Source: a virus
Virus record (IMG/VR): IMGVR_UViG_3300042563_001986
Location: 24,087 to 88,086 of that record
Length of the DNA stretch: 64,000 nt
Strand: one strand, 5' to 3'
Numbering within the stretch: the first letter of the stretch is position 1; the number at the start of each line of letters is the position of its first letter. Positions 1-64,000 of the stretch are shown here, in pieces. The position numbers were made by a program, and so were the translations under genes. The notes beneath the pieces were generated by a model. The model was not told the DNA's origin and ran no database searches. It saw nothing but the letters and a program-made list of their open reading frames with translations.

Positions 1-3000
1 TGATGTTCCCGATGTTCCACTACTTCCGCTTGTACCCGCGGTTCCTGATGAACCCGATGTTCCACTACTCCCTGAAGTTCCTGATGAACCTGAACTACCT
101 GATGTTCCGCTTGTACCCGCAGTTCCTGATGAACCACTTGTTCCTGAACTACCCGAAGAACCCGAAGTTCCACTACTTCCACTAGAACCTGATGAACCCG
201 AAGAACCGCTTGACCCCGATGTTCCACTACTTCCACTTGTACCCGCAGTTCCTGAAGAACCGCTACTTCCTGAAGAACCACTTGACCCCGATGAACCGCT
301 TGTTCCTGAACTACCCGATGTTCCACTACTTCCGCTTGTGCCTGATGTACCTGCAGTTCCTGAAGAACCGCTTGTTCCTGATGTTCCTGAAGACCCCGAA
401 CTACCACTAGAACCTGAAGACCCCGAACTACCACTTGAACCTGAAGTTCCGCTAGTTCCTGAAGAACCACTTGACCCCGACGAACCTGAACTTCCTGACG
501 TTCCACTAGTACCCGCAGTTCCTGAAGAGCCGCTACTACCGCTTGAACCTGAACTACCTGAAGTTCCTGATGAACCACTTGAACCTGATGAACCGCTACT
601 ACCACTTGAGCCAGACGTACCTGAAGTTCCTGATGAACCTGATGTACCTGCAGTTCCTGAAGAACCACTTGTCCCACTAGACCCTGATGAACCTGATGAG
701 CCACTTGAACCTGAACTACCGCTAGTGCCTGATGTACCCGAGCTACCACTTGTTCCTGACGAACCACTTGTTCCACTTGAGCCCGAACTACCTGATGAAC
801 CTGATGTTCCTGATGAGCCACTCGTACCTGAAGTTCCGCTAGTTCCTGAAGAACCTGATGAGCCACTCGTACCTGAAGAACCGCTAGTTCCTGAAGAACC
901 TGAAGTTCCACTAGTTCCTGAAGAACCACTTGTCCCCGACGTTCCTGAACTACCCGATGTACCACTTGAACCTGAACTACCTGACGTTCCCGATGTTCCA
1001 CTACTTCCACTAGAACCTGAACTACCACTAGAACCTGATGTTCCACTTGTACCTGAAGAACCGCTTGACCCTGATGTTCCACTACTTCCACTTGTACCTG
1101 CAGTACCTGAAGAACCGCTTGACCCCGATGAACCGCTTGTCCCACTAGACCCTGATGAACCTGAACTACCACTAGAACCTGAACTTCCTGATGTACCTGA
1201 ACTTCCGCTAGTACCTGATGTTCCGCTAGTCCCACTTGTACCCGCAGAACCTGAAGTTCCTGATGACCCGTTAGTTCCTGATGAACCACTTGAACCTGAA
1301 GTTCCGCTAGTTCCTGAAGAACCACTTGTCCCTGACGTACCTGAACTTCCGCTAGTTCCTGATGAACCACTTGTACCTGATGTTCCGCTAGTACCTGATG
1401 TTCCTGAAGAACCACTTGTCCCTGACGTACCTGAACTTCCGCTAGTTCCTGAAGAACCACTTGAACCTGATGACCCTGAACTTCCACTAGTTCCTGAAGT
1501 ACCACTTGAACCTGAAGTTCCGCTAGTTCCTGAACTTCCGTTAGTTCCTGATGAACCACTTGTTCCTGATGAACCACTTGTTCCTGATGAACCACTTGTT
1601 CCTGATGAACCGCTTGTTCCTGAAGTACCCGAAGAACCTGACGTTCCACTTGTTCCCGATGAACCACTTGAACCCGATGTTCCTGATGAACCATTAGTTC
1701 CTGAAGTACCCGAAGAACCTGACGTTCCACTTGTTCCCGATGAACCACTTGTACCTGAACTACCGCTAGTTCCTGATGAACCTGAACTTCCTGACGTTCC
1801 GCTTGTACCCGCAGTACCTGACGAACCACTAGACCCTGAACTTCCTGATGAACCTGAACTTCCTGATGTTCCACTTGTTCCGCTAGACCCTGAAGAACCG
1901 CTTGACCCCGATGTTCCGCTAGTTCCTGATGAACCACTAGTTCCTGACGAACCTGAAGTACCACTTGAACCTGATGTTCCTGAAGAACCCGATGTTCCTG
2001 AAGAACCATCTGTTCCGCTAGTTCCTGACGAACCACTTGAACCTGATGTCCCCGATGAACCTGAACTACCGCTAGTGCCTGATGTACCCGAGCTACCACT
2101 TGTTCCTGACGAACCACTTGAACCTGATGACCCGCTTGTACCTGAAGACCCACTTGTTCCACTAGAACCTGATGTCCCACTTGACCCTGAAGTTCCTGAT
2201 GAGCCACTTGTTCCGCTTGAACCAGATGTACCACTTGTTCCTGATGAACCATTTACACCACTAATACCACTTGAGCCTGAAGTTCCGCTACTACCATCCG
2301 TTCCTGATGAACCATCTGTTCCACTTGTACCTGAACTACCGTCAGTTCCGCTTGTTCCTGAAGTTCCACTTGACCCATCTGTTCCTGATGAACCATCTGT
2401 TCCACTAGTACCTGATGTTCCTGATGAACCATCTGTTCCACTAGTACCTGATGTTCCTGATGAGCCATCCGTACCTGAAGTACCACTAGTTCCTGAAGAA
2501 CCATCTGTACCACTTGTTCCGCTAGTTCCTGAAGAACCATCAGTTCCGCTAGTTCCTGAAGAACCATCAGTTCCACTTGTACCTGAACTACCATCAACAC
2601 CACTTAATCCACTTGAACCTGATGTTCCTGAAGTACCTGAACTACCGCTAGTTCCTGATGAACCTGAACTTCCACTTGTTCCCGATGAACCATCAGTACC
2701 TGAAGTACCACTAGTTCCCGAAGAACCATCTATTCCTGAAGTTCCTGAAGAACCATCAACACCACTTAATCCGCTTGAACCCGATGTTCCTGAAGAACCA
2801 TCAGTTCCGCTTGTTCCTGATGAACCATCGGTTCCACTAGTACCTGATGTTCCTGAAGAGCCGTCTGTACCTGAAGTTCCTGAAGAACCGTCTGTTCCTG
2901 ATGTTCCTGAAGAACCGTCTGTTCCTGAAGTTCCACTTGTTCCTGAAGAACCATCGGTTCCACTTGTTCCTGAAGAACCATCGGTTCCACTAGTACCTGA

Positions 3001-6000
3001 TGTTCCTGAAGAGCCGTCTGTACCTGAAGTACCACTACTTCCTGAAGAACCATCAGTTCCCGAACTTCCGCTAGTTCCTGAAGAGCCGTCTGTACCTGAT
3101 GTACCGCTAGTTCCTGAAGAGCCGTCTGTACCTGATGTACCACTAGTTCCTGAAGAACCATCAGTTCCTGAACTCCCACTAGTCCCTGAAGAACCATCTG
3201 TTCCGCTTGTTCCTGAAGAACCATCTGTTCCTGAAGTACCTGAACTTCCACTTGTTCCTGAAGAACCATCTGTTCCGCTTGTTCCTGAAGAACCGTCAAC
3301 ACCACTTAATCCACTTGAACCTGATGTTCCACTACTCCCATTAGTTCCACTTGTTCCTGAACTACCATCTGTTCCTGAAGTTCCACTAGTACCTGAAGAG
3401 CCATCTGTTCCCGAAGTTCCTGAAGAACCATCTGTTCCTGATGAACCATCTGTTCCGCTAGTTCCTGATGAACCATCTGTTCCACTAGTACCTGAAGTAC
3501 CTGATGAACCATCTGTTCCGCTAGTGCCTGAAGAACCGTCAGTTCCGCTTGTTCCTGAACTACCATCCGTACCGCTTGTTCCTGAACTACCATCAGTCCC
3601 ACTTGTTCCTGACGAACCACTTGTTCCTGATGAACCATCTGTTCCTGAAGAACCACTGGTCCCCGATGAACCGTTAGTACCGCTTGTTCCTGATGAACCA
3701 TTCACACCACTAATACCACTTGAACCTGACGAGCCATCTGTCCCGCTAGTTCCTGAAGAACCGTCAGTACCACTTGTTCCTGAACTTCCTGAAGAACCGC
3801 TAGTCCCTGAAGAACCATCCGTTCCACTTGTTCCTGAAGAACCATCTGTACCTGAACTTCCACTAGTTCCTGAACTTCCACTAGTTCCTGAAGAACCATC
3901 TGTTCCTGAACTACCGTCAGTTCCGCTAGTTCCTGAAGAACCATCAACACCACTTAATCCACTTGAACCCGAGGTTCCTGAACTACCATCTGTCCCACTT
4001 GTACCTGATGTACCGCTAGTTCCTGAAGAGCCGTCTGTACCTGATGTACCACTAGTTCCTGAAGAACCATCAGTTCCTGAACTCCCACTAGTCCCTGAAG
4101 AACCGTCAGTTCCGCTTGTACCTGAAGAACCATCAACACCGCTTAATCCGCTTGACCCCGATGTTCCTGAAGAACCATCAGTTCCGCTAGTTCCTGAACT
4201 ACCGTCAGTACCCGAACTTCCACTTGTTCCCGATGACCCATCTGTTCCTGAAGTACCTGATGAACCATCTGTCCCTGAAGTACCTGAAGAACCATCTGTT
4301 CCACTAGTACCTGAACTACCATCTGTTCCACTTGTTCCTGAGGAACCGCCTGAACCTGAAGAACCGCTTGTACCAGAACTTCCACTTGTACCTGAAGAAC
4401 CATCAGTACCCGAACTTCCACTTGTACCTGAAGAACCATCAGTTCCGCTTGTTCCTGAAGAACCATCAGTACCGCTAGTTCCTGAAGAACCACTTGACCC
4501 CGATGTTCCTGAAGTACCTGAACTACCGTCAGTACCGCTAGTTCCTGATGAACCATCTGTTCCTGAAGTACCTGAACTTCCACTTGTTCCTGAAGAACCA
4601 TCTGTTCCTGAAGTACCTGAAGAACCATCAACACCACTTAATCCACTTGAACCTGATGTTCCACTTGTTCCTGAAGAACCATCTGTTCCGCTTGTTCCAC
4701 TAGTACCTGAAGAACCATCAGTTCCGCTTGTTCCTGAAGAACCATCAGTACCGCTAGTTCCTGAAGAACCGTCTGTTCCGCTTGTTCCTGAAGAACCGTC
4801 AACACCACTTAATCCACTTGAACCTGATGTTCCACTTGTTCCCGATGACCCATCTGTTCCGCTAGTTCCACTTGTTCCTGATGAACCATCTGTTCCGCTA
4901 GTTCCTGAAGAACCGTTAGTACCACTAGTTCCTGATGAACCATCTGTTCCTGAACTACCGCTTGTCCCTGATGAACCATCTGTTCCGCTTGTTCCTGAAG
5001 AACCTGACGTACCATTAGTTCCGTTAACACCACTAATTCCACTTGAACCCGAGGTACCACTTGAACCATCGGTACCACTTGTTCCTGAACTACCGTCAGT
5101 TCCACTTGTTCCTGAAGAACCATCAGTTCCTGAAGTACCTGAACTCCCACTTGTTCCTGAAGAACCGCTAGTCCCTGAAGAACCATCCGTTCCACTTGTT
5201 CCTGAAGAACCATCTGTTCCTGAACTTCCGCTTGTTCCTGAACTACCGTCAGTTCCGCTAGTTCCTGATGAACCATCTGTTCCTGAACTACCGTCAGTTC
5301 CACTTGTTCCTGAAGAACCATCAACACCACTTAATCCGCTTGAACCCGAAGTGCCTGAACTTCCGTCAGTTCCACTTGTTCCTGATGAACCATCTGTTCC
5401 TGAACTTCCGCTAGTTCCTGATGAACCATCTGTTCCTGAAGTTCCTGAACTACCGTCAGTTCCGCTTGTACCTGAACTACCATCTGTACCACTTGAGCCC
5501 GATGTTCCTGAAGAACCATCTGTTCCACTAGTTCCTGATGAACCATCTGTTCCTGAACTACCGTCAGTACCGCTTGTTCCTGAAGAACCGTCAATACCAC
5601 TAGTTCCTGAACTACCGTCAGTTCCACTTGTACCTGAACTACCGTCAGTTCCACTTGTACCTGAACTACCATTGGTACCACTTGTTCCGCTTGAGCCCGA
5701 TGTTCCTGAAGAACCATCTGTTCCTGATGTTCCTGAAGACCCACTATTTCCTGACGTACCTGAACTACCATCGGTCCCACTAATACCTGAAGTCCCTGAA
5801 GAACCATTAACACCACTTATACCACTAGACCCTGAAGTTCCCGAAGAACCATCAGCACCTGAAGTTCCCGAACTACCGTCAGTTCCTGAAGTTCCTGAAG
5901 AACCGTCAATCCCACTTGTTCCTGAAGAACCTGACGTTCCTGAAGAACCGTCAGTCCCACTTGTTCCTGAACTACCATCAGTACCTGAAGTACCTGATGA

Positions 6001-6693
6001 ACCATCAGTACCCGAACTTCCACTAGTCCCTGAAGAGCCGTTAGTCCCTGAAGAGCCGTTAGTCCCTGAAGAGCCGTTAGTTCCTGAAGAACCACTACTA
6101 CCAGAAGAACCACTACTACCTGACGTACCCGATGTTCCTGATGAACCACTTTCACCCGAAGAACCCGATGAACCCGATGAACCGTTAGTTCCTGAAGAAC
6201 CGTTAGTTCCTGAAGAACCGTTAGTTCCTGAAGAACCACTACTACCAGAAGAACCACTTGAACCTGAACTTCCTGATGAACCACTTGAACCTGAACTTCC
6301 TGATGAACCACTTGTTCCACTAGAACCTGATATTCCTGAAGTACCACTTGAACCTGATGTTCCTTTAGTTCCTGAACTACCCGAAGAACCGCTACTTCCT
6401 GATGTTCCACTACTTCCTGAAGAACCACTTAAACCTGAAGTACCATTTTGACCACTTGAACCTGACGAACCATTAACACCACTTGTTCCTGATGAACCAT
6501 TAACACCACTTGTTCCTGCAGTACCTGAAGTACCAGCAAGGGATAGAGCATCCGCAATTTGTTGGATACTTGCTTTATATGATGAACCTGCGGGGTTTTG
6601 TGATGTATCACCCGTAATGACAATGTGTACAATGTCATCTGGAGATACTATCGGAGCTTGGGTTCTGTCGGTCAGTCTTTGATAATTCGGCAT
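1..6693 (-). CDS. Giant collagen-like (Gly-X-Y) fibre protein, C-terminus beyond the window
   Basis: The minus strand is open from an ATG at 6693 to the window edge: 2231 codons and no stop. About 50 N-terminal residues are non-repetitive (MPNYQRLTDR..., then ASIQQIADALSLAG). Almost everything after that is Gly-X-Y with X and Y mostly Thr, Ser or Asn, such as GTSGSSGTSG. Collagen-like triple-helical stalks are common in phage tail fibres; the non-repetitive N-terminus would attach to the virion and the missing C-terminus would carry the tip. From about residue 300 to 1560, G-T-D-G triplets and blocks like GLSGVDG recur; the distal part is almost pure Ser/Thr. A TATTTAT element lies 17 nt upstream. 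Collagen-like frame certain; fibre role inferred from the neighbouring adhesin-like genes. Confidence 0.9.
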   Translation of the reverse strand, partial: MPNYQRLTDRTQAPIVSPDDIVHIVITGDTSQNPAGSSYKASIQQIADALSLAGTSGTAGTSGVNGSSGTSGVNGSSGSSGQNGTSGLSGSSGSSGTSGSSGSSGSSGTKGTSGSSGTSGISGSSGTSGSSGSSGSSGSSGSSGSSGSSGSSGSSGTNGSSGTNGSSGTNGSSGSSGSSGESGSSGTSGTSGSSGSSGSSGSSGTNGSSGTNGSSGTNGSSGTSGSSGTDGSSGTSGTDGSSGTSGTDGSSGTSGSSGTSGIDGSSGTSGTDGSSGTSGADGSSGTSGSSGISGVNGSSGTSGISGTDGSSGTSGNSGSSGTSGTDGSSGTSGSSGTSGTNGSSGTSGTDGSSGTSGTDGSSGTSGIDGSSGTSGTDGSSGTDGSSGTSGTDGSSGTSGSSGTDGSSGTSGTDGSSGTSGTDGSSGTSGSSGTDGSSGTSGTDGSSGTSGSSGLSGVDGSSGTSGTDGSSGTDGSSGTSGTDGSSGTSGSSGTDGSSGTSGTDGSSGTSGSSGTSGSSGTSGTDGSSGTSGTDGSSGTSGTDGSSGTSGSSGISGVNGTNGTSGSSGTSGTDGSSGTSGSSGTDGSSGTSGTNGSSGTSGTDGSSGTSGTSGTDGSSGTSGTSGSSGLSGVDGSSGTSGTDGSSGTSGTDGSSGTSGTDGSSGTSGTSGTDGSSGTSGTSGSSGLSGVDGSSGTSGTDGSSGTSGSSGTSGTDGSSGTSGTDGSSGTSGTSGSSGSSGTSGTDGSSGTSGTDGSSGTSGSSGTDGSSGTSGSSGTSGSSGSGGSSGTSGTDGSSGTSGTDGSSGTSGTDGSSGTSGTDGSSGTSGSSGTDGSSGTSGTDGSSGTSGSSGLSGVDGSSGTSGTDGSSGTSGSSGTDGSSGTSGTSGTDGSSGTSGTSGTSGTDGSSGTSGSSGLSGVDGSSGTSGTDGSSGTDGSSGTSGSSGTSGSSGTDGSSGTSGTDGSSGTSGSSGSSGTSGTDGSSGTSGTDGSSGSSGISGVNGSSGTSGTNGSSGTSGSSGTDGSSGTSGSSGTSGTDGSSGTSGTDGSSGTSGTDGSSGTSGTDGSSGTSGTSGTDGSSGTSGTDGSSGTDGSSGTSGTDGSSGTSGTSGTDGSSGTSGTNGSSGTSGSSGLSGVDGSSGTSGTDGSSGTSGSSGTSGTDGSSGTSGTDGSSGTSGSSGTDGSSGTSGTSGTDGSSGTSGTSGTDGSSGTSGSSGTDGSSGSSGTSGTDGSSGTSGTSGTDGSSGTSGTDGSSGTSGTSGTDGSSGTSGTDGSSGTSGTDGSSGTSGTSGTDGSSGTSGTDGSSGTSGSSGLSGVDGSSGTSGIDGSSGTSGTSGTDGSSGTSGSSGSSGTSGSSGTSGTSGSSGLSGVDGSSGTSGTDGSSGTSGTDGSSGTSGTSGTDGSSGTSGTSGTDGSSGTSGTSGTDGSSGTSGTSGTDGSSGTDGSSGTSGTSGTDGSSGTSGTDGSSGTDGSSGTSGSSGISGVNGSSGTSGTSGSSGTSGSSGTSGSSGTSGSSGTSGSSGTSGSSGSSGSSGTSGSSGTSGTSGSSGSSGTSGSSGSSGTSGTDGSSGTSGSSGTSGSSGTSGSSGTSGSSGTSGTSGSSGSSGSSGTSGTSGSSGSSGSSGSSGSSGTAGTSGTSGSSGSSGTSGSSGTSGSSGTSGTSGSSGTSGTNGSSGTSGSSGSSGTSGTSGSSGTSGTSGSSGTSGSSGTSGSSGTSGSSGTNGSSGTSGTSGSSGTSGTSGSSGSSGSSGSSGTSGSSGTSGTSGSSGTSGTSGTSGTSGSSGTSGSSGTSGTSGSSGTSGTSGSSGSSGTNGSSGTSGSAGTSGTSGTSGTSGSSGTSGSSGSSGSSGSSGSSGTSGSSGSSGSSGTAGTSGSSGTSGSSGSSGTSGTSGSSGSSGSSGSSGTSGTSGSSGSSGTSGSSGTSGTSGSSGTSGTSGSSGTSGSSGTSGSSGSSGTSGTSGTSGSSGTSGSSGSSGSSGTSGSSGTSGSSGTSGTSGSSGSSGSSGSSGSSGTSGSSGTAGTSGSSGTSGTSGSSGSSGSSGSSGSSGTSGSSGSSGSSGSSGTAGTSGTSGSSGSSGSSGSSGTSGTSGSSGSSGSSGSSGSSGSSGTSGTSGSSGTAGTSGTSGSSGTSGSSGTSGSSGSSGSSGSSGSSGTAGTSGSSGTSGSSGSSGSSGSSGSSGTSGSSGSSGTSGSSGTAGTSGTSGSSGSSGTSGSSGTSGSSGTAGTSGSSGTSGTS

Positions 6694-6709
6694 CTTTTTA
6701 GTCTATATG

Positions 6710-6717
6710 TATAAATA
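6710..6717 (-). promoter_or_regulatory. TATTTATA late-promoter-like element before the collagen-like gene
   Basis: Coding-strand TATTTATA ends 17 nt upstream of the ATG. It belongs to the recurrent set described in the findings. Confidence 0.55.
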
Positions 6718-6740
6718 TGAATCTTTTCATAATTTGGTTT

Positions 6741-7043
6741 TTATTGGTCTTCGAATATATAAATATTTGCATCCATGAAAATAAAGATTTCTCCGTCTTG
6801 ATAAATCTTACCTTTCTCGTCACAATAAATTATTCCGAACTTTTCGCACCCCAAAGAGTCTATGATTTTTATTCCAACGGCGGGGGCTGAATTGAATGTG
6901 GTTGGTAGTACAATAGATATTGATGGAGGTACTTGAGTGTTAATAGTTGAAATTAAAACACATTGATTCCCATACACATCACACGCATATAAATCATACG
7001 GTAATGTAACTCCAGAAACTCCAGTAATCTCAATTTGTGTCAT
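6741..7043 (-). CDS. Hypothetical 100-residue protein, tail-fibre module
   Basis: I do not recognise this protein. It begins MTQIEITGVSGVTLPYDLYA and looks beta-rich, with Cys at DACDVYGNQC, LGCEKFG and IYCDE. It lies between the LamG gene and the collagen-like gene on the same strand and has its own TATTTAT element six nt upstream. Its place in the adhesin operon suggests a small virion or fibre-associated protein, but nothing in the sequence proves this. Confidence 0.7.
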   Translation of the reverse strand: MTQIEITGVSGVTLPYDLYACDVYGNQCVLISTINTQVPPSISIVLPTTFNSAPAVGIKIIDSLGCEKFGIIYCDEKGKIYQDGEIFIFMDANIYIFEDQ

Positions 7044-7048
7044 ATTGA

Positions 7049-7055
7049 ATAAATA
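7049..7055 (-). promoter_or_regulatory. TATTTAT element before the 100-residue gene
   Basis: Coding-strand CTATTTATTC lies immediately upstream of the ATG at 7043. Confidence 0.5.
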
Positions 7056-7085
7056 GTTAGTATTTACTTTAACTCTTTTTTAAAA

Positions 7086-7112
7086 CAAAAAATCCCCCAA
7101 GGGTTGGAGGAC
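7086..7112 (-). terminator. Intrinsic terminator after the LamG gene
   Basis: On the minus strand TCCTCC-AACCC-TTGGGGGA folds into a hairpin followed by TTTTTT, just past the stop of the gene ending at 7135. Confidence 0.7.
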
Positions 7113-7134
7113 TTTATTTATGTTTTTATAGTTA

Positions 7135-8169
7135 TTAATAAGGAGTGTCAGAACTACGTGTTATTGCCCCAACAATAACGGTACTACCTAAATTACTAAG
7201 GTCTTGTTGAAAAGAGGGTGAATTTAATGAGTCAATTAAAAGAACACAGTCACCATCATTAATTTGATTAGTGGACGCACCTCCGTAAGGATTTGCACCT
7301 TGTATTGGTAATAATGAACTTTTGGGGGTTGTAAACCCACTTGTATATACAATATTTCTACATATCCTTATATCAGTAAGTTTCGCATCTAAAAAATTAC
7401 TACTCGATAGTAAAGAGCCAAAATAAATTAAACCAATAGTGTTACTAATCAGAGTGTTAGGTATTCCAACGGCAGTTTTGTCATTACCATCAAAATAGAC
7501 TTTAACTTGACCATTGTCACATGTAATTGCAATGTGTTGCCAAACATTTGTTGACAATGGTAGAGATATCGCATTACCAGTGGATAATCCGTGAAGACAA
7601 CTATCTGATGGGTCAATATATAAATTTAAATCACCACCACCAAATGAAGCACTTTGACTAAATATGTATTGGTTACTACCTGTTGATACTGGATTTCCAA
7701 AATACCAAAATTCAATTGTAAAGAATTCATTAACTGTACCAATATGAGTAGGAATAATCCTTGCCGTATTAGAACTATTTGGAAATATTAACGAACCTGG
7801 ATTTACTTCCCAAGAAGACCAATGTCCAAAACCGTTCATCCAAATATACGCCTCGTCACCTGTTGTGTAAGTTTTACTACTAACAAATCCCGCCTTTTCA
7901 ACAAATGAAATTTCATTTAACGACAACGACCTCCAAAATCCTACATACGCAGAAATCCCTAACGGATTTGGTTGTGTTCCTGTTGGAACTGAGTGAGCGA
8001 TTACATACCCAAGGTCTTCATCGGGTCCGTTCCACCATTGAATTCCACCTGGTTGTAATGTGTAGTCTTGGTCGTCAACCCCAATAGTTAATGTACTATT
8101 AAATACTCGGATAGCCCCATTGATTAGTGATAATGTTGGATTATATGCAAATGGTCTTGATGTTGACAT
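7135..8169 (-). CDS. LamG/concanavalin-like domain protein, probable adhesin or fibre
   Basis: 344 residues. From about residue 145 to 285 it reads like a LamG-type jelly roll: FTIEFWYFG, a strand pair around YIFSQS and DLNLYID, then WQHIAITCDNGQVKVYFDG and the closing LTDIRICRNIVYTSGF. Such domains bind carbohydrate in many phage fibres. The first 140 residues (MSTSRPFAYNP...) are unassigned. A TATTTAT element precedes it and a terminator follows, so it seems to form its own transcription unit. Fold assignment fairly secure; binding target unknown. Confidence 0.8.
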   Translation of the reverse strand: MSTSRPFAYNPTLSLINGAIRVFNSTLTIGVDDQDYTLQPGGIQWWNGPDEDLGYVIAHSVPTGTQPNPLGISAYVGFWRSLSLNEISFVEKAGFVSSKTYTTGDEAYIWMNGFGHWSSWEVNPGSLIFPNSSNTARIIPTHIGTVNEFFTIEFWYFGNPVSTGSNQYIFSQSASFGGGDLNLYIDPSDSCLHGLSTGNAISLPLSTNVWQHIAITCDNGQVKVYFDGNDKTAVGIPNTLISNTIGLIYFGSLLSSSNFLDAKLTDIRICRNIVYTSGFTTPKSSLLPIQGANPYGGASTNQINDGDCVLLIDSLNSPSFQQDLSNLGSTVIVGAITRSSDTPY

Positions 8170-8186
8170 AGTTTTTTTTTTATTTA

Positions 8187-8193
8187 ATAAATA
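8187..8193 (-). promoter_or_regulatory. TATTTAT element before the LamG gene
   Basis: Coding-strand GATATTTATTAA, 17 nt upstream of the ATG at 8169. Confidence 0.5.
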
Positions 8194-8226
8194 TCTTTTA
8201 TTTTTATTTTATTCTTAAACTTAATA

Positions 8227-8724
8227 TTATAAACCAATTGTTGGTGTTACACAAGGGGTGCGAGTTAATGTTGGTGTTGGTCTTGGAGCACGAGTTGGTT
8301 TTGGGGTTGGTGTTGGGGTGGCGCAAGGGTCAAAAGTAGGGGTTGGTGTTGGGTGTAGTGTTGGAGTTGGTGTTTTGGTTGGTTTAGGCGTTTTAGTTGG
8401 TTGTGGGGGGCAAGGAGTGTCTGTTGGTGTTGGTGTTGGCGTACTTGTAGGAATAGGAGTTGGGGTACTTGTAGGTGTTGGTGTAGGTGTTGGTGATGGA
8501 ATTGGTCTAACAACAGTTAAGAAGTTAGGGCAGTCAGAATTAATAACTAATATAGTATAAACACCATAAACCTCTCTTGGGGGAGTTAATAAGTTAGGTT
8601 CAAATAAAAAAGGTAATAATACATCACCTAAATTAATAGCGTCCATACTGTTGTCAGGTTTAAAAACAACATTAGCAATTTGACCATTATAATTGATACT
8701 AGATATTACAATTGTTTCATTCAT
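8227..8724 (-). CDS. Small protein with long Pro-Thr repeat tail
   Basis: 165 residues. The first 75 look like a compact beta domain ([21 protein letters not shown]...). The rest is a Pro/Thr-rich tail of PTPTPT-type runs with four isolated Cys residues ([23 protein letters not shown]). Its ATG overlaps the stop of the upstream 1001-residue gene (ATGA), implying translational coupling. PT-rich segments are typically extended, often glycosylated linkers. The same repeat appears inside the upstream protein, so the two may be structurally or evolutionarily linked. Function unknown. Confidence 0.75.
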
Positions 8725-11700
8725 ATACTTAAATTATTTGGGTCACAATCACAATTGATATCAACAACTGTTACAGTTCCTCCACCATTAAGTTTAATTA
8801 CATTGATGGCACATTTATAAGTTATGGTAACATATAATGGTACATCAATAACTTCGACAGTATTATCACAATATAAAATTTGATACGTTGAACCAGTTCC
8901 AGGTCCAAATCCACTATATAATTGGAATGTTTTGCAACAAGATGAACAATCTCCAATAACCGTATACGTCAGAAAATTTATATGCTGTATTCCTGCACCG
9001 CCTCCATATAGACAACTACCTATAATATTTGGTAGTGGTACCCAATTATTCATTCCCCCAATTGGTGTAAGACTATTTATAGGAAGATATGCGAGTGGGT
9101 TAGGTAATGGATAATATGTGGACATATCCTCTAAAATCCAATAATTATTTATATTATCCCAAGAAATCCTCATTAATACGGTGGGTGGGGCGATAGAGTA
9201 ATAAGTGAAATAATATGATGATTTACCATTAATCTGAGTTGAAGGACTTATATTTGATGGTAATGCAATTGTACCAGTACAATCCGTTAAATCATCAATA
9301 AAACGAATACACTCTCCAGGTGTATAAACCGTAGGTGTAGGTGTAGGTGTAGGTGTTGGTGTTGAAGTTGGTGTTGAAGTTGGTGTTGAAGTGTTAGTCG
9401 GTGTTGGTGTTGGGGTGTTAGTTGGTGTTGGGGTCGGTGAATATGTGGTTGTAGTTGTTGTTAAATTTGAGGTTGTAGTTGTTGTTGTTAAATTTGAGGT
9501 TGTAGTTGTTGTCGTTAAATTTGAGGTTGTTGTTGTCGTTGTGGTTAAATTTGTGGTGGTGGTTGTTGTTGTTTCTCCAGATATTTGGTATGTAAAGTCG
9601 TTAGGTAAACAAACCGATGTCGAGCAGTCAGGACAATCAGGGTTAAACATTCTGAAAGTATTTTTTAATAAATTAAAGTTGTGTTTTACCTCAGGAGCCG
9701 ATAATGGGGTAACATACATTCTAAATTGTGAAATGGCACCATCAAAAGTTCCCGCAAAATTCTGTTCAATTAATATATTAGTTTTTAACCCATTAAATGT
9801 TGTCCCCGATAAATCATTAATTGGGAAATTTTCAGGGTCTTGAATATAAGGTCCGTAAGGTTGCGTCATAGATGAAAAAGTTAAATTTTCTCTAAGTCCT
9901 TGGGTACCTCCACCCCACGATATATTAAATGGAACACCAACTTGTTTTTCTTTGTCGGTATCTAACCCTCTTGGGATAATCTCCTCAAAATTTTCAATTG
10001 TATGAAATAATTTACCATTAACGTAAATCTTAAGTCTCCCATTTCGATATAATTTATCAATTAACCATTTTTCATTTAATCTAACCAACTCAATTTGTTC
10101 TGATGTTTTACCACCAATTTGAGTGTATGGTATTGTAATTAATGATGTTGCATTATTTGCTAATGATTCTAAATAAAGTTTTTCAGTTATATCACCAAGT
10201 CCTCCTCGATACCATAAATCACACGTATCTAACCATGTATATCTTTCCCATACCGCATCTACTTGAAACCAATGTTCCTCCTCTAACCACGCGGGATTCT
10301 CTAATAAACATGTAGGGTAAATTGGGGGTGTACAATAATCAACAATAGTGTGTCCTGTAGTGTACGTAATTCCACTTGTTTCACAAGAACCCGTAGTAAC
10401 ACAGTCTCCTGTGAATTTTAACATTCTAACTCCGATACCAGGATTTTTTGGGTCACCACATAATCTAAAAGATAATGCGTTTGACATAGAATCATATATT
10501 GGATTTGTTTCACAAGTATTTTCGATTGATGTAAATCCTGTATTACAGTTATAACAAGTTGTGGTTGTTGTACAAACATCACATGATGGTGTGCAAACAG
10601 GTGGTAGTTCACAATCAGGTATTGGCGTTGGAGGGGGTGTTGGTGTTGGTGTTGGGATAATTATAGTGTCGCATATGTGTGTTTGACATTCCCACCCACA
10701 AGTTTCACAAGGGTCTAAATTACAATCACAACCACAAGTAATTTTCTTTTCTGGGTCTCCATTACAACTACTACACCCATAATTAACGTGAGGGTCATGA
10801 ATATTATTTACTGACCTTGGCGGATAAACAAATACACATCTACTATCCGTAATTGTTCTATTACAACAAGCACATGTTTGTAGTTGAGTTAGACCTGATG
10901 TTACTCGATTGTACCCCGAAAAACACAATGGACTACCACTGGCGTGGTGATAAAATTTATTTTCAGCTCTAGTTCCAAAATAAAAAAAAGTATTCTTATT
11001 GTTTGGATAAATTTCATTAAGAGTTGTTTCATTAGGTAATGGAGAATACTCATTGATAAGTCTTGGTTTCAAAACCATTTCAACGGACCATCCTTTATTC
11101 ATTCTTTCAGGAAAAATCTCATAATCAAAACCAAATAATTTATAAAACCCTTGATAAAAACCACCATATAATTCGTGGTATCTACCCTCAAAAGGGCTTG
11201 ATTTACTAACCACTTCGTATAAAACGGTTTTATTAAACCCCGAAAATCTTACGTTAGGTAAATTGGTGTGACCTGTAACTTGATGTAACTTTAATCTTCG
11301 GTCGTAATACATTCTATTGAATTTTAAATAATCAGAATATAAACCTTTAGTGAATGTTATCGTTTCACCCGTCATTTGGTTGACTAATCCGTTGTCAACA
11401 CCTGTTAACCCAATATCACATGATGTTGATGATGAGTAACAAGTCAAATCATCATTATTTGGATTGTAATAATTTTGAGATACAAAAATATTATTATTAT
11501 TGTATTGTTTATATGAAAGTGTTTGGTTTTGAACACTTAAAGGATTGTTAATGTCAAAATAAACAGGAAGTCGGTTTCCGTATGTTTGTGCAATCAAATA
11601 TGGGGAGAAAACAACCTCTTGATTGTAGTCTTGTTCATCTGAGGTCAAAGACATATCATTGGAATCTAAATTAAGTTTTAGAGACCAATTTGAGCGGACG

Positions 11701-11726
11701 TATTGATTTATATTTTGACTTGCCAT
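8721..11726 (-). CDS. 1001-residue Cys- and Thr-rich LamG-like adhesin or tail fibre protein
   Basis: The N-terminal 200 residues are unassigned ([20 protein letters not shown]...). Two segments form a split jelly-roll signature: [12 protein letters not shown] near residue 215, and [18 protein letters not shown] with [20 protein letters not shown] near 560-690. Between them is a Cys-rich stretch with CxxC pairs ([25 protein letters not shown]), possibly disulfide- or metal-stabilised. After residue 720 come poly-Thr blocks (TTTTTTSNL repeated four times) and PTPTPT repeats, then a C-terminal domain with CSSCC. Adhesive fibre function is inferred from LamG-like segments and location. It has an upstream TATTTAT element. 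Confidence 0.8.
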
Positions 11727-11736
11727 CTTTTTTATG

Positions 11737-11743
11737 ATAAATA
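11737..11743 (-). promoter_or_regulatory. TATTTAT element before the 1001-residue adhesin
   Basis: Coding-strand GAGTATTTATCA, 10 nt upstream of the ATG. It is divergent from a second copy serving the plus-strand operon. Confidence 0.55.
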
Positions 11744-11756
11744 CTCTAAATCGAAG

Positions 11757-11763
11757 TATTTAT
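11757..11763 (+). promoter_or_regulatory. TATTTAT element before the 11.8-14.4 kb operon
   Basis: AAGTATTTATTG, 13 nt upstream of the ATG at 11777. With the copy at 11737-11743 it makes a divergent pair in a 50 bp intergenic space. Confidence 0.55.
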
Positions 11764-11776
11764 TGGAAAATGTGTT

Positions 11777-12613
11777 ATGATAAATTTTAACAAAGAATAC
11801 TACAGTAATAATTATTACTTCTTTTTAAAAGATAGAGGAGACCAAATCTCCTTATACTATTCTATTGCTGACACTTTAACCGAATCTAGAAAAAAAGACA
11901 AAAAAATGGACTTCGATAAAAAAGATTCGAAAAAAGTTAAAGATGTTGTAAATAATATTTTAAAATCAAAAGAAAAACAAACAACAATTGATATTGAGGA
12001 TAAATTAAAAGGTGTAAAAAAATCTTCGGGTGAGATTGGTGAGTTAGTTGATTCTGACGGAACTATGTTAAGTTCAAGAATTCCTTTGATAAATTTAACC
12101 CTTTCCCCAAGAAAAACAATGGACCAAACTGTTGTTATGGCTAGAACAACAAATGACCCTGTAACAAGAGGTTACCGTGTTTATTATGGTGAGAGTGAAG
12201 AAGAAAAAGAAAATATTGTGTCAGAAGTTGACTATTCAGAAGCCTTTGGATATGTTGAGACTGAAGGAAAAGATTTTAAAGAAACTATAAATATATTAAA
12301 AAAGATGGGTGTTGAGAATCCCGTACAAAGAGCAAAAGAATTTGGTAAATTACCCAAAGCTAAGAAAGTTGGTGGTAAATTAAAACAAAGACTTTCTGAA
12401 AAAGATAGTATTGAAGAACAACAAAAAGAAAAAATGATTAAAATGGTTGAGGACATCTTAACTAAGAAATCTAAAGATAGTTCAGACGTTGTAAAACGTG
12501 ATGAAAGCGTTAGTAAGATATTAGTTAAAAATTTACAATCAATTAAAAAATTAGCAGATAAAGAAGGTATCAGTATTTCTAAATTAATTAACATATTAAA
12601 ATCAAATGAATAA
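11777..12613 (+). CDS. Hypothetical virion-type protein, 278 residues
   Basis: Not recognised. It is Lys-rich and mostly helical, with a possible folded core around residues 95-150 (RIPLINLTLSPRKTMDQTVVMARTT, VTRGYRVYYGE). The C-terminus carries a short helix ending KEGISISKLINILKSNE. First gene of a tightly packed plus-strand operon whose next start overlaps its stop by eight nt. It follows a late-type element, which argues for a structural or assembly role. Confidence 0.75.
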   Translation: MINFNKEYYSNNYYFFLKDRGDQISLYYSIADTLTESRKKDKKMDFDKKDSKKVKDVVNNILKSKEKQTTIDIEDKLKGVKKSSGEIGELVDSDGTMLSSRIPLINLTLSPRKTMDQTVVMARTTNDPVTRGYRVYYGESEEEKENIVSEVDYSEAFGYVETEGKDFKETINILKKMGVENPVQRAKEFGKLPKAKKVGGKLKQRLSEKDSIEEQQKEKMIKMVEDILTKKSKDSSDVVKRDESVSKILVKNLQSIKKLADKEGISISKLINILKSNE

Positions 12614-13076
12614 AGATTTATATGGAAATAAATTTTCTCTACCTGAGGAGGTTGTAAGTTATTTACAACAGTGTCATGATGCCGCGGGAGGTGCTGACGA
12701 AAGTGTTGAGGGTTATAAGAGAAACAAAGAACTAAGAGATAGTCGTGAAGTTACATATCAACAATTAAAACGAATGAAAAATTGGTTTGATAAGTTTGAG
12801 GGTGACGAAAATGATTTATCTTATATTTTAAATGGGGGTCATTATGTTAAAAATTGGGTTCACAACACCTTAACTTCAATGAGAGATAATGTACACAATA
12901 CTAAAAAGAATAAATCTGAGGTTTTACCTAATCAATTTATTCAGCCACATGAGAAGAATGACATGACAACGATTAATAGACCTAGTAAAAGTCACAAATC
13001 AACCGTTGATAAATATGACACTGCTATCATGGAAAATTTAACTAGAATAAACGATTTAATTAAAAAAATAATATAA
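12606..13076 (+). CDS. Hypothetical protein, 156 residues
   Basis: Not recognised. The N-terminal half has SLPEEVVSYLQQCHDAAGG and a helical region QLKRMKNWFDKFEG; the C-terminal part is polar and probably disordered (NRPSKSHKSTVDKYD). It overlaps the preceding gene and is two nt from the next, so it is co-translated within the virion-type operon. Confidence 0.75.
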   Translation: MNKDLYGNKFSLPEEVVSYLQQCHDAAGGADESVEGYKRNKELRDSREVTYQQLKRMKNWFDKFEGDENDLSYILNGGHYVKNWVHNTLTSMRDNVHNTKKNKSEVLPNQFIQPHEKNDMTTINRPSKSHKSTVDKYDTAIMENLTRINDLIKKII

Positions 13077-13077
13077 T

Positions 13078-13371
13078 ATGCCAACAACAGAACCAATTAG
13101 TTTCGAGCAACCTAAAAATGATTTATCATCAATTGCTGAGATGGAGAGAGCAAAATTATTCCCAAAGAATGATTATAAACCAACAAACCAATATTCTGCG
13201 GTTAATCCTGACGCTATTGCCGATGGAGATGCTCAAGGTAAAGGTACTGGAGGATTTTTAGATGTTTATAATCAAGGTGCGGGAGCAATCCAAGACATTT
13301 TAGAGAGAAAGGCCGAGGTAGTTATTAATGAATTTAAACCCAACTCACCGTATACTACACCAAGTGCATAA
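13078..13371 (+). CDS. Hypothetical protein, 97 residues
   Basis: Not recognised. Polar N-terminus (MPTTEPISFEQPKNDLSS), then a Gly-rich stretch GDAQGKGTGGFLDVYNQGAG and a short helix QDILERKAEVVINEF. Its stop overlaps the start of the WYL-like gene by one nt. Confidence 0.7.
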   Translation: MPTTEPISFEQPKNDLSSIAEMERAKLFPKNDYKPTNQYSAVNPDAIADGDAQGKGTGGFLDVYNQGAGAIQDILERKAEVVINEFKPNSPYTTPSA

Positions 13372-13805
13372 TGAAACTTTACAACACAGTTAAATCTCTT
13401 ATTTTAGAAGTAGCGTCGATTGACTCAATCGTTGATGCTATAAAAAAAAGAAATAAGATAGTAATTTACTATGATGGTGATGAGCCAGGTGGTAGAGGGT
13501 TAAGAGAAATCGAACCTGTTTGTCTTGGGTATAGTAAGTCAGATAATCCTGTTTTAAGAGCTTGGGATAATGAAGGGTCTTCTCATACCGCGTATAAAGG
13601 CGAACAACCTTTACCTGGGTGGAGATTATTCAGAGTTGATAAAATATTATCATTTAAACCAACGGGAGAAAATTTTGATTCATCTAAACCAGGATATAAT
13701 CCATCAGGGGACAAAAGTATGAATAGAGTTATTATTAACGCAGTGTTTAATCAACAACCAACGGAACCAACGGAACCAACGGAACCAACGGAACCAATAC
13801 AATAA
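13371..13805 (+). CDS. WYL-like domain protein with Pro-Thr-Glu tandem repeat tail
   Basis: 144 residues. Residues 20-100 resemble the WYL fold: VDAIKKRNKIVIYYDGDEPGG, REIEPVCLGYSKS, PVLRAWDNEGSS, then PGWRLFRVDKILSFKPTG. WYL domains bind ligands and regulate transcription or defence effectors. Here there is no DNA-binding domain, and the gene sits among virion genes, so the role is open. The N-terminus KSLILEVASID contains a possible prohead-protease site. The C-terminus is a fourfold PTE repeat from a nine-base tandem repeat at about 13755-13795. Confidence 0.6.
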   Translation: MKLYNTVKSLILEVASIDSIVDAIKKRNKIVIYYDGDEPGGRGLREIEPVCLGYSKSDNPVLRAWDNEGSSHTAYKGEQPLPGWRLFRVDKILSFKPTGENFDSSKPGYNPSGDKSMNRVIINAVFNQQPTEPTEPTEPTEPIQ

Positions 13806-13812
13806 TTAAGAT

Positions 13813-14397
13813 ATGACAAACGAAAACGACTTAATACAAAAATTAATGGTATCTAAGGCTATTATGGATAAACATAATAATACCCCAAGAGCGGGTAATA
13901 ATTTAAATATGACAAGTCCAATGGTTCAGGATTACGAAGCCCCACAAGCCAAGTATAACTTACCACAAGAATTTATGCAGGAATCTGTAACTCAATCAGT
14001 TCCTTCAACACAACAACCAATAACCAAAGATAGGGTTATGTCATCTAAATTACCTGATGAGATTAAAAGGTTAATGATAGAACATCCAATCAATCAACCA
14101 AACTCAATGGCAGGACCTTCATTATCTAATGATTTGATTGATAAAGCCGCAAGATTGATGAATGTTGACGCTAAAGGAACTCCAAGAGGACCTCAACCAA
14201 AAAGAGTTACCGAACAATCAATACCGACTCAAGATTTGTCAAGTTTAAAAGAATTGTTAAGAGAAGTTGTTGAAGAGGTTTTATTAGAAAATGGATTAAT
14301 CGCCGAATCAACCCAAAAATCAAATGAAGTATTTTCTTTTAAGGTAGGTAAGCATATATTTGAAGGTAAGGTTACTAAGATAAAAAAAATATCTTAA
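13813..14397 (+). CDS. Hypothetical virion-type protein, 194 residues
   Basis: Not recognised at family level. The long N-terminal part is Pro/Gln/Asn-rich and probably disordered. Around residue 140 there is an amphipathic helix SSLKELLREVVEEVLLENGL, and a small C-terminal beta unit FSFKVGKHIFEGKVTKIKKI. Last gene of the operon; a strong terminator follows at 14417. Confidence 0.75.
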   Translation: MTNENDLIQKLMVSKAIMDKHNNTPRAGNNLNMTSPMVQDYEAPQAKYNLPQEFMQESVTQSVPSTQQPITKDRVMSSKLPDEIKRLMIEHPINQPNSMAGPSLSNDLIDKAARLMNVDAKGTPRGPQPKRVTEQSIPTQDLSSLKELLREVVEEVLLENGLIAESTQKSNEVFSFKVGKHIFEGKVTKIKKIS

Positions 14398-14416
14398 AAA
14401 CAAGTTTACTCTAAAG

Positions 14417-14449
14417 AAAACCCCCCTCATAACTATGTGGGGGTTTTTT
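14417..14449 (+). terminator. Intrinsic terminator closing the 11.8-14.4 kb operon
   Basis: CCCCC-T-CAT-AACT-ATG-T-GGGGG hairpin followed by TTTTTT. Confidence 0.85.
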
Positions 14450-14509
14450 ATTTTATAAGGTTGATATTCTATTATTTTCTTATTATATTTTCTAAGACAA
14501 TTTTATATT

Positions 14510-15730
14510 ATGAAAGAAAAAATTAATGTTTTAGTACTACCAAGTGATAAAAGTGGTGTTGGGAAATTTCGTTCTATCGACCCTCACGTACATTTACAAA
14601 ATTTATATCCTGACGACTTCCATTTAGACATTGACTACGAACCAAAAATCAATGACCCAAATTATTGGAAAAAATATCAAATCGTTCACGTACATAGAAA
14701 TATTGGTAGTAATTACGACAATACTCCACTAATCATTAGAAAGTTAAAATCACTAGGAATTATCGTTATTGTTGACATTGATGATTATTGGTTACCAACA
14801 AAAGAACATCCTATTCATCAAATAATTGTTCAACAAAAAATTAACGAAAAAATTGTTGCAAACTTAAAAGAAGCTGATTATGTTACAACAACAACAGATA
14901 TTTTTGCAAATGAAATTAGAAGGTTTAATAAAAATGTTGTTGTATTCCCCAATGCAATTAACCCAAAAGAACCTCAATTCAATCAACCAACCGTTGAATC
15001 AGATAGAATTAGAGTTGGGTGGTTAGGTGGCTCATCTCACTTACATGATTTAATGTTACTACAAGGGTTCACTCAAAGAAATGGTAAGGACATTAATGAC
15101 AAAATTCAATATGTTATTTGTGGGTTTGATACTCGTGGTACTGTTACTGAGATTAATCCACAAACGGGGGAACAAAAACGTAGAGACATTTTACCTCACG
15201 AAACTGTGTGGGCAAAATATGAAGAGATTTTTACAAACAATTATAATTTAGTTGATGAGGATTATAAAAAATTCTTAATGGAATATAAAGAACAAGATTA
15301 TGTTTCAAATAAAGAATTACCTTATCTTAGAGTTTGGACAAAACCTGTTACCACATATGCAATGAATTATTCTAAATTTGATATTTCATTAGCTCCAATC
15401 AAAAATCACGTCTTTAATAGAATGAAATCTCAGTTAAAAGTTATTGAAGCAGGATTTTATAAGAAAGCGTTAATCGCGTCTGAAATAGGTCCATATACAA
15501 TCGACTTGAAACATTGTATGAAGAATGGTAACTTTGTTGATGGTAATGCTTTATTAGTCGGTGAGCAAAGAAATCATAGTGATTGGTCGAAACACATCAA
15601 AAAGTTAGTTCAAAACCCTAATTTGATTACAGATATGGGAGAAAGATTATATGAAACGGTTAAAGACAAATACGATTTAAATACCGTAACAAAAAATAGA
15701 GCAGAATTTTATAAATCATTAATTAAATAA
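14510..15730 (+). CDS. Glycosyltransferase, GT4-like (GT-B fold)
   Basis: 406 residues, cytosolic, no membrane segment. It has an N-terminal Rossmann-like half (KINVLVLPSDKSGVGKFRS, VHVHRNIGSN, VIVDIDDYW, then VVVFPNAINP). The C-terminal half starts RVGWLGGSSHLHDL and has a donor-site-like segment KVIEAGFYKKALIASEIGPY, as in family 4 glycosyltransferases. It heads the glycan module and is one nt from the cytidylyltransferase gene. Sugar and acceptor cannot be read from the sequence; decoration of virion proteins or of the host surface are both possible. Confidence 0.8.
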   Translation: MKEKINVLVLPSDKSGVGKFRSIDPHVHLQNLYPDDFHLDIDYEPKINDPNYWKKYQIVHVHRNIGSNYDNTPLIIRKLKSLGIIVIVDIDDYWLPTKEHPIHQIIVQQKINEKIVANLKEADYVTTTTDIFANEIRRFNKNVVVFPNAINPKEPQFNQPTVESDRIRVGWLGGSSHLHDLMLLQGFTQRNGKDINDKIQYVICGFDTRGTVTEINPQTGEQKRRDILPHETVWAKYEEIFTNNYNLVDEDYKKFLMEYKEQDYVSNKELPYLRVWTKPVTTYAMNYSKFDISLAPIKNHVFNRMKSQLKVIEAGFYKKALIASEIGPYTIDLKHCMKNGNFVDGNALLVGEQRNHSDWSKHIKKLVQNPNLITDMGERLYETVKDKYDLNTVTKNRAEFYKSLIK

Positions 15731-15731
15731 T

Positions 15732-16190
15732 ATGTATAATAAAAAAGGTAAAGTTGGGTTCACCGCAGGTAATTTTGATTTATTACACCCAGGTTATATT
15801 TACACTTTTGAAGCGGCAAAAGAAAAGTGTGATTACTTTATGGTCTTTTTACAAAGAGACCCGTCTGAGACAAGATTTACAAAGTATAAACCAGTCGTTC
15901 CATTATATGAAAGATATAAAACTTTAATGTCAATAAAGTATGTTGATGAAGTTGTGACATATCAAACTGAAGAGGATTTAATAAAACTTATTGAGTTTTA
16001 TAAACCTGATGTTAGAATTTTAGGTGACGATTATATTGGTAAGAGGTTTACTGGAGACCATCTACCAATTGAGGTAGTTTACACCACAAGGTCTCACAAT
16101 TGGTCAACAACTAAAATCAAAGATTTAATCACAATACAAACATTGAAACAAAACCCTGAAATTTTAAAAAATTTAGAGACAAATGATTAA
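15732..16190 (+). CDS. Cytidylyltransferase (glycerol-3-phosphate / phosphocholine type)
   Basis: 152 residues. Nucleotidyltransferase signature near the N-terminus: TAGNFDLLHPGYIYTFEAAK, with the family's HxGH replaced by HPGY. Then KPVVPLYERYKTLMSIKYVD, RILGDDYIGKRFTG and a WSTTKIKDLI end in place of the usual RTS/IST motif. Such enzymes make CDP-activated glycerol, ribitol or similar for cell-surface polymers. In this cluster it plausibly supplies a CDP-linked donor for the neighbouring transferases. Its stop overlaps the exonuclease start. Confidence 0.8.
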   Translation: MYNKKGKVGFTAGNFDLLHPGYIYTFEAAKEKCDYFMVFLQRDPSETRFTKYKPVVPLYERYKTLMSIKYVDEVVTYQTEEDLIKLIEFYKPDVRILGDDYIGKRFTGDHLPIEVVYTTRSHNWSTTKIKDLITIQTLKQNPEILKNLETND

Positions 16191-16902
16191 AATACCTATT
16201 ACTAAAATTTTGTTTCTTGATATAGAAACAGTTGGGATTGAAAAAGACTTCGATACTTGTGTTGAAAAACGTCCTGAAATTGCACATCAATTCGATAAGT
16301 ATTTCGATTGGTTTTTAAAACGATTCCCTGAAGACGCAATTAAAGGGGAAAACGAAGATGAAAGAAAAAATATTATATTCTCAACAAGAACCGCGCTGGT
16401 ACCCGAATTTGCAAAGATTGTATGTGTTAGTGTTGCCTTTGTTATGGATAATGGTGAAGTTAAAAAACAAACGTTTTCTGGTGATGATGAGGAACAATTA
16501 TTACGTGATTGTCAGAAATTATTGGACCGTTGTGGAAGATTGGATTTCTTTCTGTGTGGGCATAATCTAAAGAATTTTGATATTCCAATGATGGCTAAAA
16601 GAATGATTATTAATGGATTACTTCCACCATCAATTTTACCGTCATACGATACAAAACCATGGGAAATTAAAGCCATCGACACTAAAGAAATTTGGCAATA
16701 TGGTGCTTATACGGCGATTGGTTCATTAGATTTAATGTGTACCTCAATGGAGATTCCATCACCAAAAGAAGGTGAAATCACAGGAGATAAAGTACATAAT
16801 TCATATTGGAACCATGGTAAATTAAAAGAAATCTCAGAATACTGTGAACGAGACGTTAACGTATTAATTGAGGTGATAAAAAAATTAAAAGAACTTAAAT
16901 AA
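16183..16902 (+). CDS. DnaQ/PolB-like 3'-5' exonuclease
   Basis: 239 residues. All three exonuclease motifs are visible: ExoI LFLDIETVG (residues 9-17), ExoII CGHNLKNFDIPMM near 125, and ExoIII YCERDVNVLIEV near 225. This matches the predicted stand-alone PolB-like exonucleases; there is no polymerase domain. Acidic catalytic residues are intact, so it should be active in DNA metabolism. It overlaps the genes on both sides, so it shares expression with the glycan module and the dUTPase. Confidence 0.85.
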   Translation: MIKIPITKILFLDIETVGIEKDFDTCVEKRPEIAHQFDKYFDWFLKRFPEDAIKGENEDERKNIIFSTRTALVPEFAKIVCVSVAFVMDNGEVKKQTFSGDDEEQLLRDCQKLLDRCGRLDFFLCGHNLKNFDIPMMAKRMIINGLLPPSILPSYDTKPWEIKAIDTKEIWQYGAYTAIGSLDLMCTSMEIPSPKEGEITGDKVHNSYWNHGKLKEISEYCERDVNVLIEVIKKLKELK

Positions 16903-17504
16903 TGTCAGAAGAAATAGATTTAGATTTTTTAAAGAAAAAAGCCGAAGAGCTAAAATCAATACTATCAATGTCAGAAAACAATGATATTGATTATAATCAA
17001 ATCCTTGAGGAGTTTGGTGTTGATGTTAAACAATTAGAAGTTGATATGAAAAACTATAAAGCTCAGTTAGAATTAGGTTTTAATAAACTACATCTTGATG
17101 CCGTAACCCCAAGTTATAACTACCCAAGTGATTCTGGATTTGATTTATACTCAGTTGAAGATATTACAATTGAGGGACTTGGTAGAGGTTTAGTTCCGAC
17201 AGGATTATCATTTGACATTAAAGATGGATATGAAATTCAAGTTAGGTCTAAAAGTGGGTTAGCCATTAATCAAGGTTTAATGTGTTTAAACTCTCCAGGA
17301 ACGGTAGATAATGGATATACAGGTGAAGTAAAAGTAATTATATTTAATACAAATAAAGAACCTTTTACAATTACTAAAGGTATGAAAGTTGCTCAAGCAG
17401 TTTTATGTCCCGTAGTTAATGGTGGTTGGGTTTATTTGGATGAGAGAAATGAAGTAACAAAAAAAGACCGTAATAGTAACGGATTCGGTTCAACAGGAAT
17501 TTAA
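16902..17504 (+). CDS. dut: dUTP diphosphatase (dUTPase) with N-terminal extension
   Basis: Hydrolyses dUTP to dUMP and PPi, keeping uracil out of phage DNA. All five trimeric-dUTPase motifs are present: SDSGFDLYS, RSKSGLA, GTVDNGYTGEVKV, KVAQAVLCPV and the glycine-rich C-terminal SNGFGSTGI. At 200 residues it is longer than the usual 140-150. The extra ~65 N-terminal residues are acidic and helical (EEIDLDFLKKKAEELKS...) and unassigned. The start overlaps the exonuclease stop. Confidence 0.93.
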   Translation: MSEEIDLDFLKKKAEELKSILSMSENNDIDYNQILEEFGVDVKQLEVDMKNYKAQLELGFNKLHLDAVTPSYNYPSDSGFDLYSVEDITIEGLGRGLVPTGLSFDIKDGYEIQVRSKSGLAINQGLMCLNSPGTVDNGYTGEVKVIIFNTNKEPFTITKGMKVAQAVLCPVVNGGWVYLDERNEVTKKDRNSNGFGSTGI

Positions 17505-17505
17505 T

Positions 17506-19005
17506 ATGATAACAATAATTTATTCAACCCATAAAGACGAAACTTATAATAACAAATTTAAACAACATTTGTTACAAACTGTTGGATTAAAACATGTTCA
17601 GATTTTAGAGTTTCAGAACAATAATCAATACAGTTTGGCTGAGGTATATAACAAAGGTATATCACAATCAATTTATGATATTGTGGTTTGTTGTCATAAC
17701 GACATCAAATTAGAAAATAATTGGGGTAAGAAATTATTTAAAGATTTCGAAAATAACCCTGATTACGGAATCATTGGGAAGGCAGGGTCAACATATTTTC
17801 CTGAATCAGGAGTCTATTGGGAACGAATGGCTCAAACAATGGTTGGTCATGTATATCACCAACCTGAGGGTCGTAAAAAATGGGTTAATAAGTATTCCGC
17901 AAAATTAGATGAATTAACACCAGTAGTGACTATTGATGGTTTATTCATTTCATTCGATAAAACAAAAATAAAACATAATTTTAATGAGACTATTGGTAAG
18001 TTTCATTTTTATGACCACCCATTCTGTTTAAGTAATTATTTAGACGGGGTAAAAATTGGGGTTACATTTTCTTTTGATATTACCCACCAATCAGTTGGAC
18101 GACCAAATGAGGAATTTTTTGAAAGTAAAACTAAATTTTTAGAGAAGTTCTCGTCTAAATTGCCATTAGACTTAAAACCAAACAGTATTTACGTTCCTAA
18201 AATAAACGAAAAACCAACTAAAAATATTGGTAAAGTTTCGGTAATTATACCAACAAAAGATAAGTTCGAATTAATAAGTGAATGTATTCTATCTTTTTAC
18301 GAACATTGTAACCCTAATTTATTTGACATTTTTATCGCCGACACTGGGTCAACTGATGAAAATAAAGAAAAACTTAAATCATTTATTTCTGATTATAATA
18401 ATATTAAATTAATTGAATATGATTATTATAATTTTGCAAAAATTAATAATGATGTGGTTAAAAACCATCTAAATAACACTCACGAATATTTGTTATTTTG
18501 TAATAATGATATTAAATTATTAAACAACGTTATTTATGGTATGTTAAAAATATTCAAAACAACTCCAAAAGTTGGTACTGTCGGTTGTCGTCTACATTAT
18601 TTAGATAATACCGTACAACATGATGGTATGGTAATTTATATTCATAACAATATAATACAATTAACACATTCGGGATTAAAAGGATATTATACTTATACAC
18701 CATCAATAAAAAAAGTATTGGGGTCTACTGCAGCTCTATTAATGATTAATAAAACCATATTTGAAAAGTGTGGTTATTTTAACGAAAATTATCAAACTTG
18801 TTTAGAGGATGCGGAATTAAACATCAAATGTCTTTCATTAGGTCTAAATAATTATTATGACGGTAATTTAGTTGCTTATCACTATGAGAGTCAAACCAGA
18901 GGAGATAATGATGATAATTACCGTCAAGATTACATTAACACTTTTTATCCTTTTATGATTAAAAACGAAAACAATATTAAACCTTTTATATTTAAATTAA
19001 ACTAA
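17506..19005 (+). CDS. Two-part glycosyltransferase, GT2 (GT-A fold)
   Basis: 499 residues. The N-terminal 230 form one transferase-like unit (MITIIYSTHKDETYNN, YDIVVCCHNDIKLENNWG). From about residue 240 a classical GT2 domain follows: KVSVIIPTKDKFELISECI, FIADTGSTDENKEK, YLLFCNNDIKLLNN, with acceptor-side CGYFNENYQTCLEDAELN and the family's ED pair. Tandem transferase domains often add two successive sugars. The stop overlaps the DegT-like start by one nt. Confidence 0.85.
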   Translation: MITIIYSTHKDETYNNKFKQHLLQTVGLKHVQILEFQNNNQYSLAEVYNKGISQSIYDIVVCCHNDIKLENNWGKKLFKDFENNPDYGIIGKAGSTYFPESGVYWERMAQTMVGHVYHQPEGRKKWVNKYSAKLDELTPVVTIDGLFISFDKTKIKHNFNETIGKFHFYDHPFCLSNYLDGVKIGVTFSFDITHQSVGRPNEEFFESKTKFLEKFSSKLPLDLKPNSIYVPKINEKPTKNIGKVSVIIPTKDKFELISECILSFYEHCNPNLFDIFIADTGSTDENKEKLKSFISDYNNIKLIEYDYYNFAKINNDVVKNHLNNTHEYLLFCNNDIKLLNNVIYGMLKIFKTTPKVGTVGCRLHYLDNTVQHDGMVIYIHNNIIQLTHSGLKGYYTYTPSIKKVLGSTAALLMINKTIFEKCGYFNENYQTCLEDAELNIKCLSLGLNNYYDGNLVAYHYESQTRGDNDDNYRQDYINTFYPFMIKNENNIKPFIFKLN

Positions 19006-19634
19006 TGGCACAAGGAATTTACCAAATAACAGAAAATTTTGAAACTAAACTATCCGAATATACAGGTGCGAAGTACGTTGTAACAGTGGATAATCAAAGT
19101 AACGCATTATTCTTATCACTAATGTATGAGAATATTAAAGGTATGGAAATTGAGATTCCATCCAGAACATACCCATCGGTACCATGTGAGATTATTCATG
19201 CGGGAGGTAAGGTTAAATTTACCCCTGTTGAGGGTAAAACTATAAAAGGTGCGTACCAGTTGTCCCCAACAAAAGTTTGGGATTCGGCACTTAGGTTTAC
19301 TAGTAATATGTACATACCTAACACTCATATGTGTATCTCATTCACAGGACCATACAAACACTTTAAACTGTCTAAGGGTGGTGCAATTTTAACAGACGAC
19401 TATGATGCGTATCTTTGGTTCAAACGAGCAAGATATAGTGGGAGAAGAGAATGTTCATACCATGACGACCATTTTGATATGTTAGGTTGGAATTTTTATA
19501 TGATGCCCGAATTAGCCGCGAGAGGTTATTTATTAATGAATCAGTTCTATAATATGGATGGGACTCCAAAACATAATGAGGATTTAGAATTACCTTATCC
19601 AGATTTATCAAATTTTAAAATATATCAACAATGA
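19005..19634 (+). CDS. Truncated DegT/DnrJ/EryC1-type PLP aminotransferase-like protein
   Basis: 209 residues against about 370 for the family. It keeps the start of the PLP domain (ENFETKLSEYTGAKYVVTVDNQSNALFLSL), the VWDSA segment, and the Schiff-base-lysine neighbourhood GPYKHFKLSKGGAILTDD. It lacks the C-terminal small domain. Full-length members make amino sugars for surface glycans. Either a compact form or a decayed copy; the clean frame and tight gene overlaps argue against recent decay. It overlaps the methyltransferase gene by four nt. Confidence 0.75.
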   Translation: MAQGIYQITENFETKLSEYTGAKYVVTVDNQSNALFLSLMYENIKGMEIEIPSRTYPSVPCEIIHAGGKVKFTPVEGKTIKGAYQLSPTKVWDSALRFTSNMYIPNTHMCISFTGPYKHFKLSKGGAILTDDYDAYLWFKRARYSGRRECSYHDDHFDMLGWNFYMMPELAARGYLLMNQFYNMDGTPKHNEDLELPYPDLSNFKIYQQ

Positions 19635-20248
19635 AAAATTACAAATTTACAGAAGAATGGTTTACCAACGATGGGTTATCCGTATTAAATAATTTAGACC
19701 CAACAAAAGAAATTCATATCCTTGAGATAGGTTGTTTTGAGGGTAAATCCACTATTTGGTTTTTAGATAATATTTTACAAAACGACAAATCAACGATAAC
19801 TTGTGTCGACCCATGGACTAATTTTAGTCAAGATAATAATAGTTTAAATTCTTACTTTAAAGATAACGCTGAATGGTTATTAAGTGAAAGAAAAACTAAA
19901 GAAATGTTTTTACATAATATTAATGAAAGTACAAACGCCAATAAGGTAATCGTTAGGGAAGGTCTTTCAAATAAAGTCTTACCATTTTTAATTACTGAAG
20001 GAAAAATGTACGATATAATTTTTATTGACGGTAATCATACCGCACCATATGTTATGATGGATGCGATTATGTCATGGGAATTATTAAATGATAATGGTAT
20101 TATTATTTTTGACGATTACTTATGGGAAATGAGTCGGCCAACAAACTTAAGACCGAAAGAATCTGTAGACTATTTTATGTTAACCTTTTCTGACTATATT
20201 ACCGAATTACATTCAAATTACCGTAAAATAATTAAAAAAATAAAATAA
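19631..20248 (+). CDS. Class I SAM-dependent methyltransferase
   Basis: 205 residues. Motif I is HILEIGCFEGKSTIWFLDN (near residue 33), motif II ITCVDPW, later a FIDGNHTAPYVMMDA segment and GIIIFDDYLW, as in methyltransferase-24-type proteins found in glycan clusters. Target unknown; a sugar or lipid-linked glycan is plausible from the neighbours. Confidence 0.82.
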   Translation: MKNYKFTEEWFTNDGLSVLNNLDPTKEIHILEIGCFEGKSTIWFLDNILQNDKSTITCVDPWTNFSQDNNSLNSYFKDNAEWLLSERKTKEMFLHNINESTNANKVIVREGLSNKVLPFLITEGKMYDIIFIDGNHTAPYVMMDAIMSWELLNDNGIIIFDDYLWEMSRPTNLRPKESVDYFMLTFSDYITELHSNYRKIIKKIK

Positions 20249-20335
20249 AAAAATCGAGAATAGGTACAGGTGAGTTTGGAAGGAAAGTGAGTAATAATCT
20301 TTCTTTACTGTCTATAAAAATTAATTAAAATAACT

Positions 20336-20893
20336 ATGTTTTATACTAAAGAAGAATTAAAATTAATTGGATTTAAATCAATTGGGGAAAATGTTTTGAT
20401 TTCAAACAAATGTTCAATTTACAATCCACGGAACATATCGATAGGTAACAATGTTAGAATTGATGATTTTTGTGTGATTAGCGCTGGTGAAGGTGGAATT
20501 AAAATAGGTAACTATGTTCACATTGCCGTTTTTTGTAGTTTAATCGGGAACGGTAAAATAACACTTGACGATTTTTCAGGATTATCATCAAGAGTATCAA
20601 TATACAGTTCAACTGATGATTATAGTGGTAATTTTTTAACAAATCCAACAGTAAGTAAAGAATACACTAATGTTATATCAGGTGATGTTAGGTTAGGTAA
20701 ACACGTTATTGTTGGTGCGGGGAGTGTGATATTACCAAATGTTAATATTGATGACCATAGTTCTGTTGGTTCGTTATCATTAGTGACTAAAGATGTTGAA
20801 AAGTCTAAAATTGTTGTTGGTATACCATCTAAGGTCATAAAAAATAGAGAAAATAATTTATACAGTTTAGAATGCGAGTTTCTGAAAAAATAA
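20336..20893 (+). CDS. Left-handed beta-helix (hexapeptide) acyltransferase
   Basis: 185 residues, with hexapeptide repeats running ISIGNNVRIDDFCVI, IKIGNYVHIAVFCSL, GKITLDDFSGLSS, VRLGKHVIVGAGSVIL and VNIDDHSSVGSLSLVTKD. These are the signature of sugar O-/N-acetyltransferases of the WbbJ type. The C-terminal IVVGIPSKVIKNRE is also typical. It overlaps the MaoC gene by 22 nt. It probably acylates a sugar made by this module. Confidence 0.85.
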   Translation: MFYTKEELKLIGFKSIGENVLISNKCSIYNPRNISIGNNVRIDDFCVISAGEGGIKIGNYVHIAVFCSLIGNGKITLDDFSGLSSRVSIYSSTDDYSGNFLTNPTVSKEYTNVISGDVRLGKHVIVGAGSVILPNVNIDDHSSVGSLSLVTKDVEKSKIVVGIPSKVIKNRENNLYSLECEFLKK

Positions 20894-21240
20894 CTATAAC
20901 AGATAAAATGGTGAGGGATTTTTCCGAACTGTCTGGAGATAAAAATCCAATCCACTTAGATGATGAGTATTCCAAAAATAGTATATTTGGAAAAAGAATT
21001 GCACATGGAATGTTATTATCTTCCTTTTTTTCTAAGATAATTGCAACCTATTACCCTGGTGAAGGTTCAATATATTTAAAACAAGATTTAAATTTTAAAA
21101 ACCCTTGTTACATTAATGATGAGATTGAAATTGTGATTGAGTTAGACAAAAAAGAAAATAATAAGTATTTTTTAAAAACAAAAATAATAAGAGACGATGT
21201 AGAAATTATTGATGGTAATGCGATAGTTTTAAAAAAATAA
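20872..21240 (+). CDS. MaoC-like (R)-specific hydratase / dehydratase
   Basis: 122 residues, a single hot-dog domain. The hydratase motif is complete: MVRDFSELSGDKNPIHLDDEYSK with the catalytic Asp and His, then GKRIAHGMLLSSFFSKIIATYYPG and YLKQDLNFKNPC. Family members hydrate enoyl-CoA or enoyl-ACP. In a phage glycan cluster it could help build an acyl group for the neighbouring acyltransferase. The start inside the preceding gene fits tight packing. Confidence 0.85.
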   Translation: MRVSEKITITDKMVRDFSELSGDKNPIHLDDEYSKNSIFGKRIAHGMLLSSFFSKIIATYYPGEGSIYLKQDLNFKNPCYINDEIEIVIELDKKENNKYFLKTKIIRDDVEIIDGNAIVLKK

Positions 21241-21258
21241 AGTAAAAACTAAATAATC

Positions 21259-21969
21259 ATGAAACTATCAATTATAATATCAACATACCAAAGAACAGAT
21301 AACTCAACACCTTTTTACTTAAAAAGAGCGTTAGATTGTGTTTTTAATCAAACTCATGAAGATTTTAAAGTTTACGTTATTGGAGACAAGTACGAAGATA
21401 ATGAAGAGTTTATTAACATATGTAAAAGTTACGATAAAGATAAACTCTATTTTGAAAACCTCCCGTTTGCTAAAGAAAGGGACCGTTATGGTAAAGGGTA
21501 TGCTCTTTGGTCTTACGGTGGTGTTAACGCGGTTAACTACGGAATTGATAAATCATTAGACGATGGAAACTATTATATTTGTCATTTGGACCATGACGAC
21601 GTATGGGAACCAAATCATTTAGAAGTAATTAATAAATGTCTATTAAATACAAACGCCGATTGGGTTTGTACTAAGTCAACTTACTTGTCACCAGAAAAAA
21701 CTATGCCAAAAATAATTGGTATCGAAAATCATTATATTAATTTTCTACCAAGTTATGCGACATTAATCCATTCTTCAGTATGTATGAATTTTAATACAAT
21801 ACCATTTAAATATCGTGATTTATTTGATGAAACAGGGGTTGTTGGGTTACCCTCTGATGGTGAATTATGGAATAGATGTAGAGAACATATATTAAAAAAT
21901 AACTTAAAAAGTTATTTAATTAACTCAATAACCTGTCACCATGATGAAGAAGGATTTGAAAGAAATTGA
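21259..21969 (+). CDS. GT2-family glycosyltransferase
   Basis: 236 residues, GT-A fold. N-terminal KLSIIISTYQRTDNSTPFYLKRALDC, a central YYICHLDHDDVWEPNHLE carrying the metal-binding acidic motif, and C-terminal VGLPSDGELWNRCRE. It closes the first block of the glycan cluster before phoH. Confidence 0.85.
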   Translation: MKLSIIISTYQRTDNSTPFYLKRALDCVFNQTHEDFKVYVIGDKYEDNEEFINICKSYDKDKLYFENLPFAKERDRYGKGYALWSYGGVNAVNYGIDKSLDDGNYYICHLDHDDVWEPNHLEVINKCLLNTNADWVCTKSTYLSPEKTMPKIIGIENHYINFLPSYATLIHSSVCMNFNTIPFKYRDLFDETGVVGLPSDGELWNRCREHILKNNLKSYLINSITCHHDEEGFERN

Positions 21970-22028
21970 TTTACATAAACAGTAACTAAAGTATATTTTA
22001 AAAAACAATTAACATTTAAGTTTTTAAC

Positions 22029-22766
22029 ATGACAGAAAGAAAAAAAAGAAGTACAGTACCACCAAAACCAGTTGATGAGTACAAACCAAGACTAACAAAA
22101 AAAGAATTAATATCACAAATCATAAAGAAAAAATCTAAAGAGAAGTTTCTTTCGGAAAGTCAAAGAAAGTATTATGACATTTTAACTAATAGTCAAATTA
22201 CCATTTGTTCAGGACCTGCAGGTGTTGGTAAAAGTTACATAGCGATGAAAGCGGCGGTAGATTTACTCGCAGACCCTACAACACCTTATGAAAAAATCAT
22301 TATTGTAAGACCCGCAGTTGAGGCCGAAGAAAAATTAGGTTCACTCCCTGGTAATGTTGAAGAGAAATTAGACCCTTACATTTTCCCATCGTATTATTTA
22401 TTAAATAAGATTATTGGTAAAGAAGCGAGAGAAAAATTAAAAGAGATTGAAGCTATCGAAGTTTTTGCATTGGCCTACATGAGAGGTATGAACATCGACA
22501 ATTCAATTCTACTATTCGAGGAGGCTCAGAACTCAACACCAAGTCAAATGAAATTATTATTAACAAGGATTGGGTTTAATTCTAAATTCTTCCTTTCAGG
22601 TGACTTAGAACAATTTGACCGACATAAAGATAAAACTCAGACAGGGTTGTGGGACGCACTACAAAAGTTTCAAAATATGGATGATATTGGAACATTCGAA
22701 TTCAAACCTGAAGATGTGGTTAGAAACCCATTAATTAGTAAAATCCTAAAAAGATACGAAAACTAA
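22029..22766 (+). CDS. phoH: PhoH-like P-loop ATPase
   Basis: 245 residues. Walker A CSGPAGVGKSYIAMKAA near residue 60, then IIIVRPAVEAEEKLGSLPG, Walker B ILLFEEAQN and sensor-like FFLSGDLEQFD. PhoH is widespread in T4-like and marine phages; its function is not settled (RNA-binding or helicase-like). A strong terminator follows, so this gene ends a transcript. Confidence 0.9.
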   Translation: MTERKKRSTVPPKPVDEYKPRLTKKELISQIIKKKSKEKFLSESQRKYYDILTNSQITICSGPAGVGKSYIAMKAAVDLLADPTTPYEKIIIVRPAVEAEEKLGSLPGNVEEKLDPYIFPSYYLLNKIIGKEAREKLKEIEAIEVFALAYMRGMNIDNSILLFEEAQNSTPSQMKLLLTRIGFNSKFFLSGDLEQFDRHKDKTQTGLWDALQKFQNMDDIGTFEFKPEDVVRNPLISKILKRYEN

Positions 22767-22777
22767 AATAATTACGA

Positions 22778-22822
22778 ACCCAATAAGTATAAATTCAATT
22801 TAATTTACTTATTGGGTTTTTT
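22778..22822 (+). terminator. Intrinsic terminator after phoH
   Basis: AACCCAATAAGTA pairs with TACTTATTGGGTT over a short AT-rich loop, followed by TTTTTT. Confidence 0.85.
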
Positions 22823-22840
22823 ACATATTTTTTTACGTAT

Positions 22841-23437
22841 ATGAGAATAGGTATAGAAATTAATGGTGTTCTACGAAACACTTTAGACAAAATAGAACAA
22901 ACTTATCAAAAATTCATGATTGATAAGACTGACGGTATTGAGGAAGAAAACACCTTCAATTACGAGATAACAACACCTGTTGATAGTCTTGATTTAAAAA
23001 AACATTTTAGTTTTGAAAATGATGAGGAGTTATACTCATTCTTGTATGAAGAATTTCCTATGGAAATTTTTGGACATGCTCAATCAGCAGAATACTCAAC
23101 ATTTAACGATTTAAATGAAATCTACTTAAAATTAAGAAATGAACATGATTTAATTATTATTTCTGACGAAATTAATAAATCAAAACCCGCTTCATTATTT
23201 TTCTTATCTAAATTTGGATGCGAATTTGAAAAGGTAAAATTCTATAGTAATTTAACAATTAACTCTATGTGGGATGAAATTGATGTTTTACTTACCGCAA
23301 ATCCCGCACTATTATTAGACCATCCATCAGATAAAACATTAATTAAATATGAAACAATTTATAACAATAATGTTGAATCGGAATACACAATAAACACAAT
23401 CAAAGAATTGGAAGATAAATTAAAAATTATTTTATAA
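22841..23437 (+). CDS. HAD-like protein with altered catalytic motif
   Basis: 198 residues. The layout resembles 5'(3')-nucleotidase-type HAD proteins: an N-terminal strand MRIGIEINGVLRNTLDKIEQ, a helical cap, then LIIISDEINKSKPASLFFLSKFG and VLLTANPALLLDHPSDKT. The first motif, normally DxD, reads E-I-N, so the nucleophilic Asp is absent and phosphatase activity is doubtful. It overlaps the next gene by one nt. Confidence 0.6.
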   Translation: MRIGIEINGVLRNTLDKIEQTYQKFMIDKTDGIEEENTFNYEITTPVDSLDLKKHFSFENDEELYSFLYEEFPMEIFGHAQSAEYSTFNDLNEIYLKLRNEHDLIIISDEINKSKPASLFFLSKFGCEFEKVKFYSNLTINSMWDEIDVLLTANPALLLDHPSDKTLIKYETIYNNNVESEYTINTIKELEDKLKIIL

Positions 23438-23712
23438 TGTTAAAAATATTAGGAGAACATTACTATTTGGATTTAGATAAGATTGACGAATATATCCAAA
23501 TAAAACAAGAGCCGTCATCTTCTTCGGGTGAAACCGATAGTACACAAATTAATATCGTAAAATACGAAACGATTAAACTCATGTTAGATGTTATTATGGA
23601 TGATGGAGATGAAGTCGACGAAACTTTAGCAGGTAAAGGGTCAGAGATTACAATTCCATTTAAATTAGCCTTTAACACACTTTTAAATAAAAAATTACTA
23701 AATAAATACTAA
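23437..23712 (+). CDS. Hypothetical protein, 91 residues
   Basis: Not recognised. N-terminal beta region LKILGEHYYLDLDKIDEYIQI, a Ser/Glu-rich loop, then a helical segment KYETIKLMLDVIMDDGDEVD. It sits between the HAD-like gene and two transferases with no spacing. Confidence 0.7.
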   Translation: MLKILGEHYYLDLDKIDEYIQIKQEPSSSSGETDSTQINIVKYETIKLMLDVIMDDGDEVDETLAGKGSEITIPFKLAFNTLLNKKLLNKY

Positions 23713-23716
23713 TACA

Positions 23717-24781
23717 ATGAATAAAGAACAAATTTCAAAATTAGAACAGTCAGTTCAAAACATGAAAGATAAGAAATCAAGAATCTATCTTTTAGTTCAG
23801 GATACTAAGGGTAATGCCAAAGCATCAATCGCCTACATTTATAATTTAGGAATGGCATTATTAAACGAAGGATATAACCCAATCATTTTACATGAGAAAC
23901 CTGATTATACAGGAGTATCAGGATGGTTAGGTGAATCATACATGACATCATTACCTCATAAATCTATCGAAGGTCAAAACTTAGAGGTTTCACCTGAAGA
24001 TTTTATTGTTATCCCTGAATTATACGGATTTGTAATGAGTCAAATCGCTAAATTACCTTGTGGTAAAATTGTGTTATGTCAAGCTTATGACCACGTATTG
24101 GAAACATTACAACCAGGTCAATCTTGGTCACAATTAGGGTTTTACAAATGTATTACTACATCAGAAACCCAAATGGAGTTTTTAGAAAACTTAATGAAAG
24201 GTATTTCTTATGATGTTTTAAAACCATTCATTTCGGAATCATTCACCAAACAAACATTACCACCAAAACCAATTGTTGCAGTCCATTCAAGAGACCAAAG
24301 AGATTCGGTTAATTTAATTAAATCTTTCTACATAAAATTCCCTCAATATAGATGGGTCACTTTTAGAGATATGAGAGGTTTATCCGAAGAAGAATTTTCT
24401 AAATCATTAAAAGAAAGTTTCTTATCTGTATGGATTGATGAAACAAGTGCTTATGGTACATTCCCATTAGAATCAATGACTTGCGGGGTACCTGTTTTAG
24501 GTTTAACACCAAACTTACTACCATCTTGGATGTCAGAGGATAATGGTATATGGATTAACAATAAAAATCAAATGGTTGATTTTGTTGCTGACTTCTTACA
24601 AAATTGGTTGGAGGACAATGTTAACCCTAATTTATATGAGGAAATGATTAAAACAGTTGAGAATTTACCAACAAAAAAAGAATTCAATGAGGTTTCGGTA
24701 AAATTATTTACTGATTATATTAACACAAGATTTGCCTCATTTCAAGAACAATTAACTAAACTAGAAACTATCGAAGAGTAA
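23717..24781 (+). CDS. Glycosyltransferase-like protein (GT-B type)
   Basis: 354 residues. N-terminal Rossmann features: RIYLLVQDTKGNAKASIAYIYNLG, NPIILHEKPDYTG and DFIVIPELYGFV. The C-terminal half has KPIVAVHSRDQRDS and the donor-binding-like SAYGTFPLESMTCGVPVLGLTPNLLPSW, typical of group 1 transferases. The next gene starts one nt after the stop. Confidence 0.75.
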   Translation: MNKEQISKLEQSVQNMKDKKSRIYLLVQDTKGNAKASIAYIYNLGMALLNEGYNPIILHEKPDYTGVSGWLGESYMTSLPHKSIEGQNLEVSPEDFIVIPELYGFVMSQIAKLPCGKIVLCQAYDHVLETLQPGQSWSQLGFYKCITTSETQMEFLENLMKGISYDVLKPFISESFTKQTLPPKPIVAVHSRDQRDSVNLIKSFYIKFPQYRWVTFRDMRGLSEEEFSKSLKESFLSVWIDETSAYGTFPLESMTCGVPVLGLTPNLLPSWMSEDNGIWINNKNQMVDFVADFLQNWLEDNVNPNLYEEMIKTVENLPTKKEFNEVSVKLFTDYINTRFASFQEQLTKLETIEE

Positions 24782-24782
24782 T

Positions 24783-25595
24783 ATGGAAAACACACAAAAA
24801 TTTGACGTATCGGTTATTTTACCAATTAAGTCAGGAAAAGCAAACGGATTTACTGAATATTTTGAAAAATGTATTGAGTCATTAAAAAATCAAAAAGTTG
24901 GTATCAATGAATTAATTATAGTTCACACTAACGAAACACATATTGTAGATTACTTAAATCAATTTGATTTTGGTACTTTAAATGTAGTTAAAGTTGCGTG
25001 GACAAAAGACGCTAACTACGCATCACAAATAAATCATGGTGTGAGGTCGGCAAAATCTAAATGGGTTTCTCTATTTGAGTTTGACGATGAGTATTCAAGT
25101 ATTTGGTTTAAAAACGTTGAGGTCTACGCTAACTCATATCCTGATGTTGACGCATTCTTACCTATCGTTGTTGATACAGACCAAACAGGTAAATTTGCAG
25201 GATTTACAAATGAGGCAACATTCGCAGCAAACTTCACACCAGAAATGGGTATTTTAACTCATGAAACTTTATTAGAATATCAGAATTTTCAAACTTCAGG
25301 TATGGTTATTAAAACATCATCTTTTATTGATTTTGGTTTAATTAAACCATCATTCAAATTAACATTTGGATATGAATTTTTCTTAAGAATGACACATAAC
25401 TCAGTTAAGATTATGTCAATACCTAAGATTGGGTATAAACATGTTAACTTGAGAGACGGGTCTATTTTTTGGAATTATAAAAATGGTGACGATAGATTAA
25501 CGGAAGGTGAAGTAAGATTTTGGATTGACTCGGCCAAAAAAGAATACTTTTTTATTAACGACAGGGCCATAAAGTATGAACCCCAAACAGTTTAA
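24783..25595 (+). CDS. GT2-like glycosyltransferase
   Basis: 270 residues, GT-A fold: FDVSVILPIKSGKANGFTEY, ELIIVHTNETHI, then WVSLFEFDDEYSSIW with the acidic metal motif, and a C-terminal GYEFFLRMTHNSVKIMSIP. It directly precedes and overlaps the sigma-factor gene by one nt, tying this pair of transferases to the late-gene switch. Confidence 0.78.
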   Translation: MENTQKFDVSVILPIKSGKANGFTEYFEKCIESLKNQKVGINELIIVHTNETHIVDYLNQFDFGTLNVVKVAWTKDANYASQINHGVRSAKSKWVSLFEFDDEYSSIWFKNVEVYANSYPDVDAFLPIVVDTDQTGKFAGFTNEATFAANFTPEMGILTHETLLEYQNFQTSGMVIKTSSFIDFGLIKPSFKLTFGYEFFLRMTHNSVKIMSIPKIGYKHVNLRDGSIFWNYKNGDDRLTEGEVRFWIDSAKKEYFFINDRAIKYEPQTV

Positions 25596-26344
25596 TGACA
25601 GAAATTATTAATTTAACAGGAAACACCAATGTTGAGTTAAAAAAGAAAGGTAGAAAACCAACACAATTAAATTATTTTGATGTTCCCGAAGAGCAGGCCG
25701 TTGTTAGATTTTTAGAATCAACCTCCTACGAAGAACGAAATAAAATTTATAATGATTTTTTAAAAAAACCTTTAGATAAGATGATATCTTCGATAATTCG
25801 AAGATACAAATTATATAGAAAAGACATGGACTTTACGGAGATACATGTAGACACTCACTCATTCTTAATGACAAAAATTGAAAAGTTTAAACCCTCTAGA
25901 GAGAAAAAAGCTTATTCATATTTTGGTACAATCTGTAAGAATTATCTTATGGGTCAAATTATTAAGGACCAAAAAGAAACTAACCGAAAAATATCATATG
26001 AAGATATCTCAACGAGTATAGAAAATAACCCTAACTTTTCTTACAGTATAGAAAAAGAAGGTATTGATTCAGAAAAAGTAATTAAAAACTTTTTACTTGA
26101 GTTAGATAATTTGCTAGAAAATGAGAGTTTATCGGAAAACGAAATCAAACTAGGTCATGCGTTACATGACCTTTTTGAGAATTATGAATCTATTTTTATC
26201 GGTAACGATAATAATAAATTTAATAAAAATATTATACTACTCTCATTAAGGGAAATGACTAATTTGTCAACCAAAGAAATTAGGGGGTCAATGAAGAAAT
26301 ACAAAACAATGTATTATACTTTAGTGGAGAATATGGTTAAATAA
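25595..26344 (+). CDS. gp55-like late sigma factor
   Basis: 249 residues. The central part matches sigma region 2: KPLDKMISSIIRRYKLYRKD, FLMTKIEKFKPSREKKAYSYFGTICKNYLMGQIIKDQKE. This is the form seen in T4 gp55, the sigma factor for late promoters; T4's is 185 residues. The C-terminal part (LLSLREMTNLSTKEIRGSMKKY) resembles a helix-turn-helix reader. It would direct host RNA polymerase to late promoters, for which the TATTTAT elements in this window are the obvious candidates. Family call good, promoter match inferred. Confidence 0.8.
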   Translation: MTEIINLTGNTNVELKKKGRKPTQLNYFDVPEEQAVVRFLESTSYEERNKIYNDFLKKPLDKMISSIIRRYKLYRKDMDFTEIHVDTHSFLMTKIEKFKPSREKKAYSYFGTICKNYLMGQIIKDQKETNRKISYEDISTSIENNPNFSYSIEKEGIDSEKVIKNFLLELDNLLENESLSENEIKLGHALHDLFENYESIFIGNDNNKFNKNIILLSLREMTNLSTKEIRGSMKKYKTMYYTLVENMVK

Positions 26345-26358
26345 AATTTTATAGTTAA

Positions 26359-26365
26359 TATTTAT
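26359..26365 (+). promoter_or_regulatory. TATTTAT element before the baseplate/tail operon
   Basis: TTAATATTTATTGTAATG: the element is only four nt from the ATG at 26370, so the transcript may be nearly leaderless. Confidence 0.5.
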
Positions 26366-26369
26366 TGTA

Positions 26370-26747
26370 ATGGGAAGACCACAAAAAAAAGAAATTAATT
26401 TAACTAAAGAGTCGATGTTATCTTTGATGCAAGAAATCTATAATGAACTTGTTGAACAAAGAAACACTGCGATTAGAATACAAAATAAAATGTTGACAAT
26501 GATGAAAGAACCTGAAGATATGACTCTAATAGGTCCTGTTATTGAAAAGCAACAAAAAATCATTAACGATTGTGTTGAAAAGAAATTAACATTATCTAAA
26601 CTGCAATCTACTATGTGGGAAAAATCTAATACCGCAGGAAGTGGTAGTTTCTCAATTACTGATTTAGGTGTGGATGATGATTTATTAGAAAATTTAATAC
26701 TAAAAGACGCGTCTAAACCTGACGGGTCTTACAAAATGAAAAACTAA
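26370..26747 (+). CDS. Hypothetical helical protein, 125 residues
   Basis: Not recognised. Begins MGRPQKKEINLTKESM, then two helices (LMQEIYNELVEQRNTAIRIQ and IEKQQKIINDCVEKKLTLSK) and an acidic C-terminus. Size and helicity would allow a small terminase or assembly chaperone, but there is no diagnostic motif. First gene after the sigma factor, with its own late-type element. Confidence 0.7.
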   Translation: MGRPQKKEINLTKESMLSLMQEIYNELVEQRNTAIRIQNKMLTMMKEPEDMTLIGPVIEKQQKIINDCVEKKLTLSKLQSTMWEKSNTAGSGSFSITDLGVDDDLLENLILKDASKPDGSYKMKN

Positions 26748-26752
26748 CTAAA

Positions 26753-28660
26753 ATGGCATCATTAGATTTAGGTCTTGATTATAAAGACGCACAAAAAAAG
26801 ATTGCGGCGACCACCACATATAAGGATTTAAAAACTCAATATGATGACACTTCTAAAAAAGCTGGAGAGTCTTTTGATACTGCCAAACAAAACGTTACTG
26901 AGTCTATAGATAAAGTCAAAGAACAGACTAAAAGATTTCAAAGGGAAATCAAAAATCAATTTGAACAATTACTAGATATTAATAATCTTACTGGTGGTAA
27001 GGGAGGTAGTTCAATTAGTTACGTTAAAAAAACATTAATTAGGGTTATTAAGAATATTGAACCTAAAATTATTGAGCTTCTTATGGAAGAAGCAATAAAT
27101 GCGGTTGGTTGTGACCAACAACAAACATATGCGGCTCAGGTGGTGTATGTTAAAGTAAGTTCAATAGACTTGATTAACCTATTAAAAAAAGACCCGTCAA
27201 GTAAAGAAGGTAAAGTCTTATACGAAAGAAATCCTGTTAACGTACAACTTTATCCATTCTCAATGAACAAAGAGTTGTATCAAAGAATTCAAAGTGGTCA
27301 ACCTTACTCAACTGACAACGGTCAACAATATATTGGTCAATCAGGACAAGCGTTATTTGATATTCAATACGTTGACACAAATAACTTAGGAGAAACTGGT
27401 CCGTGGTTTAAGGTAACTCTACCTAATAGAGCAAACAATATTAATAAAGTTGGTACTTTTTTAGCCGATTATTATAGAACAACTAAAGTTGTTGAGTTCA
27501 CAAATATTATGGCAAATATTATGGAGTCATTAAGTGGAGCCATATCTATTAGTGCAAATGTTGGAGTAGCTCAAGCCGAAGACACTAATAAACTTATGTT
27601 AATCATCCAAAGGGTTTTAGGTTTATGTTTTGATAATAAAAAAGAAATCGATGTTAGTGGTATTGCAAAATTAGCCGAACTCGATGATATTGATGAGTCG
27701 TTTTTTGAATTCACAGATATTGATTTACGTAATATTGACCAAAGAGTAACTAACATTAAAAATGGTGTGATTGAATTTGAGGATTGTGGTAATGTTAAAT
27801 TACCCGTTAATTATGATGACATTCTAAATGATTTAGGTACATTAAATTTTATTGAGGATAAGGATTTAGTCGATGCTGCTGACGCATTAACTCAAACATT
27901 AATTAACAATCCTGAATGGCAAGGTTTTGCTATTGAGGGGAATATTAAAGCCACGGTAGATTTAAACTTCCTTAAATTAATCGTTCAAGGAATTGCCGCG
28001 TCGTTACTATCTCCAAAAGTATTATTACCAATATTTGTAATGTTAAAATCATTAGGTCAAACATTTGTTGATGGTGTTAACTCATTCGTCGCTTTCATGA
28101 AAACATTTAAAAAGTTTTTTATAAACTTAATGTCAAAAATAGGAGCTTTATTTGTTAAGGAACTTTTTGAAATAATTAAAAAAGATATTTTAAATTTAAT
28201 CCAATCAGTAATTCAAGATGTTGCTAGAGAAAAAATGGATAAAAGAATTATTATGATTTTAAAGTTAATCCAACTTATAATTGTTGTGGCTCAGTTTATA
28301 TCGGATTGGCGTAAATGTAAGAGTGTTATTGATGAAATTCTATCATTGTTAAAGATTGCGACTTCTGGATGGGGTGGTGAAATACCATTACCTCTATTAT
28401 TTGCATCTCAATTTATGGATGGATATTCTGAATCTCGTGCGTTTATTGGAGCTATTGAGGAAATGCAAAAACTTGGTATCCCAACAGGTACAATGCCAGA
28501 TGGAAGTCCTAATTTAGATGTTCTAAAAATGTTAGGGCAAATGAAATCTATGTCATCGGAAGAGGCTGAAAATGGTAAGGTACAAATTGCAATACCACCA
28601 TTAACAATGACACCAGCAGGTCTGACAGTTCCTTCGAGTGCTTTCGGTAAAAAAATGTAA
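26753..28660 (+). CDS. Large virion-associated protein, probably baseplate
   Basis: 635 residues, not assigned to a family. The N-terminus has a helical, possibly coiled-coil segment (AKQNVTESIDKVKEQTKRFQ). The C-terminal half has long apolar helices (LLSPKVLLPIFVMLKSLGQ, IIMILKLIQLIIVVAQFI). It ends in a Pro/Thr-rich tail TPAGLTVPSSAFGKKM. It sits two genes upstream of the gp5-like gene in the same operon, so a baseplate or hub role is likely by position only. Confidence 0.7.
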   Translation: MASLDLGLDYKDAQKKIAATTTYKDLKTQYDDTSKKAGESFDTAKQNVTESIDKVKEQTKRFQREIKNQFEQLLDINNLTGGKGGSSISYVKKTLIRVIKNIEPKIIELLMEEAINAVGCDQQQTYAAQVVYVKVSSIDLINLLKKDPSSKEGKVLYERNPVNVQLYPFSMNKELYQRIQSGQPYSTDNGQQYIGQSGQALFDIQYVDTNNLGETGPWFKVTLPNRANNINKVGTFLADYYRTTKVVEFTNIMANIMESLSGAISISANVGVAQAEDTNKLMLIIQRVLGLCFDNKKEIDVSGIAKLAELDDIDESFFEFTDIDLRNIDQRVTNIKNGVIEFEDCGNVKLPVNYDDILNDLGTLNFIEDKDLVDAADALTQTLINNPEWQGFAIEGNIKATVDLNFLKLIVQGIAASLLSPKVLLPIFVMLKSLGQTFVDGVNSFVAFMKTFKKFFINLMSKIGALFVKELFEIIKKDILNLIQSVIQDVAREKMDKRIIMILKLIQLIIVVAQFISDWRKCKSVIDEILSLLKIATSGWGGEIPLPLLFASQFMDGYSESRAFIGAIEEMQKLGIPTGTMPDGSPNLDVLKMLGQMKSMSSEEAENGKVQIAIPPLTMTPAGLTVPSSAFGKKM

Positions 28661-28662
28661 TT

Positions 28663-28875
28663 ATGACAAAAAAAGAACAATCGGAAAAAGCCGTAAAAAT
28701 AATAAAAGACTACAAATCACACTCAAATAAAGATTTGACTTTTGTTATGGATTTTATTCAGGAAGATTTTAAATTTACCAAAGATGCGGTCATTAAAATG
28801 ACCGAACATTTAGATAAATTAGAATTAACTTACAATACTATTCTTAAAGAATATCAAAACAGAACTATTAAATAA
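28663..28875 (+). CDS. Hypothetical helical protein, 70 residues
   Basis: Not recognised. Almost entirely helical ([35 protein letters not shown]). Two nt after the preceding stop and overlapping the next ATG by one nt, so co-translated between two baseplate-type genes; it may be a small assembly partner. Confidence 0.7.
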
Positions 28876-30455
28876 TGAAAATAGACCAATCTAATAAGTA
28901 TCAAATTATATTTCCTGGTATCGTTTACGATAACCAAGACCCGATGATGTTAGGTAGACTTAGAGTAATACCTGAAACACAAACATATAGTGATATTTTA
29001 GCTTCAGTTCCTGATTGGAATGAGGAAATAGATAAATGGACTTCTAAAGACCCGTTAATTTTTTTACCATTACTACCTTTTTATTTTAGCCAAGTACCGA
29101 AAAAAGACGAGTACGTACATATTATATATCAAAATAAAAAATTTAATTTCCAAAGTCAATTTTATATTCAAGGACCGTTTTCGTCACCAATGACAACACC
29201 TTTTGAGTATTATCAAGGCGCTAAGAAATTTTTAGCTGCGGGAGATAGAATTAAACAAGGTATTTCGATTAAAAATAGTGATGGGCAATATCGTAACAAA
29301 GATAGTTATGGTGTATTTCCCGAACCTGGTGATAACGCATTGTTAGGACGTGGTTCCGCCGATGTAGTTGTTAAAGAAAATGAGGTTTTAATTAGAGCGG
29401 GTAAAACAAAAGTATTAAGTACAACACAATTACCTGTTGGAAATGCGATGAGGTCATTCTTACAACTTTCAAATTTTACCCAACAAAAAGTTTTATTACC
29501 CCAAGAAAGTCAAGCTAGATTAGTTGAAAATGTAAAGGTAGTTAAAAAAATAATAATCTGGGATATTGAAAATTTAGAAAACACTCAAAATGTTTTTAAT
29601 GGGTCTGTTGGATTATACAATGTAATACCAAGTCAGAAAGTTAACAGTAAAAATTTTAAGTCCGACACTATCCTTAACTTAAGTGTTGGTACCGATTATA
29701 GTGGCCCTATTGAGGAAGTAAAATTTACCGCCAAAAGTTTTAACGAATCATTAACTTTAATTAATAAATTTAGTGATGGAGTTTTTAAAAAATTTATTGA
29801 TTTACCTAATTATGTTGTTAACAACCAATTACGTAATATACCTCAAGACCAAATATTTCCATTTGTTGTTACCCCATCAAAATTAACTTATGAAAAAGGT
29901 GTTAAATTCTCACCATCACAAGTTGTAAATGATGTTGCGGAACTAACTAATTATGTTAATTTTTATAGTAAAATTAAATTAAATATGGGGTTAGTTAATA
30001 GTGGGTGGTTTTTAGTTTGGGAAAACAAAAATGGAACTGCACTTATTGGACCTCAAGGGGATATTAAAACTGAAACAGTTACTCCATCCGAGTTTGTACC
30101 TTCAGATGTCACTTATGGTGTCTTAGGAGCTCAAAAAATTTATTTACTATCTCAAGACTCTACAGGACCTAAAGGTAAGATTAGTTTAAGTCAAACTTTA
30201 TATGGTATACCACAAGATAAATTTATTGGTGACGAAAGTAGTATTTTTAATAAGACATACCCAACAACAAGAGGTGATGAGTTAATGAAACTACTTAGAA
30301 AAATATTTTCATTTGTTACTGGTCACGTACATCCTGTGGCTACGGCACCACCTATTCCTGTTGCCGCAGGTAACGGACAAACCTCCGCAGAAATTAATGC
30401 AATTCTTGCTGACGCAGAAAATACCATCCTAAATCAAAATATCCGAATTAATTGA
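28875..30455 (+). CDS. Baseplate central-spike protein with gp5-like OB domain
   Basis: 526 residues. The N-terminal 110 resemble the OB-fold of T4 gp5/VgrG-type hub proteins: [54 protein letters not shown]. The middle has [10 protein letters not shown]-like and [11 protein letters not shown] elements that fit a beta-rich stem. The C-terminus contains [20 protein letters not shown]. No lysozyme domain is visible. It would sit at the tail tip and help puncture the outer membrane. The family match is by motif, not alignment. Confidence 0.7.
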
Positions 30456-30462
30456 TATTTAT
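30456..30462 (+). promoter_or_regulatory. TATTTAT element before the 491-residue structural gene
   Basis: TTGATATTTATAAG overlaps the end of the gp5-like gene, 15 nt upstream of the ATG at 30478. Confidence 0.5.
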
Positions 30463-30477
30463 AAGTAAAACACTTAA

Positions 30478-31953
30478 ATGTCAATTAATAACTCCTACTT
30501 TAGTAAGAACAATACTATCATATCCAACAGTTTCACCAATACTGGTAGAAACCCAGTTACGGAATTGTTTTATGGTTCTACCGCAGTGTCTCAATATCCT
30601 AGTGGGTATAGTAGATTCATATTCGATTTAGACCTTTCATTACTATTTCAGAAGATAAATGACGGTACAATTTCTACAACTTGTAACGACACAATTGTTC
30701 ACACTTTAAGAATGGTGAATACCTCAACCTTTGATATTGAGTTATTAAACACCTCAACATCTCAAGGTAGAAAAAGAGCCACGTCATTTGATTTAATTTT
30801 ATTCAGAATCCCATACATTAATAACAACCCACTAAACCCACAGATTTGGGATGAAGGTGTTGGTTATGATTTTGCTGATTTAGTTTATGAATATAGTGAT
30901 ACGGACAAATCTTTTTCTGATAGACCCTCGAATTGGTTTCAAACAACGACAATTGGTGTTTGGACTGAGCCTGGTGTCTACAATAACTTAAACAGTGGGG
31001 TTGTTCCTTTTAGCTCATTAACTATCGTTGACACACAACATTTTGAATTTGGTAATGAGAACGTTAGTTTTGACATGACTAGTGAAATTAATTCAATTAT
31101 TGATGGTTCATTAACTAATGTCACAGGATGGGGAATTGCTTACAAACCTCAGGTCGAAAACTTATCAGGTCTTACTGATACCTATGAAACTCAATTTTTT
31201 ACAAGACATACTCAAACATTTTACGAACCATTTTTAGAAACAAACTATAATGACCTTATTGAAGATGATAGAAACTTATTTTCTTTAGGTAGAACAAACA
31301 AACTTTATTTGTACTTGTTTGATAACGGTAACCCAATCAATTTAGACAATAATCCAAGTGTTACTATTATGGATTCATCGGGAAATGACATTCCTGGATT
31401 AACAGGGTTAACCGCTTGTCAAAGAACTAAAGGTGTTTATGAAATTGTTATACCACCAATAATTGGTTATAAAACACCATGTATGTTTACTGATAAATGG
31501 TACAACTTAAATTACAATGGTTTCCCATTACCCCAATCGTTTAATGAGTTTACAATACAACCATTAAAAAATTCAATTCAGATTGGTACTAATTCAGTCG
31601 ACCCTAAATTATATGGGTTTGACTTTTATGGTATTAAACAAGATGAAAAAATATACAATACTGATATTAGAAAAGTTGGTGTTGTCATTAAACAAGCTTA
31701 CACAACTCAAAAACTTTTACAAAATGTTGACGCTCACTACAGAGTATATGTTAGAGAAGGCCAGACTGAGGTTGAGGTTCAAGGTTGGACCAAAATCAAC
31801 AGGACGCCAAACGAATATTATTTTATGTTTGACACTAGGGATAAAATACCTAACGAGTATTATATAGATATTAAGGTGGATAGTAGTGGAGAGATAAATA
31901 CATACAAACGACAAGTTAAATTTCAAATCGTTAATATGAAGTATTTAGATTAA
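30478..31953 (+). CDS. Beta-rich structural protein, DNRLRE-like N-terminal half
   Basis: 491 residues. Residues 1-255 show strand-rich features and a closing segment QFFTRHTQTFYEPFLETNYND, reminiscent of the end of DNRLRE-type stalk domains. A second half with Ig-like flavour follows (KLYLYLFDNGNPINLDNNPS, KGVYEIVIPP, EYYIDIKVDSSGEINTYKRQVKF). Probably a tail or appendage protein, judged from position after the baseplate spike and from composition. Confidence 0.65.
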   Translation: MSINNSYFSKNNTIISNSFTNTGRNPVTELFYGSTAVSQYPSGYSRFIFDLDLSLLFQKINDGTISTTCNDTIVHTLRMVNTSTFDIELLNTSTSQGRKRATSFDLILFRIPYINNNPLNPQIWDEGVGYDFADLVYEYSDTDKSFSDRPSNWFQTTTIGVWTEPGVYNNLNSGVVPFSSLTIVDTQHFEFGNENVSFDMTSEINSIIDGSLTNVTGWGIAYKPQVENLSGLTDTYETQFFTRHTQTFYEPFLETNYNDLIEDDRNLFSLGRTNKLYLYLFDNGNPINLDNNPSVTIMDSSGNDIPGLTGLTACQRTKGVYEIVIPPIIGYKTPCMFTDKWYNLNYNGFPLPQSFNEFTIQPLKNSIQIGTNSVDPKLYGFDFYGIKQDEKIYNTDIRKVGVVIKQAYTTQKLLQNVDAHYRVYVREGQTEVEVQGWTKINRTPNEYYFMFDTRDKIPNEYYIDIKVDSSGEINTYKRQVKFQIVNMKYLD

Positions 31954-31958
31954 TAAGA

Positions 31959-31965
31959 TATTTAT
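31959..31965 (+). promoter_or_regulatory. TATTTAT element upstream of the Cys-rich virion gene
   Basis: AGATATTTATAATA lies just after the stop of the preceding gene and 86 nt before the ATG at 32052, further than usual. Confidence 0.4.
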
Positions 31966-32051
31966 AATAAAAACAAAATGTTAAATAATATAAAATTATT
32001 AAATTTTACATTATAACCTATAAAAATTAAAAAAAAAATAACACAAAAGAT

Positions 32052-32654
32052 ATGGCAAATTATATTATAAATGAATGTTTAACTAATGATGTATACATTC
32101 TTTCTGCAGCAACGTTAACTTTGGGGGCCACAGTAGAGTTCGATATTAGCGAGGCTCGATTTTGTGGTACTGTTGGGGCAGTAACAGAAAGCGCGGAAAC
32201 TCTAAATATATCCTTTGTTCAATTACACGACGATTGTTGTACGTGTTTAAGTGGTCTTACAGAGTCTTTAAATTTTAAATTTATAGGATGTAATGACTTA
32301 GAAGTGTTTAATATTGAAGCAACTAATTTTTGTCGTGAATATGGTACTCCTACAACAGGTATTACTTATGAAATACAATTTGGTTCTGAAACACCATTTT
32401 GTGCTACTTTTGATGAGTTATCACTAACGGGTGAAACAAATTATCATTACAGTTCAGGGCCATTTTTAGATTGTGAAGATTGTAAAAATCTACCACCATT
32501 ATCGTCTAACACTGAAACCACCATATGCCAGGAAATATGCGACAATTCGGTAATTACAATAATTCCTCCACATCCAACCTATACAAATAGTGCTGGTAGA
32601 GAAGTTGTTCAAATGAACGCGGTTCTTATTGGTGGTAACGGATTAAACGGGTAA
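32052..32654 (+). CDS. Cys-rich virion-type protein, 200 residues
   Basis: Beta-rich, with many Cys residues (HDDCCTCLSG, DCEDCKNL, ICQEICDN). It ends in a short segment SAGREVVQMNAVLIGGNGLNG. Not assigned. Cys pattern and location after tail genes resemble the fibre proteins at the left of the window. A terminator follows at 32685. Confidence 0.7.
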   Translation: MANYIINECLTNDVYILSAATLTLGATVEFDISEARFCGTVGAVTESAETLNISFVQLHDDCCTCLSGLTESLNFKFIGCNDLEVFNIEATNFCREYGTPTTGITYEIQFGSETPFCATFDELSLTGETNYHYSSGPFLDCEDCKNLPPLSSNTETTICQEICDNSVITIIPPHPTYTNSAGREVVQMNAVLIGGNGLNG

Positions 32655-32684
32655 TTAGTAAGACTAATAATAAAAAATACAAGA

Positions 32685-32718
32685 AATAACCTTAATTATT
32701 TTAAGGTTATTTTTTTTT
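32685..32718 (+). terminator. Intrinsic terminator ending the tail operon
   Basis: AATAACCTTAA pairs with TTAAGGTTATT around a TTAT-type loop, then a run of T. Confidence 0.85.
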
Positions 32719-32732
32719 GTCAATATTTTTAC

Positions 32733-32740
32733 TATCTTTG
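32733..32740 (+). promoter_or_regulatory. Bacteroidota-type -7 box (TATCTTTG)
   Basis: TATCTTTG fits TAnnTTTG, right after a terminator and 36 nt upstream of the ATG at 32776. The -33 TTTG is not convincing at the right spacing. Confidence 0.65.
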
Positions 32741-32775
32741 TACTTAAGATAATGTAATCAACATACAACAAAAAA

Positions 32776-33186
32776 ATGAAAATATATTTAAAGAGGGTTC
32801 TAAAGAGATGGTACACTAAATTTACTCTTTGGCACAAGTATCGATTTTTCACAGAAAAAAGTCGACTATCGGAAAATGAAAAGATTTGTACCGCAATTTG
32901 TCGTAGACTTATTAATCATCCTGATTCTAAATTTTTAATTGCTCCACTATCAGGTAAGAAATATATCAAGAATGTTACGTTAGGTTTATTTATCCTTATG
33001 GACGATAGAAAAATTAGTATTACCAATCACGTATACCATTATGATATAGTTTTGTCTCAGAGAGATTGGGAAAAATTAAATGTTTTGTATGATAACAAAA
33101 CAGAGATTATGAGACAAGGGTACGAAGATGAAATAAAATCACAAATAGTTCATTCTTTATCATCAATATTAGAAAAAATTGCTTAA
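32776..33186 (+). CDS. Hypothetical basic protein, 136 residues
   Basis: Not recognised. Basic N-terminus (MKIYLKRVLKRWYTKFTLWHKY), then CTAICRRLINHPDSKFLIAPLSG and an acidic, helical C-terminus. It has a host-type promoter rather than a late element, suggesting early or constitutive expression, perhaps with the secreted protein that follows 9 nt later. Confidence 0.75.
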   Translation: MKIYLKRVLKRWYTKFTLWHKYRFFTEKSRLSENEKICTAICRRLINHPDSKFLIAPLSGKKYIKNVTLGLFILMDDRKISITNHVYHYDIVLSQRDWEKLNVLYDNKTEIMRQGYEDEIKSQIVHSLSSILEKIA

Positions 33187-33195
33187 CTTTGTAAT

Positions 33196-33591
33196 ATGAA
33201 AAAATTAATCACACTCATCGTTTTAGTCTTAACCACATGTGTTGGTTTCGCTCAGGTTGAATCCTCTATTAAGAAGGCGGGGAACTTCTATGAGTTAAGT
33301 GATTTATGGGTTAAAGATTCCGTATCCGTTAAGTTGTTACTTAACACATACAAGATTGATATCACTAATCTTGATTCAGTTAGATTTTTCAAGGACTTCA
33401 AACTTAATCAAACGTTACATAATGAATTCACATACGATTCATACGTATATATCCAAGATAAGAAAACAGGGGTTGTCACATTAGATAGTATTCCACATAC
33501 TAATACTCATCCTAAGTTAGGTAAGTATGTTTTAATCTACTGCTTTGATGACTACACTGATAAGAAAATTATCAACATCAAAGTGTTCTAA
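33196..33591 (+). CDS. Secreted/periplasmic hypothetical protein
   Basis: 131 residues with a clear Sec signal peptide: MKKL, an apolar core ITLIVLVLTTCVGF, and cleavage around FAQ-VES (AxQ-type, common in Bacteroidota). The mature part is small and beta-rich with no recognised domain. Export to periplasm or outer membrane suggests interaction with the host envelope, for instance superinfection exclusion, but that is a guess. Confidence 0.75.
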   Translation: MKKLITLIVLVLTTCVGFAQVESSIKKAGNFYELSDLWVKDSVSVKLLLNTYKIDITNLDSVRFFKDFKLNQTLHNEFTYDSYVYIQDKKTGVVTLDSIPHTNTHPKLGKYVLIYCFDDYTDKKIINIKVF

Positions 33592-33594
33592 ATA

Positions 33595-33626
33595 AAAAAG
33601 AGGTCTAATGACCTCTTTTTTTTTTA
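33595..33626. terminator. Bidirectional intrinsic terminator between convergent genes
   Basis: AAAAAGAGGT-CTAATG-ACCTCTTTTT: A-run on one side and T-run on the other serve both strands. Confidence 0.85.
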
Positions 33627-35069
33627 TTCTGTATAATCTTTAATTTTAATTACAAACCTTCTATTAGGTTGTGTTTGGTCAGTAGTAGTTGATTTTTCTT
33701 TTGTCCATCCTGGCCCGAACTCAGTCGTTTCACCTTTACCAATAGGGGTCATAACAATACCCGTTTTCTCTTTAATCATATTAGCGATTGTATTTGCTCT
33801 TTGTTGTGATAAACATTGATTATACTCACCAATAGTTTTAGATGATTGACATGCAGGTAATTTACCAATTATTCTATCGTTAGGGTCTTTATCTCTTGAT
33901 GAATATCCGATAATTAATGGGACGTTTTGTAATAAGAATTTACCATACTTAGGATATGTTTTCAAGTAACCATTTAAATTAGAAATAAATTTATCAATCT
34001 TATCTTGAGCTTCAGGTTTTAATTCTGTTTTGTCAAATACGAACGGTTCTGTAATATCCAAACTAATATTAGTCGGTGTTGGTGTTGTTTTTTTTGATGA
34101 CCCACCAATTGTAACTTCAGTACCAGGTCTTGCGCCAGGATATAACATCACATAATACCCTTTTCCACCCTTCTTATAATACATCATAGGTGAAATGGTA
34201 GTATCTTTAGATTCGGTCATTCCGATTGATTTTAAGACACTTATGTCCTCTGCAACAATATTACCCGTGTAAACAACTGGTTTACCGATTGAGGCCTTAT
34301 TAGGAACACCTTCAGGTGCCACGGCAATAAATTTGTATCTTACATTATTATATTGTCCAGGTTGTATATCAGAACGAACTATATCATTCCAATAAAACTC
34401 TGTGAATTCGATATTTGTTCTATAGTCCTCGTCAAGTACTTCACCTGTTTTAACATCTACTTTGAAGTCGTATAACTCCCCGTTTAATGCGTAGTCTGGT
34501 TTTACTTCACCTGTTGATTTATTAAATAATACCGTGTATAATTTTCCATCAATAATTTTAAATCCTAAACCTGTTGCACCTAACTTATAATAAGTTTTTT
34601 CATCATCTTGTTCAGATAAAATTCTTTTTACCATTCGAATAATATCACCTTCGTTAAGTTTAATTACTTTCTTTTCACCAACAACTACAGTGTCTTTTTT
34701 TATTTCAATCCACTCTTTTAGAGTTGTGATTGGTACAATACTTTTTTTACCTCCAGGTGTTTGGTTTATATTATTACCTTCATCATCACCAGATGTTAAA
34801 GTAGGGTGATTCTTAATATAATTGGAGATGTTTTTTGCTTTATTTTCCATCTTTTTAATTTTCTTTTTAGGGGTACTCATTTTACCGTCATAACTGTCGT
34901 ATCCCAACTCAGTATTGACATACTTTGATACGGGTGTTATAAATGGTTGTAACGACTCTTTACTAAATTCTCTAACACCAGGTTGTAAAGGAGAAACATA
35001 GGACCCTCTACCCCCATTACTGTCAGAAGTTGCCTCGAGTAATACTTTCTTTATTAATTGATTTAGCAT
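33624..35069 (-). CDS. OmpA/MotB-like peptidoglycan-binding virion protein
   Basis: 481 residues. The C-terminal 140 match the OmpA-C domain: FVFDKTELKPEAQDKIDKF, CLSQQRANTIANMIKEKTGI, PIGKGETTEFGPG and QPNRRFVIKIK. Such domains bind peptidoglycan. The N-terminus KVLLEATSDSNGG closely mirrors the capsid protein's FLINEATSDGSSG, pointing to cleavage by the prohead protease and packaging in or on the virion. It may contact cell wall during entry. A TATTTATA element lies 18 nt upstream. Confidence 0.78.
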   Translation of the reverse strand: MLNQLIKKVLLEATSDSNGGRGSYVSPLQPGVREFSKESLQPFITPVSKYVNTELGYDSYDGKMSTPKKKIKKMENKAKNISNYIKNHPTLTSGDDEGNNINQTPGGKKSIVPITTLKEWIEIKKDTVVVGEKKVIKLNEGDIIRMVKRILSEQDDEKTYYKLGATGLGFKIIDGKLYTVLFNKSTGEVKPDYALNGELYDFKVDVKTGEVLDEDYRTNIEFTEFYWNDIVRSDIQPGQYNNVRYKFIAVAPEGVPNKASIGKPVVYTGNIVAEDISVLKSIGMTESKDTTISPMMYYKKGGKGYYVMLYPGARPGTEVTIGGSSKKTTPTPTNISLDITEPFVFDKTELKPEAQDKIDKFISNLNGYLKTYPKYGKFLLQNVPLIIGYSSRDKDPNDRIIGKLPACQSSKTIGEYNQCLSQQRANTIANMIKEKTGIVMTPIGKGETTEFGPGWTKEKSTTTDQTQPNRRFVIKIKDYTE

Positions 35070-35087
35070 AGATATTTTAGTATACTT

Positions 35088-35094
35088 ATAAATA
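35088..35094 (-). promoter_or_regulatory. TATTTAT element before the OmpA-like gene
   Basis: Coding-strand ATATATTTATAAGT, 18 nt upstream of the ATG. Confidence 0.5.
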
Positions 35095-35117
35095 TATCAA
35101 AAAAAGATATTTTCACA

Positions 35118-35351
35118 ATGGAAGAACAACAATTATTTGGAAAACTATTCGACACAATACCTCTACTAACTGAGGACCATTTAGACGTGCTACTACAATC
35201 TATGGATAAAGACAATGCTTCATACCTATTAATACAAGCGGTTAAGAAGGCATACCACGAGGGGGTTTATTCTTTAGGTGAGGCAGAGGTTGTATCAAGA
35301 GCAATTAGAGTTATGTCAAAACAGGAAATTAAAAATGAAACAGAAGATTAA
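35118..35351 (+). CDS. Hypothetical acidic protein, 77 residues
   Basis: Not recognised. Helical throughout (LLTEDHLDVLLQSMDKDNASYLL, EAEVVSRAIRVMSKQEI). The methylglyoxal synthase ATG lies inside its last codons, so the two are translated together. Confidence 0.7.
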   Translation: MEEQQLFGKLFDTIPLLTEDHLDVLLQSMDKDNASYLLIQAVKKAYHEGVYSLGEAEVVSRAIRVMSKQEIKNETED

Positions 35352-35718
35352 ATTAGCGTTAATCGCTCACGACGGTAAGAAGGCCGATATGGTATCATTC
35401 GTAATGAAACGACTACCTTTCTTCACTTCAGATAATGTTGAAGTAGTTGCCACAGGTACAACAGGAAAACATTTAAAACATGCTGGATTAACTAAGGTTG
35501 AGACGATGTTAAGTGGTCCTATGGGTGGTGACGCTCAGATTGCGTCAATGATTGTAAACAAAGAAGTCGATATAGTTATATTCTTTATCGACCCCTTAGA
35601 AGTTCATCCACATCAAGTAGATGTTAGTATGTTATTAAGAATTTGTAATGTCCATGACATTGCAATCGCTACGAATTATTCTACCGCTAGTAGATTAATC
35701 AGTCCCTTAGAAGATTAA
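35335..35718 (+). CDS. mgsA: Methylglyoxal synthase
   Basis: Converts dihydroxyacetone phosphate to methylglyoxal and inorganic phosphate. 127 residues from the ATG at 35335; the frame is open further upstream, but homology begins at MKQKIKLALIAHDGKK. Diagnostic parts are all present: IAHDGKK, ATGTTGKHL, SGPMGGDAQIAS with the catalytic Asp, FFIDPLEVHPHQVDV with the catalytic His, and LLRICNVHDIAIATNYSTA. An apparently intact metabolic gene in a phage, co-transcribed with a small helical protein. It might siphon glycolysis, release phosphate or poison the host; none is shown by the sequence. Confidence 0.92.
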   Translation: MKQKIKLALIAHDGKKADMVSFVMKRLPFFTSDNVEVVATGTTGKHLKHAGLTKVETMLSGPMGGDAQIASMIVNKEVDIVIFFIDPLEVHPHQVDVSMLLRICNVHDIAIATNYSTASRLISPLED

Positions 35719-36197
35719 ACCGTTAAGCTATCAACAGGTTCATCTGTTGCTGACGCAACTGTAGTTCCAGCGGGTGTTTGTACTCCTGCGGGTGTTTGTA
35801 CTCCTGCAGGTGTTTGTACTCCTGCGGGTGTTTGAGTTCCCGAACTTTTACTCAAATCAATACCCGTACAAGCATTAATTGCGTTCATAGTATTAGTACC
35901 GTATATACCATCCTCAACTAATTTTTTAGATATCTTAGTACATTTATCGTTAATTTTAACTTGTACATCTAAAACTTTTTGTTTACATCTTGTAGGATTT
36001 TTAGTTGTTGTACAATCTACTTTTCTATCTTGGGATGCAGGAGCTGCGGTTGCAGGAGCTGCGGTTGCAGGAGTTGCGGTTGCAGGAGCTGCAGTTACAG
36101 GAGCTGGTGTTTGTTCCATTAATCTATTTTTATACGTGTTATGTAAATTTAAAATAGACTCTTTTTCAGATTCAGTTATTTTTATAATTTTCTTCAT
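35715..36197 (-). CDS. Putative peptidoglycan-binding-like protein with two tandem repeats
   Basis: 160 residues. The N-terminus MKKIIKITESEKESILNLHN shares the ESxxILNLH module of the next gene upstream. Residues 35-55 repeat PATAA. Residues 60-115 look like a PG_binding_1 unit (VLDVQVKINDKC ... LVEDGIYGTNTMNAI). The C-terminus is a fourfold VQTPAG repeat encoded by an 18-base tandem repeat around 35755-35830. Its stop overlaps that of the convergent mgsA. Confidence 0.65.
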   Translation of the reverse strand: MKKIIKITESEKESILNLHNTYKNRLMEQTPAPVTAAPATATPATAAPATAAPASQDRKVDCTTTKNPTRCKQKVLDVQVKINDKCTKISKKLVEDGIYGTNTMNAINACTGIDLSKSSGTQTPAGVQTPAGVQTPAGVQTPAGTTVASATDEPVDSLTV

Positions 36198-36213
36198 TTT
36201 AATAATTAATAAT

Positions 36214-37089
36214 TTAAAGTTTAGTCAATACCATATCTAAATCTGTATCTGAAGGTATTGTTGGTTGTTTAACTTTTGTCTTAGTATTTGTCTTAGTATT
36301 AGACGATTCTTTACCACAAGAATAACTGGCCATAGTTCCGTCGACCAATTTTTTTCTACCATTCCCGTAATAAACCACCCCATCAATTATGTAAGCAATA
36401 CTACCGTCACTCAATTTTGATGATTTCGCTTTTGGGTTACTTGGAATACAAGGAAATTTTTCAAATCCCTTTACGACACTTGATTCCTTTTGTGCCGCCA
36501 ATTTTTTACCAAGGTCAACACTGTTTTCATATGCGTCTAATAATGGTAAAAAAACATATTGTTTCCATTCACCCTCAGAATCGATGTCCCCATCAATTGC
36601 TGCGAATAAACTTTCACCATGTCTTGTATTATATATGTTTGACATCGCACATAAATCAGGAATTGTTGTGATTTTTTGTAGATTACTTTTAATTGCATCC
36701 TCATCAGTACCCATACCATCAACCGCTGCGTTAATACCATCGGCAATACCATTTAATGTGGCTCTACTCAGTGTTGATTTACCAACTTCTTTTAAATTTC
36801 CACAAGCTTGTAAAATTTTTTCGGCACCTTTGTAAGAATAATTCCCACCATTAATTAATCCGTTAATTAATCCAATCGCTCCACCGATAATTGCTCCTGG
36901 AACTAAACCAACGGCTCCACCAATTGCAGCACCTGTTGCCATTGACGCCATTACACCATCTTCGGCTAACTCATTTTCAGATGACATCATAGTGTCGTCT
37001 TCTTTAAGATATTGTTTTTTAGTTGCTTCTTTATGAAGATTTAGAATTCTTTTAGATTCTTCTTCATTTAAAAAATATAATTTTTTCAT
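36214..37089 (-). CDS. Annexin-repeat-like protein with glycine-zipper membrane segment
   Basis: 291 residues. N-terminal module EEESKRILNLHKE. Residues 50-80 are a glycine-zipper (GAAIGGAVGLVPGAIIGGA) able to insert in or span a membrane. Residues 108-170 resemble one annexin repeat: INAAVDGMGTDEDAIKSNL, a helical part, then HGESLFAAIDGDI; GxGTDE and the distal acidic residue are the calcium-site hallmarks. The C-terminal part has SDGSIAYIIDGVVYYGNGRKK. Possibly a membrane-active virion or injection protein. The annexin link is by motif only. Confidence 0.6.
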   Translation of the reverse strand: MKKLYFLNEEESKRILNLHKEATKKQYLKEDDTMMSSENELAEDGVMASMATGAAIGGAVGLVPGAIIGGAIGLINGLINGGNYSYKGAEKILQACGNLKEVGKSTLSRATLNGIADGINAAVDGMGTDEDAIKSNLQKITTIPDLCAMSNIYNTRHGESLFAAIDGDIDSEGEWKQYVFLPLLDAYENSVDLGKKLAAQKESSVVKGFEKFPCIPSNPKAKSSKLSDGSIAYIIDGVVYYGNGRKKLVDGTMASYSCGKESSNTKTNTKTKVKQPTIPSDTDLDMVLTKL

Positions 37090-37108
37090 ACCTATTTCTG
37101 TTTAATAT

Positions 37109-37115
37109 ATAAATA
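37109..37115 (-). promoter_or_regulatory. TATTTAT element before the annexin-like gene
   Basis: Coding-strand CAGATATTTATATA, 19 nt upstream of the ATG at 37089. Confidence 0.55.
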
Positions 37116-37135
37116 TCTGTTTTTTCGAAAAAAAA

Positions 37136-37166
37136 GTTGTGGATTCAGTATATTTACTTATCTTTG
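37136..37166 (+). promoter_or_regulatory. Host-type promoter for the small RNA
   Basis: GTTG at 37136 and TATCTTTG at 37159-37166 with 19 nt between: the Bacteroidota -33/-7 pattern, with no open frame downstream. Confidence 0.7.
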
Positions 37167-37171
37167 TAATG

Positions 37172-37283
37172 TGGTTGAGGGAAACGATTCAGATACAACT
37201 AAATCAATCATAATGGTTAGGACGAAAACCTCCTAATTTGAACGGGATAGAAACGATTTAGATACTAAGTCCCGTTCTTTTTT
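37172..37283 (+). ncRNA. Putative small RNA with an internal direct repeat
   Basis: About 110 nt between a host-type promoter and an intrinsic terminator, with no coding potential. A 15-base element AAACGATTYAGATAC occurs twice, once near the 5' end and once as the loop of the terminator hairpin. A further hairpin TTAGGA/TCCTAA lies in the middle. Repeated single-stranded-looking elements suggest a protein- or RNA-binding site. No known family recognised. Confidence 0.6.
37241..37283 (+). terminator. Terminator of the small RNA
   Basis: AACGGGA pairs with TCCCGTT across an unusually long loop holding the second AAACGATTTAGATAC copy, followed by CTTTTTT. Confidence 0.75.
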
Positions 37284-37695
37284 AAATCCAAATAACAAAT
37301 TGGTCTTTACCAACTCTAAAAGATAAATCATACGATTCTCTAAAAACGGTAATTATAAGTAATTTCCAATAGGAGCCACCACCATGTTTTGGTACTATGA
37401 CCATAGCGATTTCTTTTTCTTTTGATTTAATAACAAATGCTACATCATCTTTAATCTCTCCTGTGGTAATTCCTTCCGCAATTTCTCGTCTACAACTCTC
37501 AATTATATATTTTAATTCACCGTTAGATATTTCTCTATCATTATAATCAGGAATATCAGTTCTGTTTTTTCTTTCATATGCGTGGGTAGTTCTATCAATC
37601 TCAAAACCAAAGGCAATTTCTATTTTGGCCATAATATGCCCAATTTTCTTTTCTAATAATAAATGTTCTTTGATTAATCTACGTAATTCGCTCAT
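37282..37695 (-). CDS. Hypothetical protein, 137 residues
   Basis: Begins MSELRRLIKEHLLLEKKIG; the body alternates strands and helices (FGFEIDRTTHAYERKN, VAFVIKSKEKEIAMVIVPK, YWKLLIITVFRES). Not recognised. The frame is open upstream from a TTG at 37719, but the TATTTAT element lies inside that extension, so I take the ATG at 37695. HLLLE near the N-terminus could be a prohead-protease site. Confidence 0.7.
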   Translation of the reverse strand: MSELRRLIKEHLLLEKKIGHIMAKIEIAFGFEIDRTTHAYERKNRTDIPDYNDREISNGELKYIIESCRREIAEGITTGEIKDDVAFVIKSKEKEIAMVIVPKHGGGSYWKLLIITVFRESYDLSFRVGKDQFVIWI

Positions 37696-37700
37696 ATAAT

Positions 37701-37707
37701 ATAAATA
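37701..37707 (-). promoter_or_regulatory. TATTTAT element deciding the start of the 137-residue gene
   Basis: Coding-strand AAGTATTTATATT, five nt before the ATG at 37695. Confidence 0.5.
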
Positions 37708-37714
37708 CTTGTAA

Positions 37715-37745
37715 AACAAAAAAAGGGACGATTACTCGTCCCTTT
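37715..37745 (-). terminator. Terminator after the major capsid gene
   Basis: Minus-strand GGGACGA-GTAA-TCGTCCC hairpin followed by TTTTTTT. Confidence 0.88.
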
Positions 37746-37766
37746 TCATATTATTTAAGATGTTGA

Positions 37767-39638
37767 TTATCTCAATTCTCTTAAGTCGAATGTTCTAACT
37801 CCATCAACTGTGATACGTCCGTAGAAACGGTTGTTAACCATTTTCTTAGCGTAACGTGTCATAATACCTTTAATAGGTGTGAAGTTGAATGGGTTATACA
37901 TTGTAGGTGTTAATTGTAATGGTACATACGGTGCGTAGATGTAACCTGTGTCTAACAATGACGTTCCTTTATGTCCTACTAACACTGTGTTAGCTGGGAA
38001 GTAAGGGTCACGGTAAACTTGGTAACGACCTGCTAATGTTCCAACTCTTTCAATACCCATGTTGTATTGGTCTTGCTCTGGAGACGCGTTAGATACGTGG
38101 AAGTACTCTAAATCATCAAAAATAGCCGAAATCTCAGAAGAAACTACAATCCAGTTAGCTCCACCTCTTAATGTAGATTTGTGGATTTGTGCTGACAATT
38201 GGTTAATTGCAGTAATTAATGTTTGATTCCAATCTTTTTGAGTATAAGATGTAGTTTGAGAAATTCTTCTCCATCCGTTGTAATCCCAACGTAAGTTCCA
38301 TGCCGCACCTTTACGTAAATCTCTTAAGATTTCACGGTCGATTTCAGCAGCAACTTGTTCAGATAATAAAGCCGTTAATTCAGCTTCAGCATCGATGTTG
38401 TGGAATGCAGCAACGTCTTGAGCTAACTCAGGAGACCATTGTGCTCTTAATTTTCTTTCTGTAACAGATACAGTAACTGAATCTAAGTCGAAAGAAACCT
38501 CACCGATTTTATCTTCAAATTCTAATTGTTCGTAACGTCTGAACGCTGCGTAGAATGATGTTCCTGAAGACGCTTCAGTAATAGTAGTACCTGTGTAACC
38601 ATCTAAAGATGTAGAATCACAATCAGCACATACTGGACAAGATAAATCAACTTCTAAGTAGATACATCCGTTAGCGTCACATACGGTTTTAAACGAACCA
38701 CCGTTACCTGCAGGGTTATTACCTGATGCCGCTGGCCAATTAGTTTGAACTGTATTACCGTAAGAAACGATTCCTTTACCATATTGTTGAGTAACAACTC
38801 TGAACAATAATGCTCCTGTTGAAACTGTACATGGAGAACCTTCAGCAACTGTTAAACCAGCACCTGTAAAGATAACTAAATCAGATAAGAAAGATTCTGT
38901 ATCCATTTCATTACCGTCAGGTCCGATTAATTTACCAGCTCCTGTATCAGCGAAACCACACATTTTAACAATAACTTTTCTTGTGTTACCTGAAGCAATT
39001 TCAATACCATTTGCTGGTGCACCATCATTAATAGTTGCATCAACTAATGACCCATTTGACCATGCTTGAATCAACGTACTTGCAGTGATTGCTGACCAAC
39101 GACCTTTTGAATAATCGAATAAACCTGCTGGGTCTAAACCTGGTTCAGTTCCTTCGTAGAATAAGTCATAAAGGTTTTTAGCAACCGCTCCAGTTCCTGT
39201 GTAACCTGCATTTTGAGATGTTGGTCCGTTTGGTGCTCCTAGTGGTGCGTAGTGGTCTCCTGAAGATACATCACTCCATGGAGTGTTAGTACCACCTGAA
39301 TACCCTTGAATTTTAGGTACAAAGAAGAATAATTTACCGATTGGTAAATTCATCGCTTGTACTGATACGATGTCATTCGCTAATAATTTAGAGAATACAC
39401 GTCTTACGATAGGGAATACAACAGTTTCAAATGAACCTGAAGACCCGTCAGACGTTGCTTCGTTAATTAAGAAAGACGCTTGGTTCTCATATAACTGAGC
39501 TACGTTTTCTTTTAGGTGACCTTTAAGGCCTTCTAGGAATCCTAATTTATCCCATTTGTTGATAGTATCTTCTTTGATAACTTTAAGGTGTTTTAACCCG
39601 ATGTTACCAACAAGACCTGATTCTAATAATGCTCCCAT
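37767..39638 (-). CDS. Major capsid protein, T4 gp23-like
   Basis: 623 residues. The N-terminal propeptide ends FLINE-ATSDGSSG; cleavage after Glu60 fits the gp21-type consensus (hydrophobic-x-Glu). The mature start has SGSFETVVFPIVRRVFSKLL and VSVQAMNLPIGKLFFFVPK, the gp23 family hallmark. Further on are FEDKIGEVSFDLDSVTVSVTERKLRAQWSPELAQD and the C-terminal FTPIKGIMTRYAKKMVNNRFYG. It lies directly after the acidic scaffold gene, in the T4 order 20-21-22-23, and is followed by a terminator. No late element sits between scaffold and capsid genes, so both probably come from one transcript. Confidence 0.92.
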   Translation of the reverse strand: MGALLESGLVGNIGLKHLKVIKEDTINKWDKLGFLEGLKGHLKENVAQLYENQASFLINEATSDGSSGSFETVVFPIVRRVFSKLLANDIVSVQAMNLPIGKLFFFVPKIQGYSGGTNTPWSDVSSGDHYAPLGAPNGPTSQNAGYTGTGAVAKNLYDLFYEGTEPGLDPAGLFDYSKGRWSAITASTLIQAWSNGSLVDATINDGAPANGIEIASGNTRKVIVKMCGFADTGAGKLIGPDGNEMDTESFLSDLVIFTGAGLTVAEGSPCTVSTGALLFRVVTQQYGKGIVSYGNTVQTNWPAASGNNPAGNGGSFKTVCDANGCIYLEVDLSCPVCADCDSTSLDGYTGTTITEASSGTSFYAAFRRYEQLEFEDKIGEVSFDLDSVTVSVTERKLRAQWSPELAQDVAAFHNIDAEAELTALLSEQVAAEIDREILRDLRKGAAWNLRWDYNGWRRISQTTSYTQKDWNQTLITAINQLSAQIHKSTLRGGANWIVVSSEISAIFDDLEYFHVSNASPEQDQYNMGIERVGTLAGRYQVYRDPYFPANTVLVGHKGTSLLDTGYIYAPYVPLQLTPTMYNPFNFTPIKGIMTRYAKKMVNNRFYGRITVDGVRTFDLRELR

Positions 39639-39670
39639 TTTTTTGGTTTTTATTAATTTTTTAGTTTATT

Positions 39671-41170
39671 TTATTTTAATTTTGACATTAAATCTTTCAT
39701 TCTTAAGAACTGAGGATTTTCGTATGTTTTAGACTCAATCAAGTTAGCCGAAGAACCTGTTGATGGAGAACTTTGAATGGTTCTTTCCATTGATTCATTC
39801 ATTGGTTGACTTGTCGTAGCCGAAAGGTCATCTTTTAATGTCTTATACAAGTTTTTAGATTCTTTAATAGTTTCAACACTATCAAAACGTCTTAAGATAT
39901 TAATCTTCTCTTGTTTTGATGTCGAATGTTCTGTAAACAAACGTGTAGCATAAGCTAAGTTTGAATTAAACACTGCAACTTCGTTTAATTTATTTCTGAA
40001 AACGTTAAGTGCTTTTCTGTACTCTTCATTTTTTTCTCTAAGAACTTGTAATTCTTTGTTATCAACACTCTCTTTTTGGATTGCGGTATTAAATTTAGAG
40101 TGAGCTCTTGGTTTTGATAAACCACCCTTTCTAAAGTTAGAACCGTTTCCTAAAGTTCTTGATGCTTCTTTGGTTTCAACCTTTTTAACAGTTTTCATAT
40201 CACCGTCAAGATTTTCACCGTCTTTGTATTCAAATTTCGCTTTACCAGTACCCATAGTTTTATTAACTGTTTTTTTCACAGTTTTGAAACCACCTTCTTG
40301 GTTAGGTTTGTTTGAGTATACTTTTTTCTTATTTGGATTTCCCATGCCAACACCCTTAGGTTTGATTGACATCTTTTTAGATTCCATAACAGGTTCTTCT
40401 TCCATATCCTCGTCTTCTTCTTCGTAAGATTCGTACATTTCTTCTTCTACTTCATCTTCTTCAGATAGACCCATATCTTCTTCACCTTCTTCTTCGTTGA
40501 ATTCAATTTCATAAACAATTTCTTCACTGTCCATTCCTTCTTCTTCTCCGAACTCTAATTCATCTTTTTCAAAATCCATTTCTTCTAATTCGTCGTTATC
40601 TTTTTTAAATACTCTATCAATGATGCTATTGATGTCTTCGTCTTCATCGTCTTCCATACCAAAATCTGACATATCATCCATTTCAAACATTTCTTCAGAA
40701 TCATCCATAAATTCTTCACCTTCACCAACAATCATATATTCTTTTTCAGAATCTTTAAGATTGATATTACCTGAATTATCTTTGGTAACCACGATATTAT
40801 CTTCAGGTCCCATTAAACTAAATACACGTAAGATTTCATCTTCGTCGTCAACGTCGGTAAGGTCAATAGTTTCATCGTCATCCATAAAGTCATCCTCCAT
40901 AGAATCTTCATCATCCATATCCATATCTAAATTATCAGTATCCATTTCCATTCCTTCGTCGTCAGACATATCGTCTTCCATTTCAGGCTCGTCCATTTCA
41001 ACATCCGTTTCAATCTCGTCTTCTTGTTCAGTTAGAGATTCTTTTACTAGTTCTTTGATTTCTTCCTTCATAGTTGAAGCAAGTATTCCTTTTGCATTTT
41101 CCGCAACCGCTTCTTCCAAATTTTTCATTTGGATGATTGCTTCTTCCACTAAAGATTTTTCTTTCGCCAT
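39671..41170 (-). CDS. Acidic prohead scaffold/core protein (gp22-like role)
   Basis: 499 residues. Residues 45-260 are extremely acidic (long Asp/Glu/Met runs), the middle is Lys-rich, and the C-terminal part is helical (LREKNEEYRKALNVFRNKLNEV). Acidic helical proteins encoded just before gp23 form the scaffold that the prohead protease digests. I see no direct sequence match to T4 gp22; the call is from position and composition. Confidence 0.7.
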   Translation of the reverse strand: MAKEKSLVEEAIIQMKNLEEAVAENAKGILASTMKEEIKELVKESLTEQEDEIETDVEMDEPEMEDDMSDDEGMEMDTDNLDMDMDDEDSMEDDFMDDDETIDLTDVDDEDEILRVFSLMGPEDNIVVTKDNSGNINLKDSEKEYMIVGEGEEFMDDSEEMFEMDDMSDFGMEDDEDEDINSIIDRVFKKDNDELEEMDFEKDELEFGEEEGMDSEEIVYEIEFNEEEGEEDMGLSEEDEVEEEMYESYEEEDEDMEEEPVMESKKMSIKPKGVGMGNPNKKKVYSNKPNQEGGFKTVKKTVNKTMGTGKAKFEYKDGENLDGDMKTVKKVETKEASRTLGNGSNFRKGGLSKPRAHSKFNTAIQKESVDNKELQVLREKNEEYRKALNVFRNKLNEVAVFNSNLAYATRLFTEHSTSKQEKINILRRFDSVETIKESKNLYKTLKDDLSATTSQPMNESMERTIQSSPSTGSSANLIESKTYENPQFLRMKDLMSKLK

Positions 41171-41192
41171 TTGTATGTTTTTAATTTACTAT

Positions 41193-41199
41193 ATAAATA
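41193..41199 (-). promoter_or_regulatory. TATTTAT element before scaffold and capsid genes
   Basis: Coding-strand GATATTTATATAG, 22 nt upstream of the ATG at 41170, after a terminator: start of the capsid transcript. Confidence 0.6.
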
Positions 41200-41283
41200 T
41201 CTCCCAATATCAAAAAAGTTTTAATTAAACTAATTTGATAATTGGTTTTTTATTTATTATAAATATTACCATTTTGATAAAAA

Positions 41284-41313
41284 ACAAAAAAGGGGACAAA
41301 TGTCCCCCTTTTA
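41284..41313 (-). terminator. Intrinsic terminator before the capsid transcript
   Basis: Minus-strand GGGGACATTTGTCCCC hairpin followed by TTTTTTG, downstream of the stop at 41336. Confidence 0.85.
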
Positions 41314-41335
41314 TTATTATTGAAATGTAAAGATT

Positions 41336-41545
41336 TTATTCTATCACTTCATCTATTTTACTTTCAACAATTGCAGTTAGTCTCCAATCCTGTGTGTAGT
41401 TCTCAAAAACTTTCGTTACTTTGGCCTCAACATCAGTAGGGTTATAACCTTTTACTAATTTTTCTTCTCTTAATTTTTTAAGTTTTCCCGATTTTTCATC
41501 AATCATATCGGTTGTGATTTTTGCAATAAAATACTTTTCGTCCAT
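41336..41545 (-). CDS. Hypothetical protein, 69 residues
   Basis: Small protein (MDEKYFIAKITTDMIDEKSGK ... AKVTKVFENYTQDWRLTAIVESKIDEVIE) with an alpha-beta pattern. Not recognised. Encoded between protease and scaffold genes and ending at a terminator, so co-expressed with the protease. Confidence 0.75.
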   Translation of the reverse strand: MDEKYFIAKITTDMIDEKSGKLKKLREEKLVKGYNPTDVEAKVTKVFENYTQDWRLTAIVESKIDEVIE

Positions 41546-41559
41546 GTTATAATTTTTTT

Positions 41560-42288
41560 TTAATATCCTAAATAATCGTTCAATTTTTTCATTAAGTCAA
41601 GTGATTTATTTCCACTTTCCCCAACTTGTCTTTCGACTTTCATTTTTTTCTCCTCTTCCAAGTTCTCCTCAAAGTTAAATCTATCTTCAGGATTTTGGAA
41701 TAAATACGCTCCTGGTGTTGATGGTGAGGATACTAAGTCAAAACAGATTAATTCAAAATCTTCTTGGACCTCATTCTGTTCACCAACTTTTTTAAGGGAA
41801 CCAACTCCTCTTGAAGAGATTCCTAACGTAACTCCTTGTCTTAGGTAATTAGCGGCTAAATCTCCTTTAGTTGATACAATACCTCTTTCGTGGAATCCTG
41901 GTGATGTAAGTAATTGTATCTTACCCATTAGTACAGGACCTTCCCACCATATTTCAGTTATTGCATGAGAAACTCTATCTAAATCAATTAATGACGATTC
42001 AGGGTGATTTAACTCTGAAAGAGCGGTGCCCTTTTCTATCATTTTTTTATAGTTTTCTGATTCTCTTTTTAAAATACGTTCAGGGTATATTCTACCATTT
42101 CTGTTTGGGGTATTATATTTCTGTAATACCGCATAAAATTCAAATGGTTTAGAGTGGTCTAACATATTACCTTTAGATTCTTTAATAACCTTAGCATTAT
42201 GTGTATCTGTTGGTGATACGTAACCCGCATCGTATTCTATTAATATACCTTTACCTATTTCAGTTGGTTGTAAAATTCTTAAATTCAT
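41560..42288 (-). CDS. Prohead maturation protease, gp21-like
   Basis: 242 residues from the ATG at 42288. The frame is open to 42318, but the late element lies within that extension. Residues EFYAVLQKYNTPNRNGRIYP and SELNHPESSLIDLDRVSHAI hold the catalytic His; GVTLGISSRGVGSL holds the catalytic Ser, as in the phage prohead protease family (S80). It would digest the scaffold and clip the capsid propeptide. The order protease-small gene-scaffold-capsid follows T4. Confidence 0.87.
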   Translation of the reverse strand: MNLRILQPTEIGKGILIEYDAGYVSPTDTHNAKVIKESKGNMLDHSKPFEFYAVLQKYNTPNRNGRIYPERILKRESENYKKMIEKGTALSELNHPESSLIDLDRVSHAITEIWWEGPVLMGKIQLLTSPGFHERGIVSTKGDLAANYLRQGVTLGISSRGVGSLKKVGEQNEVQEDFELICFDLVSSPSTPGAYLFQNPEDRFNFEENLEEEKKMKVERQVGESGNKSLDLMKKLNDYLGY

Positions 42289-42303
42289 CTCAAATGTTTT
42301 ATT

Positions 42304-42310
42304 ATAAATA
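42304..42310 (-). promoter_or_regulatory. TATTTAT element before the prohead protease
   Basis: Coding-strand TTAATATTTATAAT, 15 nt upstream of the ATG chosen for the protease. Confidence 0.5.
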
Positions 42311-42781
42311 TTAAACATTCTCTAATTGTAGCGTATCATCGTTTGTTTTGATTTTTTTAGTTAGATAAAAGTTGAAGTAATCGTTACCGATAAAGTTTTC
42401 GTAAAAAATTCTATTAGTAATATCTTTAAGTGAATCTTTAATTTCTTTTGATTTAAAGTCATGTCCTTCATGATTTAAAAAGAAATTAATCTCTAAGTTC
42501 ATAAAAGATTTTTTACCTTGATTTAATCCGCTGGACCTTAAATCTAAATCTACTATAAATTTATCATCAAATAACTCTTTATCTAAGGATTCGTAGACCG
42601 AATGTTTTATGGCTCTGCTCATATTGAGAACTGTCCTTGTCCAATTTTCGCACTCTGTAGTTGGTTCTACCCATGTTTGGATGTTAAGATAGAGTGACTT
42701 TAAATTCATCGAATCAACTGTTCCATATACTACCTTGGCAGTGTTGAATCCGTGAATGTGTGAGGTTTTACCCTTTTTCAT
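42311..42781 (-). CDS. Hypothetical head-module protein, 156 residues
   Basis: Not recognised. Alpha-beta pattern with SLYLNIQTWVEPTTECENW, KFIVDLDLRSSGLNQGKKSFMNLEINFFL and a basic C-terminus. Encoded just upstream of the protease; conserved place in the head block suggests an assembly role. Confidence 0.7.
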   Translation of the reverse strand: MKKGKTSHIHGFNTAKVVYGTVDSMNLKSLYLNIQTWVEPTTECENWTRTVLNMSRAIKHSVYESLDKELFDDKFIVDLDLRSSGLNQGKKSFMNLEINFFLNHEGHDFKSKEIKDSLKDITNRIFYENFIGNDYFNFYLTKKIKTNDDTLQLENV

Positions 42782-42868
42782 TAAATTTCATAATTTCTAA
42801 GTTTATTGTTTTAATAAAAATAGGTATATTTACTGCAATAGTCAAAATAAATATAAACTCACAAAAAC

Positions 42869-43063
42869 ATGTTAATCATAAAGGTAGAAAAAAATGTAAC
42901 TCTTGAAAAAGCGTTAAAAATTTACAAAAGCAAAGTCATAAAGACAAGGCAAAGTAAGGAATTAAATGAACGAAAAGAATTCCAAAAAAAATCTGTTAAA
43001 AATAGGAATATGATTTCAAAAGCGAAATACGTTCAGAAAAAATATAAATCAAATAACGATTAA
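42869..43063 (+). CDS. rpsU: Ribosomal protein bS21
   Basis: 64 residues, very basic. Starts MLIIKVEKNVTLEKALKIYKSKV, the bS21 signature (a short strand, then two helices), and continues TRQSKELNERKEFQKKSVKNRN. bS21 sits on the 30S platform near the 16S 3' end. In Bacteroidota it helps hide the anti-Shine-Dalgarno sequence. The gene is on the plus strand, opposite the surrounding head genes, and overlaps the stop of the convergent gene. It suggests that the phage modifies host ribosomes. Phage-encoded bS21 is known from several large phages. Confidence 0.85.
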   Translation: MLIIKVEKNVTLEKALKIYKSKVIKTRQSKELNERKEFQKKSVKNRNMISKAKYVQKKYKSNND

Positions 43064-43779
43064 AGATTCTCATTCAAACTTTTAAGTTTGAAATAAGTTA
43101 ACTTGTCGTATTTTTCTGAAATTACTTTATCAAGAGTTTCATCAATTCTTGTTTGAGTTGAGTTATCTTCATTATTATTTTTCATTTCAGTTAATTTAGT
43201 TACAACACTTTTTTTAACATCATCAAATTTTTGGTTTAAAGTAACGTCATCTTCAGATAAAAGTTTTGTTAATTCTTTTTTATCTGACTCAGTTAATGAA
43301 TCAATAAAATTTGTGATTGTTTTATTTGCAACATTAACCATAGAAGTTAGCGATATTTGAACAGTATCTGCTTTCTTGATAGGTAATTTCTTAAGAGATT
43401 CTGAAATGTATTTTTTACTAGTTATTCTTGATTCGATTGTTAGGACATCTCTCGAGAATAAATTATCAATATTATTATACTGATTGTCAACCTTAGAATT
43501 TTTAATCCAAGACTTTAATGGTGTAATATCCGACTCTTGTATTTTATTAATGGTATTTTCATAAATGGTTATACATTCATTCACATATTCATTAACGATA
43601 GATTCCGATAATCCTTTATTAGAAGATAAATCATCATATAAATAAAAAAGTTTGCATATTTTTTTATTTTCTAAAACTAACTTTTTAAAGTTTTTGAATT
43701 CTTGTTTAAATGTGTTGTTTTTATATGATTCTAATAACACATCTTCTATCTTCGATTTAATTATTCCAAAATTTGTCAT
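43060..43779 (-). CDS. Hypothetical head-module protein, 239 residues
   Basis: Almost wholly helical and Lys/Glu-rich (FKQEFKNFKKLVLENKKICK, VNVANKTITNFIDSL, KKSVVTKLTEMKNNNED). The position right after the portal gene corresponds to T4's core genes 67/68, so an inner scaffold role is possible but unproven. Confidence 0.75.
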   Translation of the reverse strand: MTNFGIIKSKIEDVLLESYKNNTFKQEFKNFKKLVLENKKICKLFYLYDDLSSNKGLSESIVNEYVNECITIYENTINKIQESDITPLKSWIKNSKVDNQYNNIDNLFSRDVLTIESRITSKKYISESLKKLPIKKADTVQISLTSMVNVANKTITNFIDSLTESDKKELTKLLSEDDVTLNQKFDDVKKSVVTKLTEMKNNNEDNSTQTRIDETLDKVISEKYDKLTYFKLKSLNENL

Positions 43780-43792
43780 CTCTTTTTTATTT

Positions 43793-43799
43793 ATAAATA
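43793..43799 (-). promoter_or_regulatory. TATTTAT element before the 239-residue head gene
   Basis: Coding-strand CTGATATTTATAAA overlaps the end of the portal gene, 13 nt upstream of the ATG. Confidence 0.5.
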
Positions 43800-45644
43800 T
43801 CAGTCTTTTAGAAGTTTGTTTAACTCTTTTTCCATTTCACCTAAAGAATTTCTTGCTTTAGACAAATCAATAAATGAATCCGAATCTGTTAAGTTATCAC
43901 TTTCTAATAAAATTGTTAAGTTATCACGTTTATATGATTCAGGTGTTATCTCCGCTTCACCTCCTGGTTCAGGTCCTGGTGGTGGTGGTATTGGAGCCCC
44001 TCCACCCATATCTTCAGGTGCTCCTAATCCTCCACCACTTGATTCACCTCCTGGAGGTGGTGGGGTTGCTCCCACAGTTTGAGTTGCGCCTGATTTAACA
44101 CCATATAGTTTATCAATATTGTCAAATACACCTGTATGACTGATAATAGTCGCCGTGTTAGTTAATTCAGCACCAACCGCTTTTTCAATACGTTGTTGTT
44201 GTAAATCTAATTTAATTTCTTCATCAGAGAATCCTAATACGTGTTTCTTAGCCCAAGTTACAGAAACTGGTGCAATACCTTCGATTGCCGTTACTGCATC
44301 TTTATATAATAAAACTTTTTCTTTCCAAACATCAATTTTTAATAAATCGGCCTGTGTTGATGGGTTAGTTAAACCTAATGTAAAGTTTGACAATTCATCT
44401 TCAAACCCTAATAAGAATAAATGGATGATAGCTATTTTATTCATTTCCGCAATCATAGATTTTTGAATTCTATTAATTGTTCTTGCGAAACGGATATCTT
44501 GTAATGATAAATTCTTACCATCACCAACAACTTCCTCAAACCCTAAAAACGCTTTAGGAACTCTAAGGGCGGTTAATAATTTCTTTTGGATGTATTCAAT
44601 ATCGGCAATCTCCGCTAAATTCTGTGCACCTGGTAGAGTCTCAATTGGAGATGCTTGAGCAGGGTCACGTACAGGAATAAAATAATCTTGGTCAACCGCC
44701 ATTTGATTAAATCTCATATCAACATTACCTGATTGACTATCAACAACCTGACTACGTTTGAATTTGTTCGCAACACGTTGTACATACGACTCAACATCTT
44801 TATCGTCCATATTACCTACAAAGACTTTAAAGACACGTCTTTCAGGGGCTCTTGAGGTACGATAGATTAACATTGCGTCTTCCGATAATAATAATTGTTT
44901 CCAAATACGTCTCGCTTTTTCTAACATAGAAGTACCATAAGGTAATTTTCTATCATCACCTAATAATCTAAAGTGGGCAATTTCCCATGAATTAAATTCC
45001 ATGTCTTTAGCCTTCCACTTAAATCTTAAACCTTTATTTTCTGCGGGTTCCTCGACGTTTGCCGATTTTGCCGCCATACCTCTTTCAAGTCGTTCAATCT
45101 CAATATTTGGTAATTGCATACATCCAACAATACCTTTTTCAGCATCTAATTTTAAATAAACAAAATTATCACCGTATTTTGCGGTATTTCTTGTCCACAT
45201 CGGTAAATTAGTATTGATATCTAAAACATTATTAAACAAGTCAATTAAGATTGATTTAATACGTTTAGATTCTGAATATATTTGTAACATGTAACCATTT
45301 TGGTCAACAGTTGTTGATTCTTCACCGTAGATATCTAAAGCCGCCGAAATTTCAGGAGTATATTCCATTGATTCATAATCATAGAATGATGCTAATCTTG
45401 TTGGTTCATAATAAACCGCTTGAGTGTATAAGTTACTCTCAATTTTAGTCCATTGATTGGCTAAGTAATACGTTTGTTGAGCTTGTAATTTTTCTTTATC
45501 GTATTCCTGTTTTGATGTCGTTTTTAATAACTCAGTCTTGTCTAACTTATATGTTGGATAATCTTGATTTAACAGGGCGTTAGGACCGAAGGCTTGAGAT
45601 AGCCTCTGCCAAACTGTAAATTGATTATTTTGATTGTTTTCCAT
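43800..45644 (-). CDS. Portal protein, T4 gp20-like
   Basis: 614 residues; T4's is 524. Typical N-terminal part: PTRLASFYDYESMEYTPEISAALDIYGEE, then LPMWTRNTAKYGDNFVYLKLD. The core has WEIAHFRLLGDDRKLPYGTSMLEKARRIWKQLLLSEDAMLIYR and APERRVFKVFVGNM. The C-terminal part has a Gly/Pro-rich, probably flexible stretch (GESSGGGLGAPEDMGGG, PIPPPPGPEPGG). Forms the dodecameric ring for DNA entry and binds terminase, whose gene lies just upstream. Confidence 0.9.
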   Translation of the reverse strand: MENNQNNQFTVWQRLSQAFGPNALLNQDYPTYKLDKTELLKTTSKQEYDKEKLQAQQTYYLANQWTKIESNLYTQAVYYEPTRLASFYDYESMEYTPEISAALDIYGEESTTVDQNGYMLQIYSESKRIKSILIDLFNNVLDINTNLPMWTRNTAKYGDNFVYLKLDAEKGIVGCMQLPNIEIERLERGMAAKSANVEEPAENKGLRFKWKAKDMEFNSWEIAHFRLLGDDRKLPYGTSMLEKARRIWKQLLLSEDAMLIYRTSRAPERRVFKVFVGNMDDKDVESYVQRVANKFKRSQVVDSQSGNVDMRFNQMAVDQDYFIPVRDPAQASPIETLPGAQNLAEIADIEYIQKKLLTALRVPKAFLGFEEVVGDGKNLSLQDIRFARTINRIQKSMIAEMNKIAIIHLFLLGFEDELSNFTLGLTNPSTQADLLKIDVWKEKVLLYKDAVTAIEGIAPVSVTWAKKHVLGFSDEEIKLDLQQQRIEKAVGAELTNTATIISHTGVFDNIDKLYGVKSGATQTVGATPPPPGGESSGGGLGAPEDMGGGAPIPPPPGPEPGGEAEITPESYKRDNLTILLESDNLTDSDSFIDLSKARNSLGEMEKELNKLLKD

Positions 45645-45681
45645 GTAATAAATTTAATTCTAATTATCTATAATTAAATAG

Positions 45682-45837
45682 TTAATTTTGTTTACCTTTC
45701 TTTCCATTAGGGTCACCCTTTTGTTGGTTTATTTTATTATCACCACCAGGTCTAACATTACTAATACCCTGACCAGGTACGTTTAATTTACTACCATTAA
45801 GTTTGTTCCCCGATTTTTTTCTAGAAGTTAGTCCCAT
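45682..45837 (-). CDS. Small basic protein between terminase and portal genes
   Basis: 51 residues: MGLTSRKKSGNKLNG, then SKLNVPGQGISNVRPGG and a Lys-rich end. No Cys or Trp, low complexity, probably disordered and nucleic-acid or protein binding. It is supported by an ATG, an undisturbed frame and a TATTTAT element 14 nt upstream. Not recognised. Confidence 0.65.
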   Translation of the reverse strand: MGLTSRKKSGNKLNGSKLNVPGQGISNVRPGGDNKINQQKGDPNGKKGKQN

Positions 45838-45851
45838 GTGATATTTTATTA

Positions 45852-45858
45852 ATAAATA
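45852..45858 (-). promoter_or_regulatory. TATTTAT element before the 51-residue gene
   Basis: Coding-strand AATATTTATTAAT, between the terminase stop and the small ATG. Confidence 0.5.
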
Positions 45859-47628
45859 TTATCTAATACCAAATAACCAACCGTACTTTTGATAATCTTC
45901 TTTAGACATGTTCTGATTATTATATTGACCTATTCTTTCTGACATGTGTGGTATAACAGGATTAAATTCTAAATTTTTCGCAACTTGGTCATTATTGCTA
46001 ACCGCCCAAGACTCAATCATTGCCTTAGTATGTTCGACAACTTTAGTTAAATTACTAAATGACGACTCAGCAACATAAGTTGCCATGGCGACTGACATAA
46101 TTAAGTCATCATGATGTCCTTTTTGGTGGTCAGGACGACCATTAATGTAAATGAAAGTATTCATTTCATTGAAAAGTCTTGAACTGTAGATTTTAAACCC
46201 ATGTCTCATCCCTTCTTCAAATGAAGCAATAATTTGAACTCTTTTATTATTAAAATTAATTCCTGGTATTTTTTCATGGGACTTAGAATCGTATTTCCAC
46301 TTATTAGCGGTGTCAACACCATCAACATATAAGTCTTTATAACCCATTTCCTGTAATTTTCTTGAGGTGGAAACTCCCATTCCACCTGTGATATCAATCA
46401 CAATAAAACATGAATACATGTTGGCCCATTTATAACAAATTTCCGCCATAGTATCAGGAGGTAATTTACCAACATATTCCGCAACTTGTTCTCTTTCGTC
46501 AAAATCAATGATTTGGAACGAACTAAAGTCTTCACTATCCCCACGAGAAACGTCGACCCCCATAATGTATTTATGTCCAACGACAGGTTCTTTCCAAATC
46601 CACAAAGCATTACCCATCATTTTATTCTTGGGTTCTACAATAGAATTTTCTCTAATTGTTTGTAACATTTTAGAATCAAATACGTTATCACCTGAACCTA
46701 AGAAGTTACATTCCAACTCCTGAGATACTTTACGTTTATCATATTTTAATTTCTTAACCATCGCTTCAAACCAAGACGAGCAAGGTTTATAACCTTGATT
46801 CATTAATTCTCTCAGTTCTTTATAATCTCTTTCGTGTGCGGGTATATGGGACCAACTGAGTATATCTTTTTCACTGTATTCTTCTTTATTTAAAAGATAG
46901 TGAATCATATCGTCGGTTTTAACCAAATATAAATCTTTTGTGTAACGAGGGTCACGGTACCAATACATTTCAGAAATCCTGAAGTCATTCATATTCCTTA
47001 ACGCTTGGTCGTATATCTCATAATAAATTCGGTCATAACCATTTGGTGTTGAGACTACGATTACTTTACCACCTGTAGATAAGGACGCCATACAAGCTGC
47101 CCAAAAATCACTGTCGGCCTCGATAAATGCCGCCTCATCAAATACAAGTATTGTTGGTGTAAATCCACGTAAGGCATCTTTAGATGTTGCAACGGCTTTA
47201 ACCTCACTACCGTTATTTAGTTTATAATGTTTTTGTGAGTTTTTTTCTACCGCAAAATCAATACCGACCCAACTTGGCCATTGACTGATAAAAGCTCTAA
47301 TCTTGTTAGCCATCTCTAATGACGTATCAAGTTTATTGGCTATTATAAGGATTTTTTCGGGTTTGTTTTTCTTAGCAAAAGAAAGTTTCATCGAAGCCCA
47401 AGCTGCGGTAACCGTAGATACACCCGCTTGTCGATATTTTAAGGCAATATTTTCGTTGTAATTTTCGTAATCCTCAAGTAATGATACTTGGTCAGGAAAT
47501 AATTCTAACGGTACGTATTTAGAAACTGTGTTATCGTATGTTTGTAGATATGTTTTTAACGCATATTGTACGTCCTTATGACATTTTACGTACTCTATTA
47601 GTACCTGTTCTCTGGTTAAATTTGACAT
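45859..47628 (-). CDS. Terminase large subunit, T4 gp17-like
   Basis: 589 residues. ATPase domain: deviant Walker A ALKYRQAGVSTVTAAW near residue 65, then IANKLDTSLEMANKI, Walker B PTILVFDEAAFIE, and coupling motif VVSTPNGYDRIYYE. Nuclease domain from about 365: MGVDVSRGDSEDFSSFQII with catalytic Asp, and C-terminal HDDLIMSVAMATYV. It pumps DNA through the portal and cuts concatemers. No small subunit gene is recognised in the window. Confidence 0.93.
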   Translation of the reverse strand: MSNLTREQVLIEYVKCHKDVQYALKTYLQTYDNTVSKYVPLELFPDQVSLLEDYENYNENIALKYRQAGVSTVTAAWASMKLSFAKKNKPEKILIIANKLDTSLEMANKIRAFISQWPSWVGIDFAVEKNSQKHYKLNNGSEVKAVATSKDALRGFTPTILVFDEAAFIEADSDFWAACMASLSTGGKVIVVSTPNGYDRIYYEIYDQALRNMNDFRISEMYWYRDPRYTKDLYLVKTDDMIHYLLNKEEYSEKDILSWSHIPAHERDYKELRELMNQGYKPCSSWFEAMVKKLKYDKRKVSQELECNFLGSGDNVFDSKMLQTIRENSIVEPKNKMMGNALWIWKEPVVGHKYIMGVDVSRGDSEDFSSFQIIDFDEREQVAEYVGKLPPDTMAEICYKWANMYSCFIVIDITGGMGVSTSRKLQEMGYKDLYVDGVDTANKWKYDSKSHEKIPGINFNNKRVQIIASFEEGMRHGFKIYSSRLFNEMNTFIYINGRPDHQKGHHDDLIMSVAMATYVAESSFSNLTKVVEHTKAMIESWAVSNNDQVAKNLEFNPVIPHMSERIGQYNNQNMSKEDYQKYGWLFGIR

Positions 47629-47634
47629 GTTTCA

Positions 47635-48960
47635 TTATTTTGGTCTTGATATACCTAAACCACTTAAGAAATCATCTAATCCATCATCGTCATCTTCTTC
47701 ATCATCACCACCACTTAACGCTTCTTCAGCATCATATTGTTTCAGTTCAGTAACGATTTCATTAACCATTCTCTGAATAAATTGAGTTCCTTGTGGGTTA
47801 CCTGAAAGTATAAGTTTAGCAACTCTGAAAAATTCTTCAGCATTTAATTTAGAAAATCTCATAAATAAGTAGTGTTGGATATGTTTCATATCCTCATCAA
47901 ACAATTCCATCGGGTAAGCCTCTAAGAATTTTTCCCAAAAAATTGGTCCTAAACGAGAATCCCAAATCTCAGCTGGTAAAGTATCCTCAGCCTTCATAAT
48001 CATTTCTTGTTGTCTTGGGTCATCAGGTAAACCGTGAGTACCAAATATTTCATAAACACCTTTAACCAATTCATGAACTAAAAGTGGGAACGTCATTGCC
48101 CTCGCTTTTACTGTTGGTGGGTCTGTTTCGGTATCAACTTCTGATTGTCCCATTTGACCACCGCCACCGCCAGCCATTCCTTCCATATCAGGGAATAACC
48201 AATATGCGTGTTCCATTAAAGATTGCGACACGGTGTATAAATTCATTAATCTAGGGTCAACGTCATTAAGTTCTCTTGAAACTAAATTAAACATATGTCC
48301 CCCTTTGAAGGCGGCCCCTTGAATAAGTGAGTTAATAAATCTTCTTTTCGCTCTCTCCAAATCAAATGTTTCGGCATCACCCATAAACTCTTCGATTTCT
48401 TCTTCACTTGGCATTTCAGGTTCTTCTTGCATTCCTTGAGACGCTCCCATTGGTTGCATAACCAATTTAGCATCAAACTGCATCGCTCCTTCAGGAATAC
48501 CCATTTCTTTAATAACTAAATCAACCGCAAGTTGTTCTAAAACTTCTTTGTTTTGCATTTGAATCGACACAACTGTTTGTAGCGATTGCATTGCGGTCAT
48601 CATTAATGAATTTAATGGATTCGCTCCTTGGATTGCTCTGGTATCACCCATGGCTCTTCTAACTTTATCTACAGAATCTTTAAATCTTTTTGAGGAGATT
48701 AATTCAATATAATCCTTATCCATATCCATATTAGGGATTGCTGGAAAGTTATTATAAGGAGTCCCTTTGGATGTAATTTTTCTTTCAATACCAGGTTCCA
48801 TTCTTTCAGGGCCTTCATAATCAATAGGAGCTTCTTTTAAGTTATTTTTTAACTCACTTAAAAGACTACGTTCACTATTAGTTAAACCTTCACTAACTAA
48901 TTTTTTTTCTAAAAATTTTTTAACTTTTAGATTTTTTTCTGTATTTGGATTTAGACTCAT
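47635..48960 (-). CDS. Hypothetical head/packaging-module protein, 441 residues
   Basis: Not recognised. Charged helical N-terminus (KVKKFLEKKLVSEGLTNSERSLLSELK), central Met/Gln-rich helices (LNSLMMTAMQSLQTVVSIQMQNKEVLEQL), and a Gly-rich loop GMAGGGGGQMG. The C-terminus is acidic, ending DFLSGLGISRPK. Six nt upstream of terminase in the same transcript; a virion or packaging partner by position. Confidence 0.7.
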   Translation of the reverse strand: MSLNPNTEKNLKVKKFLEKKLVSEGLTNSERSLLSELKNNLKEAPIDYEGPERMEPGIERKITSKGTPYNNFPAIPNMDMDKDYIELISSKRFKDSVDKVRRAMGDTRAIQGANPLNSLMMTAMQSLQTVVSIQMQNKEVLEQLAVDLVIKEMGIPEGAMQFDAKLVMQPMGASQGMQEEPEMPSEEEIEEFMGDAETFDLERAKRRFINSLIQGAAFKGGHMFNLVSRELNDVDPRLMNLYTVSQSLMEHAYWLFPDMEGMAGGGGGQMGQSEVDTETDPPTVKARAMTFPLLVHELVKGVYEIFGTHGLPDDPRQQEMIMKAEDTLPAEIWDSRLGPIFWEKFLEAYPMELFDEDMKHIQHYLFMRFSKLNAEEFFRVAKLILSGNPQGTQFIQRMVNEIVTELKQYDAEEALSGGDDEEDDDDGLDDFLSGLGISRPK

Positions 48961-48964
48961 TTTC

Positions 48965-49894
48965 TTACTTTAATTTAATTCCTAATGATTTAAATGATAA
49001 CCAACTTGGTACCTTTGTTTTCGCTTTAGGGGCTGGTTTAACTCCTGGCTTAGGTTGGTACGGTGTTGCAGGTTTTGAGGGTCTTGTTGGGGTATCAACA
49101 TCAGGTTTAACCCCTGGTCTTGATGGCGCCGTTTTAGTACCTTGTTCTTTAACTAAATTAAGGAATTCCTGCTTAGTCATTTTTGGTGTGATATGTTTTT
49201 CCACTAACTTCATAATTTTTTTCTCTATTTCGTTCTCACCAAATGTAACGCTTGGGGAGATGGAATTCAACTTATTTTTTACTCCACCAGCATATGCCGC
49301 AGAAACTTTATTAACTAAATTATTTAAACCGCTTTCTTTAGCTTCAGTTTTTTTCTTTTCAGGTAACTTTTTAAAGTTTGTTTTATCGGCAAATTCTTCA
49401 GCCATTTTACACCATTTTTTTTGTTCTTTTGTTTTACCATCACCGCATTTGGCGAAGAAATATTTTTGTTGTTTTTTAGACTCAAATTTTTCCGCAAGAT
49501 TTTTATACTCTTGTAATGAATCAGGGTCACCGTCACCTGTAGGTCCTTTTTGAACTGGGTCTTGTGTATCACCTTTCATTAACCAATTCATTTCAGAATC
49601 AGTGTCTTCGGTCATTTCAGTCTCCATAGGTGTTGCTTTCATAGTACCATCAGGTTTTTTCTCAACCTTATATCCCTTTCCTGTTGGGTTATTTGGTAAT
49701 TCACCTCCTTGAGTTCCTATATTAACAATTTCTTTAGCGGGCTCAGTAGTTTTGGTAACTTGTTCTTTATTTTCTTTTTTAGACTCATTCAGTCTGTTAA
49801 ACAAAATATCCACTTGTGATTCACTTAATTTAGTGACAGTGGAAGCCTTCAACCCGTGTTGTATTAATTTTAATTGTTTTTGGTTAGTTTTCAT
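48965..49894 (-). CDS. Hypothetical Lys/Pro-rich protein, about 309 residues
   Basis: Start taken at the ATG at 49894 (MKTNQKQLKLIQHGLK); the frame extends to a TTG at 49912. The middle is Lys/Glu-rich (KNLAEKFESKKQQKYFFAKCGDGKTKEQKKWCK). Near the C-terminus EKHITPKMTKQEFLNLVKEQG precedes a Pro/Lys tail (RPSKPATPYQPKPGVKP). Not recognised. It overlaps the gene upstream and lies four nt from the next, within the head operon. Confidence 0.65.
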   Translation of the reverse strand: MKTNQKQLKLIQHGLKASTVTKLSESQVDILFNRLNESKKENKEQVTKTTEPAKEIVNIGTQGGELPNNPTGKGYKVEKKPDGTMKATPMETEMTEDTDSEMNWLMKGDTQDPVQKGPTGDGDPDSLQEYKNLAEKFESKKQQKYFFAKCGDGKTKEQKKWCKMAEEFADKTNFKKLPEKKKTEAKESGLNNLVNKVSAAYAGGVKNKLNSISPSVTFGENEIEKKIMKLVEKHITPKMTKQEFLNLVKEQGTKTAPSRPGVKPDVDTPTRPSKPATPYQPKPGVKPAPKAKTKVPSWLSFKSLGIKLK

Positions 49895-50294
49895 AGACAA
49901 CCTTTTTTTCAAATTCTAAAACGATATCACGTTCATATAATTTATCTTTGACTGTGGTTTCTTCGTCACCGAATCTAAACACTAATCTTTTTTGATGGTC
50001 AAAATCGACATCATCACTTTCGTTCTCCCAAGCCATCGCAATTACTCCATCCATAGAATCCATCATTGAGAAGTAATCAGAATTTTGGATAACTGATAAT
50101 GTAACTTGGTCATCTTTTAGAGTTCCTACTTTTCGTATAAATTCTAAATCAGGTGGTAGTGGGTAACCATTTGATGGTTTTGACTCCCAATTATCCCCCC
50201 ATATTTTTTCTAAAGTATCAGAAAATATGAATTCATATATGTTATCTCCCTTATAATTAGGGCCTAATTCATTAACATATATTAAATAACTCAT
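49884..50294 (-). CDS. Hypothetical protein, 136 residues
   Basis: Compact alpha-beta protein (YVNELGPNYKGDNIYEFIFSD, IWGDNWESKPSNGYPLPPDLEFIRK, MDGVIAMAWENESD, ERDIVLEFEKKVVYEN). Family not identified. It overlaps both neighbours in the head operon, indicating coupled translation. Confidence 0.72.
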   Translation of the reverse strand: MSYLIYVNELGPNYKGDNIYEFIFSDTLEKIWGDNWESKPSNGYPLPPDLEFIRKVGTLKDDQVTLSVIQNSDYFSMMDSMDGVIAMAWENESDDVDFDHQKRLVFRFGDEETTVKDKLYERDIVLEFEKKVVYEN

Positions 50295-51634
50295 TATAGT
50301 ATCTGACCTTTAACCGTAACTCTAAGTTGTTTATTATTCATTTCAAAAACTAAATTTTTGTGATTTGTTTTACCCACTAATTTAGCGTTAGGGTATTTGG
50401 AAACCAATTTAGTTGATGCAACTTCTTGAGAAATACTTTCAGAAACAATCTTAATTTTACTAATCGTTTTTGATTTGTTTTCTTTAATTAAATTAAGTTT
50501 TTGTTTTTTAGCTTCGATTAAATTACGTTCGTTTTCCTCAACCTTGAAGTATTTTTTTAATATGTCATCAACTTTAGATTCGGTAAAAAGTCCTTCGATA
50601 ACATCTTCCATGTGTTTACCATGTTTTGGGTTAACACCTTTAATTTTTGAACGATATTCTTCACCATCTTCTTCATCATGACCTTCACCAAAAATATTAT
50701 CTGCTAATTTTTTACCCGCAGAAAGTGCTTCGTCTTCATCATCAAACATGCCAGAATCACCCTCAGCCATTTCACCTTCAGGTTCTTCCATACCCATTTC
50801 GTCACCCTCAGGTTCTTCCATATCCATTTCTTCACCACCAAATTCTTCCTCAGATTCAATACCCTCAAGTTTATTTAAAATATCTTCTTTATCTTCTTCA
50901 TCCAATGATTCTAAATTCAATGCTGATAAGATAGAATTAATAACATATTTAATGTCTTTAGATGTCATTGGTTCCTCATCTTCTTGAGTGTCTTGGAAAG
51001 CTCTTAATTTCTGAGCTAATTTACCTGTTAATTTTTGAATAACTTTTAATGTAATAACTTCATCTTCTTCAGGTTGTTCCATTTCTTCACCTTCAGGTTC
51101 TTCCATACTCATATCATCTTCCATACCTAAATCGTCTGTCGGTGCAGGAGCGGGTGAGGGTGCAGGAGCGGGAGCGGGTGCAGGAGCGGGAGCGGGTGCA
51201 GGAGCGGGTGCCGCTTGTTCCTTAGTTTCCCCCATTTTCAAAATGTATTTTGTCGCCGCTTTTTCATCAATATCGCTCTCACCAAATAATGAAACATTTG
51301 ATTCATATCCTTCATTAATATTAACCTCTTTAGCAATTAAGTTAAGACGTTTGAACGCTTGCGAATAAGAAGAATAGTATTTTCTATTTTTCATTGGTTC
51401 TAAGTAATCATTTTCACCAACAGATTCAGTTAGTGATTTTTTAATTACGTACCCATTTTTTTCTTTAACAATTTGATAATTGTTTCCGTCAGATAAAGTC
51501 TTTCTATATTCGATTGATTTATCTTCATTTATAGGCGTCGGAGTATTTTCATTATATCTAGAAATTTCAATGATACGGTTGATTTTATCCATACCTTGTA
51601 ATTTTTCACTTCCAATTGGTTTTAAGTTTCCCAT
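50294..51634 (-). CDS. Acidic head-module protein with Ala-Pro repeat
   Basis: 446 residues. The N-terminal 140 have alpha-beta character (NNYQIVKEKNGYVIKKSLTE, YSSYSQAFKRLNLIAKEV). Residues 140-165 are an (AP)n linker from a GC-richer tandem repeat at 51139-51212. Then a strongly acidic, Met-rich region (DMSMEEPEGEEMEQPEEDE) resembles the scaffold protein in style. The C-terminal part is basic with a small beta unit (VSKYPNAKLVGKTNHKNLVFEM). Possibly a second scaffold or internal protein. Confidence 0.68.
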   Translation of the reverse strand: MGNLKPIGSEKLQGMDKINRIIEISRYNENTPTPINEDKSIEYRKTLSDGNNYQIVKEKNGYVIKKSLTESVGENDYLEPMKNRKYYSSYSQAFKRLNLIAKEVNINEGYESNVSLFGESDIDEKAATKYILKMGETKEQAAPAPAPAPAPAPAPAPAPSPAPAPTDDLGMEDDMSMEEPEGEEMEQPEEDEVITLKVIQKLTGKLAQKLRAFQDTQEDEEPMTSKDIKYVINSILSALNLESLDEEDKEDILNKLEGIESEEEFGGEEMDMEEPEGDEMGMEEPEGEMAEGDSGMFDDEDEALSAGKKLADNIFGEGHDEEDGEEYRSKIKGVNPKHGKHMEDVIEGLFTESKVDDILKKYFKVEENERNLIEAKKQKLNLIKENKSKTISKIKIVSESISQEVASTKLVSKYPNAKLVGKTNHKNLVFEMNNKQLRVTVKGQIL

Positions 51635-51666
51635 TATTTTGTTTTTTTTTTAAAATTATTTTATAT

Positions 51667-51673
51667 ATAAATA
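51667..51673 (-). promoter_or_regulatory. TATTTAT element at the head of the 51.6-45.9 kb operon
   Basis: Coding-strand ATATATTTATATAT, 32 nt upstream of the ATG at 51634. It probably drives the genes down to terminase. Confidence 0.5.
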
Positions 51674-51717
51674 TATTCAGAATCAAAAATGTTATCGTTC
51701 TAACGTAATTGAATCAT

Positions 51718-53013
51718 TTATTTAAATCCTAATGTCGATAATAATGGTTCTAACCAATTACTAACTTCTTTATTACTTCCTTCGATACCTTTGGTGATAA
51801 CAGTCTCGTCGTAATCAGTTTCGTCATTATTACTATCATCTTTATAATCAGTACCCAATTTATTAGTGAAAATTTTTCCAGAATTTTTTAACAATTCTCT
51901 AATATGTTCCCCATAAGGTAATCCTATGTGCACATGAGTCATTGTGTCATGTCCAACCCATTCAGAAACAACTCCAATGTAATCACCAACTTTAATTGTA
52001 TCTCCGTTCTTTAATTTTACATTTTTAACGTGAGTGTAAAAAATATCAGGAAATCCGTCAGACCCTTTAATCGATACTTGTGTTCCATAAATTTTTCCAG
52101 AATTTTTACCAGTATCTCTTATTTTAGTTACAGTACCGTTAGTATATGAATTAACAACTGTATTCGGAGGGGCAAAAATATCCCAAGCATTATCTGATTG
52201 CCAATTACCTAATTTTCTACTACCATGATTTTTTGGACCGTTCTCTAAATCAGTTTTAAAATTACCACCAATAGTTGTTGTAGATTCTTTCAAGGATAAT
52301 TCTTTATCAATACGATTATCTTGATATTGATATAATTTTTCAATATATCCATTTCTTCTCAATACTTTAAATACTAAGTTTTCATCAGAATATTCTCCAC
52401 CTTCTTCTAATCCGCAAGTTCTATATTTTTTAAGTTTTTTCTTATACTTGTCGATAATTTTTTTAGTGTCATCAATAGATTCATCCTTAACACTTTCAAT
52501 AACACCGTCAATAATGTCCATCCATTGTTTTGATTTGTTTTTAATCAGTTCAAGGTCAATTTTAACATTTTCTTTTTTAGGTTCATTTTCCCATGTATCA
52601 AATAAAACAGAATACACTCCACTACTAAAGTGAGACTCAATTTCATTTTGAACATATAACTCAACTTCATATCCGTAGATGGTGATATCGTGTTTGTCGT
52701 TATATATGGTTTTTTTTAATTGGAATAATTCTTCGTATAAAGGTAATTCAGTTTTTGAGAATTGATTAAAGTCAACTAAGATGTGTAAATCAATGTCTGA
52801 AAATTTTGACCAGTTATAATTGGCTAATGAACCTGTCATTATAACGTCTGACACAAAAATATCAACGTTTAAAAATTCTATAAACTCATAAGCAATCTCA
52901 AGTAGACGTGACCTAACTTTAGGTGACATCTTTTCCATTGACCCATCCCAAATCTTAGGATTTAATTCGTCTTGTACGTGAAAACTAGTTAATATACTTT
53001 TTAAATCACTCAT
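51718..53013 (-). CDS. Fusion of a Pol-beta-type nucleotidyltransferase and an M23-like peptidase domain
   Basis: 431 residues. Residues 50-80 carry the nucleotidyltransferase motif IMTGSLANYNWSKFSDIDLHILVD (GS, then DxD). A helical part follows. From about 265 an M23/LysM-type beta fold appears: NAWDIFAPPNTVVNSYTNGTVTK, FYTHVKNVKLKNGDTIKVGDYIGVV and HDTMTHVHIGLPYGE with the HxH pair. The first zinc His is not obvious (QSDNAWDI). The C-terminus NWLEPLLSTLGFK recurs in the M15 protein at 61105. Late element 6 nt upstream. I know of no standard role for this pairing. Confidence 0.75.
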   Translation of the reverse strand: MSDLKSILTSFHVQDELNPKIWDGSMEKMSPKVRSRLLEIAYEFIEFLNVDIFVSDVIMTGSLANYNWSKFSDIDLHILVDFNQFSKTELPLYEELFQLKKTIYNDKHDITIYGYEVELYVQNEIESHFSSGVYSVLFDTWENEPKKENVKIDLELIKNKSKQWMDIIDGVIESVKDESIDDTKKIIDKYKKKLKKYRTCGLEEGGEYSDENLVFKVLRRNGYIEKLYQYQDNRIDKELSLKESTTTIGGNFKTDLENGPKNHGSRKLGNWQSDNAWDIFAPPNTVVNSYTNGTVTKIRDTGKNSGKIYGTQVSIKGSDGFPDIFYTHVKNVKLKNGDTIKVGDYIGVVSEWVGHDTMTHVHIGLPYGEHIRELLKNSGKIFTNKLGTDYKDDSNNDETDYDETVITKGIEGSNKEVSNWLEPLLSTLGFK

Positions 53014-53018
53014 TACTA

Positions 53019-53025
53019 ATAAATA
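53019..53025 (-). promoter_or_regulatory. TATTTAT element before the nucleotidyltransferase-peptidase fusion
   Basis: Coding-strand GACTATTTATTAGTAATG, six nt before the ATG at 53013. Confidence 0.55.
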
Positions 53026-53043
53026 GTCGAGTATTGATAATAA

Positions 53044-53286
53044 TTAAAGTTTAGTATATTTGAATTTTTTAGAGATTTCTGTGTTAAAGAATTTACCTTG
53101 AGACTCATTCATTCTAAATCTAGTGTAAACCTCATGAGGAACCGCGTCATATTGGTATTTCATACCGTTTTTAAATTCCACCACCATTAATTTGGTTTCG
53201 GTATCATACTCAGTTTTTACTAAGTTACTTGAATCTATCTCGTTAATAATCTTCGTCCCGATTATCTCTTCTTTTTTTACTGCCAT
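53044..53286 (-). CDS. KTSC-domain protein
   Basis: 80 residues. From residue 19 it matches the KTSC domain: SSNLVKTEYDTETKLMVVEF, then MKYQYDAVPHEVYTRFRMNESQGKFFN. The domain is common in phages and mobile elements, probably in nucleic-acid or lysyl-tRNA-related contexts; its function is not established. Overlaps the upstream gene by 44 nt in a different frame. Confidence 0.85.
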   Translation of the reverse strand: MAVKKEEIIGTKIINEIDSSNLVKTEYDTETKLMVVEFKNGMKYQYDAVPHEVYTRFRMNESQGKFFNTEISKKFKYTKL

Positions 53287-53578
53287 TTTGTAAAGGTGTT
53301 TCTGAATCTATTATTTGTAATTTACCTTTAAGATAATCAACAAACTCATTGTGGTCAACATCAGGGAAAAAACTTTTTAGTTCTTGGAATAATTTTGAAT
53401 GTAAACTACTAAACCTTTGGAAGTTTCTCATAATATCTTGGGGATAATATGGTGGTTTCTCCAAATCCTTTTCGGACCAACCTTCTCTTTGGAATGATTG
53501 TCTAAGATTTCTATATGTTTCTAAGATATCTTTATCAGCACCTAAGGTCTCAATATATTTGGTGTAGTGTTTTATCAT
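53243..53578 (-). CDS. Hypothetical protein, about 111 residues
   Basis: Starts MIKHYTKYIETLGADKDILE. ATGs at 53584 and 53578 are both possible; a TTG at 53596 is unlikely because the TATTTAT element lies at 53583-53589. Helical (FQRFSSLHSKLFQELKSFF), with a charged tail KKRRDNRDEDY. Not recognised. Confidence 0.65.
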   Translation of the reverse strand: MIKHYTKYIETLGADKDILETYRNLRQSFQREGWSEKDLEKPPYYPQDIMRNFQRFSSLHSKLFQELKSFFPDVDHNEFVDYLKGKLQIIDSETPLQNGSKKRRDNRDEDY

Positions 53579-53582
53579 ATTC

Positions 53583-53589
53583 ATAAATA
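53583..53589 (-). promoter_or_regulatory. TATTTAT element at the start of the 111-residue gene
   Basis: Coding-strand GTTATATTTATGAATATG. The element touches the first ATG, so the second (53578) may be the used start. Confidence 0.4.
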
Positions 53590-53627
53590 TAACCAAAAAT
53601 TAAATTTTTTAATTTAGATATTTTACT

Positions 53628-53635
53628 TACCTTTG
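53628..53635 (+). promoter_or_regulatory. Host-type -7 box (TACCTTTG) before the Clp gene
   Basis: TACCTTTG fits TAnnTTTG, 54 nt upstream of the ATG at 53690; no clear TTTG at -33. Confidence 0.65.
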
Positions 53636-53689
53636 TACCTGTTGTTGAAAATACAAAATTAATCCTTATAATTAACTAAAAAACAAAAT

Positions 53690-55732
53690 ATGATAGAATC
53701 CATGGATAATGGGGGAAAGAATAACCCACCTAAATCAACATCTGACTCATCAACACCTGTGTTGGATAACTTCAGCCGAGATTTAATCAAATTGGCCGAA
53801 CAAGGTAAATTAGACCCTGTTGTTGGTAGAGAAAGAGAAATTACAAGGATTGCTCAAATCCTTTCTCGTAGAAAGAAAAATAACCCTATTATTATTGGTG
53901 AACCTGGTTGTGGTAAAACCGCAATCGTAGAAGGATTAGCAATTAAAATTTTTAACGGTGAATGTCCAAGAAATTTAATGGATAAAAGAATTGTTTCGTT
54001 AGACATGACATCGATTGTTGCGGGTACAAAATACCGTGGTCAGTTTGAGGAACGTATGAAAGTAATTATCGAGGAGTTACAAAACGCACCAAATATCATT
54101 GTCTTTATTGACGAAATTCACACAATAGTTGGTGCAGGTAATTCATCAGGTTCGTTAGACGCATCAAACATCTTCAAACCAGCACTTGCCCGTGGAGAAA
54201 TTCAATGTGTTGGTGCAACAACTCTTGATGAGTATCGTAAGAACTTTGAGAAAGACGGAGCATTAGAAAGACGTTTTCAAAAGGTAATTGTTGACGCGGC
54301 GACTAAAGAAGAGACTTTGGAGATTCTTAAGAATGTTAAAGATAAATACGAATCATTCCACAAGGTATCTTATACTGATGAAATACTTTCAGTATGTGTT
54401 GATTTGGCGGCAAGATATATCACCGACAGAGAGTTTCCTGATAAGGCATTCGACATTATTGATGAGGTAGGTGCGAGATGTCAAGTTGAGATTAAAATGC
54501 CTGACATTATTGAAAAATTAAAACAAGAAGCTGCCGACGTTAAAATTGAAAAACTTGAGGTTGTTAAAAAACAAAATTACGAAGAGGCGGCAAATCTACG
54601 TGACAAGGAAAAACGTATTCTCAATAAATTAGATATTGAGAAGAAAAAATTTGAGGAGGAACTTCAGATTAAGAAAAAAGAAGTTTCTATCGAATTGGTT
54701 TATGAGGTCGTTTCAAACATGACTAAAATTCCTATTAGTAAATTGAATGCTAATGAGACGATGTTACTATCTCAATTAGAGGGTAGTTTATCTGACAAAG
54801 TAATTGGCCAATCTGAAGCGGTTATGAAAATTGCTAAGTCAATCAGACGAAACAGATTAGGTATTAAAGACCCTAATAAACCAATTGGTTCATTTATTTT
54901 CCTTGGTTCAACAGGTGTAGGTAAAACTTACTTAGCAAAACAATTGGCAAAACAAATGTTTGGTAGTGAGGAGAATATGATTCGTGTGGACATGTCTGAA
55001 TACCAAGAAAAACATAGTATCTCAAGATTAATTGGAGCCCCTCCAGGATATGTAGGTTATGACGAAGGTGGTCAATTAACTGAACAAGTTAAAAACAAAC
55101 CTTACTCAGTAATTTTATTTGATGAGATTGAAAAGGCAAACAAAGACATATTTTCAACATTATTACAAGTGTTGGATGACGGTCACCTTACAGATGGTAT
55201 GGGAAGAAAAATTAACTTCAAAAACTGTGTCATTATCATGACATCAAACGTTGGAGTTAAAAAACTACAGGAGTTTGGTGCGGGTGTAGGATTTAAAACT
55301 AACTCGAGTTCTTACGTTGAAGAAGAACAAAAAAGAGAAGTTTTGAAGAAGGAACTTAAGAAGTTTTTCGCCCCTGAATTTTTAAACCGTATTGATGAGG
55401 TTATTATTTTTAATTCACTAGTGAAAGAAGATGTTAAAAAAATTGTTAAGCTTGAGTTGAGTATTTTATCTGAAAGATTGACAGGTCTTAAATATAATAT
55501 TAAATTTGACGATTCTATTTTAGATATGATTTCTGAGGTTGGGTTTGATGAAATGTATGGTGCTCGTCCATTGAAAAGAGCTATTCAGGATAAAGTTGAA
55601 GATTTTATATCTGAAGAGGTTCTTAAGAGTAACATTCAAGAGAATACTGAGTACACGTTAATAAGTGAAAATGGTGATGTTAAGTTTAAAGAGGAAAAGA
55701 AAGTCACAAGAAAAAGAAAAGGGGTTGAATAA
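53690..55732 (+). CDS. ClpC/ClpA-type AAA+ unfoldase without the N-terminal Clp-N domain
   Basis: 680 residues with two AAA+ modules. First: PVVGREREITRIAQILSRR, Walker A GEPGCGKTAIVEGLA, Walker B VFIDEIHTIVGAG, arginine finger GALERRFQ. Middle: a short UVR-like coiled coil (KLEVVKKQNYEEAANLRDKE). Second: Walker A LGSTGVGKTYLAKQLA, Walker B ILFDEIEKA, then FLNRIDEVIIF and GARPLKRAIQDKVED. FGAGVGFKTNSSS carries a VGF tripeptide where ClpC has its ClpP-docking loop, so it may feed host ClpP. Clp-N domains are missing. Host-type promoter, own terminator. Confidence 0.92.
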   Translation: MIESMDNGGKNNPPKSTSDSSTPVLDNFSRDLIKLAEQGKLDPVVGREREITRIAQILSRRKKNNPIIIGEPGCGKTAIVEGLAIKIFNGECPRNLMDKRIVSLDMTSIVAGTKYRGQFEERMKVIIEELQNAPNIIVFIDEIHTIVGAGNSSGSLDASNIFKPALARGEIQCVGATTLDEYRKNFEKDGALERRFQKVIVDAATKEETLEILKNVKDKYESFHKVSYTDEILSVCVDLAARYITDREFPDKAFDIIDEVGARCQVEIKMPDIIEKLKQEAADVKIEKLEVVKKQNYEEAANLRDKEKRILNKLDIEKKKFEEELQIKKKEVSIELVYEVVSNMTKIPISKLNANETMLLSQLEGSLSDKVIGQSEAVMKIAKSIRRNRLGIKDPNKPIGSFIFLGSTGVGKTYLAKQLAKQMFGSEENMIRVDMSEYQEKHSISRLIGAPPGYVGYDEGGQLTEQVKNKPYSVILFDEIEKANKDIFSTLLQVLDDGHLTDGMGRKINFKNCVIIMTSNVGVKKLQEFGAGVGFKTNSSSYVEEEQKREVLKKELKKFFAPEFLNRIDEVIIFNSLVKEDVKKIVKLELSILSERLTGLKYNIKFDDSILDMISEVGFDEMYGARPLKRAIQDKVEDFISEEVLKSNIQENTEYTLISENGDVKFKEEKKVTRKRKGVE

Positions 55733-55744
55733 CCCCCTTTTTTT
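55719..55744 (+). terminator. Terminator overlapping the Clp stop codon
   Basis: GGGGTT-GAATAA-CCCC hairpin, with the stop TAA in the loop region, followed by a T-run. Confidence 0.85.
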
Positions 55745-55760
55745 ATGTTCATTAATAAGC

Positions 55761-55796
55761 AAAAAATAACCCCACCTTACGGAGGGGTTTTTTATT
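55761..55796 (-). terminator. Terminator after the metallopeptidase gene (probably bidirectional)
   Basis: Minus-strand AACCCCTCCGTAAGGTGGGGTT hairpin-type element followed by ATTTTTTG; T-run also on the plus strand. Confidence 0.75.
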
Positions 55797-56625
55797 AGTC
55801 AAATAAATAACTGTATCGTGGTTTCGATTTGAATGGGTATTTCACATTACCCAATTTCTCAATTAATTCTTTACCCGTTTTGATTCCATTATAAACATCT
55901 TCGATTACAACGTATTCTTCTCTAGTGTGGTAGTCGTAGTACCCAATCGAGAAGTTAATACATGAGAAGTCAAATGTGTTCTTCAAAGCGTACACGTCTG
56001 TGTATGGGTGAGATTGATATTTTCTATCAGGATTGAATGTTTCTGTTAAAACCTCATCACATGATTTAAAGAACTCGGTTTCTCTACCAAATAATTGAAC
56101 TCCCATACAGAACTCACTAACCATCCAGTTTTCAGGAGCATCAAATTGAATTCCGTATCCAACATTCTCGAAGAAATTTTTATCCGCTTGTTTTGAACCG
56201 TGGCAACCTGTTTCTTCTGAAACAAAGAATGCGGCTTTAAGATTTGGTAATTCTTTTAATAATTCTAAACATGCGTAAACACCGCATTTATCATCACCAC
56301 CAATTCCTGTTGGTTCACCAAAATCGTTGAATGCTTTTAATGATGGTTTAATTACTCCCTGAGCGTTAGGTAATTCCATTTCTCTAACGTTAATTACGTC
56401 TAATTGATGTACGGTATCAGTATGAGCAATAACACACGGGAAATAGAAATCTTCAGTAATATCCTGAGATGTCTTAGTAGCATAAATGTTTCGATGTTCG
56501 TCTACCTGAAATGGTATTTGGTTTTCGGTTAACCAATTAACTAAAAACTCAATCATTCGGTCTTCCTTATATGTCTTTGTTGGGACCGACAAAACGTCCT
56601 TTAGTAATTGATAGTTTCTTTCCAT
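55795..56625 (-). CDS. M20/M42-type zinc metallopeptidase-like hydrolase
   Basis: 276 residues. Metal and catalytic positions are visible in order: CVIAHTDTVHQ, GIGGDDKCGVYACLELL (bridging Asp), FFVSEETGCHGS (Glu base and ligand), and a late His in YYDYHTREEYV. No dimerisation-domain insert is obvious, so it is shorter than most family members. Probably an aminopeptidase or amidohydrolase in the cytosol; unusual in phages. It might finish peptide breakdown begun by Clp, which is inference. Confidence 0.83.
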   Translation of the reverse strand: MERNYQLLKDVLSVPTKTYKEDRMIEFLVNWLTENQIPFQVDEHRNIYATKTSQDITEDFYFPCVIAHTDTVHQLDVINVREMELPNAQGVIKPSLKAFNDFGEPTGIGGDDKCGVYACLELLKELPNLKAAFFVSEETGCHGSKQADKNFFENVGYGIQFDAPENWMVSEFCMGVQLFGRETEFFKSCDEVLTETFNPDRKYQSHPYTDVYALKNTFDFSCINFSIGYYDYHTREEYVVIEDVYNGIKTGKELIEKLGNVKYPFKSKPRYSYLFD

Positions 56626-56643
56626 AGGCCAAAGATAAGTAAA

Positions 56644-58008
56644 TTACTTTACTTTGACAAATCTATTTTCAAATAATTCGGGATGATGTAAAAATTGGTC
56701 AAAATCTTCAAAATCATAACTTCTTTGTTCGCCTTGATATGAATTCTTAACTGAAACAACAACATGGACTTTATTAGTTTTTGGGTCCATTTTAATTATA
56801 CTAAATGTTTTTGTTTCGTCTTTGGGTAATTTGTAATTAGTTTCCATGTCGTACTTACTTAAAATTTTCGAAGCATTATCTGAGAATTTTTTAATATCCT
56901 CAAATTCGTCAGAATCCTCAAGTTTAGTAAACATCTTATCTAATTGCCAACCACAACTACGATTGAACGATTCATCATCAAAATCAATACAATCCTGTTC
57001 ATAAGAATATTCTTCCCATCCACCAAGATTTCCTGATTTATGACCAATATCACTTAAAACCTCACTAACCGTGAAATGTCTTTCATCAACCATTTTATAT
57101 AAAGATAATAATACCGACACTGTTGTCACATAACTATAAAAACAATTACCCATATTGAATATTCCATAATTTTGGAAGAAATTACAACAGTCGTCTTCAA
57201 TCATCTTACGGGCACCTCGTTCTTTACAGTTATTTTTTTCTGACAACCATTCAGATTTAATTCCCTCACATTCACGTTCAAATGTTGATAATAGTAAATT
57301 AGACGCTTTTTCCCATTCTTCATCATTTCGTAACTGAGATAGTTCTGGCGATAATAATTTTAAAATTTCTTTTAGTTTAATTTGGTTTTCGTCATTTAAT
57401 TCCCGTAACAAATAACCCTGTTTCCAATCCTCATCAGCGAAATCTTCACTTTCAAATTGGTAGGAATCATAATTAGAATATACGTAATTTCCAAACCAAA
57501 TATCTCCTTCAGTTAACTCAAATAATTTCCAATAATCCTCATAATCATCAAACTTTAATTTAACTCTACTTTTACCAGGTGTTTGTTCATTAAACTTAAT
57601 ATCATATACAATTGGGTCAAATCTATTAGCATCCCAGTTATTAACCTTTTGACCGTTTTTAATTTTTAATAATAAATCGTATATCTCACTATTCCCCATA
57701 ATATCTTGGACGTAGGGTTTTAGGTACGGATACTTAAATGTGATGTTGTCGTAACTTTCAAGTTTTAATTCGATACCTGAATAATATTCAAGCTCACCAT
57801 CGGTAGGTTTGTATAGTGTGTATATATACTCAGGGCCAGGATTGTATTTACTCACGGCAAAATATAAATCACCATGACTAAAATCTCGGTCATACAATTC
57901 AGTAACCTTGGGGGGTCCGTAATAGGTCGCTGCGTTCTTATTGAACACCTGTACCAATACGACATACTCGTTCTCAAATATTATCTTAGCGTTTTTTGAT
58001 TCCTCCAC
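56644..58008 (-). CDS. Hypothetical acidic protein, 454 residues
   Basis: Not recognised. Tyr/Asp/Glu-rich; N-terminal region NEYVVLVQVFNKNAATYYGPPKV, a central Cys cluster (DDCCNFFQNYGIFNMGNCFYSYV) and a C-terminal beta part (KTFSIIKMDPKTNKVHVVVSV). It begins with GTG at 58008 and has a TATTTAT element 16 nt upstream, so it is probably expressed late. Next to the metallopeptidase gene in the same direction. Confidence 0.7.
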   Translation of the reverse strand: MEESKNAKIIFENEYVVLVQVFNKNAATYYGPPKVTELYDRDFSHGDLYFAVSKYNPGPEYIYTLYKPTDGELEYYSGIELKLESYDNITFKYPYLKPYVQDIMGNSEIYDLLLKIKNGQKVNNWDANRFDPIVYDIKFNEQTPGKSRVKLKFDDYEDYWKLFELTEGDIWFGNYVYSNYDSYQFESEDFADEDWKQGYLLRELNDENQIKLKEILKLLSPELSQLRNDEEWEKASNLLLSTFERECEGIKSEWLSEKNNCKERGARKMIEDDCCNFFQNYGIFNMGNCFYSYVTTVSVLLSLYKMVDERHFTVSEVLSDIGHKSGNLGGWEEYSYEQDCIDFDDESFNRSCGWQLDKMFTKLEDSDEFEDIKKFSDNASKILSKYDMETNYKLPKDETKTFSIIKMDPKTNKVHVVVSVKNSYQGEQRSYDFEDFDQFLHHPELFENRFVKVK

Positions 58009-58024
58009 AAATATTTATTTACAT

Positions 58025-58031
58025 ATAAATA
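58025..58031 (-). promoter_or_regulatory. TATTTAT element before the 454-residue gene
   Basis: Coding-strand TATATTTATATG, divergent from the tmRNA promoter. Confidence 0.5.
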
Positions 58032-58039
58032 TAAAATAG

Positions 58040-58070
58040 TTTGGTAATTGGTAAAACTTTACTATCTTTG
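58040..58070 (+). promoter_or_regulatory. Host-type promoter for the tmRNA
   Basis: TTTG at 58040-58043, 19 nt, then TATCTTTG at 58063-58070: a near-perfect Bacteroidota -33/-7 promoter. Confidence 0.85.
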
Positions 58071-58082
58071 TAAAAGAAATAA

Positions 58083-58093
58083 GTTCTTTAACA
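58083..58093 (+). promoter_or_regulatory. boxA-like antitermination element in the tmRNA leader
   Basis: GTTCTTTAACA just upstream of the mature 5' end resembles the boxA of rRNA leaders, which binds NusB-S10. The same element, with one change, occurs in the giant RNA leader. Confidence 0.6.
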
Positions 58094-58096
58094 TAT

Positions 58097-58482
58097 GGGG
58101 GTAACTTGGAATTGACTGGCATTGTTAGTTATTCGGGGCACGCAGTGAGATGTATCCTATCACTTAAATCTACGGATGTAAACTGTAAACGGAAACGTTT
58201 TAGACAAAATGGCGACCATCGGATTAATCCGTGAAGAAGCTGCGGTTGTTGCCTAACATATAGGAAACACCATACGGGTCGGTGGACATACAACCTAGGA
58301 ACAGAAGTCTATACAAAGGTGGAAAAATGACTGAACCCAAAATCGAGTCATCCATTGGTTGTTAGTTTACGATGGTGAAGAACGAACTAACTATTTTTGG
58401 AACATTAGAAAATGTTATCCTAAGCGTGTAGTCCTTAATAGGTAAGGTGTACAACACGAGGGTTCGAACCCCTCTACCTCCA
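58097..58482 (+). ncRNA. ssrA: Transfer-messenger RNA (tmRNA)
   Basis: 386 nt. The 5' end GGGGGTAACTTGGAATTGAC pairs with TACCTCC at 58475-58481 as a 7-bp acceptor stem with one G-U, and A at 58482 is the discriminator; CCA is not encoded. A T-arm is present: GAGGG-TTCGAAC-CCCTC at 58458-58474. A reading frame for the proteolysis tag ends at TAA 58254-58256. With resume codon AAA (58206), placed by analogy to the TTTAG(A/T)C context, the tag ends IREEAAVVA. It rescues stalled ribosomes and marks products for proteolysis. Promoter, boxA leader and terminator are all present. Confidence 0.93.
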
Positions 58483-58489
58483 CTCATTA

Positions 58490-58517
58490 AACCTCATCTT
58501 CGGATGGGGTTTTTTTA
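58490..58517 (+). terminator. Intrinsic terminator of the tmRNA
   Basis: CCTCATC-TTCG-GATGGGG hairpin followed by TTTTTTT. Confidence 0.88.
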
Positions 58518-58567
58518 TGCGTTAAAATTATAGATTAGTGTTGTATGATTATTATATTTTAGTGCAT

Positions 58568-58602
58568 AAAAAAAGGGAATAACATCGTCATGTTATTCCC
58601 GT
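58568..58602 (-). terminator. Terminator of the giant RNA
   Basis: Minus-strand GGGAATAACAT-GACG-ATGTTATTCCC, an 11-bp perfect stem, followed by TTTTTTT. Confidence 0.93.
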
Positions 58603-59866
58603 TGGGCTTTTTACTCAGTGGTACAACCTTAACCACTCCATCAGTTTGTGACACCGAATGGGACCTTCTATCGTGAGGTGAATATCCGCGACCTAAACGT
58701 CTATGTTTTTTGGTTTTTTACTTATTTAGACACCTATAAAAAACCTGTGGTTATCACAAAAATCCACAACCTAAGAATATCGGTGTTGACGTTTTTTATC
58801 TTTTAGCGAAGATGTCTTGTCTTGACACAAACACACTAGTTTTTTGTATTTATCAATCAGAGCAGATAAAGGTTGTAACATAGTATAAAACCAAAAACAC
58901 ACACTCTATGGGACTTTTTTAAGGGAAAGTTTAAACTCATTACCTTGAGGAATATACCGTAATTACCTCTTTTCTCTGTATTGGAGTCACTGTTTTCATA
59001 GTTTTGGTTGGCTAAAGGCTGAGAATACACCGTTTTGTGAGAATCTTTAGAAGGATTATTTGGTTCCCTTCATTTCCACCATCTTTTGAATGGTAACTCT
59101 CATCGCCGATTGGTTAGACCAATCACTCCTTAAGGTTTTAACTACTCTATTACTACTCTACTCTCTTCAATCTTGCGAACTGACTCAGGATTCGACTCCT
59201 TGGAGGTTTTTGGTAACAATATACATCGACTTGCGGTCTCAGTATGCCATGAACAACTCATGACTATGTAGGCGACTTTCATCAAAACCTGACGAACACT
59301 TTTGCTTATATGTCTTTTAGTTTTACTTAAATTTAGTATAAGTTTTGTGTTGTGGATGATTCCAAGTAGAGGTCCGTCTTAAGCCTCGTTATCTTTTGAA
59401 CAACAAGATACTTGTCTACTCGGTAGAGTGTCCCCACTCTCATATTTTAAGATTACTTCGTACCAAGACCTTGGTGGGTCTGTGGTAAGGATAGTAGCGA
59501 CACCATTCGTTCTCTATCTTACCTTCAGGTTAATCCCTTCGGTTTTAAGTCACCTCTTATATTGGAACCCGCAATTGTGTATTTGGAGTACACTTCTCAC
59601 TTGATTCCTATGGGTTATTCTTATTGGTGTTCCCACCTCAAACTGACAATCCACATTGCCCGTTCAGTTTTCCATTTCCCTACGAAGTTATCCTCGGTAC
59701 TACAGGCTCACTGATATCCCACTTGTATACTCGAGTTCGGTTACCCGAACCGCAAAACCATTAACACTTATGATTTCACTTTATCCCCCTTTCGAGGTTT
59801 ATTTAACGACCATATACGGCCGATTATCGTTTATACAACACCGAAGTGTTATAATGGATAATAATA

Positions 59867-59877
59867 TGTCAAAGAAC
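59867..59877 (-). promoter_or_regulatory. boxA-like element in the giant RNA leader
   Basis: Minus-strand GTTCTTTGACA about 25 nt into the transcript; matches the tmRNA leader (GAAGTTCTTTGACATAT versus TAAGTTCTTTAACATAT). Confidence 0.6.
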
Positions 59878-59904
59878 TTCTTCGGACGTTTCCGATTTGT
59901 TTTA

Positions 59905-59936
59905 CAAAGGTAGGTAAACTTTTTTGATTTACCAAA
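59905..59936 (-). promoter_or_regulatory. Proximal promoter of the giant RNA
   Basis: Minus-strand TTTG (59936-59933), 20 nt, TACCTTTG (59912-59905); start expected near 59900. Confidence 0.8.
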
Positions 59937-59995
59937 TCTTTTTTTATTTTTTTTAGAGATTTGTATCTGAATCGTTGTCTATCTCTTTTGTTGTA

Positions 59996-60027
59996 CAAAG
60001 GTAGGTAAAGTTTTTCGATTTACCAAA
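59996..60027 (-). promoter_or_regulatory. Middle promoter of the giant RNA
   Basis: Minus-strand TTTG (60027-60024), 20 nt, TACCTTTG (60003-59996). Confidence 0.78.
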
Positions 60028-60106
60028 TCTTTTTTTTGTTTTTTTTTTCAGTCTTAGGAAACCACGATTTTATAACAGATTGTCAACCTAACCCCGAATT
60101 GTTTTA

Positions 60107-60137
60107 CAAAGATAATAAAAAAAACTGTTCTGACAAT
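60107..60137 (-). promoter_or_regulatory. Distal promoter of the giant RNA
   Basis: Minus-strand ATTG (60137-60134), 19 nt, TATCTTTG (60114-60107); the following TAAAACAA matches the start region of the proximal promoter. Confidence 0.65.
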
Positions 60138-60239
60138 ACCTAAACAGTATATTTTTTTATTTTTTATATAAATATTGTACTTTGTTAAGAAAATCTGAAT
60201 TATTTTAAAGTATAAGTTGATTTTACGTCAACAATCACC

Positions 60240-60250
60240 TATTTATTTAT
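60240..60250 (+). promoter_or_regulatory. TATTTAT element before the lipoprotein gene
   Basis: CTATTTATTTATC, 19 nt upstream of the ATG at 60270. Confidence 0.45.
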
Positions 60251-60269
60251 CAATAAAAACAAATATAAC

Positions 60270-60452
60270 ATGAAAAAAGTAATTTTCGCTATGTTGGTTA
60301 CAGGAACAATGATGATGGTATCTTGTGGACAATCAACTCAAACTGAGGAAACTCTAACAACGGCAGACAGTACATCTGTAGCCACAGACTCAACTAAAAT
60401 CAGTGTAGACTCTACTTTAGTAGACACCACTTCAGTTCAATCTGTTAAGTAA
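60270..60452 (+). CDS. Small phage lipoprotein
   Basis: 60 residues. Lipoprotein signal peptide MKKVIFAMLVTGTMMMVSCG with lipobox MVSC; Cys19 would be lipidated. The remainder is a flexible Ser/Thr/Asp-rich chain (STQTEETLTTADSTSVATD). It would be anchored in the inner or outer membrane. It lies upstream of and convergent to the cell-wall hydrolase genes. Small lipoproteins of this type can be Rz1-like spanin parts or superinfection-exclusion proteins; nothing here decides between them. Confidence 0.82.
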   Translation: MKKVIFAMLVTGTMMMVSCGQSTQTEETLTTADSTSVATDSTKISVDSTLVDTTSVQSVK

Positions 60453-60457
60453 AAAAC

Positions 60458-60484
60458 AAAACCCCCTGAAAAGGGGGTTTTTTA
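60458..60484. terminator. Bidirectional terminator between lipoprotein and peptidase-like genes
   Basis: AAAACCCCCT-GAAA-AGGGGGTTTTTT; serves both convergent genes. Confidence 0.88.
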
Positions 60485-61105
60485 ATGCTTTATAATTTTT
60501 TTAATCTTATCTATTTGTTCTGTAAGTCTTTTATTACCACCGTAATCTTCTTTAAAGGATTTCTTAATCTCTTTACCAACACCACTTGTAATATCATTTG
60601 CGATTGAAAATGGGGATAGTAAAGTATCTAAGAATATATTACCAGAACCAACGTCTTTATTACCGACATCAATTTTATTAATCTCTTTTTTAGGGTCTTC
60701 TTTTTTAGGGTCTTCTTTTTTTGGTCCCTCTTTTTTAGAGTCTTCTTTTTTAGGTTTAAACCCTTCCATATATTTTGACACGTCTAATTTTTTATCATCA
60801 TCGTTTTTAATTGAGTACCCAATTCTATCGTCAGTGAAATGTCCAATAATTTGACCTTGTTTTATTCTATCTCCTGGTGAAACAAATGACTTACCAACAT
60901 TACAAAATTCAGAATATACATTATCACCATTAAACTCATGTTTAATTTTAATTAAGTTTTCACAAGAAGGAGTTCTGTCAAAAACAATAACACCATCATA
61001 TGGATTTATTAATTTTGAATTTGGGTATGAAATTAAATCAACAGATTTTGACATTATTGATGATTTCATATTACCGTATGGTGCTGGATTAATAAATCTT
61101 TCCAT
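60482..61105 (-). CDS. Degenerate M23 peptidase-like protein with Lys-Glu-Asp repeat
   Basis: 207 residues. Residues 30-120 keep the M23 beta fold outline: LINPYDGVIVFDRT, LIKIKHEFNGDNVYSEFCNVG, VSPGDRIKQGQIIGHF. The final HxH is replaced (DRIGYSIKNDD), so peptidase activity is unlikely. Residues 125-155 repeat KKEDP/KKEGP. The C-terminus has FLDTLLSPFS and a helical end RLTEQIDKIKKIIKH, similar to the tail of the M15 protein encoded just upstream; their genes overlap by one nt. Perhaps a wall-binding partner of that enzyme. Confidence 0.7.
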   Translation of the reverse strand: MERFINPAPYGNMKSSIMSKSVDLISYPNSKLINPYDGVIVFDRTPSCENLIKIKHEFNGDNVYSEFCNVGKSFVSPGDRIKQGQIIGHFTDDRIGYSIKNDDDKKLDVSKYMEGFKPKKEDSKKEGPKKEDPKKEDPKKEINKIDVGNKDVGSGNIFLDTLLSPFSIANDITSGVGKEIKKSFKEDYGGNKRLTEQIDKIKKIIKH

Positions 61106-61773
61106 TATAATAAATTTTTAATTCTTTTAATATCCTCAACCAATTTATTTGTAGGTTCTTCTCCTTCTTTAAAACCTAATGTGTTTAATAATGGGTTTAA
61201 AAAACTTTGAATAACATTATTACTCTCTGATGAGCTTTCAAAATCAATATTATCATAATTTTCACCAGAGTCAGGTGTTTTTTGAGAATCGGGTTTAACC
61301 TCGGGTGAAACCTTACCGTTACTATCTGATACCCCTGTATCTGAATTTCTTGAGACGTGTACATGGTGATGATGGTTTGGGAATCCGAAAGTTAAAACCG
61401 CTTTATCATTACCTGATTCACTATTCTTAACATACCCAAGACTCTCTAATTCAGAGACAAATCTCATAATATCATCGTAAATACCTTTTTGTTTTGCGGC
61501 TTTTTCACTACCAAAACCTTGTCCATTAACCATCGCAATATCAACGGCTAAACCTTTTTCATGTCGAGAACCTTTATCGTGGCCACTAACTGCGGTTGTA
61601 ATACTAACCTTAACATTGGCTTTTTTGGCTGCGGTATCAACATCCTTCAATAAGGATGGATTTATCTTATCCGATAACGGATTACTTCTACCAACAACAA
61701 ATGGTTTGAAGTCAGTATTAGTATAATCTGAAGGGTTTGGTGTTTGTAAAGTTTCGTTTAGGAATCGTCTCAT
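61105..61773 (-). CDS. M15-type peptidase (DD-carboxypeptidase-like), probable wall hydrolase
   Basis: 222 residues. The zinc motif is complete: TAVSGHDKGSRHEKGLAVDIAM (SxHxxGxAxD) near residue 65, and NHHHHVHVSRN near 130. This matches M15 DD-peptidases and several phage endolysins, which cut peptide crosslinks in peptidoglycan. There is no signal peptide. C-terminal tail SFLNPLLNTLGFKEGEEP then VEDIKRIKNLL. With the degenerate M23 protein it may form the lysis or tail-associated wall-digesting pair. Late element just upstream. Confidence 0.85.
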   Translation of the reverse strand: MRRFLNETLQTPNPSDYTNTDFKPFVVGRSNPLSDKINPSLLKDVDTAAKKANVKVSITTAVSGHDKGSRHEKGLAVDIAMVNGQGFGSEKAAKQKGIYDDIMRFVSELESLGYVKNSESGNDKAVLTFGFPNHHHHVHVSRNSDTGVSDSNGKVSPEVKPDSQKTPDSGENYDNIDFESSSESNNVIQSFLNPLLNTLGFKEGEEPTNKLVEDIKRIKNLL

Positions 61774-61777
61774 CTTA

Positions 61778-61784
61778 ATAAATA
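61778..61784 (-). promoter_or_regulatory. TATTTAT element before the M15 peptidase
   Basis: Coding-strand TTATATTTATTAAGATG, four nt from the ATG. Confidence 0.55.
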
Positions 61785-61802
61785 TAATGAGATTCGGAAT
61801 TG

Positions 61803-62408
61803 TTACCCGTTTAGGTGACCCATAAGAACTCCACCGATTGCGGTTGCATGAACTTGTAGGTGATTTATAGATTCCATATCAAGTTTTGTTTTTCTTTTAG
61901 TATAATCAATACCTAAAGTACCAATGAATTTATCGTCAATGGTTTTAATTGCAAATAAGAAACCTGATTTGCATCCTGTATCTTCAGCAATATATTTTAA
62001 ACCAAATGTTGAGATTGTATCGTCTTTAAAGTCAGAAATTTCAATTACATCATTTTCATATAATTGATTAATAGACTTACTAAATAAATTAACAGGGATA
62101 TTTTGAAAATTTAATTGGATTGAATTTACTGATGGTGCGACAGATTCATAAATAACACTGAATTTTGCCATTGATTTACCCGTGGGGTAAAAGTGACCTC
62201 CATTATGGAATTGAGTAATCCAAACTCTATCGGCTTTGAATTCTTCTTTGATGTGTTCAATCTTTGAGGTAATCAATTCACTAACTTGTAGTGCTTCTTT
62301 AACCATATCAGGTTTTTCTTTGTTCTTCTCAAATTTGTTTTTTGCGTATAGAAGAATAACTGGACCTAATACACCTGTTATAAACGCTACAATAACTTCT
62401 GTTGACAT
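61803..62408 (-). CDS. Membrane-anchored GAF-like protein
   Basis: 201 residues from the ATG at 62408 (a TTG at 62414 is less likely). One N-terminal membrane helix (VIVAFITGVLGPVILLYAKN), a charged linker helix, then a GAF-like sensor domain: RVWITQFHNGGHFYPTGKSMAKFSVIYE, SGFLFAIKTIDDKFIGTLGIDYTKR. Such a protein could sense a small molecule at the membrane. Located beside the cell-wall hydrolase genes, it is also a holin or lysis-timing candidate. Fold call moderate, role speculative. Confidence 0.7.
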   Translation of the reverse strand: MSTEVIVAFITGVLGPVILLYAKNKFEKNKEKPDMVKEALQVSELITSKIEHIKEEFKADRVWITQFHNGGHFYPTGKSMAKFSVIYESVAPSVNSIQLNFQNIPVNLFSKSINQLYENDVIEISDFKDDTISTFGLKYIAEDTGCKSGFLFAIKTIDDKFIGTLGIDYTKRKTKLDMESINHLQVHATAIGGVLMGHLNG

Positions 62409-62426
62409 TAGCAATAATTTTTTATA

Positions 62427-62433
62427 ATAAATA
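62427..62433 (-). promoter_or_regulatory. TATTTAT element before the membrane GAF-like gene
   Basis: Coding-strand TTATATTTATTATA, 18 nt upstream of the ATG at 62408. Confidence 0.5.
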
Positions 62434-62442
62434 TAATGATAA

Positions 62443-62472
62443 CAAAAAAAAACACGACTTTATGTCGTGTTT
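62443..62472 (-). terminator. Terminator after the Rnl1-like gene
   Basis: Minus-strand AACACGACATAAAGTCGTGTT hairpin followed by a T-run. Confidence 0.88.
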
Positions 62473-63554
62473 TATAGTTTTTCAAACTTTGGTTTGAGTA
62501 AATTCCATATGATATGGTCATATGGTTTTTGGTCCCACATAGCAAAACAGATAGATTTTACTTTAGGATGAACATCACATTTTACCAAATGTTCTGCAAA
62601 TTCTTTTTTACTATATTCTTTTTCGTTATCACCATACTTACCGTATCGGAAATAATCATGAGTCTTACCAGCATATTCTGAATAACGATAAAACTGATAA
62701 TTCAGTTCCTGAACATACATTTTTATTTTCTTGTAGAACTCATCAGGAACATCTTTTATTATTTCCTCCATATCACCACCAGAACTTAAAACTTCCCAAA
62801 CCGCAGTTGTAGATACGTTAGTCATTATTTTATGAAGACGAAGGTATTCTTCACCTTTTATTTTCATCCTATTACCATTTGAAAATCTAACAACAAAACC
62901 CTCTTTAGAATCTGCTATCATACGTTTCAAAAAAGTATAATCTTTGATACCGTCGTATTTTTTAACAATGTTTAACTCAAGATTATTTAATAAATTTTTA
63001 AACCTAACATCGTTATTATTACCTAAATGGATATCAACCTCAACACCACTTTCAGTGTGTATCATCCCTAATAAAACTAAATCCTCAAAATCATAAGAAC
63101 AAACTATTCTGTTTTCAGGATAGATTATCTCAAACAAATAAGTGTAATCAGAATGTAATTTATTATAGTCGTATTTCTGAAGTAACTCAGTACCTTTAAC
63201 CGCCTGGTCAGAAGTGAAAGAACCACGAGTTGCAAGAACCCATTCTCCTTTATAGTTGAATAGGATTCCTAAAGAACCGTCCATTTTTTCATATACTTCA
63301 AAATCTGAAGTTGAGGTATGTCGGTTTTCTTCTATGTTAAAGAATTTTTTAAATGGTCTTGCAACCACAACTCCGTTATCATCGGTAACTAAACCTCGGC
63401 ATTGCACAGTGATATCATCCCATAACTTATATTGGTCACCAGTCACCCCATATTGTACTTTTGGAGTGTAGTTCCATATAGTTAAAGGAAGGGTTGGGTG
63501 CGATTGTTTTTGTACCAAACCCTCATCATAATATTTGTTCAATCTTTCTAACAT
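62472..63554 (-). CDS. RNA ligase, T4 Rnl1-like
   Basis: 360 residues. Nucleotidyltransferase motifs in order: motif I FEVYEKMDGSLG with adenylated Lys90, YLFEIIYPENRIV (motif III region), KEGFVVRFSNG (motif IV) and RMKIKGEEYLRLH (motif V); the upstream CRGLV is also typical. It seals 5'-phosphate and 3'-hydroxyl RNA ends, in T4 to repair tRNAs cut by host defence nucleases. No polynucleotide kinase gene is seen in this window. Its terminator lies downstream at 62443-62472. Confidence 0.9.
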   Translation of the reverse strand: MLERLNKYYDEGLVQKQSHPTLPLTIWNYTPKVQYGVTGDQYKLWDDITVQCRGLVTDDNGVVVARPFKKFFNIEENRHTSTSDFEVYEKMDGSLGILFNYKGEWVLATRGSFTSDQAVKGTELLQKYDYNKLHSDYTYLFEIIYPENRIVCSYDFEDLVLLGMIHTESGVEVDIHLGNNNDVRFKNLLNNLELNIVKKYDGIKDYTFLKRMIADSKEGFVVRFSNGNRMKIKGEEYLRLHKIMTNVSTTAVWEVLSSGGDMEEIIKDVPDEFYKKIKMYVQELNYQFYRYSEYAGKTHDYFRYGKYGDNEKEYSKKEFAEHLVKCDVHPKVKSICFAMWDQKPYDHIIWNLLKPKFEKL

Positions 63555-63581
63555 ACCACAAAGGTAATACTTTTTTATTAA

Positions 63582-63800
63582 TTACCAACTATCAACGTCG
63601 GTTAAATCTAATTCTGTTTTTGTTTTGTGACTATAAACCACAAGACCACTCCCAATTCCTGTTGGGGTTACTTTCCAAGTGAATGCACCATATTCACCAT
63701 AAATTGCTTTAATGTGTAATAACCATTCATCATACATTTCCTGTTGTTTCTCATTAAGTTCCTCGTGAATTATAGTTTTTCTTATTTTCTTCTCTTCCAT
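63582..63800 (-). CDS. Hypothetical protein, 72 residues
   Basis: Not recognised. Helical N-terminal half (HEELNEKQQEMYDEWLLHIKAIY), then GAFTWKVTPTGIGSGLVVYSHKT. Wedged between two RNA ligase genes with start/stop overlap to the upstream one, so it may belong to the RNA-repair set. Confidence 0.7.
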   Translation of the reverse strand: MEEKKIRKTIIHEELNEKQQEMYDEWLLHIKAIYGEYGAFTWKVTPTGIGSGLVVYSHKTKTELDLTDVDSW

Positions 63801-64000
63801 TACTTCTCGTTTAATAAGAATTTATTACTGATAACTTTGAAACTGATTGTTCTATCATTAGAACGAATAACAACCCCTTCTCTATCAAATTTTGAATTCA
63901 ACACAGATTTGTCTTCGGCGTATTTCAATAACTCTTCAATAGTGTCAGGTAATACGAAAAACTCATCAACAATTGGAACCATTTTAATCCCCATAATACC
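63800..64000 (-). CDS. C-terminal part of a second RNA ligase (partial)
   Basis: The frame is open to the window edge; 66 or more residues are visible. DREGVVIRSNDRTISFKVISNKFLL holds ligase motifs IV (EGVVIR) and V (SFKVISNKFL) of the Rnl2/DraRnl-type RNA ligases. The rest, including the motif I lysine, lies outside the window. Distinct from the Rnl1-like gene next door. Confidence 0.72.
   Translation of the reverse strand, partial: GIMGIKMVPIVDEFFVLPDTIEELLKYAEDKSVLNSKFDREGVVIRSNDRTISFKVISNKFLLNEK

Follow-up and report, generated by a model that had tools for sequence, protein, structure and literature searches.

The large RNAs most similar to the one described here are those of the GOLLD family. 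In the parts of PMC12286853 drawn on here, the 3' region of GOLLD is described as universally conserved and the 5' region as less so, with many members longer than 800 nt. One member, env-38, is an 833-nt RNA for which cryo-EM revealed a 14-mer cage enclosing a disordered linker. ROOL, a further large phage RNA found near tRNA genes, is likewise described as cage-forming in these parts of the paper. The excerpted text of PMC7567579 reports that the GOLLD RNA of one prophage accumulated in lytic infection and was dispensable for phage production, and that of PMC6582537 reports expression of GOLLD within a tRNA cluster of a mycobacterium. Neither a 3' RNA module nor a phage tmRNA beside GOLLD is mentioned in the portions of PMC12286853, PMC6582537, PMC7567579, and PMC10383478 covered here.

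The locus compared with these systems lies in a 64-kb stretch (64,000 nt; hereafter the window) of an 88-kb virus record, with genes for a major head protein, a portal, and a terminase. Searched against the phage collection, these genes are best matched by LR756508, Microcystis phage Mel-JY01, and Flavobacterium phage vB_FspM_immuto (27% identity in the terminase and 41% in the head protein for the last), and many T4-like phages are among the next matches. Positions 58568-59900 (minus strand) had been described in an initial annotation as one non-coding RNA of roughly 1.3 kb. The absence of coding content is upheld, with 23, 36, and 31 stop codons in the three minus frames and longest open runs of 78, 50, and 44 codons. 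The upstream part of the region contains the following features:

60027-59996 (-): Bacteroidota-type promoter, distal copy, TTTG-N20-TACCTTTG, from a motif scan
59936-59905 (-): Bacteroidota-type promoter, proximal copy, TTTG-N20-TANNTTTG, from a motif scan; the transcript would start at approximately 59895
59878-59864 (-): boxA-like leader AGTTCTTTGACATAT, by sequence likeness
59895-59424 (-): putative GOLLD 5' domain, by nhmmer homology and UUCG/GNRA hairpins
59423-59016 (-): GOLLD 3' domain, complete Rfam RF02032 model (positions 1-416)

The Rfam covariance-model search that the initial annotation had proposed returned GOLLD for 59423-59016 at 326.8 bits (gathering cut-off 150, E 7.3e-93). 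Because the whole RF02032 model is matched, the GOLLD-type identity is correct: this stretch is a member of the known GOLLD family, in keeping with the large structured phage RNA of GOLLD/ROOL kind that had been suggested, but at more than twice the cut-off it is not the "divergent" member envisaged. Neither ROOL nor rRNA was matched at gathering scores in Rfam, the latter in agreement with the earlier statement that no rRNA landmark is visible. The other option then offered, a new large RNA family spanning the whole 1.3 kb, could appeal to the Rfam model covering 408 of 1333 nt; it is already refuted for 59423-59016 by the full-length match, and a conserved 3' region joined to a less conserved 5' region, with many members above 800 nt, is the very layout given for GOLLD in the cited parts of PMC12286853, so that we consider this option extremely improbable.

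Homology to the putative 5' domain was found by nhmmer upstream of the GOLLD 3' domain in many GOLLD loci, among the matches listed. Given the Bacteroidota-type promoters upstream, GOLLD proper is about 880 nt in length (approximately 59895-59014). The predicted fold of 59016-59895 has a z-score of -4.15, with 0 of 20 shuffles equally low. Four of the five perfect tetraloop hairpins that had been reported were borne out, while the fifth, CCUC-GAAA-GGGG, contains a G-U pair. These four UUCG- or GNRA-capped hairpins with at least four Watson-Crick pairs (at 59850, 59750, 59637, and 59440) compare with an expected 0.29, a count that is matched by 0 of 1000 dinucleotide shuffles; among 96 equal-length slices of the window, only 58669-60001 (minus), which lies over the annotated region, reaches four.

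Like env-38, the window RNA is phage-borne and has a complete 3' domain together with what would be a long 5' domain. Relatives have a tRNA-Met as neighbour, and env-38 is also placed beside a tRNA-Met, with GOLLD downstream of it, in the parts of PMC12286853 used here. The window differs from env-38 in having a convergent tmRNA in place of the tRNA and in that some 450 nt of additional RNA follow the point at which the GOLLD model ends. GOLLD RNAs are phage-borne and often near tRNA genes; phage genes and an adjoining tmRNA are present here, though ARAGORN identified no tRNA in the 64-kb window. BLASTN produced matches only to LR756502 and LR745206, both of which carry GOLLD. For wider comparison, loci were chosen by sequence patterns, including two for GOLLD, and GOLLD was detected in 165 of 257 among the matches listed; this limit applies to all of the locus counts, which are not frequencies in nature because the loci were pattern-selected. 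The first GOLLD pattern was short, and 73 of the 224 loci collected early showed no GOLLD among the matches listed.

Three minus-strand promoters had been proposed. Two Bacteroidota-type sites were found, TTTG-N20-TANNTTTG being the Bacteroidota promoter consensus. A third TATCTTTG, near 60110, is incomplete, having no upstream promoter half, and promoters of the sigma-70 type are at chance level (4 on both strands versus 5.6 expected). The same Bacteroidota promoter type is found upstream of GOLLD in 43 of 67 cluster representatives, as compared to 4/61, 3/62, 9/64, and 2/58 in control stretches. A longer motif defined from the window's own GOLLD and tmRNA promoters, TTTAC-N0-2-A(C/T)CTTTG, has 7 sites in the window versus 0.18 expected under a Markov model: two before GOLLD, one before the tmRNA, one before a ClpC-like gene (53690), and the others at 32728, 37153, and 56643. 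Since both the promoter type and the relatives of this phage point to Bacteroidota, its host probably belongs there. The boxA element reported earlier was recovered as AGTTCTTTGACATAT in the GOLLD leader, and a boxA-like AGTTCTTTAACATAT is located in the tmRNA leader at 58084 (+). As a general feature of GOLLD, boxA is not supported (5/67 cluster representatives versus 0-2 in control stretches).

The Rfam GOLLD model stops at 59016, and the next minus-strand terminator lies approximately 450 nt farther on. Its 11-bp stem is present as annotated and is the only minus-strand terminator-like site within 58480-60200. The single RNA of approximately 1.3 kb initially described is thus correct as regards GOLLD, but its last ~430 nt had not been separated; they constitute another structured RNA, which the GOLLD model does not cover. 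This 3' part, referred to as the tail, has the following features:

59015-58997 (-): junction; site of a tRNA-Met(CAU) in many other tail loci, none here (ARAGORN, locus comparison)
58996-58568 (-): tail, GOLLD-linked structured RNA of ~430 nt (conservation, covariation)
58769-58746 (-): tail hairpin GUGG...CCAC, 4 of 5 pairs invariant
58679-58663 (-): tail hairpin P0, whose loop contains ACGAUAG; 2 of 4 pairs changed on both sides
58661-58638 (-): tail hairpin H1, whose loop reads UCACAAA (in many tails UCACUAA); all 7 pairs changed on both sides
58637-58617 (-): tail hairpin H2, 1 of 4 pairs changed on both sides
58600-58575 (-): terminator stem, 11 bp, 6 of 7 pairs changed on both sides

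On comparative sequence evidence, the tail is a conserved, covarying structured RNA separate from the GOLLD model. In a sequence-only alignment of 11 distinct tail 3' parts (P0, H1, H2, and the terminator stem), 82.0% of cells are paired and 16 of 22 pairs are changed on both sides, so the stems do covary, the opposite of what the initial annotation had said would count against a structured RNA. The covariation score is 0.479 versus 0.233 for shuffled alignments, with 0 of 500 shuffles reaching these values and slid versions scoring no higher than 0.268. Further pair types are not in excess (26 versus 25.2 in shuffles). A model-fitted alignment of 15 distinct rows scores 0.685, a value biased toward structure by construction. 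For the GUGG...CCAC hairpin there is little covariation support because four of its five pairs never vary. In the window, the H1 stem requires a bulge and the H2 stem is one column out of register in the alignment. Most indels between the window tail and its homologues have lengths not divisible by three (11 of 15 in the comparison with locus L178, for example).

Folding predictions are more mixed. RNAalifold applied to the tail in full yields only a weak consensus structure (-15.9 kcal/mol), with 16 of 41 pairs changed on both sides and helices that are partly different. For the H1-H2 stretch, none of 6 sequences folds better on its own than its shuffles do; the best folds include H1 in 4 of the 6 and the proposed H2 in 3. 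The single-sequence fold of the whole window tail has a z-score of -2.51, with 2 of 100 shuffles as low. Many tails outside the types of the window and of L074 have an H-type pseudoknot in the terminator, in which 5 bp (GGCUA/UAGCC) cross the terminator stem; L234 has the variant GGUUA/UAACC. A scan of 257 loci plus the window, restricted to stems starting GG(C/T)(C/T)A, detected 23 sites, which represent 9 distinct versions of the sequence and without exception belong to tail loci. Support for this pseudoknot is modest because compensatory change is seen in only one lineage, and the pseudoknot is missing from the window tail.

The window tail has no match at E 1 or below among the 4227 families of Rfam 15, which presumably include ROOL, OLE, and HEARO. 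The best Rfam match of the L237 tail has an E of 0.52, far below gathering scores, and that of L162 is RefA9, which lies on the strand opposite to the terminator and, at 27.6 bits of 49 (E 0.054), is also far below gathering. BLASTN of the tail in named phages gave only matches of at most 41 nt (E at least 2) in 8 records. Tail homologues were identified 3' of GOLLD in 26 of 231 loci, window included, with the alignment beginning 54-166 nt past the GOLLD end, and the tail lineages are mutually 51-63% identical. A hairpin pattern added 8 tail loci: 32 of the 48 stretches with this pattern have the tail, and the other 16 have neither tail nor GOLLD. One of the 32, L254, contains only the last bases of GOLLD in its DNA, by eye.

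Presence of the tail varies even among close relatives. L031, a member of the same 95% GOLLD cluster as the window, has none, its GOLLD end being 142 nt from the tmRNA as compared to 533 nt in the window's type; given this absence, the tail is dispensable. On a GOLLD tree of 70 representatives, 4 gains or losses of the tail are needed versus 8.6 for shuffled labels, and 2 of the 4 are forced by well-supported branches. Such variability would suit a tail that has no function of its own and merely forms a changeable 3' end, with terminator, for the GOLLD transcript, with covarying stems that stabilise the 3' end and end transcription, as would the fact that all of the aligned tails extend to a T-rich terminator. 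However, 430 nt with covarying hairpins and conserved loops far exceeds what a terminator needs, and at several other GOLLD loci a terminator-like sequence already follows shortly after GOLLD, making this explanation unlikely.

A scan of all IMG/VR with the tail pattern returned 25 stretches, and 25 of 25 lie just 3' of a GOLLD. A covariance model built from 11 tails added matches in L162 (39.0 bits, E 5e-5) and L173 (E 0.025) and recovered L182 and L210, which had been weak before (E 0.014); all four lie downstream of a GOLLD. Across 91 loci that lack GOLLD, no match of this model had an E below 0.9. It also matched L202 across the GOLLD 3' end (E 0.016), probably by chance, and other places at E 0.16 or above. 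A scan of genome contigs gave two matches; these are probably chance because neither is accompanied by GOLLD or by a model-detected tail. By eye, L144 and L204 appear to have more diverged tails after a tRNA-Met-like sequence, with a GUGAC start and a AUAACCAC or AUACCAC hairpin; the covariance model gave no match in either, and both were left out of the tail counts.

In 21 of 37 tail loci, ARAGORN identified a tRNA-Met(CAU) that starts 12-20 nt past the end of GOLLD. The 16 without one are 12 loci of the window's and L074's types, L162, L173, L140, and L246; tRNA-like sequence is visible in the last two, and the L140 stretch is identical to that of L163. The tail could be a separate trans-acting or regulatory RNA that shares the GOLLD transcript, co-location reflecting a tRNA/ncRNA island rather than joint action: processing of the intervening tRNA would part the two, and other GOLLD loci have tRNAs or other sequence at the same place. 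Set against this are the 25 of 25 pattern matches beside GOLLD and the failure of the model to detect a tail in the 91 loci without GOLLD, though tails unlike the pattern would escape. We view a separate RNA as a serious, if somewhat doubtful, possibility. Two further observations concern RNA genes at GOLLD loci: just 3' of GOLLD in L003 (the 635-kb phage record LR745206) are tRNA-like genes with, by eye, an apparent insert near the D loop, and a GOLLD- and tRNA-rich phage locus, L085, has a group I intron at 6002-6189 (+) (RF00028, 61.3 bits).

We favour, with good confidence, a phage GOLLD nanocage RNA whose transcript carries on into a second folded module, the tail, as an accessory RNA domain. 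The tandem TTTG/TANNTTTG promoters would drive the GOLLD gene, and the ~880-nt GOLLD would fold and self-assemble into a 14-mer cage as for env-38, a step suggested by its family membership. No phage-type promoter was found between GOLLD and the tail, and the transcript would read through into the ~430-nt tail and stop at the terminator (58575), for a total of ~1.33 kb. Where a tRNA-Met lies between the two modules, as in many relatives, cleavage by RNase P and the tRNA 3'-processing nuclease would part GOLLD from the tail, which would therefore be an RNA in its own right, produced in parallel with GOLLD. Because the window's lineage lacks the intervening tRNA, GOLLD and the tail are probably one molecule there; the tail would stay on the GOLLD 3' end and may be carried by every subunit of the cage, either as cargo on a tether or as an arm on the outside.

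Downstream of the tail, the tmRNA neighbour noted in the initial annotation is confirmed by Rfam, having been missed by ARAGORN:

58097-58485 (+): tmRNA, convergent neighbour (RF00023, 65.9 bits)

Its promoter (58040-58070) is of the same type as that of GOLLD, and it resembles GOLLD further in being an adjacent stable structured RNA; it differs in being a separate gene on the other strand, and the tail matches no tmRNA model. A tmRNA is present within 2.5 kb of GOLLD in 21 of 57 clusters (opposite in strand to GOLLD in 15, on GOLLD's own strand in 6), versus 1 of 92 loci counted as lacking GOLLD (L254, whose DNA begins in the GOLLD last bases), these controls not being host-matched. The window tmRNA appears to encode a long unusual tag, LDKMATIGLIREEAAVVA, followed by a stop. 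The tag frame is kept in 32 of 73 tmRNA profile matches, window included, as 11 peptides with the pattern KM...GL....VA; the remaining 41 have other readings or none. The usual tmRNA tag end, -LAA, is absent from these peptides. The ClpC-like gene, behind the promoter motif common to the tmRNA and GOLLD, encodes an AAA+ unfoldase at 53690-55732 (+) (phrog_4871, E 1.6e-237; Pfam AAA_2 and ClpB_D2-small), in which a GVGF motif resembles a ClpP-binding loop. A candidate small RNA is located at approximately 37165-37285 (+), following the motif site at 37153, with no plus-strand ORF of 40 aa and with a terminator-like hairpin at its end. The tmRNA neighbour and the promoter type shared with the ClpC-like gene hint, speculatively, at a link to translation and ribosome rescue in the infected cell.

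The main part of this RNA, GOLLD, was already known; the unexpected addition is a GOLLD-linked structured RNA without an Rfam 15 match in these searches. Whether the tail is a new structured RNA family partnering GOLLD seems to us evenly balanced: it would be characterized by three conserved-loop hairpins and, in many lineages, a terminator pseudoknot, would be either tRNA-released or cage-fused, and might serve as cargo, cap, or arm. According to the parts of PMC12286853 cited here, neither the contents nor the function of GOLLD cages is known. So far found only beside GOLLD, sometimes behind a tRNA that would free it and sometimes directly joined, the tail is a concrete candidate with which to test this.
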